Positions 1-64,000 of a DNA stretch of 64,000 bases are shown here, piece after piece. The position numbers were made by a program, and so were the translations under genes. Source of the stretch: Aliigemmobacter aestuarii (GTDB lineage Bacteria; Pseudomonadota; Alphaproteobacteria; Rhodobacterales; Rhodobacteraceae); contig NZ_SSND01000003.1 of NCBI RefSeq assembly GCF_004799285.1, forward strand, positions 62,001 through 126,000, read 5' to 3'. The first letter of the stretch is position 1; the number at the start of each line of letters is the position of its first letter. The notes below the pieces were generated by a model. The model was not told where the DNA came from. It saw only the letters and a program-made list of their open reading frames with translations, and did not search any database.

Positions 1-498
1 CGGGTCCTGACGCCGGTGGTGCGCGAGACGACCAAGGTCACCTCGATGGTCTTTGCCATCCTGATCGGCAGCCAGATCCTGAACCTTGTGCTGATCTCGT
101 TCGGCGGGGAACACTATATCCAGAGCTTCCTGCGCAGCTTTGACAGCGAGATCACGGCGTTCCTGATCGTGATGCTGGTGCTGTTCATCCTGGGCTTCGT
201 GCTGGATTTCCTGGAAATCATCTACATCGTCGTGCCGATCGTGGGGCCGGTGATCTATGGCGGCACCTTCGATCCGTCGTGGGTGACGATCATGATCACG
301 GTGAACCTGCAGACATCGTTCCTGACGCCGCCCTTCGGCTTTGCGCTGTTCTACCTGCGCGGCGTGGCACCGAAAGAGGTGCTGACCAGCCATATCTACA
401 AGGGGATCATTCCCTTTGTTCTGATCCAGCTGGTTTCGCTTCTTATCCTCTACTTCGTGCCGGGGATCGTGACCATCGTGCCGAACCTGCTGGGCTAA
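1..498 (+). CDS. TRAP transporter large permease (DctM-like), C-terminal part
   Basis: The reading frame is open from the first base and ends in TAA, so this is the last ~165 residues of a gene that begins outside the window. Long hydrophobic stretches alternate with short polar turns. The segment with VNLQTSFLTPPFGFALFYLRG is characteristic of the DctM/TRAP large membrane subunit, which forms the substrate channel of sodium- or proton-coupled TRAP carriers that work with a periplasmic binding protein. The small permease and binding protein would be expected upstream. The substrate (often a carboxylate) cannot be told from this fragment. A strong hairpin terminator follows directly. Confidence 0.88.
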   Translation, partial: RVLTPVVRETTKVTSMVFAILIGSQILNLVLISFGGEHYIQSFLRSFDSEITAFLIVMLVLFILGFVLDFLEIIYIVVPIVGPVIYGGTFDPSWVTIMITVNLQTSFLTPPFGFALFYLRGVAPKEVLTSHIYKGIIPFVLIQLVSLLILYFVPGIVTIVPNLLG

Positions 499-521
499 GC
501 CCGGGCGGACAGCGGAGAAAC

Positions 522-549
522 AAAAAGGCGCCCCAAGGGGCGCCTTTTT
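522..549 (+). terminator. Rho-independent terminator of the TRAP operon
   Basis: A 13-bp perfect stem (arms AAAAAGGCGCCCC and its complement) has a 2-nt centre and ends in five T. It begins 23 bases after the permease stop. The A-run on the left arm makes it usable from both strands, so it could also stop transcripts coming from the minus-strand gene at 659-877. Confidence 0.9.
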
Positions 550-658
550 GGGTTGGGGGGGATGAGCGGACCCTCGTTTTTCTCCGTGGCTGCATTCCGA
601 AGTCGCCAATGCGGGCATTCGATCGCGAAGCGCAAAGTGTCTGCAGGGGAACCCTTCT

Positions 659-877
659 CTATTTCCTTTGCATTCGCGCGAGGGTTTTTTCAACGGTCGG
701 TCCCAAAACCAACAGTGCTATAATGGTAATGAAGGGAGAGAAGATTAGCGTGAGAATGACCCAGCCAAGTGATGATCGACCTCGGTGGGCGGCCATTGAG
801 GCTGGAAGCCAGATGTAGAGCACGAAGCCAAAGGCCAGCGCCAACAGCGCACCGACGCCCGCTGCCATCCCATCCAT
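659..877 (-). CDS. small two-helix membrane protein, unknown function
   Basis: A 72-residue protein with two predicted membrane helices (about residues 7-28 and 38-61) joined by a short basic loop containing AAHRGRSSLGW, and a polar C-terminus. The arrangement resembles the many small membrane proteins whose loop carries a K/R-rich RG-x-GW motif before a second helix, but I cannot assign a function. A GGAG lies about 10 nt before the ATG. It sits alone in a stretch that is richer in A/T than the rest of the window, which could mean recent acquisition. The hydrophobic pattern supports a real gene, but it is not proven. Confidence 0.6.
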   Translation of the reverse strand: MDGMAAGVGALLALAFGFVLYIWLPASMAAHRGRSSLGWVILTLIFSPFITIIALLVLGPTVEKTLARMQRK

Positions 878-1093
878 GTAAGCTAATCTCCATCACACCA
901 ACCTACTGAAAGCCTGCAGATCGGTTCTTGCCTTGTTCAAGAGCTGTGCGTGCGCCTGACGCTTCAAGCTTGACCGATTTGCTGCTTTGGGTTGTTCAGC
1001 CCTCTCACTTTGATGTGCTTGAACGGCAGATTTGAAGGTCGATTGATCGTCCGCGACGGGCCGAAAGCCACCCCTAAGGGTGTGCCCCCCCCC

Positions 1094-1459
1094 TCACATC
1101 CCGTTCTTCGCCAGCCACTCTTTCATCCAGGCGATCTCGCTTTCCTGGGCGGCGATGATCGCCTCGGCCAGCTTCCTGACCTCGGGGTCGGCGCCGTGTT
1201 CCAGAACGATGCGCGCCATGTCGACTGCGCCTTCATGATGCGGGATCATGCCCTTGATGAAATCCACATCGGCATTGCCGGTGAATTCGATGGCCATATC
1301 CTCGTGCATCTTCGCGTTCGCCTCCATGAAGGCCACGGTCGAGGCGGTTTCGTCGCCGGTCATGGTGTGGCCGGAATGGGCCGAATGGTCCATCGTCTGG
1401 GCAGCGGCGGCACCGGCAAGTCCAAGGCCGGCAATCAGGATCAGGGCAGGGCGTTTCAT
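1094..1459 (-). CDS. DUF305 (CopM-like) periplasmic protein
   Basis: A 121-residue protein starting at the ATG preceded by AAGAGG; a longer reading from 1522 lacks a signal-like start. Residues 1-20 form a Sec signal peptide ending AAAAQ. The mature part opens with a His/Met-rich stretch (MDHSAHSGHTM) and then carries the DUF305 four-helix core with DFIKGMIPHHEGAVDMARIV and the C-terminal segment QESEIAWMKEWL. Members of this family are secreted and often lie near copper-handling genes; CopM of cyanobacteria binds copper through such Met/His clusters. A metal-binding role is therefore likely but inferred. No other copper gene is adjacent. Confidence 0.88.
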   Translation of the reverse strand: MKRPALILIAGLGLAGAAAAQTMDHSAHSGHTMTGDETASTVAFMEANAKMHEDMAIEFTGNADVDFIKGMIPHHEGAVDMARIVLEHGADPEVRKLAEAIIAAQESEIAWMKEWLAKNGM

Positions 1460-1592
1460 GACATCCTCTTTGTCTTGCAGATGGCGCATTTCGCGCTGTC
1501 TTTGGGACCAGATGCAAGTCAACAGACCGTGACGAACCGCGGGCTTGGGCCTGCCCCTTCACGCCCGGCGAGGGCTGTCCTAGTATGGCGCC

Positions 1593-2381
1593 ATGCGCAA
1601 CAGGAAGGACAGCATGGTTTCCTCTGTTTCCCGCCGGCCTGTCGTCGGCATCATCGGCAACATGAACCTTCTGAACGACAGCTACCCGGTTCACGCCGGG
1701 GGCACGATGAACTCGGAGGCGGTGGCACGGGTGGCGGGCTGCATGCCGGTCATCATTCCCTCGGACCCGCGATTCGTCTCTGTCGGGGAACTGCTGGAAA
1801 TCTGCGACGGCTTTCTGCTGACCGGCGGACGGCCGAATGTGCACCCCGAGGAATACGGCGAGGCACCGACGCCTGCGCATGGCGATTTCGACCGGTGCCG
1901 CGATGCGATCACGCTGCCGCTGATCCGCGCCTGCGTGGACCGGGGCCAGCCCTTTCTGGGCATCTGCCGCGGGTTTCAGGAGGTGAACGTGGCGATGGGG
2001 GGCACGCTTTACCCCGAGATCCGCGACCTGCCGGGGCGAATGAACCACCGTATGCCGCCCGATGGCACGCTCGAGGAAAAATTCGCCCTGCGCCATCCCG
2101 TTCGGTTCACGCAAGGCGGCGTATTTCACCGCCTCATGGGGGCAGAGGAGGTGATGACGAACACGCTGCACGGGCAGGGTATCAACCGCCCCGGCGGGCG
2201 GATCGTGATCGACGGCACGGCGCCTGATGGCACGCCCGAGGCGATCTATGTCCGCGACGCGCCCGGCTTTACCCTATCGGTCCAGTGGCACCCGGAATGG
2301 AACGCCGTGGCCGACCCCGTTTCACGTCCGCTGTTTGCGGCCTTCGGCGATGCGGTGCGCGCCTGGGGCGCGGCGCGCTGA
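1593..2381 (+). CDS. class I glutamine amidotransferase, gamma-glutamyl-GABA hydrolase (PuuD) type
   Basis: A 262-residue single-domain GATase1 protein. The catalytic triad is visible: nucleophile Cys125 in GICRGFQEVN, and His233 and Glu235 in QWHPEW. The N-terminal VVGIIGN and the FLLTGGRPNV loop match the peptidase C26/PuuD family, which hydrolyses gamma-glutamyl amides such as gamma-glutamyl-GABA in putrescine breakdown. No other puu gene is nearby, so the substrate is uncertain. The ATG at 1614 (residue 8) is an equally possible start. The gene stands alone on the plus strand between a minus-strand DUF305 gene and the next plus-strand gene. Confidence 0.85.
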   Translation: MRNRKDSMVSSVSRRPVVGIIGNMNLLNDSYPVHAGGTMNSEAVARVAGCMPVIIPSDPRFVSVGELLEICDGFLLTGGRPNVHPEEYGEAPTPAHGDFDRCRDAITLPLIRACVDRGQPFLGICRGFQEVNVAMGGTLYPEIRDLPGRMNHRMPPDGTLEEKFALRHPVRFTQGGVFHRLMGAEEVMTNTLHGQGINRPGGRIVIDGTAPDGTPEAIYVRDAPGFTLSVQWHPEWNAVADPVSRPLFAAFGDAVRAWGAAR

Positions 2382-2617
2382 CCTTCCGTCCGGGCCGTGC
2401 CGGTACCAGAGTGCGAGCGTTCGGAACCGCCATGACACAGGGCTGGATCCCCGACAGACGCACCGCGCCCGGATCGTCGCCAGGCATATTGACGGGCCAT
2501 CCGACGGGGACGTGACCGGGGCCCATGTCCGGGTCTGGTAATCCGGGTCTGTCCGGCGGGAATTGTTCGCGCTAACCGACCTGATATGATCCCGCCGCAC
2601 AAGCAGGGAATGACGAC

Positions 2618-3316
2618 ATGAAACGCTCACGGATCAATGCCATCATGGCCGACGCGGCCGATATGATCGCCCGGCACGGGTTCGTCCTGCCGCCCTTCGC
2701 CTGGTGGACGCCCGAGGAATTCCGTGACCGTGCCGGGCGCGACGCGGGCCAGATCGTTGCGTCGCGCTGCGGCTGGGACATCACCGATTACGGGCAGGGC
2801 CGGTTCGATCAGATGGGCCTCTTCCTGTTCACGCTCCGCAACGGATCGCTGGCCGACCTGCAACGCGGCGGCGGCATGTGCTATGCTGAAAAGCTGCTGA
2901 TCTCGCGCCGCGACCAGCTTTCGCCGATGCACACCCATGTCATCAAGGCCGAGGATATCATCAACCGCGGCGGCGCCACGCTGGTGATCGAGCTTTACGG
3001 GTCCGACGATCAGGGCCGCTTTGCGCACGACCGGGGCGGGCGGGTGCGCTGCGACGGGATCGACCGTGCCTATGGTCCGGGGGAAAAGCTGCGCCTTGCG
3101 CCCGGGGAAAGCATCACGCTGATGCCCGGCGACTGGCACGCCTTCTGGGGCGAGGGCGGCGATGTGCTGATCGGCGAGGTATCGACCGTGAATGACGATC
3201 TGACCGACAACATCTTTGTCGAACCCATCGGCCGTTTCGCCGATGTGGAAGAGGATGAGGCGCCGACGCACCTGCTGGTCAGCGATTACGACCGCTGGCT
3301 GCCTGCCGCGGGCTGA
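2618..3316 (+). CDS. D-lyxose ketol-isomerase-like cupin (YdaE family)
   Basis: A 232-residue protein of the D-lyxose/D-mannose isomerase cupin family. The probable metal ligands are His105 and His107 in SPMHTHVIKAED, Glu112 in the same strand, and His174 in MPGDWHAFWGE. Family members interconvert D-lyxose with D-xylulose or D-mannose with D-fructose using a divalent metal. The length fits the family. There is no sugar transporter or kinase adjacent, so the physiological sugar is not indicated. The 236 bases before it hold no supported gene, although several overlapping frames are open there. A hairpin terminator follows. Confidence 0.85.
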   Translation: MKRSRINAIMADAADMIARHGFVLPPFAWWTPEEFRDRAGRDAGQIVASRCGWDITDYGQGRFDQMGLFLFTLRNGSLADLQRGGGMCYAEKLLISRRDQLSPMHTHVIKAEDIINRGGATLVIELYGSDDQGRFAHDRGGRVRCDGIDRAYGPGEKLRLAPGESITLMPGDWHAFWGEGGDVLIGEVSTVNDDLTDNIFVEPIGRFADVEEDEAPTHLLVSDYDRWLPAAG

Positions 3317-3397
3317 TCGCCCCGGCCATGGCCCGCAAATATCCGGCTGCCGAACCTTTGGCCGCTGAACCTTGGGCCGCTGAGATACCTGAAGAAA

Positions 3398-3421
3398 AAG
3401 GCCGCCCGGAGGGGCGGCCTT
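3398..3421. terminator. bidirectional hairpin terminator
   Basis: A perfect 10-bp stem (AAGGCCGCCC and its complement) with a 4-nt loop, preceded by an A-run. It lies between the convergent isomerase gene (plus) and L,D-transpeptidase gene (minus), and probably ends both transcripts. Confidence 0.8.
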
Positions 3422-3441
3422 GTCTTTTCAGGTCACGCAGA

Positions 3442-4593
3442 TCACCCCTGCGGACAAATTCCGTTGACCAGCGGGACGGCGCAGGTCGGTGCCGGGGCGG
3501 CGGGCGCGGGCTGGATCACCACCGGTGCCGGTGCGGGCGCTGCCGGGACCGTGACGGCGGGCGCCACAGGCTGCACCACCACCGGGGTCGGCGTCGTTGC
3601 GGCAGGGGCCGCGGGTGCGGGTGCCGCAGGCACGGCGACGGTGGGGGAGGCGGTCGTTGTCGTCCCGGTCGACGGCGTCGGAACCGCAGGGGCCGTGACC
3701 GCCGGGGTCGCGGTCACCGAGGGCGTGACGGCGGGTGCTACCGAAGGCGCGGGCGTCGACATCGGCCCGGTCGCCGCGGTCGGGATCGGTGCGGCCGCGC
3801 CGGTGTCGGGCGTCACCGCAGGTTGCGCCTTGGGCTTTGGTGTCGCCTTGGCCTTCACCGGTTGGGGCGGCGGCAGCTTCAGCCCGTTCGCCCGGCTTCC
3901 GTCATTGTTCAGAACGATCACCTTCGCGCCGTCCGGAACGCGTTCGTAAAGATCCATCACGTCCTGGTTGATCATGCGGAAGCAGCCCGACGATGCGCTG
4001 CGGCCGATCGACCACCAATCGGGCGTGCCATGGATGCGATAGCCGTAGTCGCGCCCGTTCGTCGTCAGGTAAAGCGCGCGCGCCCCCAGCGGGTTGGTCG
4101 GACCGCCCGGCTGGCCGTCCTTCCACTTTTCCAGCTTCGGGTCGCGGGCGATCATTTCCTTCGGCGGGGTCCAGGTGGGCCAGGGCTTGCGGCTTGAGAC
4201 GATCGCCTCGCCGGCCCAGCCGAACCCGTCGCGTCCGACAGCGATGCCGTAGCGGATCGCGCGGCGGTTGTTCAGGATGTAATGCAGCGACTTTTCACCC
4301 GGATGGATGATGATCGTGCCCGGCGCCTCGGTGTTGGGGAAATCGACCTCCTGGCGCAGCATGTTCACCGGCACCTTTTCCACCGGAACCTGCGGGACGG
4401 CGAAGGTGCCGTCCTGCTTGGCGATGTAGTTGGCGGCGAATTGCAGCTGGGGCGGCGGCGGCGGATCCTCGGGCGCGACTTCCTTGGCCGGGGCATTTGA
4501 CGACCCCGCCTGCATGGTGGGATCGACCACGCAACCCGACAGCAGCGCAAGTGCCGCCAGAGCCGTGGCAAGTTTCAGTCCTGTTCGCGTCAT
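3442..4593 (-). CDS. L,D-transpeptidase (YkuD) lipoprotein with Pro/Ala/Thr-rich tail
   Basis: A 383-residue envelope protein. A lipoprotein signal peptide ends in LLSGC (lipidated Cys21). After a Pro-rich spacer, the YkuD catalytic domain spans about residues 85-230, with His188 in RIHGTPDWWSIG and nucleophile Cys204 in SASSGCFRM. Such enzymes make 3-3 peptidoglycan cross-links or attach proteins to peptidoglycan. From about residue 240 to the end there is ~140 residues of Pro/Ala/Thr/Val-rich low complexity, closing with a short segment containing two Cys (CAVPLVNGIC). The tail may span the periplasm or cell wall. A start 4 codons upstream (4605) is possible. It lies 86 bases after kynA on the same strand, but no functional link is evident. 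Confidence 0.9.
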   Translation of the reverse strand: MTRTGLKLATALAALALLSGCVVDPTMQAGSSNAPAKEVAPEDPPPPPQLQFAANYIAKQDGTFAVPQVPVEKVPVNMLRQEVDFPNTEAPGTIIIHPGEKSLHYILNNRRAIRYGIAVGRDGFGWAGEAIVSSRKPWPTWTPPKEMIARDPKLEKWKDGQPGGPTNPLGARALYLTTNGRDYGYRIHGTPDWWSIGRSASSGCFRMINQDVMDLYERVPDGAKVIVLNNDGSRANGLKLPPPQPVKAKATPKPKAQPAVTPDTGAAAPIPTAATGPMSTPAPSVAPAVTPSVTATPAVTAPAVPTPSTGTTTTASPTVAVPAAPAPAAPAATTPTPVVVQPVAPAVTVPAAPAPAPVVIQPAPAAPAPTCAVPLVNGICPQG

Positions 4594-4679
4594 GAAATAC
4601 CCCATACTTCCGGGGAATCATCCATGCGCCCCGCTCGCCGCTGGCAAACCTACCTTACGACCGGGAACAGGTCAAAGCG

Positions 4680-5519
4680 TCACAGGATGGTCCGCAGGTC
4701 CCAGAGTTCGGGGAAAAGCTGCACCTCCAGCATCCGCCGCAGATAGGCCACGCCCGAGGTGCCCCCGGTGCCGCGCTTGAAGCCGATCACCCGTTCGACG
4801 GCGGTGACGTGGTTGAACCGCCAGCGGCGGAAATAGTCTTCGAAATCAACCAGTTTCTCGGCCAGTTCATAGGCGGCCCAATGCGCCTGAGGATCACGGT
4901 AGACGCCTTCCCACATGGCGCGAACACCCGGATGGGCGACCCAGGTCTGGCGCAGGTCGCGGGTCAAAACCTCGTGAGGGACGGGCAATCCGGCGCGGTG
5001 AAGGTGGCGCAGCGCCTCGTCGTAAAGCGAGGGGCGGGCCAGTTCCGCCTCAAGCCGCGCGGCAAGGTCGGGCCGGTGGGCATGGGGGCGCAGCATCGCA
5101 AGGTTACGGTTTCCGACGGCGAATTCGATCAGCCGGTATTGCCAGGACTGGAAGCCGGACGACTGGCCAAGGTCGTCGCGGAAGGTCGAATAATCCGAGG
5201 GCGTCATCGTGCGCAGCACGTCCCAGGCATTGTTCAGCTGTTCGAAGATGCGCGCGATGCGCGACAGCATCTTGAACGCCTGCTGCGGGGTGTCCGCTGC
5301 AATCAGGCGCCGCGCCGCGTCAAGTTCATGCAGCGCCAGCTTCATCCACAGTTCCGAAGTCTGGTGCTGGATGATGAACAGCATCTCGTCATGGGCGGCG
5401 GTCAGCGGCCTTTGGGCGCCCAGAACGGCGTCGATCGCGAGATAGTCGCCATAGGACATGCGGCCGTCAAAGGCCATCTGCGCGCCGTCCGTGGCGGGGT
5501 CGAGTGGGGTGTTGGTCAT
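4680..5519 (-). CDS. kynA: tryptophan 2,3-dioxygenase
   Basis: A 279-residue, full-length haem dioxygenase that opens the indole ring of L-tryptophan to N-formylkynurenine, the first step of the kynurenine pathway. Recognised by [14 protein letters not shown] with active-site His52, Arg114 in [20 protein letters not shown], and the axial haem ligand His237 in [20 protein letters not shown]. The ATG at 5519 was chosen because the frame upstream encodes only Pro/Arg-rich nonsense and the length from here matches the family. It is the last gene of the kyn operon, downstream of kynU and a GNAT gene. The second-step enzyme, kynurenine formamidase (kynB), is not in this window. Confidence 0.96.
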
Positions 5520-5574
5520 GTGTCGCTCCGTTGATCTGCGTCCGGCCCCGTGGGGGCATTCTGGCGGGCGCGGA

Positions 5575-5685
5575 TCAGCGGCGGCTGCGGATCGAGGAAT
5601 TGCCCATCCGCCGCCAGAGGCAGGCCCAGGCCGACGGGCGGCAGAGCGGCGGCAGGTCGGGCAGGGGGGCGGGGGCACCGGCCAT
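5575..5685 (-). CDS. possible 36-residue ORF coupled to the GNAT gene
   Basis: The ATG overlaps the TGA of the upstream acetyltransferase gene by one base (TGATG), and the frame runs 36 codons to TGA, ending 55 bases before kynA. The product is [20 protein letters not shown] followed by a Cys/Trp/Arg-rich end. It has no recognisable domain. The coupling geometry is the only support. In such GC-rich DNA a 36-codon frame can arise by chance. Confidence 0.3.
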
Positions 5686-6167
5686 CAGCGCGCCCCCTGA
5701 TCAAGCGCAAGGGACAGGTAATTGCGCATGTAGGCCACCCCGCCGTCCGAGACGAAGGGTTCCACCTTGTCCAGCACCCAACCCCGCTTCATCAGGAAGC
5801 TTTTGGAATAGGGCGTCGCGTGCACCGTAAGCCGGTTCATCCCTTCCGCCCGTGCCCGGTCCAGCAGCACGTCATAAAGTGCTGCAGCATGGCCCTTGCC
5901 CATGACCTCGGGCAGGACAAAAGCCATGTCCAGATGCCCCTCGCGCGTCAGCGTCATGAAGCCCGTGATCCGGCCGTCGGCTTCGGACACCCAGGCGAAC
6001 TGGTCCAGCTTGCGGTCGGGCTTCGACAGGTCGGGCAGGGGGCTTGGCGCCCAGTCGGCCCGCTGAACCGCGTCATAGGCCCCGGCCGCGCCCTCGTGCA
6101 CCGCACGATAGAACAGCGCCGCGCATTCCGCGCGATCCTCGGCGCGGTAGGGGCGGATGGCGATCAT
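5685..6167 (-). CDS. GNAT-family N-acetyltransferase in the kyn operon
   Basis: A 160-residue protein starting at MIAIRPYRAEDRAECAALFY; the start codon overlaps the kynU stop (ATGA), which fixes it. The acetyl-CoA-binding strand-turn-helix is seen in LPEVMGKGHAAALYDVLLDRA (about residues 97-117), followed by the LTVHATPYSKSFLMKRGW element typical of small GNAT acetyltransferases such as YafP. The acceptor substrate is unknown. Tight coupling between kynU and kynA suggests a role connected with tryptophan, kynurenine or anthranilate, but this is inference only. Confidence 0.85.
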   Translation of the reverse strand: MIAIRPYRAEDRAECAALFYRAVHEGAAGAYDAVQRADWAPSPLPDLSKPDRKLDQFAWVSEADGRITGFMTLTREGHLDMAFVLPEVMGKGHAAALYDVLLDRARAEGMNRLTVHATPYSKSFLMKRGWVLDKVEPFVSDGGVAYMRNYLSLALDQGAR

Positions 6168-7360
6168 GTGACCTTGGCCCGCGCCTTGAACTCGGGCCGG
6201 TCCCACAGCCGTTCGGCCATGATCCGCGCCAGCACCGCCACGGCCCGATCCACGTCGCCCGCGTCGATGAACAGCGGGGTGAAACCAAAGCGGATGATGT
6301 CGGGCGCGCGGAAATCGCCCACCACGCCCTCGGCGATCAGGGCCTGCATGATGGCATAGCCCTCGGGGTGGCGAAAGCTGACCTGGCTGCCGCGCCGGTC
6401 ATGGTCGCGCGGGGTGGCCAGCACCAGATCGGGGCAGGCGGCCTCGACCCCGGCGATGAACCGGTCGGTCAGGGCCAGCGAGGTGGCGCGCAGATCGGCC
6501 ATCGCCACATGATCCCAGACATCGAGCGCGGCATCGAGCGCGGCCAGTTGCAGGATCGGCGGGGTTCCGACCCGCATCCGTTCGATCCCGCGGCCCGGAC
6601 GATAATCAAGGTCGAAGGCAAAGGGCGCCTCGTGGCCGAGCCAGCCCGACAGCGCCGGGCGCACCAGATCGGCATGGCGCGGGGCGACATAGATGAAGGC
6701 CGGGCCGCCGGGGCCGGAATTGAGGTACTTGTAGGTGCATCCCACCGCGAAATCCGCCTTGCATCCTGCAAGGTCCACGGGCAGCGCGCCCGCCGAATGG
6801 GCCAGGTCCCAGATCGTCAGCGCACCCTTGGCATGGGCGCGTTCGGTGATCGCGGCCATGTCATGGCGGCGACCTGTGCGATAGTCCACCTCGGTGATCA
6901 GCGTCACCGCCACGGTTTCGTCGATCGCCTCCATAACCTCTTCGGGGGCGACGGTGCGCAGCGTGTAGCCGCGCCCGAGCGTGCGGCACAGGCCATCGGC
7001 CATGTAGAGATCGGACGGGAAATTGCCGGTGTCCGACAGGATCACCCGGCGTTCGGGGTTCATCTCCACCGCCGAGGCCAGCGCCTGATAGACCTTGATC
7101 GACAGCGTGTCGCCCATGATCACGCTGCCCGCTTCCGCGCCGATCAGGCGGGCGATGCGGTCGCCCACGCGGCGGGGCAGGTCCATCCATCCCGCCTTGT
7201 TCCACCCCGTGATCAGCATGTGGCCCCATTCCTGGGTCACCGCGTGGGCCACCCGGTCGGCCACGGCGCGAGGCAGGGGGCCAAGCGAGTTGCCGTCCAG
7301 ATAGGTCATGCCAGCGGGCAGGTCGAACATGCGTTTCGTGGCGGAAAAATCGGTGGTCAT
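6164..7360 (-). CDS. kynU: kynureninase
   Basis: A 398-residue PLP enzyme that cleaves L-kynurenine to anthranilate and L-alanine. It has MTYLDGNSLGPLPR at the N-terminus, the WDLAHSAGALPVDL segment (PLP-ring Asp185), and the Schiff-base Lys211 in VGCTYKYLNSGPGG. The start at 7360 is preceded by GGAGACC; the frame extends 17 codons further upstream, but into the palindrome region and without a ribosome site. It is the first gene of the operon kynU-GNAT-kynA. The product anthranilate could feed tryptophan synthesis or aromatic breakdown; no downstream genes for that are present here. Confidence 0.95.
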   Translation of the reverse strand: MTTDFSATKRMFDLPAGMTYLDGNSLGPLPRAVADRVAHAVTQEWGHMLITGWNKAGWMDLPRRVGDRIARLIGAEAGSVIMGDTLSIKVYQALASAVEMNPERRVILSDTGNFPSDLYMADGLCRTLGRGYTLRTVAPEEVMEAIDETVAVTLITEVDYRTGRRHDMAAITERAHAKGALTIWDLAHSAGALPVDLAGCKADFAVGCTYKYLNSGPGGPAFIYVAPRHADLVRPALSGWLGHEAPFAFDLDYRPGRGIERMRVGTPPILQLAALDAALDVWDHVAMADLRATSLALTDRFIAGVEAACPDLVLATPRDHDRRGSQVSFRHPEGYAIMQALIAEGVVGDFRAPDIIRFGFTPLFIDAGDVDRAVAVLARIMAERLWDRPEFKARAKVT

Positions 7361-7401
7361 CGTGGTCTCCTGGATCGCCGCCAGAGAACGGCATCGCCCG
7401 G

Positions 7402-7423
7402 GAAATTTCAAGTTTGAAATTTC
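7402..7423. promoter_or_regulatory. perfect 22-bp palindrome between kynU and the methyltransferase-like gene
   Basis: Ten-base arms GAAATTTCAA and TTGAAATTTC flank a GT centre. It lies 41 bases upstream of the kynU start and 90 bases upstream of the divergent gene at 7514. The short, AT-rich, perfectly symmetric sequence without a following T-run looks like an operator for a dimeric regulator rather than a terminator. An Lrp/AsnC-type kynurenine regulator (KynR) is a candidate from knowledge of kyn genes elsewhere, but no regulator gene is adjacent. It could also be a dispersed intergenic repeat. Confidence 0.6.
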
Positions 7424-7513
7424 TTCGCCCTCGCGGTTTTTCCGTTCTGCCCCTTGCGTCCCGCAGGCTCAGCGGCAAGATGTGCCAGCCTTTGGCGACG
7501 ATGAGGACGGAAG

Positions 7514-7957
7514 ATGAAGTTCCTGGATTGGCCGCCGGTCTGGACGGGCGGCTTTGTGGCGCTGACCTGGGCGCTGGATCAGCTGCTGCCCTGGGGGATG
7601 TTCGGCCCCGCGGGCCGCACGATCGGTGCGGTGCTGGTCGCGGTCGGGCTTTTCCTGATGGCGGGGGCGGCGGCGCAGATGGTCCTGGCGCGGACGACCT
7701 TCATTCCGCGGCGCGATCCCTCGGCGCTGGTCACGGGCGGGCTGTTCCGGTTCAGCCGGAACCCGATCTATCTGGGCGATGTCCTTGTGCTGGCGGGGGC
7801 GGTCCTGTGGTGGGACGTGCCATTGGCGGCGATGTTGGTGCTGCTCTTGATCCTTGTGATCCAGCACCGCTTCATCCTTGGTGAGGAGGCACGGTTGCGC
7901 GCCGCCTTTCCGCAGGATTACGCCCGATGGTCGGCCCGGACCCGGCGCTGGTTGTGA
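7514..7957 (+). CDS. isoprenylcysteine carboxyl methyltransferase (ICMT/PEMT-like) family membrane protein
   Basis: A 147-residue integral membrane protein with about four hydrophobic segments. The SAM-binding signature of the family is clear: GGLFRFSRNPIYLGDVLVLAG (residues ~76-96), and near the C-terminus the RFILGEEARLRAAFP-x-YARW motif with the conserved Glu. Bacterial members are mostly uncharacterised; characterised relatives methylate prenylated cysteines or phospholipid head groups. A GGACGGAAG precedes the ATG. It is divergent from kynU and shares the intergenic palindrome. The acceptor substrate is unknown. Confidence 0.82.
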   Translation: MKFLDWPPVWTGGFVALTWALDQLLPWGMFGPAGRTIGAVLVAVGLFLMAGAAAQMVLARTTFIPRRDPSALVTGGLFRFSRNPIYLGDVLVLAGAVLWWDVPLAAMLVLLLILVIQHRFILGEEARLRAAFPQDYARWSARTRRWL

Positions 7958-8103
7958 CCTTTGGCGCTAACATCGGGACATAATTGCCGCAGGGCGGCAA
8001 AGGCAATTGAAATATTCTTGCGCGATGTTAACAGGGCGGGACGAACGCCGGAGCGCGGGGGCGGCTTCACGCCGGCCCGGCCTCAGACACGGGGGAGACA
8101 GAC

Positions 8104-9675
8104 GTGAAGATCGGGGCACCGAAAGAGATTTTCGAGGGCGAGAACCGGGTCGCCATGACACCGGATTCGGCCACCCAGTTGCAGAAACTTGGCCATACCT
8201 GCGTGATCGAGTCCGGCGCGGGCGCGAAGGCGGGCTTTTCCGACGCGGCCTATCAGGCGGCTGGCGTCGAGGTGGTCAAGACCGCCAAGGCGCTGTTCGA
8301 GGCCGCCGATGTGGTGGTCAAGGTGCGCGGCCCGGAAGAGAAAGAGGCCAAGCTGCTGCGCGAGGGGCAGACGCTGATCTCGTTCTTCTGGCCGGCGCAG
8401 AACGAAAAGCTGCTTGAACTGTGCAAGTCGCGCGGCGCGACCGTCGTCGCTATGGACATGGTGCCGCGGATTTCCCGCGCGCAGAAGATGGACGCGCTGT
8501 CGTCGATGGCCAACATCGCTGGCTATCGCGCGGTTATCGAAGCCGGGAACAACTTCGGCCGGTTCTTCACCGGGCAGGTGACGGCGGCGGGCAAGATCCC
8601 GCCCGCAAAGGTCCTGGTCGTGGGCGCCGGTGTGGCCGGGCTTGCCGCCATCGGCACGAGCGTCAGCCTGGGCGCCATCACCTATGCCTTCGACGTCCGT
8701 CCCGAGGTGGCCGAACAGATCGAATCGATGGGCGCCGAGTTCGTCTTCCTTGAATTCGAGCAGACCCAGGATGGTGCCGCGACCGGCGGCTATGCCGCGC
8801 CCTCGTCGCCGGAGTTCCGGGAAAAGCAGCTGGCCAAGTTCCGCGAACTGGCCCCCGAGATGGACATCGTCATCACCACCGCCCTGATCCCCGGCCGGCC
8901 CGCGCCGAAGCTGTGGACCGAGGATATGGTGGGCATGATGAAGACCGGTTCGGTCATCGTCGACCTTGCGGCCGAACGCGGCGGCAACTGCGACCTGACG
9001 GTACCCGATCAGAAGATCGTCACCGACAACGGCGTGACGATCGTCGGCTACACCGACTTCCCCAGCCGGATGGCGGCGCAGGCCAGCACGCTTTATTCCA
9101 CGAACATCAGGCACATGCTGACCGATCTTACACCTAAGAAGGACGGTGTGATCGACCACAACATGGAAGATGACGTGATCCGCGGCGCGACCGTGACCCA
9201 TCAGGGCGCGATCACCTTCCCGCCGCCGCCGCCCAAGGTGCAGGCCATCGCGGCCGCCAAGCCGAAGGAAAAGCCGAAGGAACTCACGCCCGAGGAGCGT
9301 CGCGCACAGGAAGTGGCCGCCTTCAAGAAGCAGACGCGCGATCAGGTCGCGCTTCTGGCGGGGGGCGGGGCGCTGGTGCTGCTGGCGGGCCTTTTCGCCC
9401 CGGCCAGCTTCATGGCGCATTTCATCGTTTTCGTTCTGGCCTGTTTCGTCGGCTTCCAGGTGATCTGGAACGTCAGCCATTCCCTGCACACGCCGCTGAT
9501 GGCGATCACGAACGCGATCTCGTCGATCATCATCCTGGGGGCATTGATGCAGATCGGCTCGGGCAACTGGCTGGTCATCATCCTGGCCGCCCTGTCGGTC
9601 TTCATGGCCGGGATCAACATCTTCGGTGGCTTCCTGGTCACCCGGCGCATGCTCGCCATGTTCCAGAAGTCGTAA
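8104..9675 (+). CDS. pntA: NAD(P) transhydrogenase subunit alpha
   Basis: A 523-residue subunit of the proton-translocating transhydrogenase, which uses the proton gradient to reduce NADP+ with NADH. The N-terminal ~380 residues form the NAD(H)-binding domain I ([20 protein letters not shown]; dinucleotide fold [15 protein letters not shown] near residue 172; [13 protein letters not shown]). A Pro/Lys-rich linker follows, then four membrane helices (about 413-518), so domain I and the first part of domain II are in one chain as in the E. coli type, not split into pntAA/pntAB. GGGGGAGACAGACG precedes the ATG. pntB follows after 13 bases. Confidence 0.96.
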
Positions 9676-9688
9676 GGGAGCGCGCGTC

Positions 9689-11134
9689 ATGGAATACGGA
9701 TTCACCACTGCCGCCTATGTCGTCGCGGGCGTTCTGTTCATCCTGTCCCTGGGCGGCCTTTCGGGCCAAGAAAGCGCCAAGCGCGCCGTCTGGTATGGCA
9801 TCGTCGGCATGGCCCTTGCCGTGGCGGCGACGCTGATCGGCCCGGGCCTGGGCAACTGGTGGCTGTCGGTCCTGCTGATCGCCGCCGGCGGCGCCATCGG
9901 CTGGATCGTCGCCACCCGCGTCCAGATGACCGAGATGCCGCAGCTTGTTGCGGCGATGCACAGCCTCGTCGGCCTTGCCGCCGTCTTCATCGGCTTCAAC
10001 GCGGAAATCGAGATGGTGCGCATCGCGGCCCTTCAGGCCGCGGGCGATGCCGATGCGATCCAGGCGTTGTCTGGCTTTGCCGCCAAGGTCGCTGCAAAAT
10101 CCGGGGCCGAGATCGGCATCCTGAAGATCGAGGTCTTCCTGGGCGTCTTCATTGGTGCCGTCACCTTCACCGGTTCGGTCATCGCCTATGGCAAGCTGGC
10201 GGGCAAGGTGGACGGCAAGGCTAAGAAACTGCCGGGCGGCCACGCGCTGAACGCGGGCGCGGCGATCCTGTCGGTTGTCCTGCTGGTGATGTACATGCAG
10301 GGCGCGGGTTCGTGGACGCTGATCCTGATGACGCTGGCGGCCTTCTTCATCGGCTATCACCTGATCATGGGGATCGGCGGCGCCGACATGCCGGTCGTGG
10401 TGTCGATGCTGAACAGCTATTCCGGCTGGGCCGCGGCAGCGATCGGTTTCTCGCTGTCCAATGACCTTCTGATCGTGGTCGGCGCGCTGGTGGGGTCGTC
10501 CGGTGCGATCCTGTCCTACATCATGTGCAAGGCGATGAACCGCAGCTTCATCAGCGTGATCCTCGGGGGCTTCGGCAACACGGGCGGGCCGCAGATGGAG
10601 GTGACGGGGGAACAGATCGCGATCGACGCCGAAGGTGTCGCCGCCGCGCTGAACGATGCCGACAGTGTCATCATCATCCCCGGCTATGGCATGGCCGTGG
10701 CGCAGGCGCAGCAATCGGTTTCCGAACTGACCCGCAAGCTGCGCGCCAAGGGCAAGAACGTGCGTTTCGCCATCCACCCGGTGGCGGGCCGTCTGCCGGG
10801 CCATATGAACGTGCTTCTGGCCGAGGCGAAGGTGCCCTATGACATCGTGCTTGAGATGGACGAGATCAACGAGGACTTCCCCGAAACCGACGTGGCCATC
10901 GTCATCGGCTCGAACGACATCGTGAACCCGGCCGCACAGGAAGACCCCAACAGCCCCATCGCCGGGATGCCGGTGCTGGAATGCTGGAAGGCGAAACAGG
11001 TCTTCGTGTCGAAGCGCGGCCAGGGCACGGGCTATTCCGGCATCGAGAACCCGCTGTTCTACAAGGAAAACACGCGGATGTTCTATGGCGACGCGAAGAA
11101 GTCGATCGACGCGCTGCTGCCGATGATCGACTGA
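9689..11134 (+). CDS. pntB: NAD(P) transhydrogenase subunit beta
   Basis: A 481-residue membrane subunit. The N-terminal ~290 residues contain eight or nine helices of the proton channel, and the C-terminal part is the NADP(H)-binding domain III, with [16 protein letters not shown] near residue 325, the [22 protein letters not shown] segment, and [17 protein letters not shown] near the end. The ATG at 9689 follows AAGGGAG; an in-frame ATG 63 bases upstream lies inside pntA and is unlikely. It forms an operon with pntA and is closed by a strong terminator. Confidence 0.96.
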
Positions 11135-11160
11135 TCGGCTGCGCAATCGGAAGAAAAGAC

Positions 11161-11191
11161 GGGAACCCCGGACCGCAAGGCCGGGGTTCCC
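11161..11191 (+). terminator. terminator of pntAB
   Basis: A perfect 11-bp GC-rich stem (GGGAACCCCGG and its complement) with a 9-nt loop begins 26 bases after the pntB stop. The T-run after it is poor, which is common in such high-GC genomes. Confidence 0.75.
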
Positions 11192-11254
11192 CCGTTTCAG
11201 GCGCCCCGTTTCAGGCCCTCGCGGTGGCGTGGACGACGGCTGATCGTGCAAGGC

Positions 11255-11272
11255 TGCAACAGTTTTGTTGCA
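11255..11272. promoter_or_regulatory. inverted repeat upstream of the DUF3422 gene
   Basis: Arms TGCAACA and TGTTGCA are separated by GTTT, about 83 bases before the ATG at 11355, in the AT-richest part of the gap. It may be an operator or a weak hairpin; nothing identifies a regulator. Confidence 0.35.
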
Positions 11273-11354
11273 TACCCTGGGATGCCGGGCTTTGCGCTTC
11301 AAAGGACGGGGGGCCTGACCCATCAAGAAGCCAGCCGAACGGAAATCCGCGACC

Positions 11355-12638
11355 ATGCCCCAGATGAACGACCATCCCCAGCGTTATGCGGTTGTGAACG
11401 AACTGCACGCCCGGCCCTTCCCGTCGCTGAAGGTGCCGTCGCACGCGGTCTATGTGGCGTTCAAGGAACCGGTGGATGCCGCGAACCGCGACCGGGGGCG
11501 GGACCGCGCCCATCTGCTGGACCTGCTTGATCGCAACGGGGCGGGGCATCCGCAGCCCGAGGCCACCCATTTTTCCGATCGCGTGGGCCGGTACGAGCTG
11601 AAATGGGAAAGCCACACCGAATTCGTGACCTATTCGGCCTTCGGGGCCGGGAATTCCGCGCGCCCCTTCGATCCGGCCGAGGCCGAGGTCTTTCCCGCCG
11701 ACTGGGTCCGTGTCGCGCCGGGCAAGCGGCTCTGTTCGCTGCTGATCCGGATCGAGGAGATGCCCGAAGACGAAGCCGAGGTCCTGCGCAAGCTTGAGGA
11801 ATGGTTCGTGCCCGAAAGCCTGGCGGCCAGCCGGGTCGTCGATGGCGCGGCGATCGTCGCGGGCGATTTCCGGATCGATCCGGCGGGCCACATGCGCTTT
11901 GCCGTCTTCGTGCGCCCCGGAACCGGCGAACGGCGGGTAGGCCGCATCGTACAGCGCCTGTGCGAGATCGAAACCTACCGGTCGATGTCGATGCTGGGGC
12001 TGATGCGGGCGCGGCACCTGACAGGGCGGCTCAATGCGCTTGACCCCCGCCTTTCGGCACTTGTGACGGCCCTCGATGCGCCCGAAAGGTCGGCCGAGGC
12101 GGTGCTGCACGAACTGCTGACCATCTCGGCCGAACTGGAAAGCCTTGCGGTGCAATTCTCGTTCCGCTTCGGCGCGACGGCGGCCTATGAGGCCATCGTC
12201 AACCAGCGGATCGAAGTCTTGCGCGAGCTGCGCATCAACGGCCGGCAGACATTCGGCGAATTCATGATGCGCCGCTATGACCCGGCCATGCGCACCGTGA
12301 AATCGGCCGAGGCACGGCTGGCGCAGATGGGGGAAAGGGCCGCGCGGGTGGCGGAACTCCTGCGCACGCGGGTCGATGTGGACCGGTCGGCGCAGAACCA
12401 GAAACTGCTGGAAAGCATGGACCGCCGGGCGGATCTGCAACTGCGGCTGCAACACACGGTCGAAGGGCTTTCGGTCGTGGCGATCAGCTATTACGCGGTG
12501 AGCCTTGCAGGCTACCTGCTTTATCCCCTGGCCGAGGTTTTGGGCCTGTCCAAGGGCGCGCTGACTGCGCTGGCCACGCCGGTGGTCATTCTGCTGGTAT
12601 GGCTTCTGGTGCGGCGCGTCCGGCAGAAGATGCACTGA
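11355..12638 (+). CDS. DUF3422 family membrane-anchored protein
   Basis: A 427-residue protein with the DUF3422 N-terminal signature YAVVNELHARPFPSLKVPS. A long soluble region with mixed helix and strand character and a probable coiled-coil stretch around residues 300-370 leads to two closely spaced membrane helices (about 372-392 and 400-422) and a short basic tail. The family is widespread in proteobacteria but has no established function. Its last 53 bases overlap the end of the opposite-strand YeeE gene. An internal ATG at codon 4 is an alternative start. Confidence 0.88.
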   Translation: MPQMNDHPQRYAVVNELHARPFPSLKVPSHAVYVAFKEPVDAANRDRGRDRAHLLDLLDRNGAGHPQPEATHFSDRVGRYELKWESHTEFVTYSAFGAGNSARPFDPAEAEVFPADWVRVAPGKRLCSLLIRIEEMPEDEAEVLRKLEEWFVPESLAASRVVDGAAIVAGDFRIDPAGHMRFAVFVRPGTGERRVGRIVQRLCEIETYRSMSMLGLMRARHLTGRLNALDPRLSALVTALDAPERSAEAVLHELLTISAELESLAVQFSFRFGATAAYEAIVNQRIEVLRELRINGRQTFGEFMMRRYDPAMRTVKSAEARLAQMGERAARVAELLRTRVDVDRSAQNQKLLESMDRRADLQLRLQHTVEGLSVVAISYYAVSLAGYLLYPLAEVLGLSKGALTALATPVVILLVWLLVRRVRQKMH

Positions 12639-13629
12639 GCGCGCGGGTCGTGGCCCAGGCCCCGGCGATGATCGCGGCCAACGCAAGTGCTGCGGCGGTC
12701 GAAAGGGTGGACACTCCGGAAAGCCCGGCGCCCAGGGTGCAGCCCCCGGCCATGACACCGCCCACCCCCATCAGAACCGCGCCAAGCCCGTAGCGCAGCG
12801 TCTGGCGCGGGCTGTCGAAGCCCTGCAGGCGCGTCCGCCCGCCAAGGGCCGCGGCAACTCCGGCGCCGATCAGGGTGCCCAGGACCAGCCCGGTTCCGAA
12901 GGCGGGTGAAACCGCCGTCGCGGCGATCATCCAGAACAGCGTGTCGGCAAGCGGGGCGGTGAAGCTCAGCGCCTCGACCGGGATCGGGTCGAATTCGTCC
13001 GCCAGAAGCAGGCCGGTGCCAAGCCAGGCGAGCGGCACCAGAAGGCCGATCGCCGCGCCCGATGCCAGTCCGCCCGCAGAGGGCCGCAGGCGCAGCGCGA
13101 AAAGAACCAGCGCCAAGGGCAGGATCACCCAGAGGCCGGGCAGGGCGGACAGTGCGGGCAGGGGCAGGGTGACACCTTCCAGCGCCACGCGCAGCGGCGC
13201 GAGGATGCCCTTCATCGTCGCATGGGCGGCGATGGCAAGACCGCCGATCACCATGACTGCGCGCAGATTGCCGCCGGCGGCAAGCACCGTCAGACGGGCG
13301 GCGCACCCGCGCGCAAGGACCATGCCCGCGCCGAACATCAGCCCGCCCACGAGGATCGAAACCACCGGCACGTCGGCCCTGAGGAACCGGTGTTCCGACA
13401 GGTCGATCAGCCCCGCGGCCTGCGCGGCCCCGGTACCTGCGATGGCGACGGCCAGCGCGACCATCCATTGCGCGGCGGCAGGCGCCCGTTCGCCCGCCTC
13501 GCCCGCCACCGCCCGGCGCAGGCAGAACCGGCTGACCTCGGCCAGCGCCCCGAAGGCCAGGCCAAGGGCAAGGCCCAGCCAGAGGCTGGCCGCCTGCGGC
13601 GGGATGGACAGACCGAGCGCTTCATACAT
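12586..13629 (-). CDS. YeeE/YedE (TsuA-like) family transporter
   Basis: A 347-residue protein made of about nine membrane helices, with two inverted sulfur-transport repeats. Each has the conserved Cys motif: Cys109 in GAGMVLARGCAARL and Cys297 in GGVMAGGCTLGAG; Cys36 in SRFCLRR is the third typical position. Characterised TsuA/YeeE imports thiosulfate by relaying it along such Cys. No TusA-like gene accompanies it here. The ATG at 13629 was chosen because the upstream extension is charged and non-membrane. The last 12 residues are encoded opposite the DUF3422 gene end and lie beyond the last helix. Confidence 0.88.
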   Translation of the reverse strand: MYEALGLSIPPQAASLWLGLALGLAFGALAEVSRFCLRRAVAGEAGERAPAAAQWMVALAVAIAGTGAAQAAGLIDLSEHRFLRADVPVVSILVGGLMFGAGMVLARGCAARLTVLAAGGNLRAVMVIGGLAIAAHATMKGILAPLRVALEGVTLPLPALSALPGLWVILPLALVLFALRLRPSAGGLASGAAIGLLVPLAWLGTGLLLADEFDPIPVEALSFTAPLADTLFWMIAATAVSPAFGTGLVLGTLIGAGVAAALGGRTRLQGFDSPRQTLRYGLGAVLMGVGGVMAGGCTLGAGLSGVSTLSTAAALALAAIIAGAWATTRALSASSAGRAAPEAIPAE

Positions 13630-13838
13630 GGCGCGGCTCCGTTGCAAAGTGGAATTTCCGTCCATCTGCGTGCGGAAAACCGGATTGGCAAGCCTTCTGC
13701 GTGGCCACGCGGGTCGGGAATGTGGAACATTGTTCCGGAAAACGCGAAGGGCAGGCACATCCGCCCGCCCTTGCCCCCGTGCCTGGTGCAATATTCGCGG
13801 CGCCTCGCCGGTGGCGGGACGCCCGTCCTTATTTCGCC

Positions 13839-14756
13839 TCAGCGGCCGCGGATGCGCGGGTCAAGCGCGTCGCGCAACCCGTCGCCCACATAGTTGACCG
13901 ACAGCACCGTGAGCGAGATCGCGATGCCCGGCCAGATCACGCGCGCGGGGTATTGCTGGATGTATTCCACCCCGTCGAACAACAGCCGCCCCCAGGTCGG
14001 AAAGTCCGGCGGAAAGCCGAGGCCAAGGAAGGACAGCGCGGATTCGGTGATGATCGCGCTGGCGATGCCAAGCGTCGCCGCCACCATGATCGGTGACATC
14101 ACGTTGGGCAGGATGTGCCGCAGGATCATCCGGCGCGAGGGCGTGCCGATCGACCGCGCTGCCAGCACGAATTCGCGTTCCTTCAGCGCCAGCACCTCGC
14201 CCCGCACGATCCGCGCGGCCTGCATCCAGCTGGTGACGCCGATCGCGAAGACGATCAGCAGGAATGTCCCCGTCTCGGGGCCGAGGCTGCGCGACAGCGG
14301 ATCGCGGAACAGCATCACCATGACCAGAAGCAAGGGCAGCAGGGGCAGGGCCAGGAACAGGTCGGTCAGGCGCATCAGCGGCCCGTCCAGCCGCTTGAAA
14401 TAGCCCGCCATCACGCCCACGGTCGTGCCGAGCGTGATCGAAATCAGCATCGCCACCAGCCCGACCGAGATCGACACCTGCCCGCCCTTCATCATCCGGG
14501 CCAGCATGTCGCGGCCCAGCTGATCGGTGCCCAGGGGAAACTGCAGGCTCGGCGGCTTGTTCCGGGTCTTGATCATCTCGGCCGCGTTCGGGTTGATGAA
14601 GGTGGGGTCCTTCGTCCAGATGAGCGGCCCGACAAAGACGAACAGGATCAGCGAGACAAAGACCGCCAGCCCGATCAGCGCGCCCTTGTGGCTGCGGAAC
14701 TGCGCCCAGACATCGGCCCACTGGCTGCGGGGTTTTTCGATCGCCAGATCAGTCAT
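13839..14756 (-). CDS. peptide ABC transporter permease (DppC/OppC type)
   Basis: A 305-residue inner-membrane permease. After a short cytoplasmic N-terminus and the first helix there is a periplasmic stretch, then the binding-protein-dependent transport domain with the EAA-like loop LALKEREFVLAARSIGTPSRR (about residues 185-205) that contacts the ATPases, and the C-terminal PRIRGR typical of DppC. The start overlaps the end of the DppB-type gene by 8 bases. It is the last gene of the transporter operon; no strong terminator is seen after it, and the next ~200 bases carry no gene. Confidence 0.92.
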   Translation of the reverse strand: MTDLAIEKPRSQWADVWAQFRSHKGALIGLAVFVSLILFVFVGPLIWTKDPTFINPNAAEMIKTRNKPPSLQFPLGTDQLGRDMLARMMKGGQVSISVGLVAMLISITLGTTVGVMAGYFKRLDGPLMRLTDLFLALPLLPLLLVMVMLFRDPLSRSLGPETGTFLLIVFAIGVTSWMQAARIVRGEVLALKEREFVLAARSIGTPSRRMILRHILPNVMSPIMVAATLGIASAIITESALSFLGLGFPPDFPTWGRLLFDGVEYIQQYPARVIWPGIAISLTVLSVNYVGDGLRDALDPRIRGR

Positions 14757-15756
14757 AGCGGATCCTCGGGTCAAGAATGCCGTACAGGATGTCGGCGATC
14801 AGGTTGAAGAGCACGATCAGCACGGCGAAGATGAAGGTCAACGTCTGCACCATCGGCAGGTCCGATCCCTGGATGGCGCCGATCAGAAGCGCGCCAAGGC
14901 CGTTCACCCGGAACACCTGTTCGGTGATGATGGCGCCGCCGAAGATGGTGGGAATCCCAAGCGCGATCACCGTGATCACCGGGATCATCGAGTTGCGCAG
15001 CACGTGTTTCAGCACGACCACGCGTTCCGACATGCCCTTGGCGCGGGCGGTGCGGACATAGTCCTGGCCAAGGTTCTCCAGCATCGAGGACCGCATGTAG
15101 CGGCTGATCGTGGCGGCGTTGTAGAGCGCCAGCACCATGACCGGCATGGCCATCTGCCGCACCTGCGCCAGGAAGCTGTCCCAGTCGGTGACCTTCAGCG
15201 AGGTGTCATAGATCGACGGGAACCATTGCAGTTCGACCGCGAAGATCAGGATCAGCACAAGGCCGGTGAAGAAGGTCGGCACCGAAAAGCCGATCATGGC
15301 GATGAAGGTGCCCAGCTGGTCGAACCAGGAATACTGGCGATAGGCCGAATAGATGCCGATCGGCAGCGCGATCAGCACCCCCAGCACATAGGCCGAGCCG
15401 ATCACCGTCAGGGTCTGGGGCATGCGTTCGACGATGATATCGAAGACCGGGCTGCGCGACTGCCAGGACAGGATGCGCTGCTGGCCCTCGGCGAAGGCCG
15501 TGCCGAAGGTGGAATCGATCAGCACCAGCGGTTCGACGACGAAGAACTGCTTCAGCCACAGCAGGTAACGGACATGGACGGGTTCGTTCACGCCCATCGA
15601 TTCAAGGATCTTCATCCTGACTTCGGGCGGCACCGTCAGCGGGATCTGGCTGGCTGGCGAGCCGGGGGCCAGATCGACCAGAAGGAAGATCACGAGACTG
15701 ATGAACAGAAGCGTCGGGATGGCCAGCAGCAGCCGACGGATCGTGTAGGTGAGCAT
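14749..15756 (-). CDS. peptide ABC transporter permease (DppB/OppB type)
   Basis: A 335-residue permease with the DppB hallmarks: N-terminal MLTYTIRRLLLAIPTLLFIS helix, a long periplasmic region, then five more helices with the ATPase-contact loop QDYVRTARAKGMSERVVV, and the end LYGILDPRIRYD. It pairs with the DppC-type permease to form the channel for di-/oligopeptides or related solutes. It is separated from the upstream binding-protein gene by a strong hairpin, which probably lowers permease expression relative to the binding protein. Confidence 0.93.
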   Translation of the reverse strand: MLTYTIRRLLLAIPTLLFISLVIFLLVDLAPGSPASQIPLTVPPEVRMKILESMGVNEPVHVRYLLWLKQFFVVEPLVLIDSTFGTAFAEGQQRILSWQSRSPVFDIIVERMPQTLTVIGSAYVLGVLIALPIGIYSAYRQYSWFDQLGTFIAMIGFSVPTFFTGLVLILIFAVELQWFPSIYDTSLKVTDWDSFLAQVRQMAMPVMVLALYNAATISRYMRSSMLENLGQDYVRTARAKGMSERVVVLKHVLRNSMIPVITVIALGIPTIFGGAIITEQVFRVNGLGALLIGAIQGSDLPMVQTLTFIFAVLIVLFNLIADILYGILDPRIRYD

Positions 15757-15800
15757 GGGCGATGCCTCGGTTCAACGGTCTTGGGGTCACCGGGAAAGGA

Positions 15801-15844
15801 GGGGCGCCCCCGGAGTTCGTGATGAACTCCGTCCGGGGCGCCCC
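15801..15844 (-). promoter_or_regulatory. intercistronic hairpin between binding protein and permease genes
   Basis: A long near-perfect stem (outer arms GGGGCGCCCC repeated at both ends, inner arms GAGTTC/GAACTC, one bulged C and a 2-base mismatch) lies between the stop of the binding-protein gene and the permease start. There is no T-run, so it is more likely an mRNA-stabilising or attenuating element protecting the abundant binding-protein message than a full terminator. Confidence 0.75.
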
Positions 15845-15855
15845 GATGTGTCAGC

Positions 15856-17559
15856 TTACTTGATGCGATACCAGTCGGAAGCGTTCCACAGTTCGCTGTC
15901 CCACACGTTCAGGACGATCCCGCCCAGAGTGTTGGAATGGGCCGACAGGCGGCCACGGTCCACCAGGGGCACGACGGTATAGCTTTCCTTGGTCAGCATG
16001 TCGTTCAGCTTCTTGATGATCTCGGCCCGCTTTTCGGTCTCGCGGGTCTTCAGCAGGTCGCCGACGAGCGCGTCATAGGCCGGATCACAGAAGCGGTTGA
16101 TGTTCTCGCCCTGCCACTGGGTTTCCGGACGCGGAGCCTTTTCGCAGGTGTACTGCGCGACATAGGGTTCCGGGTCGGTGCCGTCGAAGTTGTTGGCGTA
16201 CATCTCGACGTCGGCATAGAACTTCTGGAAGGTGTCGGGCGAACCCGGATCCCCGCCGAAGTAGACGCCCGCGTCGATCGACTTCAGTTCGACCTCGACG
16301 CCCAGTTCGTTCCACCAGCCCTTGATCAGCGCCTGGAAGTCCTGACGCACCGGGTTGACTGAGGTCTGATAGAGGATCGACAGTTTCTTGCCGTCCTTGT
16401 CGCGCACGCCGTCGCCGTCGCTGTCGGTCCAGCCGGCTTCTTCCAGCAGCGCCTTGGCGCCTTCCATGTCCTGGGTCAGGCAGTCGGTGTTGTCGCTGGC
16501 ATAGATCGCCGGCGCGGGCACCAGGTTGCAGGTCGCGCGGCCGGCTTCGCCGTAACCCACTTCGACCAGGAGGTTACGGTCGATCGCCATCGACAGCGCC
16601 TTGCGAACGCGCATGTCCGACAGGAACGGATGCGGATGCTTGGCGGTCGAACGCTCGCCTTCCGGCAGGTCGGGCGAGGGATCGGTCATGTTCATCTCGA
16701 TCCGTTCGACCAGCGTGCCGAAGGCGGAAACGAAAGTGCCCTTGCCGCCGGCCTTCATCTGGGCCTGAAGCTCTGGGTTGATCTGGGTGTTCCAGGCATA
16801 ATCGAATTCGCCCGTTTCCATGACAGCGCGCGCCGCACCGGCCGCGTCGCCGCCGCCCTTGACCGTCATCGTGGCGAAGGCCGGCTTGGCCGGATCGCGG
16901 TAGTTCGGGTTGGCTTCCAGTTCGACCACGTCATTGACCTTGAAGTCGGTGACGCGGAAGGGGCCGGTGCCGTGCGGCTTGGTGTTGGCCTCGGTGCAGG
17001 TCGGGGCGGCCGCGCCCAGGCAGTTGGCGAACTGCGCCTTCTGCAGGACCGGCGAGGTCGCGCCCACGAAGGCGGTGAATGGGTTGTACTTCGGCGCGCT
17101 GAAATTGACCTTCACGGTCAGGTCGTCGATCTTCTCGACCGAGGCGACGCCCTCGTAACGCGCGGCCTGCGCGCAGCCGCCTTCGGGATGCATGCAGTAT
17201 TCGGCGGTGAAGACCACGTCATCGGCGGTGAAGGGGGTGCCGTCCGACCACAGGATGCCCGGCTTCAGCTTCCAGGTGATCGAGGTGTAGTCCTCGGCGA
17301 TCTGCCCGTTCTCGACCGACGGCAGGCCATCGGCCAGACGCGGGAAGACGTTGCCGTCCTGGTCGAAGCCCGCGAGCGGTTCCAGAACCAGCGAGCCGAC
17401 TTCCACGTCCTTGGTGCCCGAGGACAGATAGGCGTTCATGATCGAAACGGCCTGCGAATACAGCACCTTGACGTTGCCGTCGGCGCCGCGCTCGGCCATT
17501 GCCGCGGGCGCGAAGGCAAACGCGCATGCGGCGCCCAGAAGGGCTGTTCTCATCTTCAT
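15856..17559 (-). CDS. peptide ABC transporter substrate-binding protein (family 5)
   Basis: A 567-residue periplasmic protein with a Sec signal peptide (residues 1-22, ending AAMA). It has the SBP_bac_5 layout: [30 protein letters not shown] near residues 90-120, and [19 protein letters not shown] around 310-330. It would capture peptides or N-acylated solutes for the DppBC-type channel. The ATG overlaps the stop of the upstream ATPase gene (ATGA) and has a good AAGGAG at 17567-17572. The internal position of the binding-protein gene, after both ATPase genes, is less common than binding protein first. Confidence 0.93.
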
Positions 17560-18626
17560 TGCATCACTCCTTGTTGGTTGTGCTCTTTGGCCTCGGATTG
17601 TCCGGTTGGCCCGGCGCTCTCGGAATACAGGTGGCAGGCGACGTGGCGGCCCGGTTCGACCTCGCGCAGCACGGGCTTTTCCACCCGGCAGCGATCAAAG
17701 ACCTTGGGGCAGCGCGTGCAGAAGTTGCAACCCTTCGGCGGGTTGGCGGGCGAGGGCACGTCGCCCTTGAGGATGATCCGCTCTTTCCGGGCCGCCCGGC
17801 TGGGATCGGGTTCCGGCACGGCGGACAGAAGCGCCTCGGCATAGGGGTGCAGGGGCCGCGCATAAAGCGCATCGCGCGGGGAAAGTTCGGCGATCCGGCC
17901 CAGGTACATCACGGCGACCCGGTCAGCGATGTGCTTGACCATCGACAGGTCGTGGCTGATGAACAGGTAGGTCAGGCCGAACTTTTCCTGAAGGTCCTCC
18001 AGCAGGTTGACGACCTGCGCCTGGATCGACACGTCAAGCGCCGCGATCGGTTCGTCGCAGACGATGAACTTGGGGTTCAACGCCAGCGCGCGGGCGATCC
18101 CGATCCGCTGCCGCTGCCCGCCCGAGAATTCGTGCGGATAGCGGTTGGCGAAGCGGCGGTTGAGCCCGACCGCATCCATCAGTTCGTAGATGCGGGCCAG
18201 CTTCTTGTCGGCGTTCCAGTTGGTGTGTTCGTTCAACGGCTCGCCGATGATGTCGGCCAGCGTCATCCGGGGGTTCAGGCTCGCCTGCGGGTCCTGGAAC
18301 ACCATCTGCATCGTCGGCCGCTTCCGGCGAAGCGCCTCGGCATCCAGATGGGCCACATCGACACCGTCGATCACGACCTTGCCGGCGGTGGGTTCGTAAA
18401 GCCTGAGCAGCGCGCGCCCCACGGTGGACTTGCCGCAGCCCGATTCCCCCACGAGGCCCAGGGTTTCGCCTTCCATCAGGGTGAAGGACACGTCATCGAC
18501 CGCCTTCACGTCGCCGGTGTGGCGCCGGAAAAGACCCGTGAAGACGGGGAAATACATCTTCAGCCCCTCGACCTGCACAAGCGGCTTGCCCTTCGTGGCG
18601 GGGCCGGGGGTGGTGTCGTCACGCAT
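17556..18626 (-). CDS. peptide ABC transporter ATPase (DppF/OppF type)
   Basis: A 356-residue ATP-binding subunit. Walker A is GESGCGKST (residues 60-68), the signature is [15 protein letters not shown], and Walker B is [12 protein letters not shown], where Ile replaces the usual Val/Thr next to the catalytic Glu-Pro. The C-terminal oligopeptide-transporter domain has the Cys-rich loop with [14 protein letters not shown], which in some DppD/F proteins binds a [4Fe-4S] cluster. The ATG at 18626 overlaps the end of the upstream DppD-type gene by 8 bases. It works as a heterodimer with that protein. Confidence 0.93.
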
Positions 18627-19629
18627 CCGCGCCCTCCGGGTTCCAGTGGCAGGCCACGTCATGTCCGCGCCCAAGGGGCTGGCCGTCGATCGGGCGGCGC
18701 AGCGGGTTTTCCCGTTCGCATCGGTCAAAAGCATGGGCGCAGCGGGCGCGGAACGGGCAGGCGGAGGGTTCGGCCGTCAGGATCGGCGGCTGGCCCTCGA
18801 TGATCTGCAACCGTTCGTCGCGTTCGTCGCCCAGCTTGGGAATCGTCTTCAGCAGCGCGCGGGTATAGGGGTGGTGCGGGTTGCCGAACAGTTCGCGCAC
18901 GGGCGCCTGTTCGACGATCTGGCCGCCATACATCACCATCACCCTGTCGGCGATTTCGGCGATCACGCCAAGGTCATGGGTGATCCAGATGATCGCCATG
19001 CCAAGCTTGCGGCGCAATTCGTGAACCAGTTCAAGGATCTGCGCCTGGATCGTCACGTCAAGCGCGGTGGTGGGTTCGTCGGCGATCAGCACCTCGGGGT
19101 CGCAGGCCAGCGCGATGGCGATCATCACGCGTTGCCGCATGCCGCCGGAAAACTGGTGCGGATAGGATTTCAGTCGCTTGCGCGCATCCGGGATGCCGAC
19201 GAGTTCCAGCAGTTCGGTCGCGCGATCCTCGGCGGCCTTGCCCTTCAGCCCCATGTGGCGCTTCAGCGGCTCCATGATCTGGTTGCCGACCGTGAAGACC
19301 GGGTTGAGGCTGGTCATCGGGTCCTGAAAGACAAAGCCGATCCGGGCGCCCCGGATGGCGCGCAGTTCTTCCGGCGTGGATTTCAGGATGTCGACGCCCT
19401 TCAGCAGAACCTCACCCGCCCGCACATCGGCAGGCGGCGAGGGCAGAAGCCCGATCAGCGACATCATGGTAACCGACTTGCCCGACCCGCTTTCGCCAAC
19501 AACGCCCAGCAACTCGCCCGGGCGCAGGTGGAAGCTGACCGAATTGACCGCATGGACCTCTCCGCCACGTGTGCGGAAGACGGTCTTGAGCCCCTTGACG
19601 TCAAGGACGGCATCCGCCCCATCGGGCAT
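18619..19629 (-). CDS. peptide ABC transporter ATPase (DppD/OppD type)
   Basis: A 336-residue ATP-binding subunit: Walker A GESGSGKS near residue 40, signature [16 protein letters not shown], Walker [12 protein letters not shown], and a C-terminal oligopeptide domain ending in a Cys-containing segment ([14 protein letters not shown]). It is the first gene of the minus-strand operon ATPase-ATPase-binding protein-permease-permease. GGGGAGAAACC precedes the ATG. The 254 bases upstream, shared with the divergent deacetylase gene, are AT-rich near the start and presumably hold the promoter. Confidence 0.93.
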
Positions 19630-19704
19630 TGGTTTCTCCCCATGTCTTTATTATTATTGGTTTTTATCCGTCACGGGTCGTTGCCCAGCCGGTTGTTTGC
19701 CCGA

Positions 19705-19732
19705 GTGTTAGACATTTTTCGGCCTATCGCAA
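19705..19732 (-). promoter_or_regulatory. weak sigma70-like promoter candidate for the peptide transporter operon
   Basis: Read on the minus strand, TTGCGA (19732-19727) and TAACAC (19710-19705) are spaced 16 bases apart, about 75 bases before the first ATPase start, within the most AT-rich part of the gap. The match to consensus is only partial. Confidence 0.2.
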
Positions 19733-19883
19733 CACCGAAGTGGGGGCACATTCCGCAGCGTCAGGCTGGCAATGTGTCGGCCCGGCCCGGCGATCTGCCC
19801 AATATTGACATTGACCAGCCGGAAGAAGCAGCCTTTGCGCCGTCGGGCCACCGTGGTTCCGGCACTGCAACAGGACGGATTCC

Positions 19884-21047
19884 ATGCCCGAAGACCTTTC
19901 CCCCCGCCAGATCCTTGATCGCCTGGTGGCCTTCCCCACGGTCAGCCGCGACAGCAATCTGCCGTTGATCGACTGGGTGGAAACCTATCTGGCGGGGTTC
20001 GGGGTGACATCGCACCGGGTCTGGCACGAAGACCGCCAGAAGGCCGCGCTTTATGCCAACGTGGGCCCGATGGTCGAGGGCGGCGTGATTCTGTCGGGCC
20101 ATTCCGATGTGGTCCCCGTGGACGGGCAGGACTGGACCACAGACCCCTGGACCGTGACCGAACGGGACGGGCGGCTTTACGGGCGCGGGACCTGCGACAT
20201 GAAGGGCTTCCTGGCGCTGTCTCTCGCTGCCGTGCCGCTGGCCTTGCGGGCGGGGGTCAAGCGGCCCTTGCAGATCGCGATTTCCTATGACGAGGAAGTC
20301 GGCTGCACGGGCGCGCCGCCGATGATCGCCGAAATGGCCCGGACCCTGCCGAAGGCGTCGGCCGTGGTCGTGGGGGAGCCGTCGATGATGCGGATGGTCA
20401 ACGGCCACAAGGGCGGGTCGGGCTACCGCGTGCATGTGAAAGGGTTCGAGGTCCATTCCTCGCTTCTGCCCGAAGGGGTCAGCGCGATCATGGAGGCGGC
20501 GAAGTTCATCACCTGGCTCACCGAACAGAACGCGGCCAGCCAGGCCAAGGATCCGACGCCCGTCGCGGCCATGTTCCGCCCGCCCTTCACCACGCTTCAT
20601 TCCGGCATGATCCAGGGCGGCACCGCCCATAACATCACCGCCGCCGATTGCAGTTTCGTCATGGAAAGCCGTGTCGTGCCAGGGGAATTCGTCGCCGACT
20701 GGAACGACCGGATCGAGGCAAAGGCCGCCGAACTGACGGCGGCCATGAAGGCGATCCGCCCCGAGGCGGGCTTTCACATGGAGCGGTTCTTCGACGTGCC
20801 GGCCCTTGAACCCGAACAGGACGGCGCCGCCGAGGCGCTGGTGCGCCGCCTGACGGGGGACAACGGCACCTCGGTCGTCAGTTACGGCACCGAAGCCGGG
20901 CAGTTCCAGGCCGAAGGCTATTCCACCGTGGTCTGCGGTCCCGGCGACATCGCGCAGGCGCATCAGCCCGACGAATACCTTGAGGTCGCGCAGTTCGAGG
21001 CGGGCTGGCGGTTCATGCAGGGGCTGGTGCGGGAACTTGCGGCATGA
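19884..21047 (+). CDS. acetylornithine deacetylase (ArgE-like) M20 peptidase
   Basis: A 387-residue M20 metallohydrolase of the ArgE/DapE type. The zinc ligands and catalytic residues are His73 and Asp75 in SGHSDVVPVDGQ, bridging Asp105 in RGTCDMKGF, and Glu137/Glu138 in ISYDEEVGCTGAPP. Such enzymes remove N-acetyl or related acyl groups from amino acids. The context (peptide ABC transporter, D-amino-acid oxidase-like protein and HipO-like hydrolase) argues for a catabolic deacylase rather than an arginine-synthesis enzyme, but the family match alone cannot decide this. It leads a plus-strand operon and overlaps the next gene by ATGA. Confidence 0.9.
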   Translation: MPEDLSPRQILDRLVAFPTVSRDSNLPLIDWVETYLAGFGVTSHRVWHEDRQKAALYANVGPMVEGGVILSGHSDVVPVDGQDWTTDPWTVTERDGRLYGRGTCDMKGFLALSLAAVPLALRAGVKRPLQIAISYDEEVGCTGAPPMIAEMARTLPKASAVVVGEPSMMRMVNGHKGGSGYRVHVKGFEVHSSLLPEGVSAIMEAAKFITWLTEQNAASQAKDPTPVAAMFRPPFTTLHSGMIQGGTAHNITAADCSFVMESRVVPGEFVADWNDRIEAKAAELTAAMKAIRPEAGFHMERFFDVPALEPEQDGAAEALVRRLTGDNGTSVVSYGTEAGQFQAEGYSTVVCGPGDIAQAHQPDEYLEVAQFEAGWRFMQGLVRELAA

Positions 21048-22390
21048 TGGCCTTCCCGATTTCCGAGGCGACGCCCGTCCGCCATCCCGGCCCGCCGCCC
21101 GCCGCCTGTGACGTGGTGGTGATCGGCGGCGGCGTGATCGGGGTGATGACCGCCTGGCATCTGGCCGAACGCGGGCTGAAGGTCACGCTGTGCGAAAAGG
21201 GCCGGGTGGCGGGCGAACAATCCAGCCGGAACTGGGGCTGGGTGCGCCAGCAGGGCCGCGACCTGGACGAACTGCCGATCATGGTCGAATCCGTCCGGCA
21301 GTGGAAATCGCTGTCCCAGGAATTCGGCGAGGGGCTTGGATACCGGCAGGGCGGGGTGATGTATCTGGCCCGGACCGGGGCCGAGATGGCCGAATACGAG
21401 GATTGGCTGGCCAAGGCGCAGGGTCATGGGCTGGACACGCACATGATGACGGCGGGCGAGGTCGGCGCGCGTCTGAAGGGGGCGCAGGGCGGATGGGTCG
21501 GCGCGCTCTTCACGCCCTCGGACGGGCGGGCCGAACCCTGGGCCGCCGTGCCGATGCTGGCCCAAGGGGCGCTGCGGCGGGGCGCGGTCATCGTCGAGAA
21601 CTGCGCGGTGCGCGCGCTGGATCTGGCGGCGGGCAAGGTCGCGGGCGTCATCACCGAACAGGGTCGGATCGCCTGCGATCAGGTGGTGGTGGCCGGCGGC
21701 GCGTGGTCGTCCCTGTTCCTGCGCGCGCATGGCGTGGCGATCCCGCAGCTTTCGGTCCTGGCCTCGGTCGCGGCGACCGAACCTATGCCCGAGGTCTTTC
21801 CCGGCAATGCGGCCGACAGCGAATTTGCGTTCCGGCGGCGCGAGGATGGCGGCTATTCCCTTGCGCCCGGGGCCGAACATGACTTTTTCATCGGGCCGGA
21901 TGCCTTTCGCAACTTCGCCGCCTATCTGCCTGTGCTTAAAAAAGATTTCCGTTCCACCCATTTTCGCCCGATGGCCCCGCGCCACTATCCCGACGCCTGG
22001 GGCACGGCGCGCCGCTGGTCGGCGGACCGTCCGGGACCGTTCGAGGCGATCCGCGTTCTGAACCCGCGCCCGAACATGGCCACCCTTGGCCGCGTGCAAG
22101 AGGCCTTCGCCCGCGCCTTCCCCGCGCTTGGACGGCCGAAGCTGCGGGCGGCCTGGGCGGGGATGATCGACACGATGCCCGATGTCGTGCCGGTGATCGA
22201 CCGCGCCTCGGCGATCCCCGGTCTTGTCATCGCAACGGGGATGAGCGGTCACGGTTTCGGCATCGGCCCCGGCATGGGGCGCGTCGTGGCCGATCTGGTG
22301 GCGGGGCAGGCCATCGGACATGACATCAGCCGCTTTCGCCTGTCGCGCTTTACCGACGGGTCAAAAATCGCCCCCGGCCCGTCGCTCTGA
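21044..22390 (+). CDS. FAD-dependent oxidoreductase, D-amino-acid oxidase/DadA superfamily
   Basis: A 448-residue flavoprotein with the N-terminal dinucleotide fold CDVVVIGGGVIGVMTAWHLA (residues 22-41), the FAD-contact segment EQSSRNWGWVRQQGRD (58-73), and a C-terminal FAD motif around VIATGMSGHGFGIGPGMGR. DAO-superfamily enzymes oxidise amines or amino acids (D-amino acids, sarcosine, opines). The ATGA overlap with the deacetylase gene and the following amidohydrolase suggest it oxidises a product released by deacylation. The exact substrate is not visible in the sequence. Confidence 0.9.
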   Translation: MMAFPISEATPVRHPGPPPAACDVVVIGGGVIGVMTAWHLAERGLKVTLCEKGRVAGEQSSRNWGWVRQQGRDLDELPIMVESVRQWKSLSQEFGEGLGYRQGGVMYLARTGAEMAEYEDWLAKAQGHGLDTHMMTAGEVGARLKGAQGGWVGALFTPSDGRAEPWAAVPMLAQGALRRGAVIVENCAVRALDLAAGKVAGVITEQGRIACDQVVVAGGAWSSLFLRAHGVAIPQLSVLASVAATEPMPEVFPGNAADSEFAFRRREDGGYSLAPGAEHDFFIGPDAFRNFAAYLPVLKKDFRSTHFRPMAPRHYPDAWGTARRWSADRPGPFEAIRVLNPRPNMATLGRVQEAFARAFPALGRPKLRAAWAGMIDTMPDVVPVIDRASAIPGLVIATGMSGHGFGIGPGMGRVVADLVAGQAIGHDISRFRLSRFTDGSKIAPGPSL

Positions 22391-22483
22391 CCCTTGCAGG
22401 CGCCGGGCGATTGGCGCAGGCTTTCGCCATGCCGGCGCCCCGGACATCCGAAGGGCGCCCGAACCCATCAGGAGAGGATGACG

Positions 22484-23650
22484 ATGCCCGTCAAGAACCG
22501 TTTCGCCGAATTGCTGCCGGAACTGACCGCGATCCGACGCGATTTCCACGAACACCCCGAGCTTCTGTTCGACGTTCACCGCACTGCCGGACGGGTCGCA
22601 CAGCTGTTGCGCGATTACGGCTGCGATGAGGTGGTCGAGGGCATCGGCCGCACCGGCGTGGTGGGGGTGATTAACGGCAAGACCGACACGGCGGGCCGGG
22701 TGATCGGCCTGCGCGCCGACATGGACGCGCTGCCGATCAAGGAACAGACCGGCCTTGACTACGCCTCGAAAACGCCGGGCAAGATGCATGCCTGCGGCCA
22801 TGACGGGCATACGACGATGCTTCTGGGCGCGGCCAAATACCTGTGCGAAACCCGTAACTTCGACGGCAAGGCTGTGCTGATCTTCCAGCCCGCCGAAGAG
22901 GGCGGCGGCGGCGGGCGCGAAATGTGCGCCGATGGCATGATGGACCGCTGGGGCATCCAGGAGGTTTACGGGATGCACAACATGCCCGGCATCCCGGTTG
23001 GCCATTTCGCGATCCGCCCCGGCGCGATGATGGCGGCGGCCGACCAGTTTGAAATCACGCTGACCGGCAAGGGTGGCCATGCCGCGAAGCCGCATGAATG
23101 CATCGACACCACGGTCGTGTCGGCGCACGTGATCCTTGCGCTGCAGACCATCGCCTCGCGCGGGGTCGATCCGCTGAAACAGGTCGTTGTTTCGGTCTGC
23201 ACGGTGGAAACCGACAGCCCGGCGCACAATGTCATCCCGCAGGTCGTCAAGATGAAGGGCACCGTGCGGACCATGGACCCGGCCGTTCAGGATTTCGTCG
23301 AGCGCCGGATTTCCGAGATCGTCGAGGGCACGGCGGCGGCCTTGGGCGCGAAGGGCGAAGTCGCCTATCAGCGCGGCTATCCCGTCACCGTCAACACGCC
23401 CGAAAACACCGAATTCGCGGCGAGGGTGGCGGCGGAGGTCTCTGGCCGGGTCGATACCGACACCGCGCCCCTGATGGGGGCCGAGGATTTCAGCTTCATG
23501 CTGAACGAACGTCCCGGCGCCTACATCTTCCTCGGCAACGGGGACACGGCGATGGTGCATCACCCTGCCTACAACTTCGACGACAACGCGATTCCCTTCG
23601 GGTCCAGCTGGTATGCGGGGATGGTGGAAACGCGGATGCCTGCGGCCTGA
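22484..23650 (+). CDS. M20 family amidohydrolase (hippurate hydrolase/HipO type)
   Basis: A 388-residue M20D amidohydrolase. Metal site: Cys104 and His106 in MHACGHDGHTTMLLG, Glu138/Glu139 in FQPAEEGGGGGREM, and the C-terminal GAEDFSFML. These enzymes cleave N-acyl or N-aroyl amino acids (hippurate, N-acetyl amino acids, indole-acetyl conjugates). ATG at 22484 was chosen because AGGAG lies 9 bases upstream; the ATG at 22478 is too close to it. It follows the flavoprotein gene by 93 bases and is ended by a clear terminator, completing the three-gene catabolic unit. Confidence 0.92.
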   Translation: MPVKNRFAELLPELTAIRRDFHEHPELLFDVHRTAGRVAQLLRDYGCDEVVEGIGRTGVVGVINGKTDTAGRVIGLRADMDALPIKEQTGLDYASKTPGKMHACGHDGHTTMLLGAAKYLCETRNFDGKAVLIFQPAEEGGGGGREMCADGMMDRWGIQEVYGMHNMPGIPVGHFAIRPGAMMAAADQFEITLTGKGGHAAKPHECIDTTVVSAHVILALQTIASRGVDPLKQVVVSVCTVETDSPAHNVIPQVVKMKGTVRTMDPAVQDFVERRISEIVEGTAAALGAKGEVAYQRGYPVTVNTPENTEFAARVAAEVSGRVDTDTAPLMGAEDFSFMLNERPGAYIFLGNGDTAMVHHPAYNFDDNAIPFGSSWYAGMVETRMPAA

Positions 23651-23656
23651 CCGCGA

Positions 23657-23686
23657 AAGGGGGGCCATGCGCCCCCCTTCCTTTTT
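23657..23686. terminator. terminator between hipO-like gene and cydB
   Basis: A 9-bp stem (AAGGGGGGC and its complement), 5-nt loop, followed by a T-run on the plus strand. It lies 6 bases after the amidohydrolase stop; the T-run touches the stop codon of the convergent cydB. Confidence 0.88.
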
Positions 23687-24690
23687 CAGTCATAGCGCAG
23701 CACGGTCGCCTTGCCGCGGAAGATGACATAGGCCAGCACCGTATAGGCCAGGATCACCGGCAGGACGAAGGCCGTGCCGATCAGGATGATGGTCAGGCTT
23801 TCGGGGCTGGCGGCCGCCTCGTAGATCGTCAGCCGTTCCGGCACGACATAGGGGTAAAAGCTGTAGGCCATGCCCGCGAATCCCAGGGTCATCAGGGTCG
23901 ACGCGGCAGCGAAAGGAAACCAGGCGAACTGGTCGCCGCGCGTGGGCAGGTGGCGCAGCGCCACCCACAGAAGCCCGATCAGCAGTAGCGACATCGCCGG
24001 CAGCGGGGCCAGCAGCAGCGCCTCGGGAAAGGTGAACCAGCGCGCGAAGATGCGGTCGCTGACCAGCGGCGTTGCCACTGACACCGCGCCAAGGCCCAGG
24101 ATCATCCCCCAGATGCCGCCGCGCGCCCAGTCCACCGCCTTGCGCTGCAACGCGCCTTCGGCCTTCAGGATGATCCATGTCGCCCCGATGAAGCTGTAGC
24201 CCACCGTCAGCGCCGCCGCCGTCAGCAGCGCGAAGGCCAGATTGCCCGGCGTCCAATCAAGGCCCATGATGTATAGCCCCAGCATGAAGCCCTGCGACAT
24301 GGCCGTCATCAGGCTTCCGGCAAAGAAGGTGCGGTCCCAGATCGGCTTTTGTGCGACCGGTGCCTTGGCGCGGAATTCAAAGGCCACGCCGCGCAGGATG
24401 AGGCCCACCAGCATGACCGCGACCGGAAGGTAAAGTGCGGTCAGGATCGCGCCATGGGCCGCCGGAAAGGCCACCAGCAACAGCCCCACTGCCAGGACCA
24501 GCCAGGTTTCGTTCGCATCCCAGAACGGCCCGATCGAGCCGATCATGCGGTCCCGTTCGTCGGGCGTCGCCAGCGGCAACAGAAGCCCCACGCCAAGGTC
24601 GAACCCGTCGAGGATGACGTACAGCAGGATCGCGGCCCCCATCAGGGCGGCGAAGATCACGGGCAGGGTGGTTGCATCAAGCGGGATCAT
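23686..24690 (-). CDS. cydB: cytochrome bd-type quinol oxidase subunit II (CioB)
   Basis: A 334-residue subunit with about eight membrane helices, beginning MIPLDATTLPVIFAALMGAAI, with the conserved LDGFDLGVGLLLPLATPDERDRMIGSIGPFWDANETWLV-type segment at residues ~28-66 (key residues: DGFDLG, GPFWDANETW). It stabilises the haem-bearing subunit I of the bd-type oxidase. The ATG at 24690 was taken because the longer frame is Arg/Pro-rich and lies inside cydA. It follows cydA by 4 bases. No cydX-like small ORF and no cydCD genes are visible near it. Confidence 0.93.
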   Translation of the reverse strand: MIPLDATTLPVIFAALMGAAILLYVILDGFDLGVGLLLPLATPDERDRMIGSIGPFWDANETWLVLAVGLLLVAFPAAHGAILTALYLPVAVMLVGLILRGVAFEFRAKAPVAQKPIWDRTFFAGSLMTAMSQGFMLGLYIMGLDWTPGNLAFALLTAAALTVGYSFIGATWIILKAEGALQRKAVDWARGGIWGMILGLGAVSVATPLVSDRIFARWFTFPEALLLAPLPAMSLLLIGLLWVALRHLPTRGDQFAWFPFAAASTLMTLGFAGMAYSFYPYVVPERLTIYEAAASPESLTIILIGTAFVLPVILAYTVLAYVIFRGKATVLRYD

Positions 24691-24694
24691 CGGC

Positions 24695-26077
24695 CTACTC
24701 CGCAGGCACGGCGCGGGCGAGCCCCGAGGGCGGAACCGCCTGCAAAGACGGATCGCCGGCCGTGGCCTTGCGCGCAAGGTGGATCAGGACGCCGACATAG
24801 GCCGCCAGCAGGACGGAATAGACGGCAAGGTAGGCCACGAGCGTCGACAGGACCATCGCCGGGGGCACATCGGCCACCGCGGCCTCGGTCGTCAGGACGC
24901 CGGTGACAAGCCAGGGCTGGCGGCCGATCTCGGTCACATACCAGCCTGCAAGCGTCGCGCCCCAGCCCGAAAAGGTCATCGTCGCCGTGGCCCACAAGAG
25001 GGGCCGGGGCAGGGCATCCGCCCCGCCGCGCCGCCGGATCAGCCAGACCCCTGCCCAGGACAGCACCAGCATCGCCATGCCCAGGCCCACCATCACCCGG
25101 AAGGCCCAGAAGACCGGCGCCACCGGCGGGTGCAGGGGCGTTCCGTCCTCGGCCAGGTAATCGTTCAGGCCCGGCACCACGCCATCGGGATCGTGCTTTA
25201 GGATCAGGCTCGCGCCGTTCGGGATGGCCAGTTCCGCGCGGTTGGTCCGCGCCTCTTCATCCGGCAGGGCAAACAGCAGCAGCGGCACGTTCGGCCCGGT
25301 TTCCCAGTTGCCTTCCATCGCGGCCACCTTGGCGGGCTGGTGTTCCAGCGTGTTCAGCCCGTGCAGGTCGCCCATCAGGATCTGCAGCGGGATCAGGACG
25401 GCCCCCAGCGTCAGGCCAAGGCGCAATTGCAGCGCGCTGCCCGCCTGCCGGTCGCCGATCAGGCGGCGGAAGGCCGCCACGCCCGCGATCAGGAAGGCCA
25501 CCGTCAACCCCGAGGCCAGCAGCACATGGCCCAGCCGGTAAGGCATTGAAGGGTTGAAGATGATCGCCCACCAGTCGGTCGCATGCACGACGCCGTCGCG
25601 CAGTTCGAACCCCTGCGGCGTGTGCATCCAGCTGTTCAGGACAAGGATCCAGAACGCGCTCATCGTGGTGCCGATGGCCACAAGCGCGGTTGCCGTGACG
25701 TGCAGCCAGCCCGGCACGCGCCGCGCGCCGAACAGCATGATGCCCAGGAACACCGCCTCAAGGAAGAAGGCGGTCAGGATCTCGTAGGCAAGCAAGGGAC
25801 CGGCGACATTGCCCACGGCCTCCATGAAGCCCGGCCAGTTGGTGCCGAACTGGAACGACATGGTGATGCCCGACACCACGCCAAGCGCGAAGGTCAGGGC
25901 AAAGACCTTGACCCAGAACATGTAGGCATCCATCCAGACCCCGTCGCCCGTGCGCGCAAAGCGCCAGCGGAAGAACAGAAGCACCCAACCCAGGGCGATG
26001 GTGATCGTCGGGAACAGGATGTGAAAGCTGATGTTGGCCGCGAACTGGATGCGGGAGAGTAAAAATGTATCCATCAT
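24695..26077 (-). CDS. cydA: cytochrome bd-type quinol oxidase subunit I (CioA, short Q-loop)
   Basis: A 460-residue haem subunit that oxidises quinol and reduces oxygen to water. Haem ligand candidates are His19, His184 (YRLGHVLL) and Met329 (FRVMVG); Glu99 and Glu107 line the proton path; GRQPW is at 385-389. The quinol-binding Q-loop (about 241-318) is short, as in the cyanide-insensitive CIO subfamily of pseudomonads and Rhodobacterales rather than E. coli CydA. AAAAGG precedes the ATG; a second ATG follows at once. No clear Fnr box is seen in the ~100 bases upstream. Confidence 0.94.
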   Translation of the reverse strand: MMDTFLLSRIQFAANISFHILFPTITIALGWVLLFFRWRFARTGDGVWMDAYMFWVKVFALTFALGVVSGITMSFQFGTNWPGFMEAVGNVAGPLLAYEILTAFFLEAVFLGIMLFGARRVPGWLHVTATALVAIGTTMSAFWILVLNSWMHTPQGFELRDGVVHATDWWAIIFNPSMPYRLGHVLLASGLTVAFLIAGVAAFRRLIGDRQAGSALQLRLGLTLGAVLIPLQILMGDLHGLNTLEHQPAKVAAMEGNWETGPNVPLLLFALPDEEARTNRAELAIPNGASLILKHDPDGVVPGLNDYLAEDGTPLHPPVAPVFWAFRVMVGLGMAMLVLSWAGVWLIRRRGGADALPRPLLWATATMTFSGWGATLAGWYVTEIGRQPWLVTGVLTTEAAVADVPPAMVLSTLVAYLAVYSVLLAAYVGVLIHLARKATAGDPSLQAVPPSGLARAVPAE

Positions 26078-26177
26078 GCACCTTTTCCTTCGGTGCTTGA
26101 TTTAGGGCGGATGGCGCGGGTTTAAGCCGGGTGCGACCAGCCGCCACGGCCCGGATGACGGGGCCGTGAGGGTGCCG

Positions 26178-27182
26178 TCAGCCGCCGGTGTGGCTCATGT
26201 GGCGGGAAACCTGGCCCTGCACCTTCTGGCGCGAATAATCGAAATCATGGCCCTTCGGCTTGCGCGAGATCGCGGCCCGGATCGCCTGGTCAAGCTCTGC
26301 GTCATCGGGGCTGGCACGCAGGGGCGCGCGCAGGTCCGCCATGTCCTCTTGCCCAAGGCACATGTAAAGCTCGCCCGTGCAGGTCAGCCGCACGCGGTTG
26401 CAGCTTTCGCAGAAATTGTGGGTCAGCGGCGTGATGAAGCCGATCTTCTGGCCCGTCTCCTCCAGCCGGACATAGCGGGCCGGGCCGCCCGTCCGTTCGG
26501 CCAGATCGGTCAGGGTGTAGCGTTCGCCGTAGCGGGCGCGCAGGTCCTTGAGGTTCCAGTACTGGTCAAGCCGGTCCTCATTGCCCAGGTCGCCCATCGG
26601 CATGACCTCGATCCAGGTCAGGTCATGGCCCTCGCGGGCGCACCATTCGGTGATGGAGAATTGTTCGTCCTCGTTGAACCCCTTCAGCGCGACGGCGTTG
26701 ATCTTGACCCTCAGCCCCGCCTCTTTCGCGGCCGCGATCCCGTCCAGCACTTGCGGAAGGCGGCCCCAGCGGGTGATGTCGGCGAACTTCCGGGCGTCGA
26801 GCGTATCAAGCGAGACGTTGATCCGCCGCACGCCGCAATCCGCCAGTTCGCGGGCAAAGCGGCGCAGCTGGCTGCCGTTCGTGGTCAGCGTCAATTCCTT
26901 CAGCGCGCCGCTGTCCAGATGCCGCGTCATCGCGTGGAAAAAGGTCATGATCCCCTTGCGCACCAGCGGTTCGCCCCCGGTGATGCGCAGTTTTTCGACC
27001 CCCAGACGCACGAAGGCCGAACACATCCGGTCAAGCTCTTCCAGGCTCAGCAGATCGGCCTTCGGCAGGAAGGTCATGTTTTCCGCCATGCAATAGACGC
27101 AGCGGAAGTCGCAGCGATCCGTCACCGAAACCCGGAGGTAGGTGATGGGGCGGGCGAAGGGATCGATCAGGGGCGCGGTCAT
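26178..27182 (-). CDS. moaA: GTP 3',8-cyclase, molybdenum cofactor synthesis
   Basis: A 334-residue radical-SAM enzyme that, with MoaC, converts GTP to cyclic pyranopterin monophosphate. The SAM [4Fe-4S] Cys are Cys24, Cys28 and Cys31 in [12 protein letters not shown]; the second cluster has [11 protein letters not shown]; the conserved C-terminal Gly-Gly is present. [11 protein letters not shown] is the SAM-contact motif. The ATG at 27182 gives the standard N-terminus; the frame extends 12 codons more without support. It stands alone; no other moa gene is in the window. Confidence 0.95.
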
Positions 27183-27290
27183 GTTCCGGAACGTAGGCTT
27201 CCGCCGATCCAGCGGCAAGTCGGAATGCGACGGTTGCGGGCCGGAATGGACCCGACTATCGTCGCACGAAACGTGATTTCGGGGGATGCC

Positions 27291-27797
27291 ATGCGCGCCA
27301 GAACCATTTCCACCCTGCTTGTTGCCTCTGTCATTCTCGCCGGTTGCGGCGACCGCGCGGGCCTTGGAAAGCTGATCGGCCGCGACCGGCCGGCACCCGC
27401 CAGCGCGCCGTCCGGCATGCAGACCGGCGCCATCATCGGGGCGACCACGCCGGAACTGGCCGCGCCGCCGCCCCCGGTCGAGGCGACCAGCGCCGCCGTG
27501 CTGGACACGACGACCGATGCCCAGAAAGAGGCCGCGACGGCCATCGCGCCGCTGCCGGGCGATACGCTGATCGGGCAGACGATCATCAGCCTCGGCAACC
27601 CGACCGAGCCGGGCTTCTGGCTGCGCGGCGGGCCGGTCAAGGCCGCGTCGCAGGGCCGGGTGGAAACCATCGGCGGGCAGTCGGTGCAGGTCGATCTGAT
27701 GCCGGGCGAGGGGCCGGCGCAGCTGTCGCTGGCGGCCTATCGCGCCCTGGGGCTGAACCTGACCGACCTTGTCGAGGTCCGCGTTTACGCCCGCTGA
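27291..27797 (+). CDS. hypothetical lipoprotein
   Basis: A 168-residue protein with a lipoprotein signal peptide ([19 protein letters not shown], lipobox LAGC, Cys19). A Pro/Ala-rich spacer (~30-75) precedes a compact C-terminal domain with [21 protein letters not shown] (key residues PGFWL and GRV) and a repeat-like [10 protein letters not shown]. Small Rhodobacterales proteins with this PGFWL pattern are often labelled D-galactarate dehydratase, but they are far too short to be that enzyme and I do not support that name. It is divergent from moaA. The function is unknown. Confidence 0.78.
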
Positions 27798-27821
27798 TCT
27801 TCACCGGTTGAACCGGACAGG

Positions 27822-28499
27822 TCAGGAAAGGTATTGCGCCGCTTCCTTGCGCGCAAAGGCCTTCATCCCGGCCCCGTGTTCGTCAAGGAAGGCGCGGGCG
27901 CGGTCGGGGGCGTGTTTCGACAGGTCGCGCAGCCACCAGGCGATGGCCTTCTGGATGAACCAGTCCCGGTCGGGCACATAGCCCGCGGCCCAGGCCAGCA
28001 CGCGGTCGCGCGCGGCGATCTCGTCGGGCTTGGGAAAGTTCAGCTTTGCCAGCGGCAGCGTGGCCACCAGCGCTGCGCGCCGCGCCCACATCAGCGGGCT
28101 TTGTGTCCACGCCTCGACATCGTCGAGGCGCGACAGGTCGGCCATGATCCGCTTCTGCGCGGCGATGCAGGCGTGATCGGCCACCGCCCAGGCGTCGAAT
28201 TCCGGCACCCAGGACCGGATCAGTGCCCAGGCGTCTTCATCGGGCCTGAGCCGCGCCTGGGTCAACAGTTTCGCCGCCGCGATCCGCCCTTCGTGGACGT
28301 TCGTCTCCCAAAGCCCGCGCGCCAGGTCCACCCGTTCCCCGACCGTGAGGACCGCGCGCCAGTCCTTGCACAGGGCGTCGATCTCGGGGTTGGCGGTGCC
28401 CAGATAGGGGCGAGGGGCCTTGTGATAGGCCTCCATTTCCGCCGCCTTGCCAGGCTGGGCGCGCGCGGCGATCTGGCTTATCGCCTCGTCCGGGGTCAT
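27822..28499 (-). CDS. AlkD-like DNA alkylation repair protein
   Basis: A 225-residue all-helical protein of the AlkD/HEAT-repeat DNA glycosylase family. Motifs such as LARGLWETNVHEGRIAAAKLL, WALIRSWVPEFDAWAVADHAC and DRDWFIQKAIAWWLRDLSK match the repeats that wrap around the DNA backbone and expose cationic alkylated bases (N3-methyladenine, N7-methylguanine). The start overlaps the glmS stop by ATGA, so it is translationally coupled to cell-wall precursor genes with no obvious functional link. It is the last gene of glmU-glmS-alkD. Confidence 0.88.
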   Translation of the reverse strand: MTPDEAISQIAARAQPGKAAEMEAYHKAPRPYLGTANPEIDALCKDWRAVLTVGERVDLARGLWETNVHEGRIAAAKLLTQARLRPDEDAWALIRSWVPEFDAWAVADHACIAAQKRIMADLSRLDDVEAWTQSPLMWARRAALVATLPLAKLNFPKPDEIAARDRVLAWAAGYVPDRDWFIQKAIAWWLRDLSKHAPDRARAFLDEHGAGMKAFARKEAAQYLS

Positions 28500-30310
28500 T
28501 CGACCGTCACCGATTTCGCAAGGTTGCGCGGCTGGTCAACGTCGGTGCCCTTGGCGATGGCGGTGTGATAGGCCAGAAGCTGCGCCGGGATCGCATAGAG
28601 GATGGGGGCAAGCCGGTCGGGCACATCCGGCATCGCCAGCGTCTTCCAGCAGCCATGACCGGCCACGCGGATGCCTTCGCCGTCCGAGATCAGCAGCACC
28701 TGTCCGTTGCGGGCCATCACCTCCTGCATGTTCGACACGGTCTTTTCGAACAGCGCATCATGCGGGGCCAGCACGATCACCGGCACGCGGTTGTCGATCA
28801 GCGCAATCGGCCCATGCTTCAGTTCGCCCGATGCATAACCTTCGGCGTGGATATAGCTGATTTCCTTCAGTTTAAGCGCACCTTCAAGGGCCAGCGGAAA
28901 CATCGCGCCGCGGCCCAGGAACAGGATGTCCTGCGCTTCGGCCAGCTTTTCGGCGATGCCCGAGATTTCCGCAGCCAGCCCCAGCGCATGGTTCATCAGC
29001 CCCGGCAAAAGCGCCAGATCGGCAAGATGCGCCTTCGCGTCTTCTTCGGTCAGGCGGCCACGGTCCAGCCCCGCCTTGATCGCCAGAAGCATCAGCACCG
29101 AAAGCTGGCAGGTGAAGGCCTTGGTTGAGGCCACGCCCACCTCGACCCCCGCAAGGATCGGCAGCGACACGTCGCTTTCCCGCGCGATGGAAGAGGTCGT
29201 CACGTTCACCACCGACACGATCCGCGCGACCTTGTCGCGGGCATAGCGCAGCGCGGCCAACGTATCGGCGGTTTCGCCCGACTGGCTGACGAAGACGGCC
29301 CAGGACCGGTCGGACAGCGGCGGCTCGCGATAGCGGAACTCCGAGGCGATATCGACATCGCAGGGCAGGCCCGCGATCTGTTCGAACCAGTATTTCGCCA
29401 CCTGGCAGGCATAGTTGGCCGTGCCGCAGGCAACCATCGTGACCCGGTCAACGCCGGTGAAATCCACGCCCTCGGGCAGGGTCAGCGCGCCGTCGCGGCT
29501 GTAATGCTTCAGCGCATCGGCCAGGACCACCGGCTGTTCGGCGATTTCCTTGGCCATGAAATGCTTGTAGCCCGCCTTTTCGATCCGTGCCGCGTCGATC
29601 TGGATGCGGGTCATCGCCCGGTTCGCCCGCCGGTCCGAGGCGTCAAAGATCTCGGCCCCCTTGCGGGTGATCACGGCCCAGTCACCTTCTTCCAGATAGG
29701 TGATCCGGTCGGTCAGCGGGGCCAGCGCGATCGCGTCCGAGCCGACGAACATCTCGCCCTCGCCGTGACCGATGGCCAGCGGGCTGCCCTTGCGGGCGGC
29801 GATCATCAGGTCATCCTCGCCGTCGAACAGGAAGCAGAGCGCGAAGGCCCCGCGCAGGCGGTGCAGCGCGGCGCGGGCCGCCTCGGCAGGGGGCTTGCCC
29901 TGATCCATGAACATCCGCACCAGAAGCGCCACGGTTTCGGTGTCGGTTTCGGATTCGAACGCATAGCCCGCGGCGACCAGTTCCTCGCGCAGGTCGCGGA
30001 AGTTCTCGATGATGCCGTTGTGAACCACTGCGACCGGACCGGAGCGGTGGGGATGTGCGTTCATCACCGTGGCCGCGCCATGCGTGGCCCAGCGGGTGTG
30101 CCCGATCCCGGACCGGCCGGGCAGGGGTTCATGCACCAGCAGGTCCGACAGGTTGGCAAGCTTGCCCACTGCGCGCCGCCGGTCCAGCCGGCCATTCTGG
30201 ACTGTCGCGATGCCCGCGGAATCGTATCCACGGTATTCCAGCCGCTTCAGCGCCTCGACCAGAAGCGGCGCGACCTGGTGCTTGCCCAGGATCCCCACGA
30301 TTCCGCACAT
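28496..30310 (-). CDS. glmS: glutamine-fructose-6-phosphate aminotransferase
   Basis: A 604-residue enzyme making glucosamine-6-phosphate from fructose-6-phosphate and glutamine. The N-terminal glutaminase domain starts at nucleophile Cys2 (MCGIVGILGKHQVAPLLVEA) and includes GIGHTRWATHG. Two SIS sugar-isomerase domains follow, with ACGTANYAC, VSQSGETADTLAALR and the C-terminal NLAKSVTVE. It feeds the adjacent glmU for UDP-GlcNAc synthesis. The start shares one base with the glmU stop (TGATG). I looked for and did not find a glmS ribozyme, which would not be expected in this lineage. Confidence 0.97.
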   Translation of the reverse strand: MCGIVGILGKHQVAPLLVEALKRLEYRGYDSAGIATVQNGRLDRRRAVGKLANLSDLLVHEPLPGRSGIGHTRWATHGAATVMNAHPHRSGPVAVVHNGIIENFRDLREELVAAGYAFESETDTETVALLVRMFMDQGKPPAEAARAALHRLRGAFALCFLFDGEDDLMIAARKGSPLAIGHGEGEMFVGSDAIALAPLTDRITYLEEGDWAVITRKGAEIFDASDRRANRAMTRIQIDAARIEKAGYKHFMAKEIAEQPVVLADALKHYSRDGALTLPEGVDFTGVDRVTMVACGTANYACQVAKYWFEQIAGLPCDVDIASEFRYREPPLSDRSWAVFVSQSGETADTLAALRYARDKVARIVSVVNVTTSSIARESDVSLPILAGVEVGVASTKAFTCQLSVLMLLAIKAGLDRGRLTEEDAKAHLADLALLPGLMNHALGLAAEISGIAEKLAEAQDILFLGRGAMFPLALEGALKLKEISYIHAEGYASGELKHGPIALIDNRVPVIVLAPHDALFEKTVSNMQEVMARNGQVLLISDGEGIRVAGHGCWKTLAMPDVPDRLAPILYAIPAQLLAYHTAIAKGTDVDQPRNLAKSVTVE

Positions 30311-31680
30311 CAGGGTTGTTCCTTCCGTTGACGGGCCGCCTGCTGTTCGGCCTTCTGTTTTCTCAACCGGTCGAAGATCCGCGTCGCAAGGCCCGGCTTC
30401 ACCACCTGCCGCGACCGGCCCAGGGCGACGGCCTCGGCCGGGACGTCATCGGTGATGACCGAGCCCGACCCGGTCAGCGCACCGTCGCCCACCGAGACCG
30501 GCGCCACCAGCATGGTGTCGGACCCGATGAAGGCGCGCTTGCCGATCGTGGTGCGGTGCTTCAGCACGCCGTCATAATTGCAGGTGACGGTGCCCGCGCC
30601 GATGTTGGTGTGTTCGCCCACATGCGCGTCGCCCAGATAGGTGAGATGGCCCACCTTCACGCCCTCGTCGAGGATCGCGTTCTTGATTTCCACGAAGTTG
30701 CCGACATGGACATGTTCGGCCAGTTCCGCCCCCGGCCGCAGCCGCGCGAAGGGGCCGACATCGGCGCCCCTGCTGACATGGCAGCCTTCCAGATGGCAGA
30801 AGGCCTTGATCTCGGCGCCGCTTTCGATGGTGACGCCGGGGCCGAAGAAGACATTCGGGCCGATCACCGCGTCGCGGCCCACGACGGTATCAAGCGCGAA
30901 GAAGACGGTTTCGGGCGCGGTCAGCGTCACGCCGTTCTCCAGCGCCTCGGCGCGGGCGCGGGCCTGGAAGGCGGCCTCGGCCAAGGCCAGTTCGGCGCGC
31001 GTGTTGATGCCCATCGTCTCGGCCTCGTCACAACGGACGACGCCGGCCGACCGGCCCGAGGCACGCGCCAGCGCGGGCAGGTCCGTCAGATAGTATTCGG
31101 CCGAGGCATTGGCGTTGCCGACCTGTGGGAGAAGGCTGCGCATCAGATCTGAAGATGCGCAAAGAACGCCGGAATTGCAAAGCTTTATGTACCGTTCTTC
31201 AGGTGATGCATCCTTGAATTCCACGATGCGGAGCAGGCTTTCGCCTTCGGTCACCAGCCGCCCGTAGCGGCCGGGGTCGGCAGCCTCGAACCCCAGCACG
31301 ACGATGTCATGGCGCGCCCGCGCGGCCAGCATCGCCTCAAGCGTTTCGGGGCGGATAAAGGGCGTGTCGCCGTAAAGCACCACGATATCCCCGGCAAACC
31401 CCTCCAGCGCGGGAAGCGCCTGCAGAACGGCGTGCGCGGTGCCAAGCTGTTCTTCCTGAAGCACGATCGCCGCCGTGTCGTCATGGGCAAGTGCTGTCTG
31501 TCCCACGGCTTCGGCCCCGTGGCCCGTCACCACCACCACCCGTTCCGGGTCCAGCGCCCGCCCGGCCTGCATCGCGTGGTGCAGAAGCGGCGCGGCGGCC
31601 ACCTTGTGCAGGACCTTCGGCAGGTCCGAATTCATCCGCGTGCCCTGACCGGCCGCCAGAATGACAAGTGCAACAGCCAT
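30310..31680 (-). CDS. glmU: bifunctional GlmU: GlcN-1-P acetyltransferase / GlcNAc-1-P uridyltransferase
   Basis: A 456-residue enzyme. The uridyltransferase domain opens with LVILAAGQGTRMNSDLPKVLH (nucleotide-binding loop and Lys). The C-terminal half is a left-handed beta helix of hexapeptide repeats (VIGPNVFFGPGVTIESGAEI and onward) with acetyl-CoA-site elements IGAGTVTCNYDG. It supplies UDP-GlcNAc for peptidoglycan and lipid A. ATG at 31680 with AAGGG upstream gives the normal N-terminus. It is the first gene of the operon and is divergent from gph across ~100 bases. Confidence 0.97.
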   Translation of the reverse strand: MAVALVILAAGQGTRMNSDLPKVLHKVAAAPLLHHAMQAGRALDPERVVVVTGHGAEAVGQTALAHDDTAAIVLQEEQLGTAHAVLQALPALEGFAGDIVVLYGDTPFIRPETLEAMLAARARHDIVVLGFEAADPGRYGRLVTEGESLLRIVEFKDASPEERYIKLCNSGVLCASSDLMRSLLPQVGNANASAEYYLTDLPALARASGRSAGVVRCDEAETMGINTRAELALAEAAFQARARAEALENGVTLTAPETVFFALDTVVGRDAVIGPNVFFGPGVTIESGAEIKAFCHLEGCHVSRGADVGPFARLRPGAELAEHVHVGNFVEIKNAILDEGVKVGHLTYLGDAHVGEHTNIGAGTVTCNYDGVLKHRTTIGKRAFIGSDTMLVAPVSVGDGALTGSGSVITDDVPAEAVALGRSRQVVKPGLATRIFDRLRKQKAEQQAARQRKEQP

Positions 31681-31782
31681 GATGGCCCTTTCCATTTGGT
31701 CGCGCCCGTTTTAACCGGGAACGCGCCCGCCGCAAGGGATACGGCTTCACGCGCTGTTGCGGCAGATTTCAGGGGAGGGGCC

Positions 31783-32445
31783 ATGCGCACCGTTGTCTTC
31801 GATCTGGATGGAACGCTGGCCGACACCTCGGGCGACCTGCTGGCCGCCGCCAATGCCTGTTTCCGCGATCTGGGGCATGGCGACATGCTGGGCCCCGATG
31901 ACGCGCTGACCGCCTTTCACGGCGGGCGGGCGATGCTTCGGCTGGGCTTCTCGCGGCTGGGGGCCTGGACCGAGGCGCAGGTCGATGCGCAATACCCTCG
32001 CCTGCTCGAGGCCTATGCCGCCGACATCGACCGGCACACAAGGGTCTATCCCGGCGCGGTGGCGGCGGTCGAAGCCCTGCGCGCGGCCGGGTTCGCAACC
32101 GCGATCTGCACCAACAAGCCCGAGGGGCTGGCCGAAACCCTGACCCGCCGTCTGGGTATCCGCGACCTGTTCGGCGCGCTGATCGGGGCCGACACGCTGC
32201 CGGTGCGCAAGCCCGACCCCGCGCCCTATGTGGCTGCGGTGGCGGGCGCGGGCGGGGCTGTCCCGCGGTCGATGCTGATCGGCGACACCGACACCGACCG
32301 CAAGACCGCCGCCGCCGCGGGCGTGCCGGTGGCGCTGGTCACCTTCGGGCCTGAGGGGCAGGGCGTGGCGCGGCTGAACCCCGAGGCGCTGCTGGATCAT
32401 TTCGACGATCTGCCCGCGCTTGCCCATCGGCTGATCCCGCTTTGA
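31783..32445 (+). CDS. gph: phosphoglycolate phosphatase-like HAD hydrolase
   Basis: A 220-residue HAD-superfamily phosphatase: motif I VVFDLDGTLAD (Asp7, Asp9), motif II ICTNKP, motif III Lys in VRKPDPAPY and motif IV GDTDTDRKTA. The alpha-helical cap lies between motifs I and II. The layout fits Gph, which removes phosphate from 2-phosphoglycolate produced by RuBisCO oxygenation or DNA repair; related HAD phosphatases cannot be excluded. AGGGGAGGGG precedes the ATG. It is divergent from glmU. Confidence 0.87.
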   Translation: MRTVVFDLDGTLADTSGDLLAAANACFRDLGHGDMLGPDDALTAFHGGRAMLRLGFSRLGAWTEAQVDAQYPRLLEAYAADIDRHTRVYPGAVAAVEALRAAGFATAICTNKPEGLAETLTRRLGIRDLFGALIGADTLPVRKPDPAPYVAAVAGAGGAVPRSMLIGDTDTDRKTAAAAGVPVALVTFGPEGQGVARLNPEALLDHFDDLPALAHRLIPL

Positions 32446-32500
32446 CCGGGGGCGGGGCCGCGGCATAGGATGCCGCGTTCCGCGCGAAAGGATTCGCCCC

Positions 32501-33733
32501 ATGTCCGCCTCCCGACCCGTCAGCCGTCATGCGGTGGTCTTCGTGCTGGTCACGGTCTTTCTGGACATGGTGGGCTTTGGCATCATCATCCCGGTGCTGC
32601 CCGAACTGATCGGGCAGGTGGGCCATGTCGATCTGGCGCAGGCGGCGGCGATCGGGGGCGCGATGTATGCAGCCTTCTCGCTGGCGCAGTTCGCCTTCGG
32701 CCCCTTCGTCGGCAACCTTTCGGACCGGTTCGGGCGTCGCCCTCTTCTACTGATCGCGATTGGGGGGCTGGGGCTTGATTTCCTGTTCCACGCGCTGGCG
32801 CCGTCGATCTTCTGGCTGTTCGTGGGCCGGGTCATCGCGGGCGTCTGCGGGTCGTCCTGGATCATCGCGAACGCCGCCATCGCCGACGTGACCCCACCCG
32901 AGGGACGCGCGCGCGCCTTCGGGCTGATGGGGGCGGCCTTTGGTGTGGGCTTTGTGCTGGGGCCGGCCATCGGCGGGCTTCTGGGCGAATTCGGGCCGCG
33001 CGTGCCCTTTTATGTGGCGGCGGCCATCTCGGGGCTGAACCTGATCTATGGCTGGTTCGTCCTGCCCGAGACGCTGCCCGTCGAAAAGCGCCGACCGTTC
33101 CGGCTGGCACGGGCCAATCCCTTTGGCACTTTCCGGGTGTTCCGCAGCTATGGTCAGGTGCTGCCGCTGGTGGGCGTGCTGGCGCTGTTCTTCTTTGCCT
33201 CGTCGATCTATCCGGCAATCTGGGCCTTCTGGGGCATGGCAAAGTTCGGCTGGTCGCCCGCGATGGTGGGCCTGTCGCTGGCGGCCTTCGGGATCGTCAC
33301 CGCGCTCTTCCAGGGCGGGCTGACCGGGCCTGCGGTGCGCGCCTTCGGCGAGGGGCGCACGGCAATGATCGGCCTTGTCTCGGCGGTGATCGCGGCGACG
33401 GGCTATGGCCTTGCGGGCGGGCTGACGGCAGTGGTGATCCTGTTCTTCATCCACGGACCCGAGGGCTTTGTCCATCCGATGCTGACCGCGATGATGTCGC
33501 GCATCGTGCCCGATGACGCGCAGGGCGAGTTGCAGGGCGGGCTGTCCTCGGTCACCAATCTCGCGATGCTGGCGGGGACGATCTTTTATACCCAGGTCTT
33601 CGGCCTTTTCATGTCGGACGGCGCGCCGTTCCGGTCGCCCGATGTTGCGTTTTTCGTCGCAAGCGCCATGCTGGCCGCCGTTCTGGCGCTGTTCGTGATG
33701 ACATGGCGCCATCCGAAGGCAGAGGCGGCATGA
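32501..33733 (+). CDS. MFS transporter, TetA/drug:H+ antiporter type
   Basis: A 410-residue, 12-helix carrier. Helix 1 has [18 protein letters not shown], loop 2-3 carries the MFS motif A as [14 protein letters not shown], and helix 5 has the antiporter motif C as [16 protein letters not shown]. These are features of the Tet-like DHA1 proton antiporters, which export small lipophilic or sugar-like compounds. The stop overlaps the start of a DegT-type aminotransferase gene (ATGA), so the exported compound may be related to that enzyme's product. Actual drug resistance cannot be concluded from the sequence. Confidence 0.88.
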
Positions 33734-35001
33734 CCGAAGGCAAAGGCAGCGCAGACACGGATCGGGGCGGGGCCGAGGTGTTCCGGGGGTCCTTCACCCA
33801 GCAGGAGCCGATCCCCGAGGCGGGGATCGAGGCGGCGCTCAGGGTGATGCGGTCGGGCCGCCTGCACCGCTACAACACGGTCGAGGGCGAAACTGCCGAG
33901 GCCGCCCTTCTGGAACAGGAATTCGCGGCCCAGACCGGGGCGAAATATTGCCTGGCCGTGGCCTCGGGCGGCTATGCGCTGGCCTGCGCGCTGCGGGCGG
34001 TGGGTGTCGCACCGGGCGACAGGGTGCTGACAAATGCCTTCACGCTGGCCCCGGTGCCCGGCGCGATCGCAAGCCTTGGCGCGGAACCGGTTTTCGTCGG
34101 TGTGACCGAGGGCCTTGTGATCGACATGGACGATCTGGCCGAAAGGGCCGCGGCGAGTGGCGCGCGGGTGCTGATGCTGTCGCACATGCGCGGGCATGTC
34201 TGCGACATGGAGGCGCTGATGCAGCTCTGTGCGGACCGTGGCATCACCGTGATCGAGGATTGCGCCCATACGATGGGGGCCGCGTGGAACGGCCGGCCCA
34301 CCGGACGCTGGGGGGCGATGGGGTGCTTTTCCACGCAGACCTACAAGCACGCCAATTCCGGCGAGGGCGGGCTGATCATTTCGGACGACGCGCAGGCGAT
34401 GGCGCGGGCGGTGATGCTGTCGGGCAGCTACATGCTTTACGGTCGCCACCTTGCCGCGCCCCCGCCCGAGGCCTTCGAGACGATCCGCTACGAAACCCCC
34501 AACATCTCGGGCCGGATGGACAACCTGCGCGCCGCGATCCTGCGCCCGCAACTTGGCGACCTTTCCCGCCAGTGCGCGCGCTGGAACGAACGCTACCGGG
34601 TGGTGGAAGAGGGCCTGCGCGCCACGCCCGGCCTGACGCTGGTCAAGCGCCCCGAGGCCGAAGGCTTTGTCGCCTCGTCCTTCCAGTTCCTGCTTCTGGA
34701 CTGGGGCGCCGAGGCGATCCGCGCGGTTCTGGCGCGCTGCGCGGCGCGGGGGGTGGAACTGAAATGGTTCGGCGCGCCCGAACCCGTGGCCTTCACCAGC
34801 CGCTATGACAGCTGGCGCTATGCGCGGTCCGCGCCGATGCCCGCGACCGACCGCATCCTGCACGCGATCATCGACATGCGCCTGCCGCTGACCTTCAGCC
34901 TTGAGGATTGCGCGCAGATCGCCCGCATCATCCGCGCCGAGGTCTCGGCAGTCTTTCAGGGCGACCTTGCCGCCCCCGAGGCGCTGCGGATGGGGGATTG
35001 A
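33730..35001 (+). CDS. DegT/DnrJ/EryC1/StrS family aminotransferase
   Basis: A 423-residue PLP-dependent sugar-aminotransferase-family protein. PLP residues: Asp177 in VIEDCAHTMGA and Schiff-base Lys206 in STQTYKHANSGEGG; the GRMDNLRAAILRPQL segment is also typical of the fold. Family members usually aminate nucleotide-linked keto sugars. The ATG was chosen because it overlaps the MFS stop (ATGA). No sugar dehydratase, glycosyltransferase or other sugar gene is nearby, which is unusual for this family; the substrate is unknown. Confidence 0.88.
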   Translation: MTEGKGSADTDRGGAEVFRGSFTQQEPIPEAGIEAALRVMRSGRLHRYNTVEGETAEAALLEQEFAAQTGAKYCLAVASGGYALACALRAVGVAPGDRVLTNAFTLAPVPGAIASLGAEPVFVGVTEGLVIDMDDLAERAAASGARVLMLSHMRGHVCDMEALMQLCADRGITVIEDCAHTMGAAWNGRPTGRWGAMGCFSTQTYKHANSGEGGLIISDDAQAMARAVMLSGSYMLYGRHLAAPPPEAFETIRYETPNISGRMDNLRAAILRPQLGDLSRQCARWNERYRVVEEGLRATPGLTLVKRPEAEGFVASSFQFLLLDWGAEAIRAVLARCAARGVELKWFGAPEPVAFTSRYDSWRYARSAPMPATDRILHAIIDMRLPLTFSLEDCAQIARIIRAEVSAVFQGDLAAPEALRMGD

Positions 35002-35007
35002 GGCGAA

Positions 35008-35022
35008 GGGGCGTTGCGCCCC
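35008..35022. terminator. possible short terminator hairpin
   Basis: GGGGCG and CGCCCC arms with a 3-nt loop lie 7 bases after the DegT-type gene stop and before the convergent creA stop. The stem is short and no T-run follows. Confidence 0.35.
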
Positions 35023-35086
35023 CTGACCTGCGGCCACTGCCCACCCCCGACGACGATACCCGGAAACGAACGAGGGCAGGCCGCGA

Positions 35087-35566
35087 TCACGGCGCGGCGT
35101 TGCCCAGGGGGACCACCGACAGCGACATCTTGCCCGATCCCTGGGTGATCTCGCTGGCGTGGGCGAGGTAGATCAGCGCGTTGTTCCCTGCGTCATAGAT
35201 CCGCGTCACCTTCAGCGATTTCAGGATCAGCGAGCGACCTTCGCTGAACACCTCCTCGCCGTCCTCGCCGCGGTCGATGTTGCCGATCACGATGGGGCCG
35301 GTCTGCGTGCAGTCCACCGCCGACCAGGACGGATCCTCGAACCAGTTGCCCTGTTGCAGACGGTCGATCAAGGAGCGTTCGAAATAGGCCAGGTGGCAGG
35401 TCACGCCCTGAACCTTCGGGTCGGCGATCGCCTCGATGATGATGTCGTTGCCGACCCAGTCGACGCCCACCTCGCCCACCTGTTCGGCAAGGGCGGGAAG
35501 TGTTGCGGCAGTAAGGGCGGCGGCAAGCAGGGCTGTGGCAAGAAGGGGCGGGGCGGTTCGGGTCAT
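35087..35566 (-). CDS. creA: CreA family periplasmic protein
   Basis: A 159-residue secreted protein with a clear signal peptide (ending PALA, about residue 27). The mature region matches CreA: VGVDWVGNDIIIEAIADPKV, GVTCHLAYFERS, and DPSWSAVDCTQTGPI (conserved Cys pair). CreA is widespread in proteobacteria but its role is not established. GGAGACCCC precedes the ATG at 35566, which supports it over the ATG four codons upstream. It stands alone, divergent from the leucine operon. Confidence 0.88.
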   Translation of the reverse strand: MTRTAPPLLATALLAAALTAATLPALAEQVGEVGVDWVGNDIIIEAIADPKVQGVTCHLAYFERSLIDRLQQGNWFEDPSWSAVDCTQTGPIVIGNIDRGEDGEEVFSEGRSLILKSLKVTRIYDAGNNALIYLAHASEITQGSGKMSLSVVPLGNAAP

Positions 35567-35664
35567 CGGGGTCTCCATCCTGTCAGGGGATCAGCCTGCG
35601 GCCATTGCCGGGCTTGCGCAAGCGGGAAGGAAAAGCTTGCGCGACTCGCCCTGTCGGGGTTATT

Positions 35665-35678
35665 TGAACAAGCGTTCA
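35665..35678. promoter_or_regulatory. candidate operator upstream of ivd
   Basis: Arms TGAAC and GTTCA are separated by AAGC, 22 bases before the ivd ATG. TGAAC-N4-GTTCA palindromes resemble sites of TetR-family regulators of acyl-CoA and branched-chain amino-acid breakdown. The position just before the leucine operon supports a repressor site, but no regulator gene is adjacent and the arms are short. Confidence 0.45.
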
Positions 35679-35700
35679 TTTCATTGCGGAGGGAAAGGCC

Positions 35701-36861
35701 ATGTTCACCGCGTCGATGCGTTTCGATCTGGGCGAGGATGTCGCCGCGCTACAGGACATGGTGCATCGTTGGGCGCAGGAGCGTGTGAAGCCGCTTGCCG
35801 CGAAGGTGGACCGCGACAACGTCTTTCCCGCCGACCTCTGGCGCGAGATGGGCGAATTGGGCCTTCTGGGCATCACCGTGCCCGAGGAATACGGCGGCGC
35901 GGGCATGTCCTATCTGGCCCATGTGATCGCGACCGAGGAAATCGCGCGGGCCTCAGCCTCGGTCAGCCTGTCCTATGGCGCCCATTCCAACCTCTGCGTG
36001 AACCAGATCAAGCTGAACGGCACGGAAGACCAGAAGCGCCGCTATCTGCCGCGGCTTCTGTCAGGCGAACATGTGGGCGCGCTGGCCATGTCGGAACCCG
36101 GCGCCGGGTCGGATGTGGTGTCGATGAAGCTGCGCGCCGAACGGCGAAACGACCATTACGTCCTGAACGGCAACAAGTACTGGATCACCAACGGCCCCGA
36201 CGCCGATACTCTGGTCGTCTATGCCAAGACCGATCCCGAGGCGGGGTCGCGCGGGATCACCGCCTTCATCGTCGAACGCGGCTTCAAGGGCTTTTCCACC
36301 AGCCTGCATTTCGACAAGCTGGGGATGCGCGGATCGAATACGGCCGAGCTGATCTTCGAGAATTGCGAAGTTCCGTTCGAGAATGTCCTCGGCGAAGAAG
36401 GGCGCGGCGTGCGCGTCCTGATGTCGGGGCTGGATTACGAACGTGTCGTCCTGTCGGGGATCGGGACGGGGATCATGGCCGCCTGCATGGACGAGGTCAT
36501 GCCCTATGTCAGGGAACGCCAGCAGTTCGGCCAGCCGATCGGGAATTTCCAGCTGATGCAGGGCAAGATCGCCGACATGTATGTCGCGCTGAACACCGCG
36601 CGCGCCTATGTGTATGAGGTGGCGCGCGCCTGTGACCGGGGGCAGGTGACGCGGGCCGATGCGGCGGGATGCGTGCTTTACGCCAGCGAACAGGCGATGG
36701 TGCAGGCGCATCAGGCGGTGCAGGCGCTTGGGGGTGCGGGGTTCCTGAACGACTCGACCGTCAGCCGCCTGTTCCGCGACGCCAAGCTGATGGAGATCGG
36801 CGCAGGGACGTCCGAGATCCGCCGGATGCTGATCGGGCGCGAACTGATGGGCGCGGTGTGA
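35701..36861 (+). CDS. ivd: isovaleryl-CoA dehydrogenase
   Basis: A 386-residue acyl-CoA dehydrogenase converting isovaleryl-CoA to 3-methylcrotonyl-CoA in leucine breakdown, passing electrons to ETF. FAD-contact motifs [18 protein letters not shown] and [10 protein letters not shown] are present. The catalytic base is Glu247 in [12 protein letters not shown], the position used by isovaleryl-CoA dehydrogenases, rather than the C-terminal Glu of most other acyl-CoA dehydrogenases. GGAGGGAAAGGCC precedes the ATG. It is the first gene of the leucine operon and is coupled to the next gene (GTGTGA). Confidence 0.94.
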
Positions 36862-37361
36862 TCCGCGCGACCGCCCTTGCGCTTGCCCTTCCCGCGGCGG
36901 CGCTGGCCGGACCGGCCGAGGATGTGGCGGGTTGCCTTGCCGCGTCGGACGCGGCCTTCGCGGCCGGTGCAGGGGGCGCGTTCGACATCCGCTGGGACGG
37001 GCTGCGCGGCATCGTCGCGGACGAATCCGCCTGCCTGAACCGCGCGATCGCGGCCTGCGCCCATGCCGATGGCGAGGCGGGGTGTTTCCCGGCGCTGCGG
37101 GGCGCTCTTTCGGCGCAGCACGCGCAGGCCATGTCGGGCCTGCCGCTGACCGACGAGGTGGAGGGCCGGTTGGCCGAACCCTACGCGCGCTGGCGTGACG
37201 AGCGGGACCGTTCGGCGGGTCGGCCCGATGGCGGCGCGGGGCACTGTCCGCTGCACGAACCGATCCGGGCCGAAGGCTGTCCCGTGATGGCCGAGGCAGC
37301 GCTGCTTTTGCGGGCGCGGGACTGGGCGCGCGTGTTCGACCTGATGGAGACACTCGAATGA
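36858..37361 (+). CDS. Cys-rich secreted protein in the leucine operon
   Basis: A 167-residue protein with a GTG start that overlaps the ivd stop by 4 bases. Residues 1-17 (ending PAAALA) form a signal peptide. The mature part has eight or so Cys, spaced like the LprI-type protein encoded next ([45 protein letters not shown]) and a central [13 protein letters not shown] segment. I do not recognise a family directly; a diverged LprI-like protein is the best guess. Coupling on both sides means it is translated with ivd and mccB. Confidence 0.72.
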
Positions 37362-37885
37362 CTGCGAAACGTTCTGGGGCTGCGATGCTGATCGCCCTCT
37401 GTCTGGCGGGGGCCGCGACGATGGCCGCCGCGCAGGATGCCGAACCCGTCTTTTCGCCCGCGCTGACAGAAGACTGCCTGGCCGAATCCCTTGCGGCGGG
37501 CTTCGACCCGGCCGAGTGCATCGGCCGTGCGGCGGAGGCCTGCATGAACGGGTCCGACATCGGCGGCTCCACCGTGGGGATGAACCTCTGCATCGGGGCC
37601 GAACTGGGGTGGTGGGATACCCGGCTGAACGCCGCCTACCGGGTGCTGATGGCCCAGAACGAGGCGACGGATGCCGAAATGGCCGAACTGGGCACCAGCG
37701 CGCCGAAGATGGCCCCCGCGCTTCGCGACATGCAGCGCGCCTGGATCGCCTTCCGCGACGCCGCCTGCGCCTACGAGGTGACGTGGTGGGGCGGCGGCAC
37801 CGGGGGCGGACCGGCCTGGAACGGCTGCATGATGGACCTGACCGCGCGCCAGACGCTGCGGCTTGAAGCGGGGATGGAACGCTGA
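37358..37885 (+). CDS. LprI/DUF1311-family secreted protein
   Basis: A 175-residue protein with a signal peptide ending AAAQ. The mature domain has the DUF1311/LprI pattern: four-plus conserved Cys (DCLAE, AACMN-like [25 protein letters not shown]) and [16 protein letters not shown]. LprI of Mycobacterium inhibits lysozyme; most bacterial members are uncharacterised envelope proteins. It starts within the stop of the preceding gene (ATGA), and its TGA shares a base with the mccB ATG (TGATG). There is no evident reason for such a protein in a leucine pathway operon. Confidence 0.85.
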
Positions 37886-39489
37886 TGCAACTCAAATCGT
37901 CCTTCCTGGCCGGATCCGAGGCCGCCCGCGCCAATCGCACGGCGCATCTGGCGATGCTTGACACCGTGGCAGAGGCTGCGGCGCAGGCCGCCGCAGGGGG
38001 GGGCGAGGCCGCCCGCACGCGCCATGTCGCGCGCGGCAAGATGGCCCCGCGCGACCGGGTGGCGAACCTTCTCGATCCCGGCGCGCCCTTCCTGGAAATC
38101 GGCGCGACGGCGGCGCATGGCATGTATGACGGTGCCGCGCCTTGCGCGGGCGTGATCGCCGGCGTGGGCCGGGTGATGGGGCAAGAGGTGATGGTCGTCT
38201 GCAACGACGCGACCGTGAAAGGCGGCACCTATTACCCGATGACGGTCAAGAAACACCTGCGCGCGCAGGAAATCGCCGCCGAATGTGCGCTGCCTTGCGT
38301 CTATCTGGTCGACAGCGGCGGCGCGAACCTGCCCAACCAGGACGAGGTATTCCCCGACCGCGACCATTTCGGGCGCATCTTCTACAACCAGGCGCGGATG
38401 AGCGCGGCAGGCATCCCCCAGATCGCGGTGGTGATGGGGTCCTGCACCGCCGGTGGTGCCTATGTGCCCGCGATGTCGGATGTCACCATCATCGTGAAGG
38501 AACAGGGCACGATCTTTCTGGCCGGCCCCCCCCTTGTGCGCGCTGCGACCGGCGAGGTCGTTTCCGCCGAAGACCTGGGCGGCGGCGACGTGCACACGCG
38601 GCTTTCCGGCGTGGCCGACTATCTGGCCGAGGATGACGCCCATGCGCTGGCCCTTGCCCGCCGTGCGGTGGGCAACCTCAATCGCGCCCGTCCCGCAACC
38701 GTCCAGTGGCAGACGCCCGAAGACCCTGCGTATGACCCAGACGAGATCCTGTCGGTCGTGCCCGCCGACCTGCGCACGCCCTATGACATCCGCGAGGTGA
38801 TCGCGCGGGTGGTCGACGGCTCGCGCTTCGACGAATTCAAGGCCCGTTTCGGCGAAACGCTGGTGACGGGTTTCGCCCATGTCATGGGCTGCCCGGTGGG
38901 GATCGTGGCCAACAATGGCGTCCTGTTCTCCGAAGCCGCGGTGAAGGGCGCCCATTTCGTGGAACTCTGTTCGCAACGCGGCATCCCGCTGGTGTTCCTG
39001 CAGAACATCACCGGCTTCATGGTGGGGCGGAAATACGAAAACGAAGGGATCGCCCGCCACGGCGCCAAGATGGTGACGGCGGTGGCCACCACCAATGTGC
39101 CCAAGATCACCATGCTGGTGGGTGGCTCCTTCGGGGCGGGCAACTACGGGATGGCGGGCCGCGCCTATTCGCCGCGTTTCCTGTGGACCTGGCCCAATTC
39201 CCGCATCTCGGTCATGGGCGGCGAACAGGCCGCCGGGGTGCTGGCGACCGTCAAGCGCGACGGGATCGAACGGGCGGGCGGCACCTGGTCGGCCGAGGAC
39301 GAGGCCGAATTCAAGCGCCCCACGATCGAGATGTTCGACCGCCAGTCGCATCCGCTCTATGCCTCGGCCCGGCTCTGGGACGACGGCATCGTCGACCCGC
39401 GCAAGACCCGCGCGGTTCTGGCGCTGTCGCTCTCGGCCAGCCTGAACGCGCCGATCGAGCCCACGCGCTTTGGCGTGTTCCGGATGTGA
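37885..39489 (+). CDS. mccB: methylcrotonoyl-CoA carboxylase, carboxyltransferase (beta) subunit
   Basis: A 534-residue biotin-dependent carboxyltransferase. The N-terminal crotonase-like half contains [33 protein letters not shown] (key residues [10 protein letters not shown]), and the C-terminal half has [20 protein letters not shown] and [19 protein letters not shown]. It transfers the carboxyl group from biotin to 3-methylcrotonyl-CoA to give 3-methylglutaconyl-CoA. It pairs with mccA, which lies one small gene downstream. The start shares one base with the LprI-like gene stop. Confidence 0.96.
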
Positions 39490-39492
39490 GGG

Positions 39493-39945
39493 ATGCGCCG
39501 CATGGGGCCCGAGCTTTTCGTCTATGTCGTCCTGACGCTGATCGGCCTCTGGAAGCTGGCCGAATGGGTGGCGCCCTGGCACGGCCTGACCGAGGCCGGC
39601 TGCCGGGTGGGTTACGTCTATGACGGCGACACGGTGGAACTGATCTGCGCCGATGGGCGCGAAACCGCGCGGGTGCAGGGTCTTGACGCGCCCGAGACGA
39701 AGTCCCCCGGCTGCCCCGAGGAGCTGGCGCTTGGCCGGCGGGCCACGGAACGGCTGCGCGAATTGGTGGCGCAAGGCCCGGTCGAGATCTCGGACCTCGG
39801 GCATGAAAAATACGGCCGCCGCCTGATCCACCTGCGTGTCGCGGGCGAGGATGTGGCGGGCGTCATGGCTTCCGAGGGGCTGGCCGTTCTCTATCAGGGC
39901 GACACCCGCCCCGACTGGTGCGCCGAATTGGGGGCCAGCCGATGA
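39493..39945 (+). CDS. thermonuclease (SNase)-like protein between mccB and mccA
   Basis: A 150-residue protein with an N-terminal hydrophobic helix (about residues 6-22), likely a membrane anchor or uncleaved signal. An SNase-like OB fold follows: VGYVYDGDTVELICADGRETARVQGLDAPETK (catalytic-site elements DGDT and the Arg-x-GLDAPE segment), ALGRRATERLRELV, and HEKYGRRLIHLRV, where the Arg-Arg corresponds to the second catalytic Arg. The layout suggests an active extracytoplasmic nuclease. It starts 3 bases after mccB and is the second envelope-type gene inserted in the pathway operon. Confidence 0.85.
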   Translation: MRRMGPELFVYVVLTLIGLWKLAEWVAPWHGLTEAGCRVGYVYDGDTVELICADGRETARVQGLDAPETKSPGCPEELALGRRATERLRELVAQGPVEISDLGHEKYGRRLIHLRVAGEDVAGVMASEGLAVLYQGDTRPDWCAELGASR

Positions 39946-39982
39946 CCCGCCCTGTCATTTTCTGTCCGGAAATATCCCGGGG

Positions 39983-40032
39983 GTGCGGGGGCTGGCCCCC
40001 GCCCTTTGGCCCGTGCGGGGGCTGGCCCCCGC
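39983..40032. repeat. two direct copies of a 20-bp hairpin sequence
   Basis: The same 20 bases occur at 39983-40002 and 40013-40032, 30 bases apart. Each contains an 8-bp perfect stem (GCGGGGGC and GCCCCCGC) with a 2-nt loop. The pair sits between the thermonuclease-like gene and mccA. Tandem GC hairpins of this kind may stabilise upstream mRNA or slow transcription. They look like a dispersed intergenic repeat, but only this pair is in the window. Confidence 0.75.
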
Positions 40033-40066
40033 ATCCGCAACATCCAACCCGCACCGGAGGTCGCCC

Positions 40067-42022
40067 ATGTTCGCCAGGATCCTGATCGCCAACCGGGGCG
40101 AGATCGCCTGTCGCGTCATCGACACCGCCCGCCGCATGGGCGTGTCCACGGTCGCCGTCCATTCCGAAGCCGACGCGGGCGCGCGTCATGTGGCGATGGC
40201 GGATGCGGCGGTGGCGATCGGCGGCCCGGCGCCAAAGGACAGCTACCTGCGCGGCGATGCGATCATCGCGGCGGCCCTTTCCACCGGGGCCGAGGCGATC
40301 CACCCCGGCTATGGTTTCCTGTCGGAAAACCCCGATTTCGTCGAGGCGGTCGAGGCCGCGGGGCTGGTCTTCATCGGCCCCTCGGCGGCTGCGATCCGGG
40401 CGATGGGGCTGAAGGATGCGGCCAAGCGCCTGATGGCCGAGGCGGGCGTGCCCGTGGTGCCCGGCTATCACGGCGACAACCAGGACCCCGAACACCTGGC
40501 GGGCGCCGCCGATGCCATCGGCTATCCCGTCCTCATCAAGGCCGTGGCGGGCGGCGGCGGCAAGGGGATGCGGCGCGTGGACCGGCCCGCAGACTTTCCG
40601 GCCGCGCTCGACAGCGCGCGGGGCGAGGCCGCGACCGCCTTCGGCAACGATGCCGTCCTGATCGAGAAATACGTCGAAAAGCCCCGCCATATCGAGGTGC
40701 AGGTCTTTGGCGACGGCACGCGCGCGGTGCATCTGTTCGAACGCGACTGCTCGCTCCAGCGCCGCCACCAGAAGGTCATCGAAGAGGCCCCCGCGCCGGG
40801 CATGACGCCCGAGATGCGGGCGGCGATGGGGCAGGCCGCCGTCCGCGCCGCCGAGGCGATCGGCTACAAGGGTGCCGGCACGGTCGAATTCATCGTCGAT
40901 GCCTCGGACGGGCTGCGCCCTGACCGGTTCTGGTTCATGGAGATGAACACCCGCCTTCAGGTCGAACATCCGGTGACCGAGGCGATAACCGGCGTCGATC
41001 TGGTGGAATGGCAACTGCGCGTGGCCTCAGGCGAGGCGCTGCCCCTGGCGCAGGACGCGCTGCGGATCACCGGCCACGCCTTCGAGGCCCGGCTTTATGC
41101 CGAGGACGTGCCCGCAGGCTTCCTGCCGGCCACGGGGACGCTGGCGCATCTGGCCTTTCCGCCGGGCGTGCGCGCCGATACCGGCGTGCGGACGGGCGAC
41201 ACGATCAGCCCCTGGTACGACCCGATGATCGCCAAGGTCATCGTCCATGGCCCGACGCGGGCGGTGGCGCTGGCGCGGCTGTCGCGGGCTCTGGAACAGA
41301 CGCAGGTGGCCGGGTCGGTCACGAACCTCGCTTTCCTCGGCGCTCTGGCGCGGCATCCGGGCTTTGCGGCGGGCGATGTGGATACCGGACTGATCGCGCG
41401 CGATCTGGACAGGCTCGCCGCACCTGCTACCGTCCCGTCCTGGGCCGATGCGCTGGCGCTGCTGGCGGTGTCGGGGTCTACCGGAGGGGCTGCTGGGGGG
41501 GCTCTCGCGGGCTTTGCCCTCTGGTCCCACCTTGAACGCGCCGCCGTCCTGCGGCGGGGCGAGGAGGTCGTCACAGGCCGGATCACCTGCCTCGGGCGCG
41601 ATGCGGCGCGGGTGAAGCTGGACGAGACGTCGCTTGACGCCACTCTTCGGGCCGACGGATGGCGGATCGAGGGGCAGGGCGCCTGCCCGGTTCTGGTCGC
41701 GGGGGGGCAGGTCCATGTCTTCGCGCCTTCGGGCACGATCAGCTATGCACTTGTCGATCCCCTGGCGCGCGAAGCGGCGGCCGGAGCGGGGGCGGGCATC
41801 ACGCTGTCGCCCATGCCGGGGCTGGTCAAGGCGGTGTTCGTGGCCCCCGGTCAGGCGGTGGCGGCAGGGGATCGCCTGGCGGTGCTCGAGGCGATGAAGA
41901 TGGAACATACCCTGACCGCCGCACGCGACGGCGTGGTGGCCGAGGTGCTGGCCGCCCCCGGCACGCAGGTCGAGGCGGGCGCCGCCCTGATCCGGCTGGC
42001 CGACGAGGAGGCCGCCGCATGA
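40067..42022 (+). CDS. mccA: methylcrotonoyl-CoA carboxylase, biotin (alpha) subunit
   Basis: A 651-residue subunit with an N-terminal biotin carboxylase (MFARILIANRGEIACRV; ATP-grasp loop with GGGGKGMR; EMNTRLQVEHPVTE) and a C-terminal biotin-carboxyl-carrier domain carrying Lys611 in LEAMKMEHTL. It carboxylates biotin with ATP and bicarbonate and hands it to MccB. The ATG at 40067, preceded by CGGAGG, gives the standard biotin carboxylase N-terminus. An upstream extension would run through the hairpin repeats. The stop overlaps the following small ORF (ATGA). Confidence 0.96.
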   Translation: MFARILIANRGEIACRVIDTARRMGVSTVAVHSEADAGARHVAMADAAVAIGGPAPKDSYLRGDAIIAAALSTGAEAIHPGYGFLSENPDFVEAVEAAGLVFIGPSAAAIRAMGLKDAAKRLMAEAGVPVVPGYHGDNQDPEHLAGAADAIGYPVLIKAVAGGGGKGMRRVDRPADFPAALDSARGEAATAFGNDAVLIEKYVEKPRHIEVQVFGDGTRAVHLFERDCSLQRRHQKVIEEAPAPGMTPEMRAAMGQAAVRAAEAIGYKGAGTVEFIVDASDGLRPDRFWFMEMNTRLQVEHPVTEAITGVDLVEWQLRVASGEALPLAQDALRITGHAFEARLYAEDVPAGFLPATGTLAHLAFPPGVRADTGVRTGDTISPWYDPMIAKVIVHGPTRAVALARLSRALEQTQVAGSVTNLAFLGALARHPGFAAGDVDTGLIARDLDRLAAPATVPSWADALALLAVSGSTGGAAGGALAGFALWSHLERAAVLRRGEEVVTGRITCLGRDAARVKLDETSLDATLRADGWRIEGQGACPVLVAGGQVHVFAPSGTISYALVDPLAREAAAGAGAGITLSPMPGLVKAVFVAPGQAVAAGDRLAVLEAMKMEHTLTAARDGVVAEVLAAPGTQVEAGAALIRLADEEAAA

Positions 42023-42159
42023 CGGCGCGGGGCGAAAGGGCCGCTGACGGGGCCGATAACGGGGCCGATAACGGGGCAGTCGCGGGACAGGTCCCGTGGA
42101 ATCGCGATGCCGTCGGCCGACCCCGGTTTGGACCCGAAAAGAAAGGCGGCAAGGGATGA
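42019..42159 (+). CDS. 46-residue ORF coupled to mccA and the glutathione transferase gene
   Basis: The ATG overlaps the mccA stop (ATGA), and its own TGA overlaps the next ATG (ATGA), so the frame exactly bridges the two genes. The product is polar: a DNGADNGA-containing N-terminal half, encoded by two tandem copies of a 12-base unit (GGGGCCGATAAC, 42050-42073 region), and a basic end WNRDAVGRPRFGPEKKGGKG. No domain is recognised. Double coupling argues for translation, perhaps only to carry ribosomes to the next gene; a functional microprotein is possible. Confidence 0.5.
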   Translation: MTARGERAADGADNGADNGAVAGQVPWNRDAVGRPRFGPEKKGGKG

Positions 42160-42806
42160 TACGGCTTTATCACGTCGCCCAGGCCCGCAGTTTCCGCGTG
42201 CTGTGGTTTCTCAACGAGGCGGGCCTGCCCCATGAGGTGCGGCAGATGTCGTTTTTCGACAAATCCCTCCGCGCGCCCGAGTTCCTTGCGCTTTCGCCCG
42301 CGGGCCGCATCCCGGCGGTCGAGATCGACGGGCAGGTGATGTTCGAAAGCGGCGCGATCCTCGAATACCTGGCCGAAACCCGCGCGCCCGTCCTTGGCCG
42401 TGCGCCGGGCCATGCCGACCGGGCGGCCTGGCTGGAATGGCTTCATTTCGGTGAAACCATCGGCCAGCATCTGGCGAACCTCACGCAGCAGCACATCGTC
42501 CTGCGCGAGGACTGGATGCGCAGCCCCACCGTGATGCGGCTCGAGGTGAAGCGGTTGGAGAAATGCCTGATCGCGGTGGCCGAGGCGCGGCGGGGCGACT
42601 ACATTCTGGGCGATTTCAGCGCCGCGGACATCGCGCTTGGCTACGGGTTCCTGATCGGACAGCGCTTCGTCCGCCCCGATCATCCGGCGGTGGCGGCCTA
42701 CTGGCAGGCGCTGTCGGCGCGGCCCGCCTTCCAGGCGGCGCTTGCGGCGGACGGACCGGCGCAGATCTACACCCAGGACTTCTACGAGGCCCCCGCTGAT
42801 GGCTGA
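42156..42806 (+). CDS. glutathione S-transferase family protein
   Basis: A 216-residue cytosolic GST. The N-terminal thioredoxin-like domain has LYHVAQARSFRVLWFLNEAG, PAGRIPAVEIDG (cis-Pro) and the glutathione-binding FESGAILEYLAE (Glu-Ser). The C-terminal helical domain has the capping motif LGDFSAADIALGYGF. The starting Tyr/Ser of the active site is uncertain. It lies between mccA and HMG-CoA lyase and overlaps both neighbours. It may protect against electrophilic enoyl-CoA intermediates such as methylcrotonyl species; this is inference. Confidence 0.9.
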   Translation: MIRLYHVAQARSFRVLWFLNEAGLPHEVRQMSFFDKSLRAPEFLALSPAGRIPAVEIDGQVMFESGAILEYLAETRAPVLGRAPGHADRAAWLEWLHFGETIGQHLANLTQQHIVLREDWMRSPTVMRLEVKRLEKCLIAVAEARRGDYILGDFSAADIALGYGFLIGQRFVRPDHPAVAAYWQALSARPAFQAALAADGPAQIYTQDFYEAPADG

Positions 42807-43650
42807 CATGGTCGAGATCTTCGAGATGGGCCCGCGCGACGGGTTGCAGAACGAAAGGCGGCTGATCCCCACCGCCCAAAAGATCGCGCTGGTCGATCTG
42901 TTGTCGAAGGCGGGGTTCCGCCGGATCGAGGTCACAAGCTTCGTCAGCCCGAAATGGGTGCCGCAGATGGCCGATGCGGCCGAGGTTCTGGCGGGCATCG
43001 CCCGCGCGCCGGGTGTGCGCTATGCGGCGCTGACGCCAAACCTGAAGGGATACGAGGGCGCCCGCGCCGCGCGCGCCGACGAGGTGGCGATCTTTGCCAG
43101 CGCGTCCGAAGGGTTCAGCCGCGCGAACCTCAACTGTTCCATCGCCGAAAGCCTGGACCGCTTCGCCCCGGTGGCCGAGGCCGCGCGCGCCGACGGTATT
43201 CCGATGCGCGGCTATGTCAGCGTCGTGACCGACTGCCCGTTCGACGGACCGACGCCACCCGCGGCGGTGGCGCGGGTTGCGTCAGCGCTCGTCGATCTGG
43301 GCTGCTACGAGATCAGCCTGGGCGACACGATCGGGCAGGGCACGCCCGACACGATCCGCGCCATGCTCGAGGCGGTGCTGGCCGAACTGCCCGCTGCGCG
43401 TCTTGCCGGGCACTATCACGACACGACGGGCCGCGCGCTGGACAATGTCGAGGCAAGCCTCGATCTGGGGATCAGGGTCTTTGACGCCGCCGTGGGTGGG
43501 CTTGGCGGATGCCCCTATGCCCCCGGTGCCGCGGGCAATGTGGCGACCGAAGCGGTGGCCGCCCGGCTGGCGGACCTTGGCTTTGACACGGGGCTGGACC
43601 GGGCAATACTGGCCGAGGCGGCCGCCATGGCGCGGGCGATGCGGGGGTAG
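42799..43650 (+). CDS. mvaB: hydroxymethylglutaryl-CoA lyase
   Basis: A 283-residue TIM-barrel lyase splitting HMG-CoA into acetoacetate and acetyl-CoA, the last step of leucine breakdown. It has EMGPRDGLQNE (catalytic Arg and metal Asp), EVTSFVSPKWVPQMADAAEV, and the flexible Cys loop GLGGCPYAPGAAGNVATE. ATG at 42799 overlaps the GST gene by 8 bases. A pair of hairpins follows before the hydratase gene. Confidence 0.95.
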   Translation: MADMVEIFEMGPRDGLQNERRLIPTAQKIALVDLLSKAGFRRIEVTSFVSPKWVPQMADAAEVLAGIARAPGVRYAALTPNLKGYEGARAARADEVAIFASASEGFSRANLNCSIAESLDRFAPVAEAARADGIPMRGYVSVVTDCPFDGPTPPAAVARVASALVDLGCYEISLGDTIGQGTPDTIRAMLEAVLAELPAARLAGHYHDTTGRALDNVEASLDLGIRVFDAAVGGLGGCPYAPGAAGNVATEAVAARLADLGFDTGLDRAILAEAAAMARAMRG

Positions 43651-43652
43651 GG

Positions 43653-43698
43653 CCAAGACTTTTGAAAAAGTCTTGGCAAATTCCTTCAAAGGAATTTG
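43653..43698. repeat. two adjacent hairpins between mvaB and the hydratase gene
   Basis: The first hairpin has arms CCAAGACTTT/AAAGTCTTGG with a 4-nt loop (43653-43676). The second has arms CAAATTCCTT/AAGGAATTTG with a 2-nt loop (43677-43698). Both are perfect 10-bp stems and abut each other. Their AT content differs from flanking genes. They end 17 bases before the hydratase ATG, close to its ribosome site. They may be mobile-type intergenic repeats or an mRNA processing/stability element. Confidence 0.75.
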
Positions 43699-43715
43699 CG
43701 GCGAAAGGGACGGGG

Positions 43716-44498
43716 ATGTTCGAAACCATCATGATCGAGACCGACGGGCGCGGCGTGGCGCGGCTGACGCTGAACCGCCCGGACAGGCACAATGTCCTGT
43801 CCGCCGCGATGATCGCCGAACTGACGCGGGCCGCCGCCGATCTGGGCGCGGACCCGGCGGTGCGCGTGGTCGTCCTGACGGGGGCGGGCGAAAGTTTCTG
43901 CGCGGGGGGCGATCTGGGTTGGATGAAGGATCAGATGGCCGCCGACGCCCCGACCCGCGGGGCCGAGGCGCGCAAGCTTGCGATGATGCTGAAGGCGCTG
44001 AACGAACTGCCGAAGCCGCTGATCGGCCGGGTCAACGGGCAGGCCTTCGGCGGGGGCATCGGGATGATGTCGGTCTGTGATGTGGCGGTCGGCGTGACCG
44101 GCCCGCGCTTTGGCCTGACCGAAACCCGGCTTGGCCTGATCCCGGCCACGATCGGCCCCTATGTCGTCGCCCGGATGGGCGAGGCGCGGGCGCGGCGCGT
44201 CTTCATGTCGGCCCGGCTGTTCGGCGCAGAAGAGGCGGTGGACCTCGGGCTTCTGGCGCGTGCCGTTGCCCCGGACGCGCTGGATGACGCGATCGAGGCC
44301 GAGGTCAGGCCCTATCTGTCCTGCGCGCCCGGCGCGGTGGCCGAGGCCAAGGCGCTGGTCCGGGCGCTGGCGCCCACGCCAGACGAGGCTGCCATCGACA
44401 CGACCATCGCGGCCCTCGTCGCACGCTGGGAAAGCGCCGAGGCGGTCGAGGGGATCGGGGCCTTCTTCGACAAGCGCAAGCCGTTCTGGTCGGCCTGA
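43716..44498 (+). CDS. enoyl-CoA hydratase family, probable methylglutaconyl-CoA hydratase
   Basis: A 260-residue crotonase-fold protein: LTLNRPDRHNVLSAAMIAEL, the oxyanion-hole segment SFCAGGDLGWMKDQM, and GQAFGGGIGMMSVCDVAVG with TETRLGLIPATIGPYV. The operon context makes hydration of 3-methylglutaconyl-CoA to HMG-CoA (LiuC role) the most likely reaction. The ATG at 43716 was chosen because it follows the hairpins and gives the family's normal N-terminus. It is the last gene of the leucine operon; completes ivd-mcc-hydratase-mvaB. Confidence 0.9.
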   Translation: MFETIMIETDGRGVARLTLNRPDRHNVLSAAMIAELTRAAADLGADPAVRVVVLTGAGESFCAGGDLGWMKDQMAADAPTRGAEARKLAMMLKALNELPKPLIGRVNGQAFGGGIGMMSVCDVAVGVTGPRFGLTETRLGLIPATIGPYVVARMGEARARRVFMSARLFGAEEAVDLGLLARAVAPDALDDAIEAEVRPYLSCAPGAVAEAKALVRALAPTPDEAAIDTTIAALVARWESAEAVEGIGAFFDKRKPFWSA

Positions 44499-44693
44499 CG
44501 CGCGAAGTCTGGCGCGACTCATCGCACGGCGCGGCAGGGGGCATTCCCCGGGGGTGCGGCGTTTTTGCACGGGGCGATGCCGCGACCGCAAGATTTTCTG
44601 CACACCATTGCATACAAACCTTGTTTTCAAGGCCCCCGGCGCGTCGAATTGACGCCGCCTTTGGTTGACCCGGAAGGGGTGGAGGAGTAAACG

Positions 44694-44711
44694 ATGCGCA
44701 AGCAAACATGA
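44694..44711 (+). other. 5-codon leader ORF upstream of nuoA
   Basis: A strong GGAGGAG is followed 6 bases later by ATG-CGC-AAG-CAA-ACA-TGA, 50 bases before the nuoA start. It may be a translated minimal leader or a chance ATG after a ribosome-site-like sequence. The surrounding 262-base gap (44499-44760) otherwise holds no gene and presumably contains the nuo promoter; its AT-richest part is about 44585-44635. Confidence 0.25.
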
Positions 44712-44760
44712 AGCGCGCCGCCCCCGCACTCGGGAGAGCCGCCAGCAGAAGGAGCCAGTC

Positions 44761-45650
<890 letters not shown>

Positions 45651-45660
45651 GGAGAGCGCC

Positions 45661-46260
45661 ATGTCCGACGCGCTGAAAGAACTGGCCGCGCATATCGAAC
45701 TGAAGCGGCCGAACGATGTGGTCGCTACCCATCTGGCCTTCGGCGAACTGACGGTCGAGGTTCTGCCCGCGCAGATCGCGGCCTTCATCGAGTTTCTCAA
45801 GACCGATCAGAACTGCCGTTTCTCGTCTCTGGTCGACATCACGGCGGTGGATCACCCCGAACGCCCGGCGCGGTTCGACGTGGTCTATCATTTCCTGTCG
45901 ATGTACCAGAACCAGCGGATCCGCGTGAAGGCGGCGCTGCGCGAGGATCAGATGATGCCCTCGATCGTGTCGGTGCATCCCTCGGCCAACTGGTTCGAGC
46001 GCGAGGTGTTCGACATGTTCGGCATCCTGTTCTCGGGCCATCCGGACCTGCGCCGCATCCTGACCGACTACGGCTTCCGCGGCCATCCGCTGCGCAAGGA
46101 TTTTCCGACGACCGGCTATACCGAGGTGCGCTATGACGAGGCGCTCAAGCGGGTGGTCTACGAACCGGTCAGGCTGGTGCAGGAATACCGCCAGTTCGAT
46201 TTCATGAGCCCGTGGGAAGGCGCCGAATACATCCTTCCCGGCGACGAGAAGAAAGCCTGA
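45661..46260 (+). CDS. nuoC: NADH-quinone oxidoreductase subunit C
   Basis: A 199-residue hydrophilic subunit (30-kDa subunit homologue) of the quinone module, without cofactors. The signature ERDVFDMFGI-like segment is [29 protein letters not shown] (key residues [10 protein letters not shown]). It also has [17 protein letters not shown]. It is a separate gene, not fused to nuoD. AGGAGAG precedes the ATG. In most bacteria nuoD follows at once; here a sulfotransferase-like gene lies between. Confidence 0.96.
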
Positions 46261-46272
46261 CGGACCGGTATC

Positions 46273-47151
46273 GTGACGACAGAGGCAACCATCCTGATGT
46301 GCGTGGGCGCGACGAAGGCAGGCACGACCTGGCTTTATCGCCACCTGTCCGCGCATCCCAATTGCCATCTGCGCACGATCAAGGAACTGCATTACTTCGA
46401 TACGGTCGAGACGGACGGTTACGACCGTCAGATCGCGTTGAAGGTGGCCGAGTTCGACGCGGCCGAGGAGAAGGGGCCGGGCGATCGGCCCTGGATGCAC
46501 AAGCGCAAGCTGCGCGATCTGGCCGACTGGGCCGCGGTTCTGGAACGCCGGGCCGAGGATACGGATGCCTATCTTCGCTATCTGATGCAGGATCGCGGTG
46601 AAAAGCGCGTGGTGGGCGATGTGACGCCCGCCTATGCGCTGCTTCCCGTCGAGCGGCTGCGCCGGATCGCCCGGCTTTCGGGCGACGTGCGGTTCGTCTA
46701 CTTGATCCGCGATCCGCTGGCCCGGCTGTGGAGCCATGTGCGCATGCTTGCGGCACGGGCCGGGCGCGGCTTGGGTGACCTGGCGGCCAAGGCGCATGGG
46801 CTGATGGACCGGGCGCTGTCGGGCGACCTTCCCGCCGCGACCGAGCGGGGCGATTATGCCGGTGCGCTGGCGCGTCTTGACGCGGCAGTCGCGCCTTCGC
46901 GGCTTCTGGTGATGTTCTACGAGGATCTCATGTCGCGTCCCGGCGTGGACCGGCTGCATGGCTTCCTCGGCATCGGCGCGACCGAGCCGAATTTCGACCG
47001 CCGCGTCCACGAGGGCGTGGCGCTGGAACTGGAGGCGGGCCATCGGGCCCGCGCGCTGGCGTATCTGCGCCCGCAATACGACTTCGTCGCCCGTCGTTTC
47101 CCGGCCCTGCCGGAAAACTGGCGGCGCAACATGGGTGAGGTTCACGGATGA
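46273..47151 (+). CDS. sulfotransferase-like protein between nuoC and nuoD
   Basis: A 292-residue protein with the two PAPS-binding elements of the sulfotransferase fold: the P-loop-like [18 protein letters not shown] (residues 12-29, Lys15) for the 5'-phosphosulfate, and [18 protein letters not shown] (Arg146, Ser154) for the 3'-phosphate. LHYFD and [10 protein letters not shown] also fit bacterial sulfotransferases. The start is GTG at 46273, 12 bases after nuoC, and the stop overlaps nuoD (ATGA), so it is embedded in the complex I message. The acceptor molecule is unknown; a structural role in complex I has no support in the sequence. Confidence 0.87.
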
Positions 47152-48365
47152 TGGACGGCAACTTCGACGACGCGCTGACGGGCGAACAGAAGATCCGCAA
47201 TTTCAACATCAACTTCGGGCCCCAGCACCCGGCAGCGCATGGCGTGCTGCGTCTGGTGCTGGAGCTTGACGGCGAGATCGTCGAACGCTGCGACCCGCAT
47301 ATCGGCCTGTTGCATCGCGGCACCGAAAAGCTGATGGAAAGCCGCACCTACCTGCAGAACCTGCCATATTTCGACCGGCTGGACTATGTGGCGCCGATGA
47401 ACCAGGAACATGCCTGGTGTCTGGCCATCGAACGGCTGACCGGCACGGTCGTGCCGCGCCGTGCCAGCCTGATCCGGGTGCTCTATTCCGAAATCGGCCG
47501 CATCCTGAACCACCTGCTGAACGTGACCACGCAGGCGATGGACGTGGGCGCGCTGACGCCGCCGCTCTGGGGTTTCGAGGAACGCGAAAAGCTGATGGTG
47601 TTCTACGAACGGGCCTGCGGCGCGCGTCTGCACGCGGCCTATTTCCGGCCCGGCGGCGTGCATCAGGACCTGCCGCCCGAGCTGATCGACGATATCGACG
47701 CCTGGGCCGATGCCTTCCCTGCGGTGCTGGACGACATCGAAGGGCTGCTGACCGAAAACCGCATCTTCAAGCAGCGCAATGCCGATATCGGCATCGTCAG
47801 CGAAGAAGAGATCCTGCAGTGGGGCTATTCCGGTGTCATGGTGCGCGGGTCGGGCCTTGCCTGGGACCTGCGCCGCGCGCAGCCCTACGAATGCTATGAC
47901 GAATTCGACTTCAAGGTGCCCGTCGGCAAGAACGGCGATTGCTATGACCGCTACCTCTGCCGGATGGCCGAAATGCGCGAGTCGACCTCGATCGTGAAGC
48001 AGGCCGTTGCCAAGCTGCGCGCGCCGGACGGCCGGGGCGACATTCTGGCGCGGGGCAAGATCACGCCGCCGAAGCGCGGCGACATGAAGACCTCGATGGA
48101 AGCGCTGATCCATCACTTCAAGCTTTACACCGAGGGCTTCCACGTTCCCGCGGGTGAGGTCTATGCCGCGGTCGAGGCGCCGAAGGGCGAATTCGGCGTC
48201 TATCTGGTGGCCGACGGCACCAACCGGCCCTACCGCGCCAAGATCCGCGCGCCGGGCTATCTGCACCTGCAATCCATGGACCACATCGCCAAGGGCCACC
48301 AACTGGCCGACGTCTCGGCCATCATCGGCACGATGGACGTCGTGTTCGGGGAGATCGACCGCTAA
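47148..48365 (+). CDS. nuoD: NADH-quinone oxidoreductase subunit D
   Basis: A 405-residue subunit (49-kDa homologue) that forms the quinone pocket with NuoB. It has [20 protein letters not shown] at residues ~18-37 (conserved His residues), [18 protein letters not shown], and the C-terminal DVVFGEIDR. No metal cofactor is bound. The start overlaps the sulfotransferase-like gene stop; an adjacent second ATG exists at codon 2. Its TAA overlaps the nuoE ATG (TAATG). Confidence 0.97.
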
Positions 48366-49633
48366 TGCTTCGCCGTCTGCACAAGGAACAGCCTGCCTCC
48401 TTCGCCTTTACCCCGGCGAACCTGGAATGGGCGAGGGGCCAGATCACCAAATATCCCGAGGGCCGTCAGGCCAGCGCGATCATCCCGCTTCTGTGGCGCG
48501 CGCAGGAACAGGAAGGCTGGCTAACCCGTCCGGCGATCGAACATGTCGCCGACATGCTGGGGATGCCCTACATCCGGGCTCTGGAAGTGGCGACGTTCTA
48601 CTTCATGTTCCAGCTGCAACCCGTTGGAACCGTTGCCCATATCCAGATCTGCGGCACCACGTCCTGCATGATCTGCGGGGCCGAGGACCTGATCGCCGTC
48701 TGCAAGGAACTGATCGCACCGGCGCCGCATACCCTTTCGGCGGATGGCAAGTTTTCCTGGGAAGAGGTCGAATGTCTGGGCGCCTGCACCAACGCGCCGA
48801 TGGCCCAGATCGGCAAGGATTACTACGAGGATCTGACCGCGGATAAACTGCGCGAGATGATCGGGCGCTTCTCGAAAGGCGAGGTGCCGGTGCCGGGGCC
48901 GCAGAACGGGCGCTATGCCTCGGAACCGGTGACCGGGCTGACCAGTCTGAAAGAATTCGAATCCGGCCGCACCCAGTACAATGCCAGCGCACAGCGCGCG
49001 GTGGACATCGGCGATACCGTGAAGCGGATCGACGGGACCGAGGTGCCGCTGACGACGCCCTGGCTGGCCGGGTCGGGCAAGCCGGCGAAGGCCGGCAAGG
49101 CCGCCGCCGCACCCAAGGCCGAAGCGCGCCCCGAGACGGTGAAGGCCAATGCCAAGGCCGCCAAGGCCGAGGCGCAGCCCGCGACATTTGCCGCGCTGCC
49201 GCCGGACGGGACGGCCGAGAAGGCAGGCAAGGATGCGACGCCCAAGCCCGCCAAGGCTCCCGCCGCGAAGGCGGCAAAGGCTCCCGCCGCGAAGGCGGCA
49301 AAGGCTCCCGCCGCGAAGGCGGCAAAGGCGGACGCCGCGCCTGCCGTCGGCAAGAAGCCGAAGGGGCTGAAGGCGCCGCGCAAGGGCAAGGCCGATGACC
49401 TGAAGCTGATCGAGGGGATCGGCCCGGCCATGGAACGGCTTTGCCACGAACTGGGCTTTTTCCATTTCGACCAGATCGCCGCCTGGGGTCCGGACGAGGT
49501 GGCCTGGGTTGACGAGAACCTGAAGGGCTTCCGCGGCCGCGTTACCCGCGACAAATGGGTCGCGCAGGCGAAGATCATCGTCGAGGAGGGTATCGAAGCC
49601 TTCCTCGAACGGGCCAAGACTAACGATTACTGA
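48365..49633 (+). CDS. nuoE: NADH-quinone oxidoreductase subunit E with long C-terminal extension
   Basis: A 422-residue protein, far longer than the usual ~160-240 residues. The N-terminal part is the thioredoxin-like NuoE with [2Fe-2S] ligands Cys96, Cys101, Cys137 and Cys141 (ICGTTSC, CLGAC). Residues ~225-343 are an Ala/Lys/Pro-rich linker with three exact APAAKAAK repeats. Residues 344-422 form a compact helix-hairpin-helix-like domain ([50 protein letters not shown]). Extended NuoE proteins occur in Rhodobacter relatives. The tail's role is not known; the basic linker and HhH fold hint at nucleic-acid or protein binding. Confidence 0.95.
49256..49327 (+). repeat. three tandem 24-bp repeats inside nuoE
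   Basis: Three identical 24-base units in direct succession encode APAAKAAK three times in the NuoE linker. They are identical at the nucleotide level, so the copy number probably changed recently by slippage and may vary between strains. Confidence 0.95.
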
Positions 49634-49643
49634 GGTCTGAGCC

Positions 49644-49883
49644 ATGTCGATCGCCCCCACCCCCGAGGACAAGAACATCGCGCGGCAGACGCGTCTGGTG
49701 GCCTATGTGCTTGCGGGGACCATGCTTTCATGGATGGGGCTGCAATGGCTGGGCGGCAGGATGGGCTGGGAAACCCGCTTCGTTTTCCTGTTCGACCTGG
49801 CAGCCATCGCCGCGTTCATCTGGGCGCTGGTCGTCACTTTTCGGATCTGGCGGCAGGGCAAGTCCCGCCGTCCGGGCAATTGA
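49644..49883 (+). CDS. DUF5337 small membrane protein
   Basis: A 79-residue protein with two membrane helices (about residues 19-38 and 46-66), a polar N-terminus (MSIAPTPEDKNIARQTRLVA) and a basic tail (RIWRQGKSRRPGN). It matches the DUF5337 family found within Rhodobacterales nuo operons between nuoE and nuoF. An accessory, assembly or structural role in complex I is plausible from this fixed position but not shown. It lies 10 bases after nuoE and 9 before nuoF. Confidence 0.82.
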   Translation: MSIAPTPEDKNIARQTRLVAYVLAGTMLSWMGLQWLGGRMGWETRFVFLFDLAAIAAFIWALVVTFRIWRQGKSRRPGN

Positions 49884-49892
49884 GGGCAGAAC

Positions 49893-51188
49893 ATGCTGAA
49901 GGATCAGGACCGGATCTTTACCAACCTCTACGGGATGCATGACCGCTCCCTCAAGGGCGCGATGAAGCGTGGCCACTGGAACGGCACCGCCGAGATCATC
50001 AAGCGCGGTCGCGACACGATCATCGAACAGGTGAAGGCGTCGGGTCTGCGCGGCCGGGGCGGCGCGGGTTTCCCGACCGGCCTGAAATGGTCGTTCATGC
50101 CCAAGCAGTCCGACGGGCGGCCCGCCTATCTGGTGATCAACGCCGACGAATCCGAACCGGGCACCTGCAAGGACCGCGAGATCATGCGGCATGATCCGCA
50201 TACCCTGATCGAGGGCGCGTTGATCGCGTCCTTCGCGATGGGGGCGAATGCCTGCTACATCTATATCCGTGGCGAATACATCCGCGAACGCGAGGCGCTT
50301 CAGGCCGCCATCGACGAATGTTATGACGCGGGGCTTCTGGGCAAGAACGCCGCGAAATCGGGCTGGGATTTCGACTGCTACCTGCATCACGGCGCGGGCG
50401 CCTATATCTGCGGCGAGGAAACTGCGCTGCTGGAAAGCCTGGAAGGCAAGAAGGGCATGCCCCGGATGAAGCCGCCGTTCCCGGCGGGGTCGGGGCTATA
50501 TGGCTGCCCGACCACGGTGAACAACGTGGAATCCATCGCCGTCGTCCCCACCATCCTGCGGCGCGGGGCCGACTGGTTCGCCTCGTTCGGGCGGCCGAAC
50601 AACGCGGGCACCAAGCTGTTCGGCATCTCGGGCCATGTGAACGCGCCCTGCGTGGTGGAAGAGGCGATGTCGATCCCGCTGAAGGAACTGCTGGAACGGC
50701 ATTGCGGCGGCGTCCGCGGCGGCTGGAAGAACCTTAAGGCGGTGATCCCCGGCGGGTCGTCGGTGCCGCTTCTGACGCAGACGCAATGCGACGACGCGAT
50801 CATGGATTTCGACTGGCTGCGCGAACAGCGTTCGGGCCTCGGCACCGCGGCGGTGATCGTGATGGACCAGTCCACCGACATCATCAAGGCGATCTGGCGT
50901 CTGTCGAAGTTCTACAAGCATGAAAGCTGTGGCCAATGCACGCCCTGCCGCGAAGGAACCGGCTGGATGATGCGGGTGATGGACCGTCTGGTTCGTGGCG
51001 AGGCCGAGATCGAGGAAATCGACATGCTTCTGTCGGTGACCAAGCAGGTCGAGGGCCATACGATCTGCGCGCTTGGCGATGCGGCGGCCTGGCCGATCCA
51101 GGGCCTGATCCGCGCCTTCCGCGACGAGATCGAGGATCGCATCAAGGCCCGCAAGACGGGCCGCACCGGCGCGATGGCGGCCGAGTGA
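49893..51188 (+). CDS. nuoF: NADH-quinone oxidoreductase subunit F
   Basis: A 431-residue subunit that binds NADH, FMN and [4Fe-4S] cluster N3, the entry point of electrons. It has the FMN/NADH-binding [16 protein letters not shown] (residues 51-66), [17 protein letters not shown], and cluster ligands Cys346, Cys349 and Cys352 in [12 protein letters not shown] with Cys392 in HTICALGD. Length and motifs are complete. It is preceded by DUF5337 and followed by two small accessory genes before nuoG. Confidence 0.97.
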
Positions 51189-51204
51189 ACTTAGGGGTGA
51201 AGGG

Positions 51205-51573
51205 GTGAAGGCATTGGGCATCATCGGGGTCGGCGTGGCGGGGGTTCTTTCCGCCTGTGTCGCCGCGCCTGCCGCCAAGGCGCCGTCGGGCGCTGCGGTG
51301 GCACGGGCGGGCGCTGCCCCCGTGGTGCTGGATGGCGTGAGCTATGAAACCTCGGTGCAACCGGGTCCGCCCGGCACGATCCTGCTGCGCATGGGGGCGG
51401 TTCAGGCACAGGGCATGACCGTGTCGATCCGGCCTGCCGCGATGTATCAGGGCAAGGCCGCAAAGGACGTGGCCGCCGCGGCCTGCGCGCAGGCGGGCGG
51501 GCGGTTCAACCCGGCGGTGACGGGGCGTTTCGCGGGCGGCGAAACCTGGGAATTCCGGGGGGCCTGCGCATGA
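51205..51573 (+). CDS. small hypothetical lipoprotein between nuoF and nuoG
   Basis: A 122-residue protein with a GTG start (GGGGTGAAGG context) 16 bases after nuoF. The N-terminus is a lipoprotein-like signal ending VLSAC (Cys18). The short mature domain contains VVLDGVSYETSV, and a Cys pair in AAAACAQAGGRFNP and FRGACA that may form a disulfide. I do not recognise a family. The position in the complex I operon suggests co-expression, not necessarily a complex I function. Confidence 0.65.
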   Translation: MKALGIIGVGVAGVLSACVAAPAAKAPSGAAVARAGAAPVVLDGVSYETSVQPGPPGTILLRMGAVQAQGMTVSIRPAAMYQGKAAKDVAAAACAQAGGRFNPAVTGRFAGGETWEFRGACA

Positions 51574-51636
51574 CGGGCCGGGCTGTTATCGCATATCACG
51601 CGGGCGGACATGGCATAGCGGGCAGGGGCACCCCCA

Positions 51637-51659
51637 CCTTTGGACCAGAGGTCCAAAGG
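51637..51659 (+). promoter_or_regulatory. hairpin covering the ribosome binding site of the DUF5333 gene
   Basis: A perfect 10-bp stem (CCTTTGGACC and its complement) with a 3-nt loop ends in the AAAGG that forms most of the AAAGGAG ribosome site at 51655-51661, 8-9 bases before the ATG at 51669. When formed, it would hide that site. It could make translation of this gene depend on upstream ribosomes, an RNA helicase, temperature or a bound factor. There is no T-run, so it is unlikely to be a terminator. Confidence 0.6.
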
Positions 51660-51668
51660 AGAACAGCC

Positions 51669-52079
51669 ATGACCAAGACCCTTCTCGCCGTTGCCTTTTT
51701 CGCCGGTCTTGCGGCCCCTGCGATGCCGGCGCGGGCGTTGGAACCGATCAACCGCAATCAGGCGATCGTGCAGCCCCTGCTTCAGGGCTTCATCGCCGAT
51801 CGCATCGCGGATGAATGCCCCTCGATCGAGCCGCGCAAGATCAAGGCCAAGATGCAGGCGCTGGATCTGGCCAACCAGGCGCTGAAGATGGGCTACACCC
51901 GCAAGGAGATCGAGGCCTTCGTCAAGGACAAGGACGAAAAGGCCCGCGGCAAGGCCGAGGCGCTGGCCTACCTGATCGACAAGGGCGCGATCGTCGGCCA
52001 GCCCGAAACCTTCTGCCGCGTGGGCGAGGCGGAGATCGCCGCCGGATCGCTGGCCGGTCAGCTTCTGAGGAAGAGGTGA
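51669..52079 (+). CDS. DUF5333 secreted protein
   Basis: A 136-residue protein with a Sec signal peptide (MTKTLLAVAFFAGLAAPAMPARA). The mature domain is helical and charged: LLQGFIADRIADECPSIEPRKIKAKMQAL, MGYTRKEIEAFVKDKDEKARGKAEALAYL, and a C-terminal CRVGEAEIAAGS; two Cys could pair. It matches DUF5333, found in Rhodobacterales nuo operons upstream of nuoG. The role is unknown. The ATG at 51669 follows AAAGGAG; longer upstream frames run through the hairpin and lack a signal peptide. Confidence 0.82.
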   Translation: MTKTLLAVAFFAGLAAPAMPARALEPINRNQAIVQPLLQGFIADRIADECPSIEPRKIKAKMQALDLANQALKMGYTRKEIEAFVKDKDEKARGKAEALAYLIDKGAIVGQPETFCRVGEAEIAAGSLAGQLLRKR

Positions 52080-52151
52080 CCATGGGCCGGGGGCAGGAAA
52101 ATTTCACGCAAGGGGCGGATCGCGCCCCCTGCCGGACGTCGGAGTAAACGC

Positions 52152-54161
52152 ATGAGCAACTTGCGGAAAATCATCATCGACGGCATCGAGGTCGAGGTTG
52201 ACCCGGCGATGACGATCATTCAGGCGGCCGAGGTCGCGGGGGTCGAGATCCCGCGCTTCTGCTACCATGAACGGCTGTCGATCGCGGGCAACTGCCGGAT
52301 GTGCCTGGTCGAGGTCGTGGGCGGCCCGCCCAAGCCCGCCGCAAGCTGCGCCATGCAGGTGCGCGACCTGCGCCCGGGGCCGAACGGGGAACCCGCCGTG
52401 GTCAAGACCAACAGCCCGATGGTCAAGAAGGCCCGCGAGGGCGTGATGGAATTCCTGCTGATCAACCACCCGCTGGATTGCCCGATCTGCGACCAGGGCG
52501 GCGAATGCGACCTGCAGGATCAGGCGATGGCCTATGGTGTGGATTTCAGCCGCTACCGCGAACCCAAGCGCGCCTCGGAAGACCTGAACCTTGGCCCGCT
52601 GGTCGAAACCAAGATGACGCGCTGCATTTCCTGCACCCGCTGCGTCCGCTTCACGACCGAGGTCGCGGGCATCACCCAGATGGGCCAGACGGGCCGGGGC
52701 GAGGACAGCGAGATCACGTCCTACCTGAACATGACGCTCGACTCGAACCTTCAGGGCAACATCATCGACCTTTGCCCGGTGGGCGCGCTGACCTCGAAGC
52801 CCTATGCCTTCACCGCGCGGCCGTGGGAGCTGACCAAGACCGAAACCATCGACGTGATGGATGCGCTTGGGTCCAACATCCGGGTGGACACGAAGGGGCG
52901 CGAAGTGATGCGCATCCTGCCGCGCAACCATGACGGCGTGAACGAGGAATGGATTTCCGACAAGACGCGCTTTGTCTGGGACGGCCTGCGCCGCCAGCGT
53001 CTGGATACGCCCTATATCCGCGAGAACGGCAAGCTGCGCCGCGCCACCTGGCCCGAGGCGCTGGCCGCCACCGCCGCCGCGATGAAGGGCCGGAAGGTTG
53101 CGGGCCTTGTGGGCGATCTGGCCCCGGTCGAGGCCGCCTACAGCCTGAAGACGCTGATCGAAGGCCTGGGTGGCAAGGTTGAATGCCGCACCGACGGCGC
53201 GCGCCTGCCCATCGGCAACCGTTCGGCCTATGTCGGCAATGCCGCGATCGAGGATATCGACGCGGCCCGGATGATCTGGCTGATCGGCACCAACCCGCGG
53301 CTTGAGGCGCCGGTGCTGAACGCCCGCATCCGCAAGGCCTGGACCAAGGGCGCGAAGGTCGCGCTGATCGGCCCGGCCGCGGATCTGACCTATGACCATG
53401 ACCATCTGGGCACCGACCGTGACGCGCTGGTGAAACTGGCGGCAGCGGCCCCGGAAGGTCAGGGCGGCGTGGTGATCGTGGGGCAGGGCGCGCTGTCGGA
53501 GGCTGACGGCGAGGCGGTTCTGGCCCATGCGATGAAACTGGCGGAAGGAGCGGGCGCGCGGCTTCTGGTCCTGCATACCGCCGCGTCCCGCGTGGGCGCG
53601 ATGGATGTGGGCGCGGTGACCGAAGGCGGCATGGCCGCCGCCATCGACGGGGCCGAGGTGATCTACAACCTTGGCGCCGACGAGGTCGACATCGCGCCGG
53701 GTGCCTTCGTGATCTATCAGGGCAGCCACGGCGACCGTGGCGCGCACCGGGCCGACATCATCCTGCCGGGCGCCGCCTATACCGAAGAAAACGGGCTGTT
53801 CGTGAACACCGAAGGCCGCCCGCAACTGGCGCTGCGCGCGGGCTTCCCGCCCGGCGAGGCGAAGGAAAACTGGGCGATCCTTCGGGCGCTGTCGGCCGAG
53901 ATCGGCATGACCCTCGCCTGGGACAGCCTGGCGCAATTGCGCAATTCGCTGGTGACGGCCCACCCGCATCTGGGCCGGATCGACGAGGTCGCCGACAACG
54001 GCTGGACCCCGCTTGACCCGCGCGCGCCCGGCAAGGCCGATTTCCGTGTGGCCGTGCGCGACTTCTACCTGACCAACCCGATCGCGCGGGCCAGCGCCCT
54101 TATGGGCGAACTGTCGGCGATGGTCGCGGCGCGGGCCGCGAAACCCCTGGCGGCGGAGTGA
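52152..54161 (+). CDS. nuoG: NADH-quinone oxidoreductase subunit G
   Basis: A 669-residue iron-sulfur subunit. The N-terminal ferredoxin-like domain binds [2Fe-2S] through Cys37, Cys48, Cys51 and Cys66; His106, Cys110, Cys113 and Cys119 bind N5; Cys158, Cys161, Cys164 and Cys208 bind N4. The remaining ~450 residues are a molybdopterin-oxidoreductase-like fold without a cofactor. The fourth-cluster (N7) motif of E. coli NuoG is absent, as in mitochondrial and Rhodobacterales enzymes. Its ATG follows GTCGGAG. The 72-base gap before it holds no convincing gene. Confidence 0.97.
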
Positions 54162-54165
54162 CCTG

Positions 54166-54570
54166 ATGCGCCTTCTGCCCCTCATCGCGACGCTTGCGAC
54201 CGCCCCGGCGGTCCTTGCGGCCTGCGCGCAGGGCGGGGCGGATGTGGCGCGCAAGGACGCGATGCCCTTCTACCGGGGGATCGAGACCGTGTTGCTGGAT
54301 GGCGATCTGGTCAGCTTCCGGGTGGCGATGGCGGGCGCGCAGGGGCCCGAGGATGTCGAGGCCTACGCGCGCTGCGCGGCGGCCCAATATGCGCTGATCC
54401 GGGGTTTCGGGTTTGCGCGGCATGTGCGCACGACAGTGGCGCAGAACAATGGAACCTGGCGCGGGGATGCGGTCTATACCATTTCCGCCGCGCTGCCTGC
54501 AGGCTTCCGCACGATCGACGCCGAGGTAACGGTGCGCGATTGCGGCGAACGCGGCATACCGACGATCTGA
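54166..54570 (+). CDS. secreted hypothetical protein between nuoG and nuoH
   Basis: A 134-residue protein with a signal peptide that may be of lipoprotein type (MRLLPLIATLATAPAVLAAC, lipobox LAAC). The mature domain contains DVARKDAMPFYRGIETVLLDGD, VEAYARCAAAQYALIRGFGFARHV, and VTVRDCGERGIPT with two Cys. I do not recognise a family. It starts 4 bases after the nuoG stop and lies 16 bases before nuoH, so it is part of the operon. Confidence 0.68.
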   Translation: MRLLPLIATLATAPAVLAACAQGGADVARKDAMPFYRGIETVLLDGDLVSFRVAMAGAQGPEDVEAYARCAAAQYALIRGFGFARHVRTTVAQNNGTWRGDAVYTISAALPAGFRTIDAEVTVRDCGERGIPTI

Positions 54571-54586
54571 GGGATAAGAGGCATAA

Positions 54587-55624
54587 ATGGCTGAGTTTCT
54601 GCAAACGGGTCTGGGAACGGCGGTGCTGATCGCCGCGCAAAGCCTTCTGATCATCGGCTTCGTGATGATCAGCCTTCTGTTCCTCGTCTATGGCGACCGC
54701 AAGATCTGGGCCGCGGTGCAGATGCGCAAGGGGCCGAACGTGGTGGGCGCCTTCGGCCTGCTGCAATCGGTGGCCGACGCGCTGAAATATGTGGTCAAGG
54801 AAATCGTGATCCCGGCGGGCGCTGACCGGCCTGTGTTCTTCCTGGCGCCGATGCTGTCCTTCGTGCTGGCGATCCTGGCCTGGGCGGTGATCCCGTTCAA
54901 TGACGGCTGGGTCCTGGCCAACATCAACGTCGCGATCCTCTTCGTCTTTGCCGTGTCCTCGCTGGAAGTCTACGGCGTGATCATGGGCGGTTGGGCGTCG
55001 AACTCCAAATACCCGTTCCTCGGCTCGTTGCGGTCGGCGGCGCAGATGATCTCGTACGAGGTGTCCCTGGGCCTGATCATCATCGGCATCATCATCTCGA
55101 CCGGGTCGATGAACTTCTCGTCGATCGTGGCCGCGCAGGATACCGGATATGGGATGCTTGGCTGGTACTGGCTGCCGCATCTGCCGATGGTGGTGCTGTT
55201 CTTCGTATCGGCGCTGGCCGAAACGAACCGCCCGCCCTTCGACCTGCCGGAAGCGGAATCCGAACTGGTGGCGGGTTTCATGGTGGAATATTCCTCCACC
55301 CCCTACCTGCTGTTCATGGCCGGCGAATACATCGCCATCTTCCTGATGTGCGCGCTGATGAGCCTTCTGTTCTTCGGCGGCTGGCTGTCGCCCATCCCCG
55401 GCCTGCCCGATGGGGCGCTGTGGATGGTGGCGAAGATGGCTTTCTTCTTCTTCCTCTTCGCGATGGTGAAGGCCATCGTGCCCCGCTACCGCTATGACCA
55501 GCTGATGCGGATCGGCTGGAAGGTGTTCCTGCCGCTGTCGCTCGGCTGGGTCGTGGTGGTGGCTTTCCTGGCCAAGTTTGAAATCATGGGCGGCTTCTGG
55601 GCCCGCTGGACGATCGGAGGCTGA
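54587..55624 (+). CDS. nuoH: NADH-quinone oxidoreductase subunit H
   Basis: A 345-residue membrane subunit with eight or nine helices linking the quinone site to the proton pumps. It has [48 protein letters not shown] (conserved loop with Glu), and [26 protein letters not shown] precedes the ATG. nuoI follows 6 bases later. Confidence 0.97.
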
Positions 55625-56125
<501 letters not shown>

Positions 56126-56138
56126 TTGGGGAAACGCC

Positions 56139-56549
56139 ATGACCGACGACTTCGCGAAAATGATGAAGGCATGGATGGAGCAGGGCCAGGACTTGGCCCG
56201 TGCCTTCACGCCGTCCTTCGAGGGCGTCGATGTCAAGGCGTTCGAGAAGATGTTCCCGACCATGCCGAAAGAGCTGCTTGAGGCCTGGTTCGGCAAGACG
56301 TTCAACCCCGAAGGGCTGGATGCGCGCACCCGGTTTCTGGTGACGATCACCGGCCTGACCGTTCTGGGCGTGCAGTCCGAGCCGCAATTCCGGGTCACGA
56401 TCCGCAACGCGCTGGCGGCAGGCGCCACCCGGCGCGAGATTGCCGAAGTGATCTGGCAGACAGCCATGTTCGGCGGCCTGCCCGCCATGCAGAAGGCCCT
56501 TGAGATCGCCCAAGAGGTCTTTGCCGAAACCGAGGAGAAAGACGCATGA
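56139..56549 (+). CDS. carboxymuconolactone decarboxylase (CMD/AhpD-like) family protein in the nuo operon
   Basis: A 136-residue all-helical protein of the CMD superfamily: [63 protein letters not shown] (key residues: [25 protein letters not shown]). The AhpD-type CxxC redox pair is absent, so a peroxidase-reductase role is unlikely; the decarboxylase-like subgroup is closer. The substrate is unknown. It starts 13 bases after nuoI and its TGA overlaps nuoJ (ATGA), so it is tightly coupled to complex I expression. Confidence 0.87.
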
Positions 56550-57160
56550 GCGTTGCCGATTATGCCTTCTACGCCTTTGCCATCGTCACGGTGACGGCGG
56601 GGCTTCTGGTCACGGTGTCGCGGAACCCCGTGCATTCGGTGCTGTGGCTGATCCTGGCCTTCCTGTCTTCGGCGGGGCTGTTCGTGCTTCTGGGGGCGGA
56701 ATTCGTGGCGATGCTTCTGATCATCGTCTATGTGGGCGCGGTTGCGGTGCTGTTCCTGTTCGTCGTGATGATGCTGGACGTGGACTTTGCCGAACTGAAG
56801 GGCGAGATGGCGAAATACATGCCGCTGGGGCTTCTGATCGGGGTGGTGATCCTGATGCAGATCAGCCTCGGGATCGGCGCCTGGGTCCAGGCCGAGGGCG
56901 CGATGGGTCTGCGGCAGGCCGTGGCCCCGGACATGACGCAGGTGGAAAACACCAAGGCGCTCGGGCTTTTGCTTTATGACAAGTATCTGATCCTGTTCCA
57001 GCTGGCGGGCCTGATCCTGCTGGTCGCCATGATCGGCGCGATCGTGCTGACCCTGCGCCACCGCGCGGACGTGAAGCGGCAGAACGTGCTGCACCAGATG
57101 TGGCGCGACCCGGCCAAGGCGATGGAGCTGAAGGACCTGAAACCGGGGCAGGGGCTGTAA
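56546..57160 (+). CDS. nuoJ: NADH-quinone oxidoreductase subunit J
   Basis: A 204-residue membrane subunit with five helices, one carrying the pi-bulge segment [22 protein letters not shown] that moves during proton pumping. The C-terminal tail is polar ([25 protein letters not shown]). The start overlaps the CMD-like gene. A secreted hypothetical gene separates it from nuoK, whereas nuoJ and nuoK are directly adjacent in most operons. Confidence 0.96.
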
Positions 57161-57162
57161 GC

Positions 57163-57702
57163 ATGAAGCTGGCCGTCGCCATCACAGCGGCCCTTGCCGG
57201 GACCGCGCCGACAGCGGGGGATGCACAATCGTGCAAGCCGTCGCTGACCGGTGTGGTATCGGGCGCGGCGGTGCGCGGTGCGGCCTGCGAGGTGCATTAC
57301 CAGGTGACGCCCACGACACGGATCGGCCTGGGGCAGGCGCAATACTACGCCGGCCGCTTTGCCTGGCAGTCGGCCTATCAGTCGGACGGATGTCAGGGCG
57401 AGACGCATTACGTGGTGATGGACTGCAAGACGAAGAATGCCGTTGTCCTTGGAACCTACCGGTTCGACGACCGGACGCCGCCGGGGCCGCTGTTCCTTGA
57501 CCGCATGGGCAAGGCCTTTGCCGCCAAGCTGGACCGGGGCGAGGACGATGTGATTGAGGCCGCGCGGGCGCGGGCGCGCGAGGTCGGCCTGCGCGATCAG
57601 GTCGCGCTGCGCACCGATGGCAGGATCACCCTGAACGGGCGGGTTCTGGGACTGGGGTGCGCCTGCGCCGGCTATTCCAAGGGGCAGATGCCCCTGAACT
57701 GA
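57163..57702 (+). CDS. secreted Cys-containing hypothetical protein between nuoJ and nuoK
   Basis: A 179-residue protein starting 2 bases after the nuoJ stop. The signal peptide ends near AGDAQS. The mature domain has about seven Cys (SCKPSL, AACEVHY, GCQGETHYVVMDCKTKN, LGCACAGYSKG), and mixed strands such as HYVVMDCKTKNAVVLGTYRF. A disulfide-bonded periplasmic protein is likely. I do not recognise a family. A 72-base gap with weak hairpin potential follows before nuoK. Confidence 0.68.
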   Translation: MKLAVAITAALAGTAPTAGDAQSCKPSLTGVVSGAAVRGAACEVHYQVTPTTRIGLGQAQYYAGRFAWQSAYQSDGCQGETHYVVMDCKTKNAVVLGTYRFDDRTPPGPLFLDRMGKAFAAKLDRGEDDVIEAARARAREVGLRDQVALRTDGRITLNGRVLGLGCACAGYSKGQMPLN

Positions 57703-57774
57703 AAACGGTCCCCGGTCCACGGGGGCACAAGAAAAAACCGAAGGGCGGACTGACCGCCGACGAGGGAACGAACG

Positions 57775-58080
57775 ATGGTAGGACTTGAACATTACTTGAC
57801 GGTCGCGGCAGCGCTGTTCGTCATCGGCATCTTCGGCATCTTCCTGAACCGGAAGAACGTGATCGTCATCCTGATGTCGATCGAACTGATCCTTCTGTCG
57901 GTGAACATCAACCTGGTCGCCTTTTCGTCCCATCTGGGCGATCTGGTGGGGCAGGTGTTCACCATGTTCGTCCTGACGGTCGCGGCGGCCGAGGCGGCGA
58001 TCGGGCTTGCGATCCTCGTCACCTTCTTCCGCAACCGCGGCACCATCGACGTCGAAGACGTAAACGTGATGAAAGGCTGA
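57775..58080 (+). CDS. nuoK: NADH-quinone oxidoreductase subunit K
   Basis: A 101-residue subunit with three helices, homologous to MrpC. The key membrane Glu residues are in [17 protein letters not shown] and [19 protein letters not shown]. The ATG follows GAGGGAACG. nuoL starts 4 bases after its stop. Confidence 0.97.
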
Positions 58081-58084
58081 ACCC

Positions 58085-60241
58085 ATGGCCACGATCATTC
58101 TTTTCGCGCCCCTGATCGGGGCCCTGATCTGCGGCTTCGGCTGGCGCTTCATCGGCGAGAAGGCCGGGCAGGTCATCGCCACTTCGCTGGTGTTCCTCGC
58201 GGCGCTTCTGTCCTGGATCATCTTCCTGGGCCACGACGGCGAGACGCAGCAGATCGTCCTGATGCGCTGGATCGAAAGCGGATCGCTTTCGACCGAATGG
58301 GCGATCCGGCTGGACCGGCTGACCGCGATCATGCTGGTGGTCGTGAACTCGGTCTCGGCGCTCGTGCACCTTTATTCCTTCGGCTACATGGCCCATGACG
58401 ACAACTGGGGCCATCACGAACACTACAAGGCGCGGTTCTTCGCGTATCTGTCGTTCTTCACCTTCGCCATGCTGATGCTGGTGACGTCGGACAACCTGGT
58501 GCAGATGTTCTTTGGCTGGGAAGGCGTGGGCGTGGCCTCGTATCTGCTGATCGGCTTCTACTACAAGAAGCCCAGTGCCAACGCCGCCGCGATCAAGGCC
58601 TTTGTCGTCAACCGCGTCGGCGATTTCGGCTTTGCGCTTGGCATCTTCGCGCTGTTCTACCTGACCGACTCCATCCGCTTTGACGATGTCTTTGCCGCCG
58701 CTCCGACACTGGCGGAAACGAACCTGTCGTTCCTCTGGACGGAATGGAATGCGGCGAACCTGATCGGGGTGCTGCTGTTCATCGGTGCGATGGGGAAATC
58801 GGCGCAGCTGATCCTGCACACCTGGCTGCCGGACGCTATGGAAGGCCCGACGCCCGTGTCGGCGCTGATCCATGCCGCGACGATGGTGACGGCGGGCGTG
58901 TTCCTCGTCTGCCGGATGTCGCCGGTCTATGAATACGCACCGCAAGCCACGGCCTTCATCACCGTGCTGGGGGCCACGACCGCCTTTTTTGCGGCGACCG
59001 TGGGCCTGGTGCAGAACGACATCAAGCGCGTGATCGCCTATTCGACCTGTTCGCAGCTTGGCTACATGTTCGTGGCTGCCGGTGTGGGTGTCTATTCGGT
59101 GGCGATGTTCCACCTGTTCACGCATGCCTTCTTCAAGGCGATGCTGTTCCTTGGCGCGGGCTCGGTGATCCACGCGATGCATCACGAGCAGGACATGCGC
59201 AACTATGGCGGCCTGCGCAAGAAGATCCCCTATACGTTCTGGGCGATGATGATCGGCACGCTGGCCATCACCGGCGTGGGCATCCCTCTGACGCATTTCG
59301 GCTTTGCCGGCTTCCTGTCGAAGGACGCGGTGATCGAAAGCGCCTATGCGGGCACGGCAGGGGGCTATGCCTTCTGGATGCTGGTGATCGCGGCGCTGTT
59401 CACCTCGTTCTATTCCTGGCGTCTGATCTTCATGACGTTCTACGGCAAGGAACGGGGCGACCATCACACCCACGAACATGCCCATGAAAGCCCGAAGGTC
59501 ATGCTGGTGCCGCTTGGCGTGCTGGCGATCGGCGCGGTCTTTTCGGGGATGATCTGGTACAACGTCTTTTTCGGCAAGGAAGAGGCCGTGCGCGCCTGGT
59601 TCGGGATGGAACCGGCCGCCGCCCATGCCTCGGCCGAGGCGGGCGACCATGCGGCCGTTACCGCCGCTGCCGAAGGCCATGCCGCCGACACCGCTGCCGC
59701 CGCTGAAGGCACCGAGGCCTCCGCAGACACCGCAACCGACACCGCAGCCGCGACCGAAGGCCATGCCGAGGCCGTCGCCCACGCGGCGCCGAAGGGCGCG
59801 ATCTTCATGCATCCGGAAAACACCGTGCTGCATGACGCGCATTACGTGCCGAAATGGGTGAAGCTGTCGCCCTTCGTGGCGATGCTGATCGGCCTGTTCA
59901 CGGCCTGGATGTTCTACATCAAGAACCCCGAACTGCCCAAGCGTCTGGCCGAACAGCAGCGTCCGCTGTACCTGTTCCTGCTGAACAAGTGGTATTTCGA
60001 CGAGATCTACGATTTCCTCTTCGTCCGTCCGGCCAAGTGGCTGGGGGGCTTCCTGTGGAAGCGCGGCGACGGCAAGGTCATCGACGGGTCGATCAACGGT
60101 GTGGCGATGGGGATCGTTCCCTATCTGACCCGCCTCGCCGGTCGGGCGCAGTCCGGCTATCTGTTCCACTACGCTTTCGCCATGGTCTTGGGCATCGCCG
60201 CCCTTGTCACCTGGATGACGCTCTTTGGGGGCGCGCACTGA
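58085..60241 (+). CDS. nuoL: NADH-quinone oxidoreductase subunit L
   Basis: A 718-residue antiporter-like proton-pumping subunit, longer than the ~610-680 usual. The core has [20 protein letters not shown] (Glu of the channel), [24 protein letters not shown], and [12 protein letters not shown]. Residues ~506-572 are an Ala/His/Glu/Thr-rich low-complexity insert ([20 protein letters not shown] and similar), placed before the long lateral C-terminal helix that clamps the membrane arm. The insert should be a solvent-exposed loop; its His content could bind metal, but that is speculation. Confidence 0.96.
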
Positions 60242-60242
60242 C

Positions 60243-61781
60243 ATGGATAACCTGCTTTCCATCATCACCTTCATCCCGGCCGTGGCAGCCGCCATCCTGG
60301 CGCTGTTCCTGCGGGGCAATGACGCGGCGGCGCAGCGCAACGCCAAGTGGCTGGCGCTTCTGGCCACCACGGCGACCTTCCTTGTCTCGCTCTTCCTGCT
60401 GGCGGGGTTCGATCCGGCCAACACCGAGATGCAGTTCGTCGAGGAATACACCTGGATCGCGGGCCTTCAGTACAAGATGGGCGTGGACGGCATCTCGATC
60501 CTGTTCGTCATGCTGACGACCTTCCTGATGCCACTGACCATCGCCTCGGCCTGGGAGGTCGAACACCGCGTCAAGGAATACATGATCGCCTTCCTGATGC
60601 TTGAGACGCTGATGATCGGCGTGTTCACGGCGCTGGATCTGGTGCTGTTCTACCTGTTCTTCGAGGCGGGCCTGATCCCGATGTTCCTGATCATCGGCAT
60701 CTGGGGCGGCAAGGAACGCATCTATGCGGCGTTCAAGTTCTTCCTTTACACTTTCCTCGGCTCGGTTCTGATGCTGGTCGCGATGATCGCGATGTATGTG
60801 GACGCGGGCACGACGGACATTCCCGCGCTGCTGGATCACACCTTCGCTTCCGAAACGCTGTCGATTGCGGGCGTCCATGTCGTCGGCGGGTTGCAGACGC
60901 TTCTGTTCCTGGCGTTCTTCGCCTCTTTCGCGGTCAAGATGCCGATGTGGCCGGTCCACACCTGGCTGCCCGATGCCCACGTGCAGGCACCGACGGCGGG
61001 TTCGGTCGTGCTGGCCGCGATCCTCTTGAAGATGGGCGGCTACGGGTTCCTGCGGTTCAGCCTGCCGATGTTCCCGGTGGGGGCGGACGTGCTGGCGCCG
61101 CTCGTGTTGTGGATGTCGGCCATCGCCATCGTCTACACCTCGCTGGTGGCGCTGGCGCAGGAGGACATGAAGAAGCTGATCGCCTATTCCTCGGTCGCGC
61201 ACATGGGCTATGTGACGATGGGGATCTTCGCGGCCAACCAGCAGGGCATCGACGGCGCCATCTTCCAGATGCTGTCGCACGGCTTCATCTCGGGTGCGCT
61301 GTTCCTTTGCGTTGGCGTGATCTATGACCGGATGCACACCCGCGAGATCGACGCCTATGGCGGCCTTGTCGTGCGGATGCCCGCCTATGCGCTGGTCTTC
61401 ATGTTCTTCACGATGGCCAACGTGGGCCTGCCGGGCACCAGCGGCTTCATCGGGGAATTCCTGACGCTGATGGGCATCTTTAAGGTCAACACCTGGGTTG
61501 CCGCGGTGGCCACCTCGGGCGTGATCCTGTCGGCGGCCTATGCGCTGTGGCTTTACCGTCGGGTCGTCTTCGGCGACCTGATCAAGGAAGCCCTGAAGAC
61601 CATCACCGACATGACGACGCGCGAACGGGCGATCTTTGCGCCGCTGATCGCCGCGACGCTGATCCTGGGCGTCTATCCGAGCCTCGTGACCGATATCATC
61701 GGCCCGTCGGTTTCGACGCTCGTGTCCGACTACCATGCCGCGCTGCCCGCCGTAGAGGGCACGCAACTGGCTTCGCACTGA
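60243..61781 (+). CDS. nuoM: NADH-quinone oxidoreductase subunit M
   Basis: A 512-residue antiporter-like subunit with about 14 helices: [21 protein letters not shown] (channel Glu), [23 protein letters not shown] (Lys and Pro of the pump core), [11 protein letters not shown], and [13 protein letters not shown]. The ATG at 60243 is 2 bases after the nuoL stop; the frame extends a few codons upstream inside nuoL. Confidence 0.97.
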
Positions 61782-61794
61782 GGGGCAAGACAAG

Positions 61795-63231
61795 ATGACT
61801 GCGCTTGATTTCAACACTGTCCTGCCCGAGGTGATGCTGGCCATCTATGCCATGGCGGCACTGATGTTCGGGGTCTATACCTCAAAGGACAAGGTCGCCC
61901 CCCTGCTGACATGGGTCACCGCCGGGGTCTTTGCCGTGCTGGCGCTGTGGATCGGCGCGGGCGGCGAGGGCGCGCGCGAGGCCTTCGGTGGTCTCTTCGT
62001 AGACGATCCCTTCGCGCGTTTCGCCAAGGTCGTGATCCTGCTGTCGGCCGCGGCCGTTCTGGTGATGAGCCAGGACTACATGGAACGCCGCGGCATCCTG
62101 CGGTTCGAATACCCCGTGCTTGTGGCGCTTTCGGTCGTGGGCATGATGGTCATGGTGTCCTCGGGCGACCTGATCACGCTTTACATGGGCCTCGAACTGC
62201 AATCGCTGGCGCTTTATGTCATCGCCTCGATCCGCCGCGACAGCGTCAAATCGACGGAAGCCGGGCTGAAGTATTTCGTCCTTGGCGCCCTTTCGTCGGG
62301 TCTGCTGCTGTATGGCGCGTCGCTGACCTATGGCTATGCGGGCACGACGCAATTCGCGGGCATCCTGTCCACGCTTCAGGGCGAGGTGCCGGTGGGCCTG
62401 TTGTTCGGTCTGGTGTTCATGCTGTCGGGGCTGGCGTTCAAGGTTTCGGCCGCGCCCTTCCACATGTGGACGCCCGACGTCTATGAAGGCGCGCCGACGC
62501 CGGTCACCGCCTTCTTCGCCACCGCGCCCAAGGTCGCGGCGATGGGGCTGTTCGCGCGGCTGATCCATGATGCCTTTGGCGCCATTCCGGGCGACTGGGG
62601 GCAGGTGATCGCGGCGCTGGCCGTCCTGTCGATGTTCCTTGGCGCCATCGCCGCCATCGGCCAGCGCGACATCAAGCGTCTGATGGCCTATTCCTCGATC
62701 GCGCATATGGGCTATGCGCTGGTGGGTCTGGCCGCAGGCACGGTCGCGGGCGTGCAGGCGACGCTGATCTACATGGCGATCTATGTCACGATGAACGTGG
62801 GCACCTTCGCCTTCATCCTGTCGATGGAACGGGATGGCAAGCCTGTCACTTCGATCGACAGCCTGAACATGTTCTCGAAGAAGGAACCGATGAAGGCGCT
62901 GGCCATGCTGGTGCTTCTGTTCAGCCTGGCGGGCGTGCCGCCGATGGTGGGCTTCTTCGGCAAGTTCTATGTACTGAAGGCCGCAGTCGATGCCCATATG
63001 ACCTGGCTTGCCATCGCGGGCGCGGTCGCATCGGTGATCGGGGCGTTCTACTACCTGCGCATCGTGTTCTTCATGTATTTCGGCAAGGACGCGGATACCG
63101 TCGAAAGCCGGATGGTGCCGGTGCAATGGGCGCTTTTCGTGGCCTCGGCTGCGATCATGCTGGTGGGCATCGTGAACCTGTTCGGGATCGAGGCTTCGGC
63201 CGCCCTGGCGGCGGAAACGCTTGTCCGCTGA
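61795..63231 (+). CDS. nuoN: NADH-quinone oxidoreductase subunit N
   Basis: A 478-residue antiporter-like subunit with about 14 helices: [22 protein letters not shown] (channel Glu), [37 protein letters not shown], and [18 protein letters not shown]. It is the last nuo gene. Its end overlaps the birA start by 11 bases, so birA is likely in the same transcript. Confidence 0.97.
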
Positions 63232-63973
63232 GCCGGACCCCTGGCCCGAGGGTACGGCCCGGATCGTGCTGGACAGTGTGGACAGCACAAATGCCGAGGC
63301 GTTGCGCCATGCGCCGGGCCCGGCCTGGGTGGTCGCGGGCGAACAGACCGCGGGGCGGGGGCGGCGTGGCCGCCCCTGGGCCTCTCCCCGGGGCAATTTC
63401 TATGGCTCGTTGATCCTTTCCCCGCGCGAGGCGCCCGAGATCGTGGCGCTGCGGTCCTTCGCGGCGGCGCTGGCATTGCATGATGCCTGCGTGGCGCTGA
63501 CCGGCAGCCCGCAGGCCTTTGCGCTGAAATGGCCCAATGACGTGCTTCTGAACGGCGGCAAGCTGGCGGGCATCCTTCTGGAAAGCGTGGGGCAGGGCCG
63601 GGGTGTGGCACATCTTGTGATCGGGATCGGCGTGAACCTGATCGCGGCGCCTGATCCCTCGCAGGTGGAACAGGGCGCGCTCTGTCCCGTAAGCCTGCTG
63701 GCCGAAACCGGGCTGCGGATCACGCCCGCCCGGTTTCTCGATCAGCTGGCCCCAGCCTATGCACGATGGGAAGAAACGCTGACCGGCCGGGGCTTTGCGC
63801 CCCTGCGCGAAGCATGGCTGTCACGGGCCGCCCGGCTGGGCGAGCCGATCCGCGCCCGCACCGGGACCGAGACGCATGAGGGCATCTTCGAGACCATCGA
63901 CAGCACGGGGGCGCTCGTGCTCAATCAGGGTGGGCAGCGGCGGGCCATTCCGGCGGCCGAGGTATTCTTCTGA
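63221..63973 (+). CDS. birA: biotin-[acetyl-CoA-carboxylase] ligase
   Basis: A 250-residue monofunctional biotin protein ligase without the N-terminal DNA-binding domain of E. coli BirA, so it cannot be the classical repressor. Biotinyl-AMP binding loop [14 protein letters not shown] (GRGRRGR at 45-51), the catalytic [21 protein letters not shown] segment (Lys103, Asn106, Lys114), and a small C-terminal beta domain ([14 protein letters not shown]). The start is TTG at 63221, inside the nuoN end; no ATG or GTG fits the complete N-terminus. It would biotinylate MccA of this window, among others. Confidence 0.93.
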
Positions 63974-63990
63974 ACGAACGGGGGCGGGCC

Positions 63991-64000
63991 ATGCTTCTGG
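63991..64000 (+). CDS. start of a further gene, possibly coaX (type III pantothenate kinase)
   Basis: ATG-CTT-CTG-G at the right edge follows GGGGCGG, 17 bases after the birA stop, and continues beyond the window. In Rhodobacterales, birA after nuoN is usually followed by coaX, whose protein begins MLL; only three codons are visible, so the identity rests on known gene order. Confidence 0.4.

Follow-up and report, generated by a model that had tools for sequence, protein, structure and literature searches.

The name "lysozyme inhibitor" borne by LprI proteins (DUF1311) rests on LprI of Mycobacterium tuberculosis. Salmonella ScwA is a periplasmic LprI-domain protein with two disulphides, which, according to the available text of the report (PMC7933661), brings about higher levels of MltD, a lytic transglycosylase, in a manner that requires the disulphides, and affects other peptidoglycan enzymes as well. 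Because its authors, in the same text, could find no lysozyme-inhibitor role for ScwA, the family name needs caution. LprI proteins have further been proposed, in the available parts of two reports, to serve as immunity proteins against T6SS effectors that act on peptidoglycan (PMC8867033, PMC12135965), and a variant of VgrG3 is described in the available part of another as a muramidase against which a cognate protein, TsiV3cp, confers immunity (PMC9927483). By analogy, a partner among peptidoglycan-cleaving enzymes may be the common thread of LprI proteins.

Among the matches listed in a search of the open-access literature, no paper dealt with an association between LprI/DUF1311 proteins and the leucine-enzyme genes of Rhodobacteraceae. 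Here, we analysed such an association in the window, by which we mean the whole stretch of 64,000 nucleotides from Aliigemmobacter aestuarii.

Two exported-looking proteins are encoded inside the leucine operon

The gap between ivd and mccB holds two genes, P0001 and P0002 (Table 1). An earlier note on this DNA had read overlaps of 4, 4, and 1 bases across the four genes, and the start and stop coordinates bear this out. The stop of ivd at 36861 overlaps the GTG start of P0001 at 36858 by 4 bases (GTGA), the stop of P0001 at 37361 overlaps the ATG of P0002 at 37358 by another 4 (ATGA), and the stop of P0002 and the ATG of mccB share the single base 37885. With ivd and mccB as the reference for codon usage, P0001 scored as coding, and members of its family are present elsewhere. 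Both proteins had also been described as exported, in agreement with the signal-peptide-like hydrophobic N terminus that we read by eye in each sequence. P0002 contains seven cysteines, six conserved and one in the signal-like N terminus, and P0001 contains six. The order of the two anchors is not peculiar to the window, as ivd precedes mccB in relatives too. Just upstream of ivd, the minus strand encodes another exported-looking protein (35087-35578), which we take to be CreA-like.

Table 1. Genes of the ivd-mccB region, in window coordinates.
Feature	Position	Strand	Remarks
ivd (acyl-CoA dehydrogenase, isovaleryl-CoA dehydrogenase-like)	35701..36861	+	Pfam Acyl-CoA_dh N/M/1; upstream anchor
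P0001, exported-looking six-Cys protein, family B	36858..37361	+	no Pfam match; in ivd-mccB gap
P0002, exported-looking LprI/DUF1311 protein	37358..37885	+	PF07007
mccB, methylcrotonyl-CoA carboxylase carboxyltransferase subunit	37885..39489	+	Pfam Carboxyl_trans, E 1.5e-151; downstream anchor
P0005, small SNase-domain protein	39493..39945	+	PF00565, E 2.1e-08; directly after mccB

P0002 belongs to the LprI/DUF1311 family

P0002 matched PF07007 with an E-value of 2.6e-24 (86.1 bits; gathering cut-off 22) and was the only protein to do so in the source genome (3.76 Mb, 99.98% complete). Its AF2 model is all-helical (pLDDT 95.5). Comparison with solved DUF1311 structures gave Z 10.4 for 3gi7_B (96 of 98 residues) and 10.6 for 6ar7_A, although a Z below about 13 can reflect an arrangement common among helical proteins; Foldseek returned 3gi7 with a probability of 1.00, though at E 0.27. 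The sequence match and the predicted fold together confirm the earlier assignment of P0002 as an LprI/DUF1311 protein. It shares sequence family and predicted fold with M. tuberculosis LprI, ScwA, 3gi7, and 6ar7, and has the signal-like N terminus and conserved cysteines common to these proteins. It differs in having six conserved cysteines where ScwA has four, and it carries no further Pfam domain and hence no MliC. Unlike the known LprI systems, it sits in a leucine operon.

Within the same range of Z that helical proteins can commonly reach, the model also resembled 4noo, a T6SS immunity protein of Vibrio cholerae (Z 8.8, 91 residues). The entries 4noo, 4nso, and 4nsr, which we take to be TsiV3, the partner of effector VgrG3, gave Z 8.5-8.8 over 86-91 residues, and the next unrelated entry gave 5.6. 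When PDB sequences were searched with an LprI profile, 4noo was not among the matches at E<=10, and the likeness is one of fold alone. Neither neighbour of P0002 resembles an effector gene. In PHROGs, P0002 matched one family of unknown function (E 1.3e-6), and PADLOC gave no match for P0001, P0002, and one core member of the family B described below.

LprI genes recur between ivd and mccB

We searched the ivd-mccB region of 80 loci chosen by MccB alone, using profiles grown from P0002 and P0001. Going by their titles, 39 of the loci are from Rhodobacterales, a set that includes L062 ("Proteobacteria bacterium isolate RHODO2") and excludes L035 (Rhizobium). The gap contained LprI in 20 of these (E<1e-5) and a family B gene in 3. 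Both anchors were present in 30 of the 41 non-Rhodobacterales loci, none of which had LprI or B in the gap; several of these gaps measure 9 bases, as does that of L083, a Rhodobacterales locus.

P0002 matches were found in 207 of the 394 genomes of the family. We fetched the surrounding regions for 80 of the 83 best-matching genomes besides the source, omitting G235, G118, and G271, whose matches lie at low contig coordinates. At least one of the anchors was present in 69 of the 80 regions, and both were absent in 11. The gap of 18 loci holds two or three LprI copies, giving the slot a range of 0 to 3. In 31 of 89 loci, the ivd stop shares 4 bases with the start of the first LprI or B gene, which, together with the occupancy of Rhodobacterales gaps, upholds the coupling noted earlier and a long-standing co-location; the last such gene ends within 4 bases of the mccB start, or overlaps it by up to 20, in 10 of the 89. 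LprI in the ivd-mccB gap is a recurrent feature of Rhodobacteraceae and not a local oddity.

Other gap contents include an AMP-binding ligase, an FMN reductase, DUF1622 and EcsC proteins, a short protein that has a single span and matched nothing in Pfam, and, on the opposite strand, a TetR-like gene named by eye. Among the few of these other gap proteins that we scanned, none matched an immunity family significantly. A family of about 95 amino acids, here called T, whose members have a single hydrophobic span near the N terminus and in many cases two cysteines, recurs in the gaps of L057, L059, L064, L065, L119, and others, as well as in seven of the nine newly found family B loci described below; seven members were scanned and gave no significant Pfam match.

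P0001 belongs to an undescribed six-cysteine family

P0001 matched no Pfam or NCBIfam entry, and a single-sequence search of 194 other genomes returned no relative at E<=0.001. We picked by eye four other gap proteins of similar cysteine pattern as seeds along with P0001, and the resulting five-seed profile found 16 strong members of a family B plus those of L139, L065, L176, and L137. When the profile was built without P0001, P0001 came top among the outside open reading frames (E 2.5e-6; the next of 8185 at 0.084), a match that is not fully independent, as P0001 had itself served as an initial seed. Against a profile of just the 16 core members, it ranked second after L139 (E 0.076), and a profile alignment of this core with the P0001 subgroup spanned 148 columns (Prob 81.5, E 1.1e-5). 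Six invariant cysteines with a C2-x7-C3 spacing are present in all 18 rows of the family alignment, and the B genes of L065 and L176 have the same location and GTGA overlap with ivd as P0001. In PDB sequence searches, P0001 found nothing below E 0.9 and the B profile nothing below 0.45. Judged by its profile matches, P0001 belongs, as a distant member, to an undescribed six-cysteine family.

We then searched the 394 genomes with the 18-row profile, P0001 included. Matches were found in 31 genomes at E<=0.001 and in 27 at E<1e-10, the source genome counted, and all 27 of the latter lie in the ivd-mccB gap (in G098, where the contig ends, only the mccB side is visible). Eighteen of these genomes are the source or had been fetched earlier for LprI, which leaves an independent part of nine (G053, G072, G011, G084, G390, G228, G448, G443, and G452), in which the B gene is in the gap without exception. 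LprI also occupies the gap in 18 of the 27, the source included; it was not found in the gap of the nine independent genomes. In G228 and G011, a single TGA falls within the listed match, yet open frames span the B domain. Away from ivd and mccB, we found matches in G436 (E 1e-8) and G073 (E 2.9e-5), and weak matches with stops occurred in G103, G369, and, as a second match, G265. Thus, as far as profile matches can tell, family B is found almost only at the ivd-mccB junction.

In L233, a tandem pair of B genes precedes mccB (4605-5608, minus strand), and LprI was not found there. The protein of G436 (L234, 4186-4686) is a B-like six-cysteine protein outside the leucine operon, whose cysteine spacing, judged by eye, seems to fall between those of B and LprI.

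Profile comparison does not support common ancestry of P0001 and P0002

The earlier note had pointed to a similar cysteine spacing in the two proteins and had suggested that P0001 might be a diverged relative of P0002. Under this explanation, which is compatible with the others considered below, they would be tandem paralogues of one LprI-type ancestor, with the similarity of P0001 since lost. The claim about spacing held in part: six invariant cysteines are common to both families, and C2 and C3 are separated by seven residues in both (C-x7-C is present in 107 of 109 LprI and 21 of 21 B sequences), but the remaining spacings differ (32-7-8-53-10 in P0001; 13-7-15-58-19 in P0002). Both models are all-helical, and tandem LprI copies exist in the slot, which also speaks for paralogy.

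The suggested relationship itself found no support in profile comparison. When the two families were compared with hhalign, the signal peptide alone was aligned (Prob 6.7); the mature parts gave Prob 0.4, with a score under both reversed controls, and enlarged alignments were still insignificant. PF07007 matched none of the 18 B members at E<=10, in a search whose HMMER filters drop most weak matches.

Weak scores pointed in both directions. Eighteen of the 51 other open reading frames that matched the B profile built without P0001 at E<=10 are LprI, compared with about 110 LprI among all 8185, maybe because the full-length proteins share signal peptides. On the B model, mature LprI proteins scored a mean of 0.57 bits against -0.08 for cysteine-preserving shuffles; however, reversed LprI proteins outscored the real ones (mean 1.45). 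On the LprI model, the score of P0001 was 3.1 bits, above the 95th percentile of shuffled B proteins (2.4). The P0001 model, predicted from an alignment of four sequences (pLDDT 73.6, pTM 0.71), had no significant Foldseek match among 350,542 chains; 3gi7 came fifth, though at E 6.2, and aligned with VIA Z 4.1 over 91 residues, whereas unrelated helical chains reached Z 6.8. Common ancestry of P0001 and P0002 is not supported by profile comparison, and we consider it rather unlikely.

LprI genes change faster than the operon around them

In the one pair for which we calculated dN/dS (L053 and L058), LprI gave 0.145, ivd 0.066, and mccB 0.056; LprI is constrained in this pair, yet changes faster than the operon flanks. 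In L057 and L065, the mccB products are 95% identical, but identity between the LprI proteins is about 25%. A B gene is present in L065 and was not found in L057, and these differences suggest a turnover of slot genes. Over 83 loci, the median identity was 42% for LprI and 82% for mccB. The distances of LprI and mccB were hardly correlated (rho 0.038), a test of little power, as the ivd-mccB control itself gave just 0.18.

No T6SS sheath gene is found in the source genome

A search of the source genome for the T6SS sheath protein TssC/VipB gave no match, with a positive E. coli control. With ivd, P0001, and mccB as adjoining genes and no sheath gene in the genome, P0002 does not have the surroundings of a cognate T6SS immunity protein. 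Any immunity role of P0002 would thus be an orphan one. Across the family, TssC was present in 23 of the 69 confirmed LprI-gap genomes, the other 46 having no match, and in 78 of 325 others (Fisher p 0.13); because the latter count the source genome among them and, probably, more genomes whose gap LprI genes lay outside the fetched set, this comparison speaks neither for nor against a link between T6SS and LprI in the gap. In such a role, P0002 would resemble the orphan immunity genes of gut bacteria (PMC12247911) in having no cognate effector in the genome; here, however, the carrier is a metabolic operon, the cargo is in part not immunity-like, and the target is putative.

A variable slot for putative modulators of peptidoglycan-cleaving enzymes

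The slot carries one known protein type, LprI, and one undescribed family, B. The explanation that we find best, and hold tentatively, is that the ivd-mccB junction of Rhodobacteraceae serves as a variable cargo slot, often filled with small exported cysteine-containing proteins that would inhibit or modulate, in the periplasm, enzymes that cleave peptidoglycan. P0002 would be a helical protein that is exported to the periplasm, becomes oxidised there, and binds an enzyme that cuts peptidoglycan in the manner of lysozymes or lytic transglycosylases. Its target could be either a foreign muramidase effector, as for orphan immunity, or an endogenous hydrolase, as for homeostasis. P0001 might play a similar part towards another target, a guess made from its position since its model had no significant fold match. 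Both proteins may in this way shield the wall of the cell against enzymes like lysozyme. Their genes would stand outside leucine chemistry and borrow the transcription of the operon, and its translation through the coupled starts. Counting against this explanation are the AMP-binding ligase, FMN reductase, DUF1622, and EcsC cargo, which is not immunity-like, the 11 fetched LprI regions without either anchor, and the lack of a lysozyme-inhibitor role of ScwA in the hands of its authors (PMC7933661). A more far-reaching version, in which Rhodobacteraceae hold rapidly changing orphan inhibitors of lysozyme-like toxins coupled into a core metabolic operon, with B as a new inhibitor class bound to the slot, strikes us as rather improbable.

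About as doubtful is endogenous cell-wall homeostasis, in which LprI would tune the lytic transglycosylases or amidases of its own cell in the manner of ScwA and be co-expressed with the leucine genes because branched-chain acids signal the growth state, which would make the link with leucine metabolism one of regulation. The control of MltD and the effects on other peptidoglycan enzymes described in the available text on ScwA (PMC7933661) fit this explanation, as do the single PF07007 protein and missing sheath gene of the source genome and the purifying selection on LprI in the one pair. However, it predicts one conserved orthologue, while the slot has 0 to 3 copies and LprI identity is low compared with that of mccB. 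A part for P0001 and P0002 in leucine or isovalerate use, such as short-chain acid binding or protection of a periplasmic transporter, is very unlikely. In its favour, every genome matched at E<1e-10 has its B gene within the leucine operon, a closer tie than freely moving cargo would be expected to show, but 19 of 39 related operons have ivd and mccB without LprI and 36 of 39 without B, and fold searches gave no significant ligand-binding match.

If the junction is such a slot, one family has turned a single junction of a catabolic operon common to other proteobacteria into a recurrent site for exported small proteins. The slot opens two types of protein without an assigned target to study through genomes, LprI in Gram-negatives and family B, and the function of both is directly testable in laboratory Rhodobacteraceae. 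It also warns that location inside an operon need not imply a common pathway.

The slot may not be the only place in this operon to receive cargo. An SNase-like gene such as P0005 follows mccB in 11 other loci (L043, L053, L066, L081, L082, L121, L127, L130, L154, L170, and L185), and P0005 is possibly a further cargo gene of the leucine operon. By eye, its N terminus contains a hydrophobic stretch.
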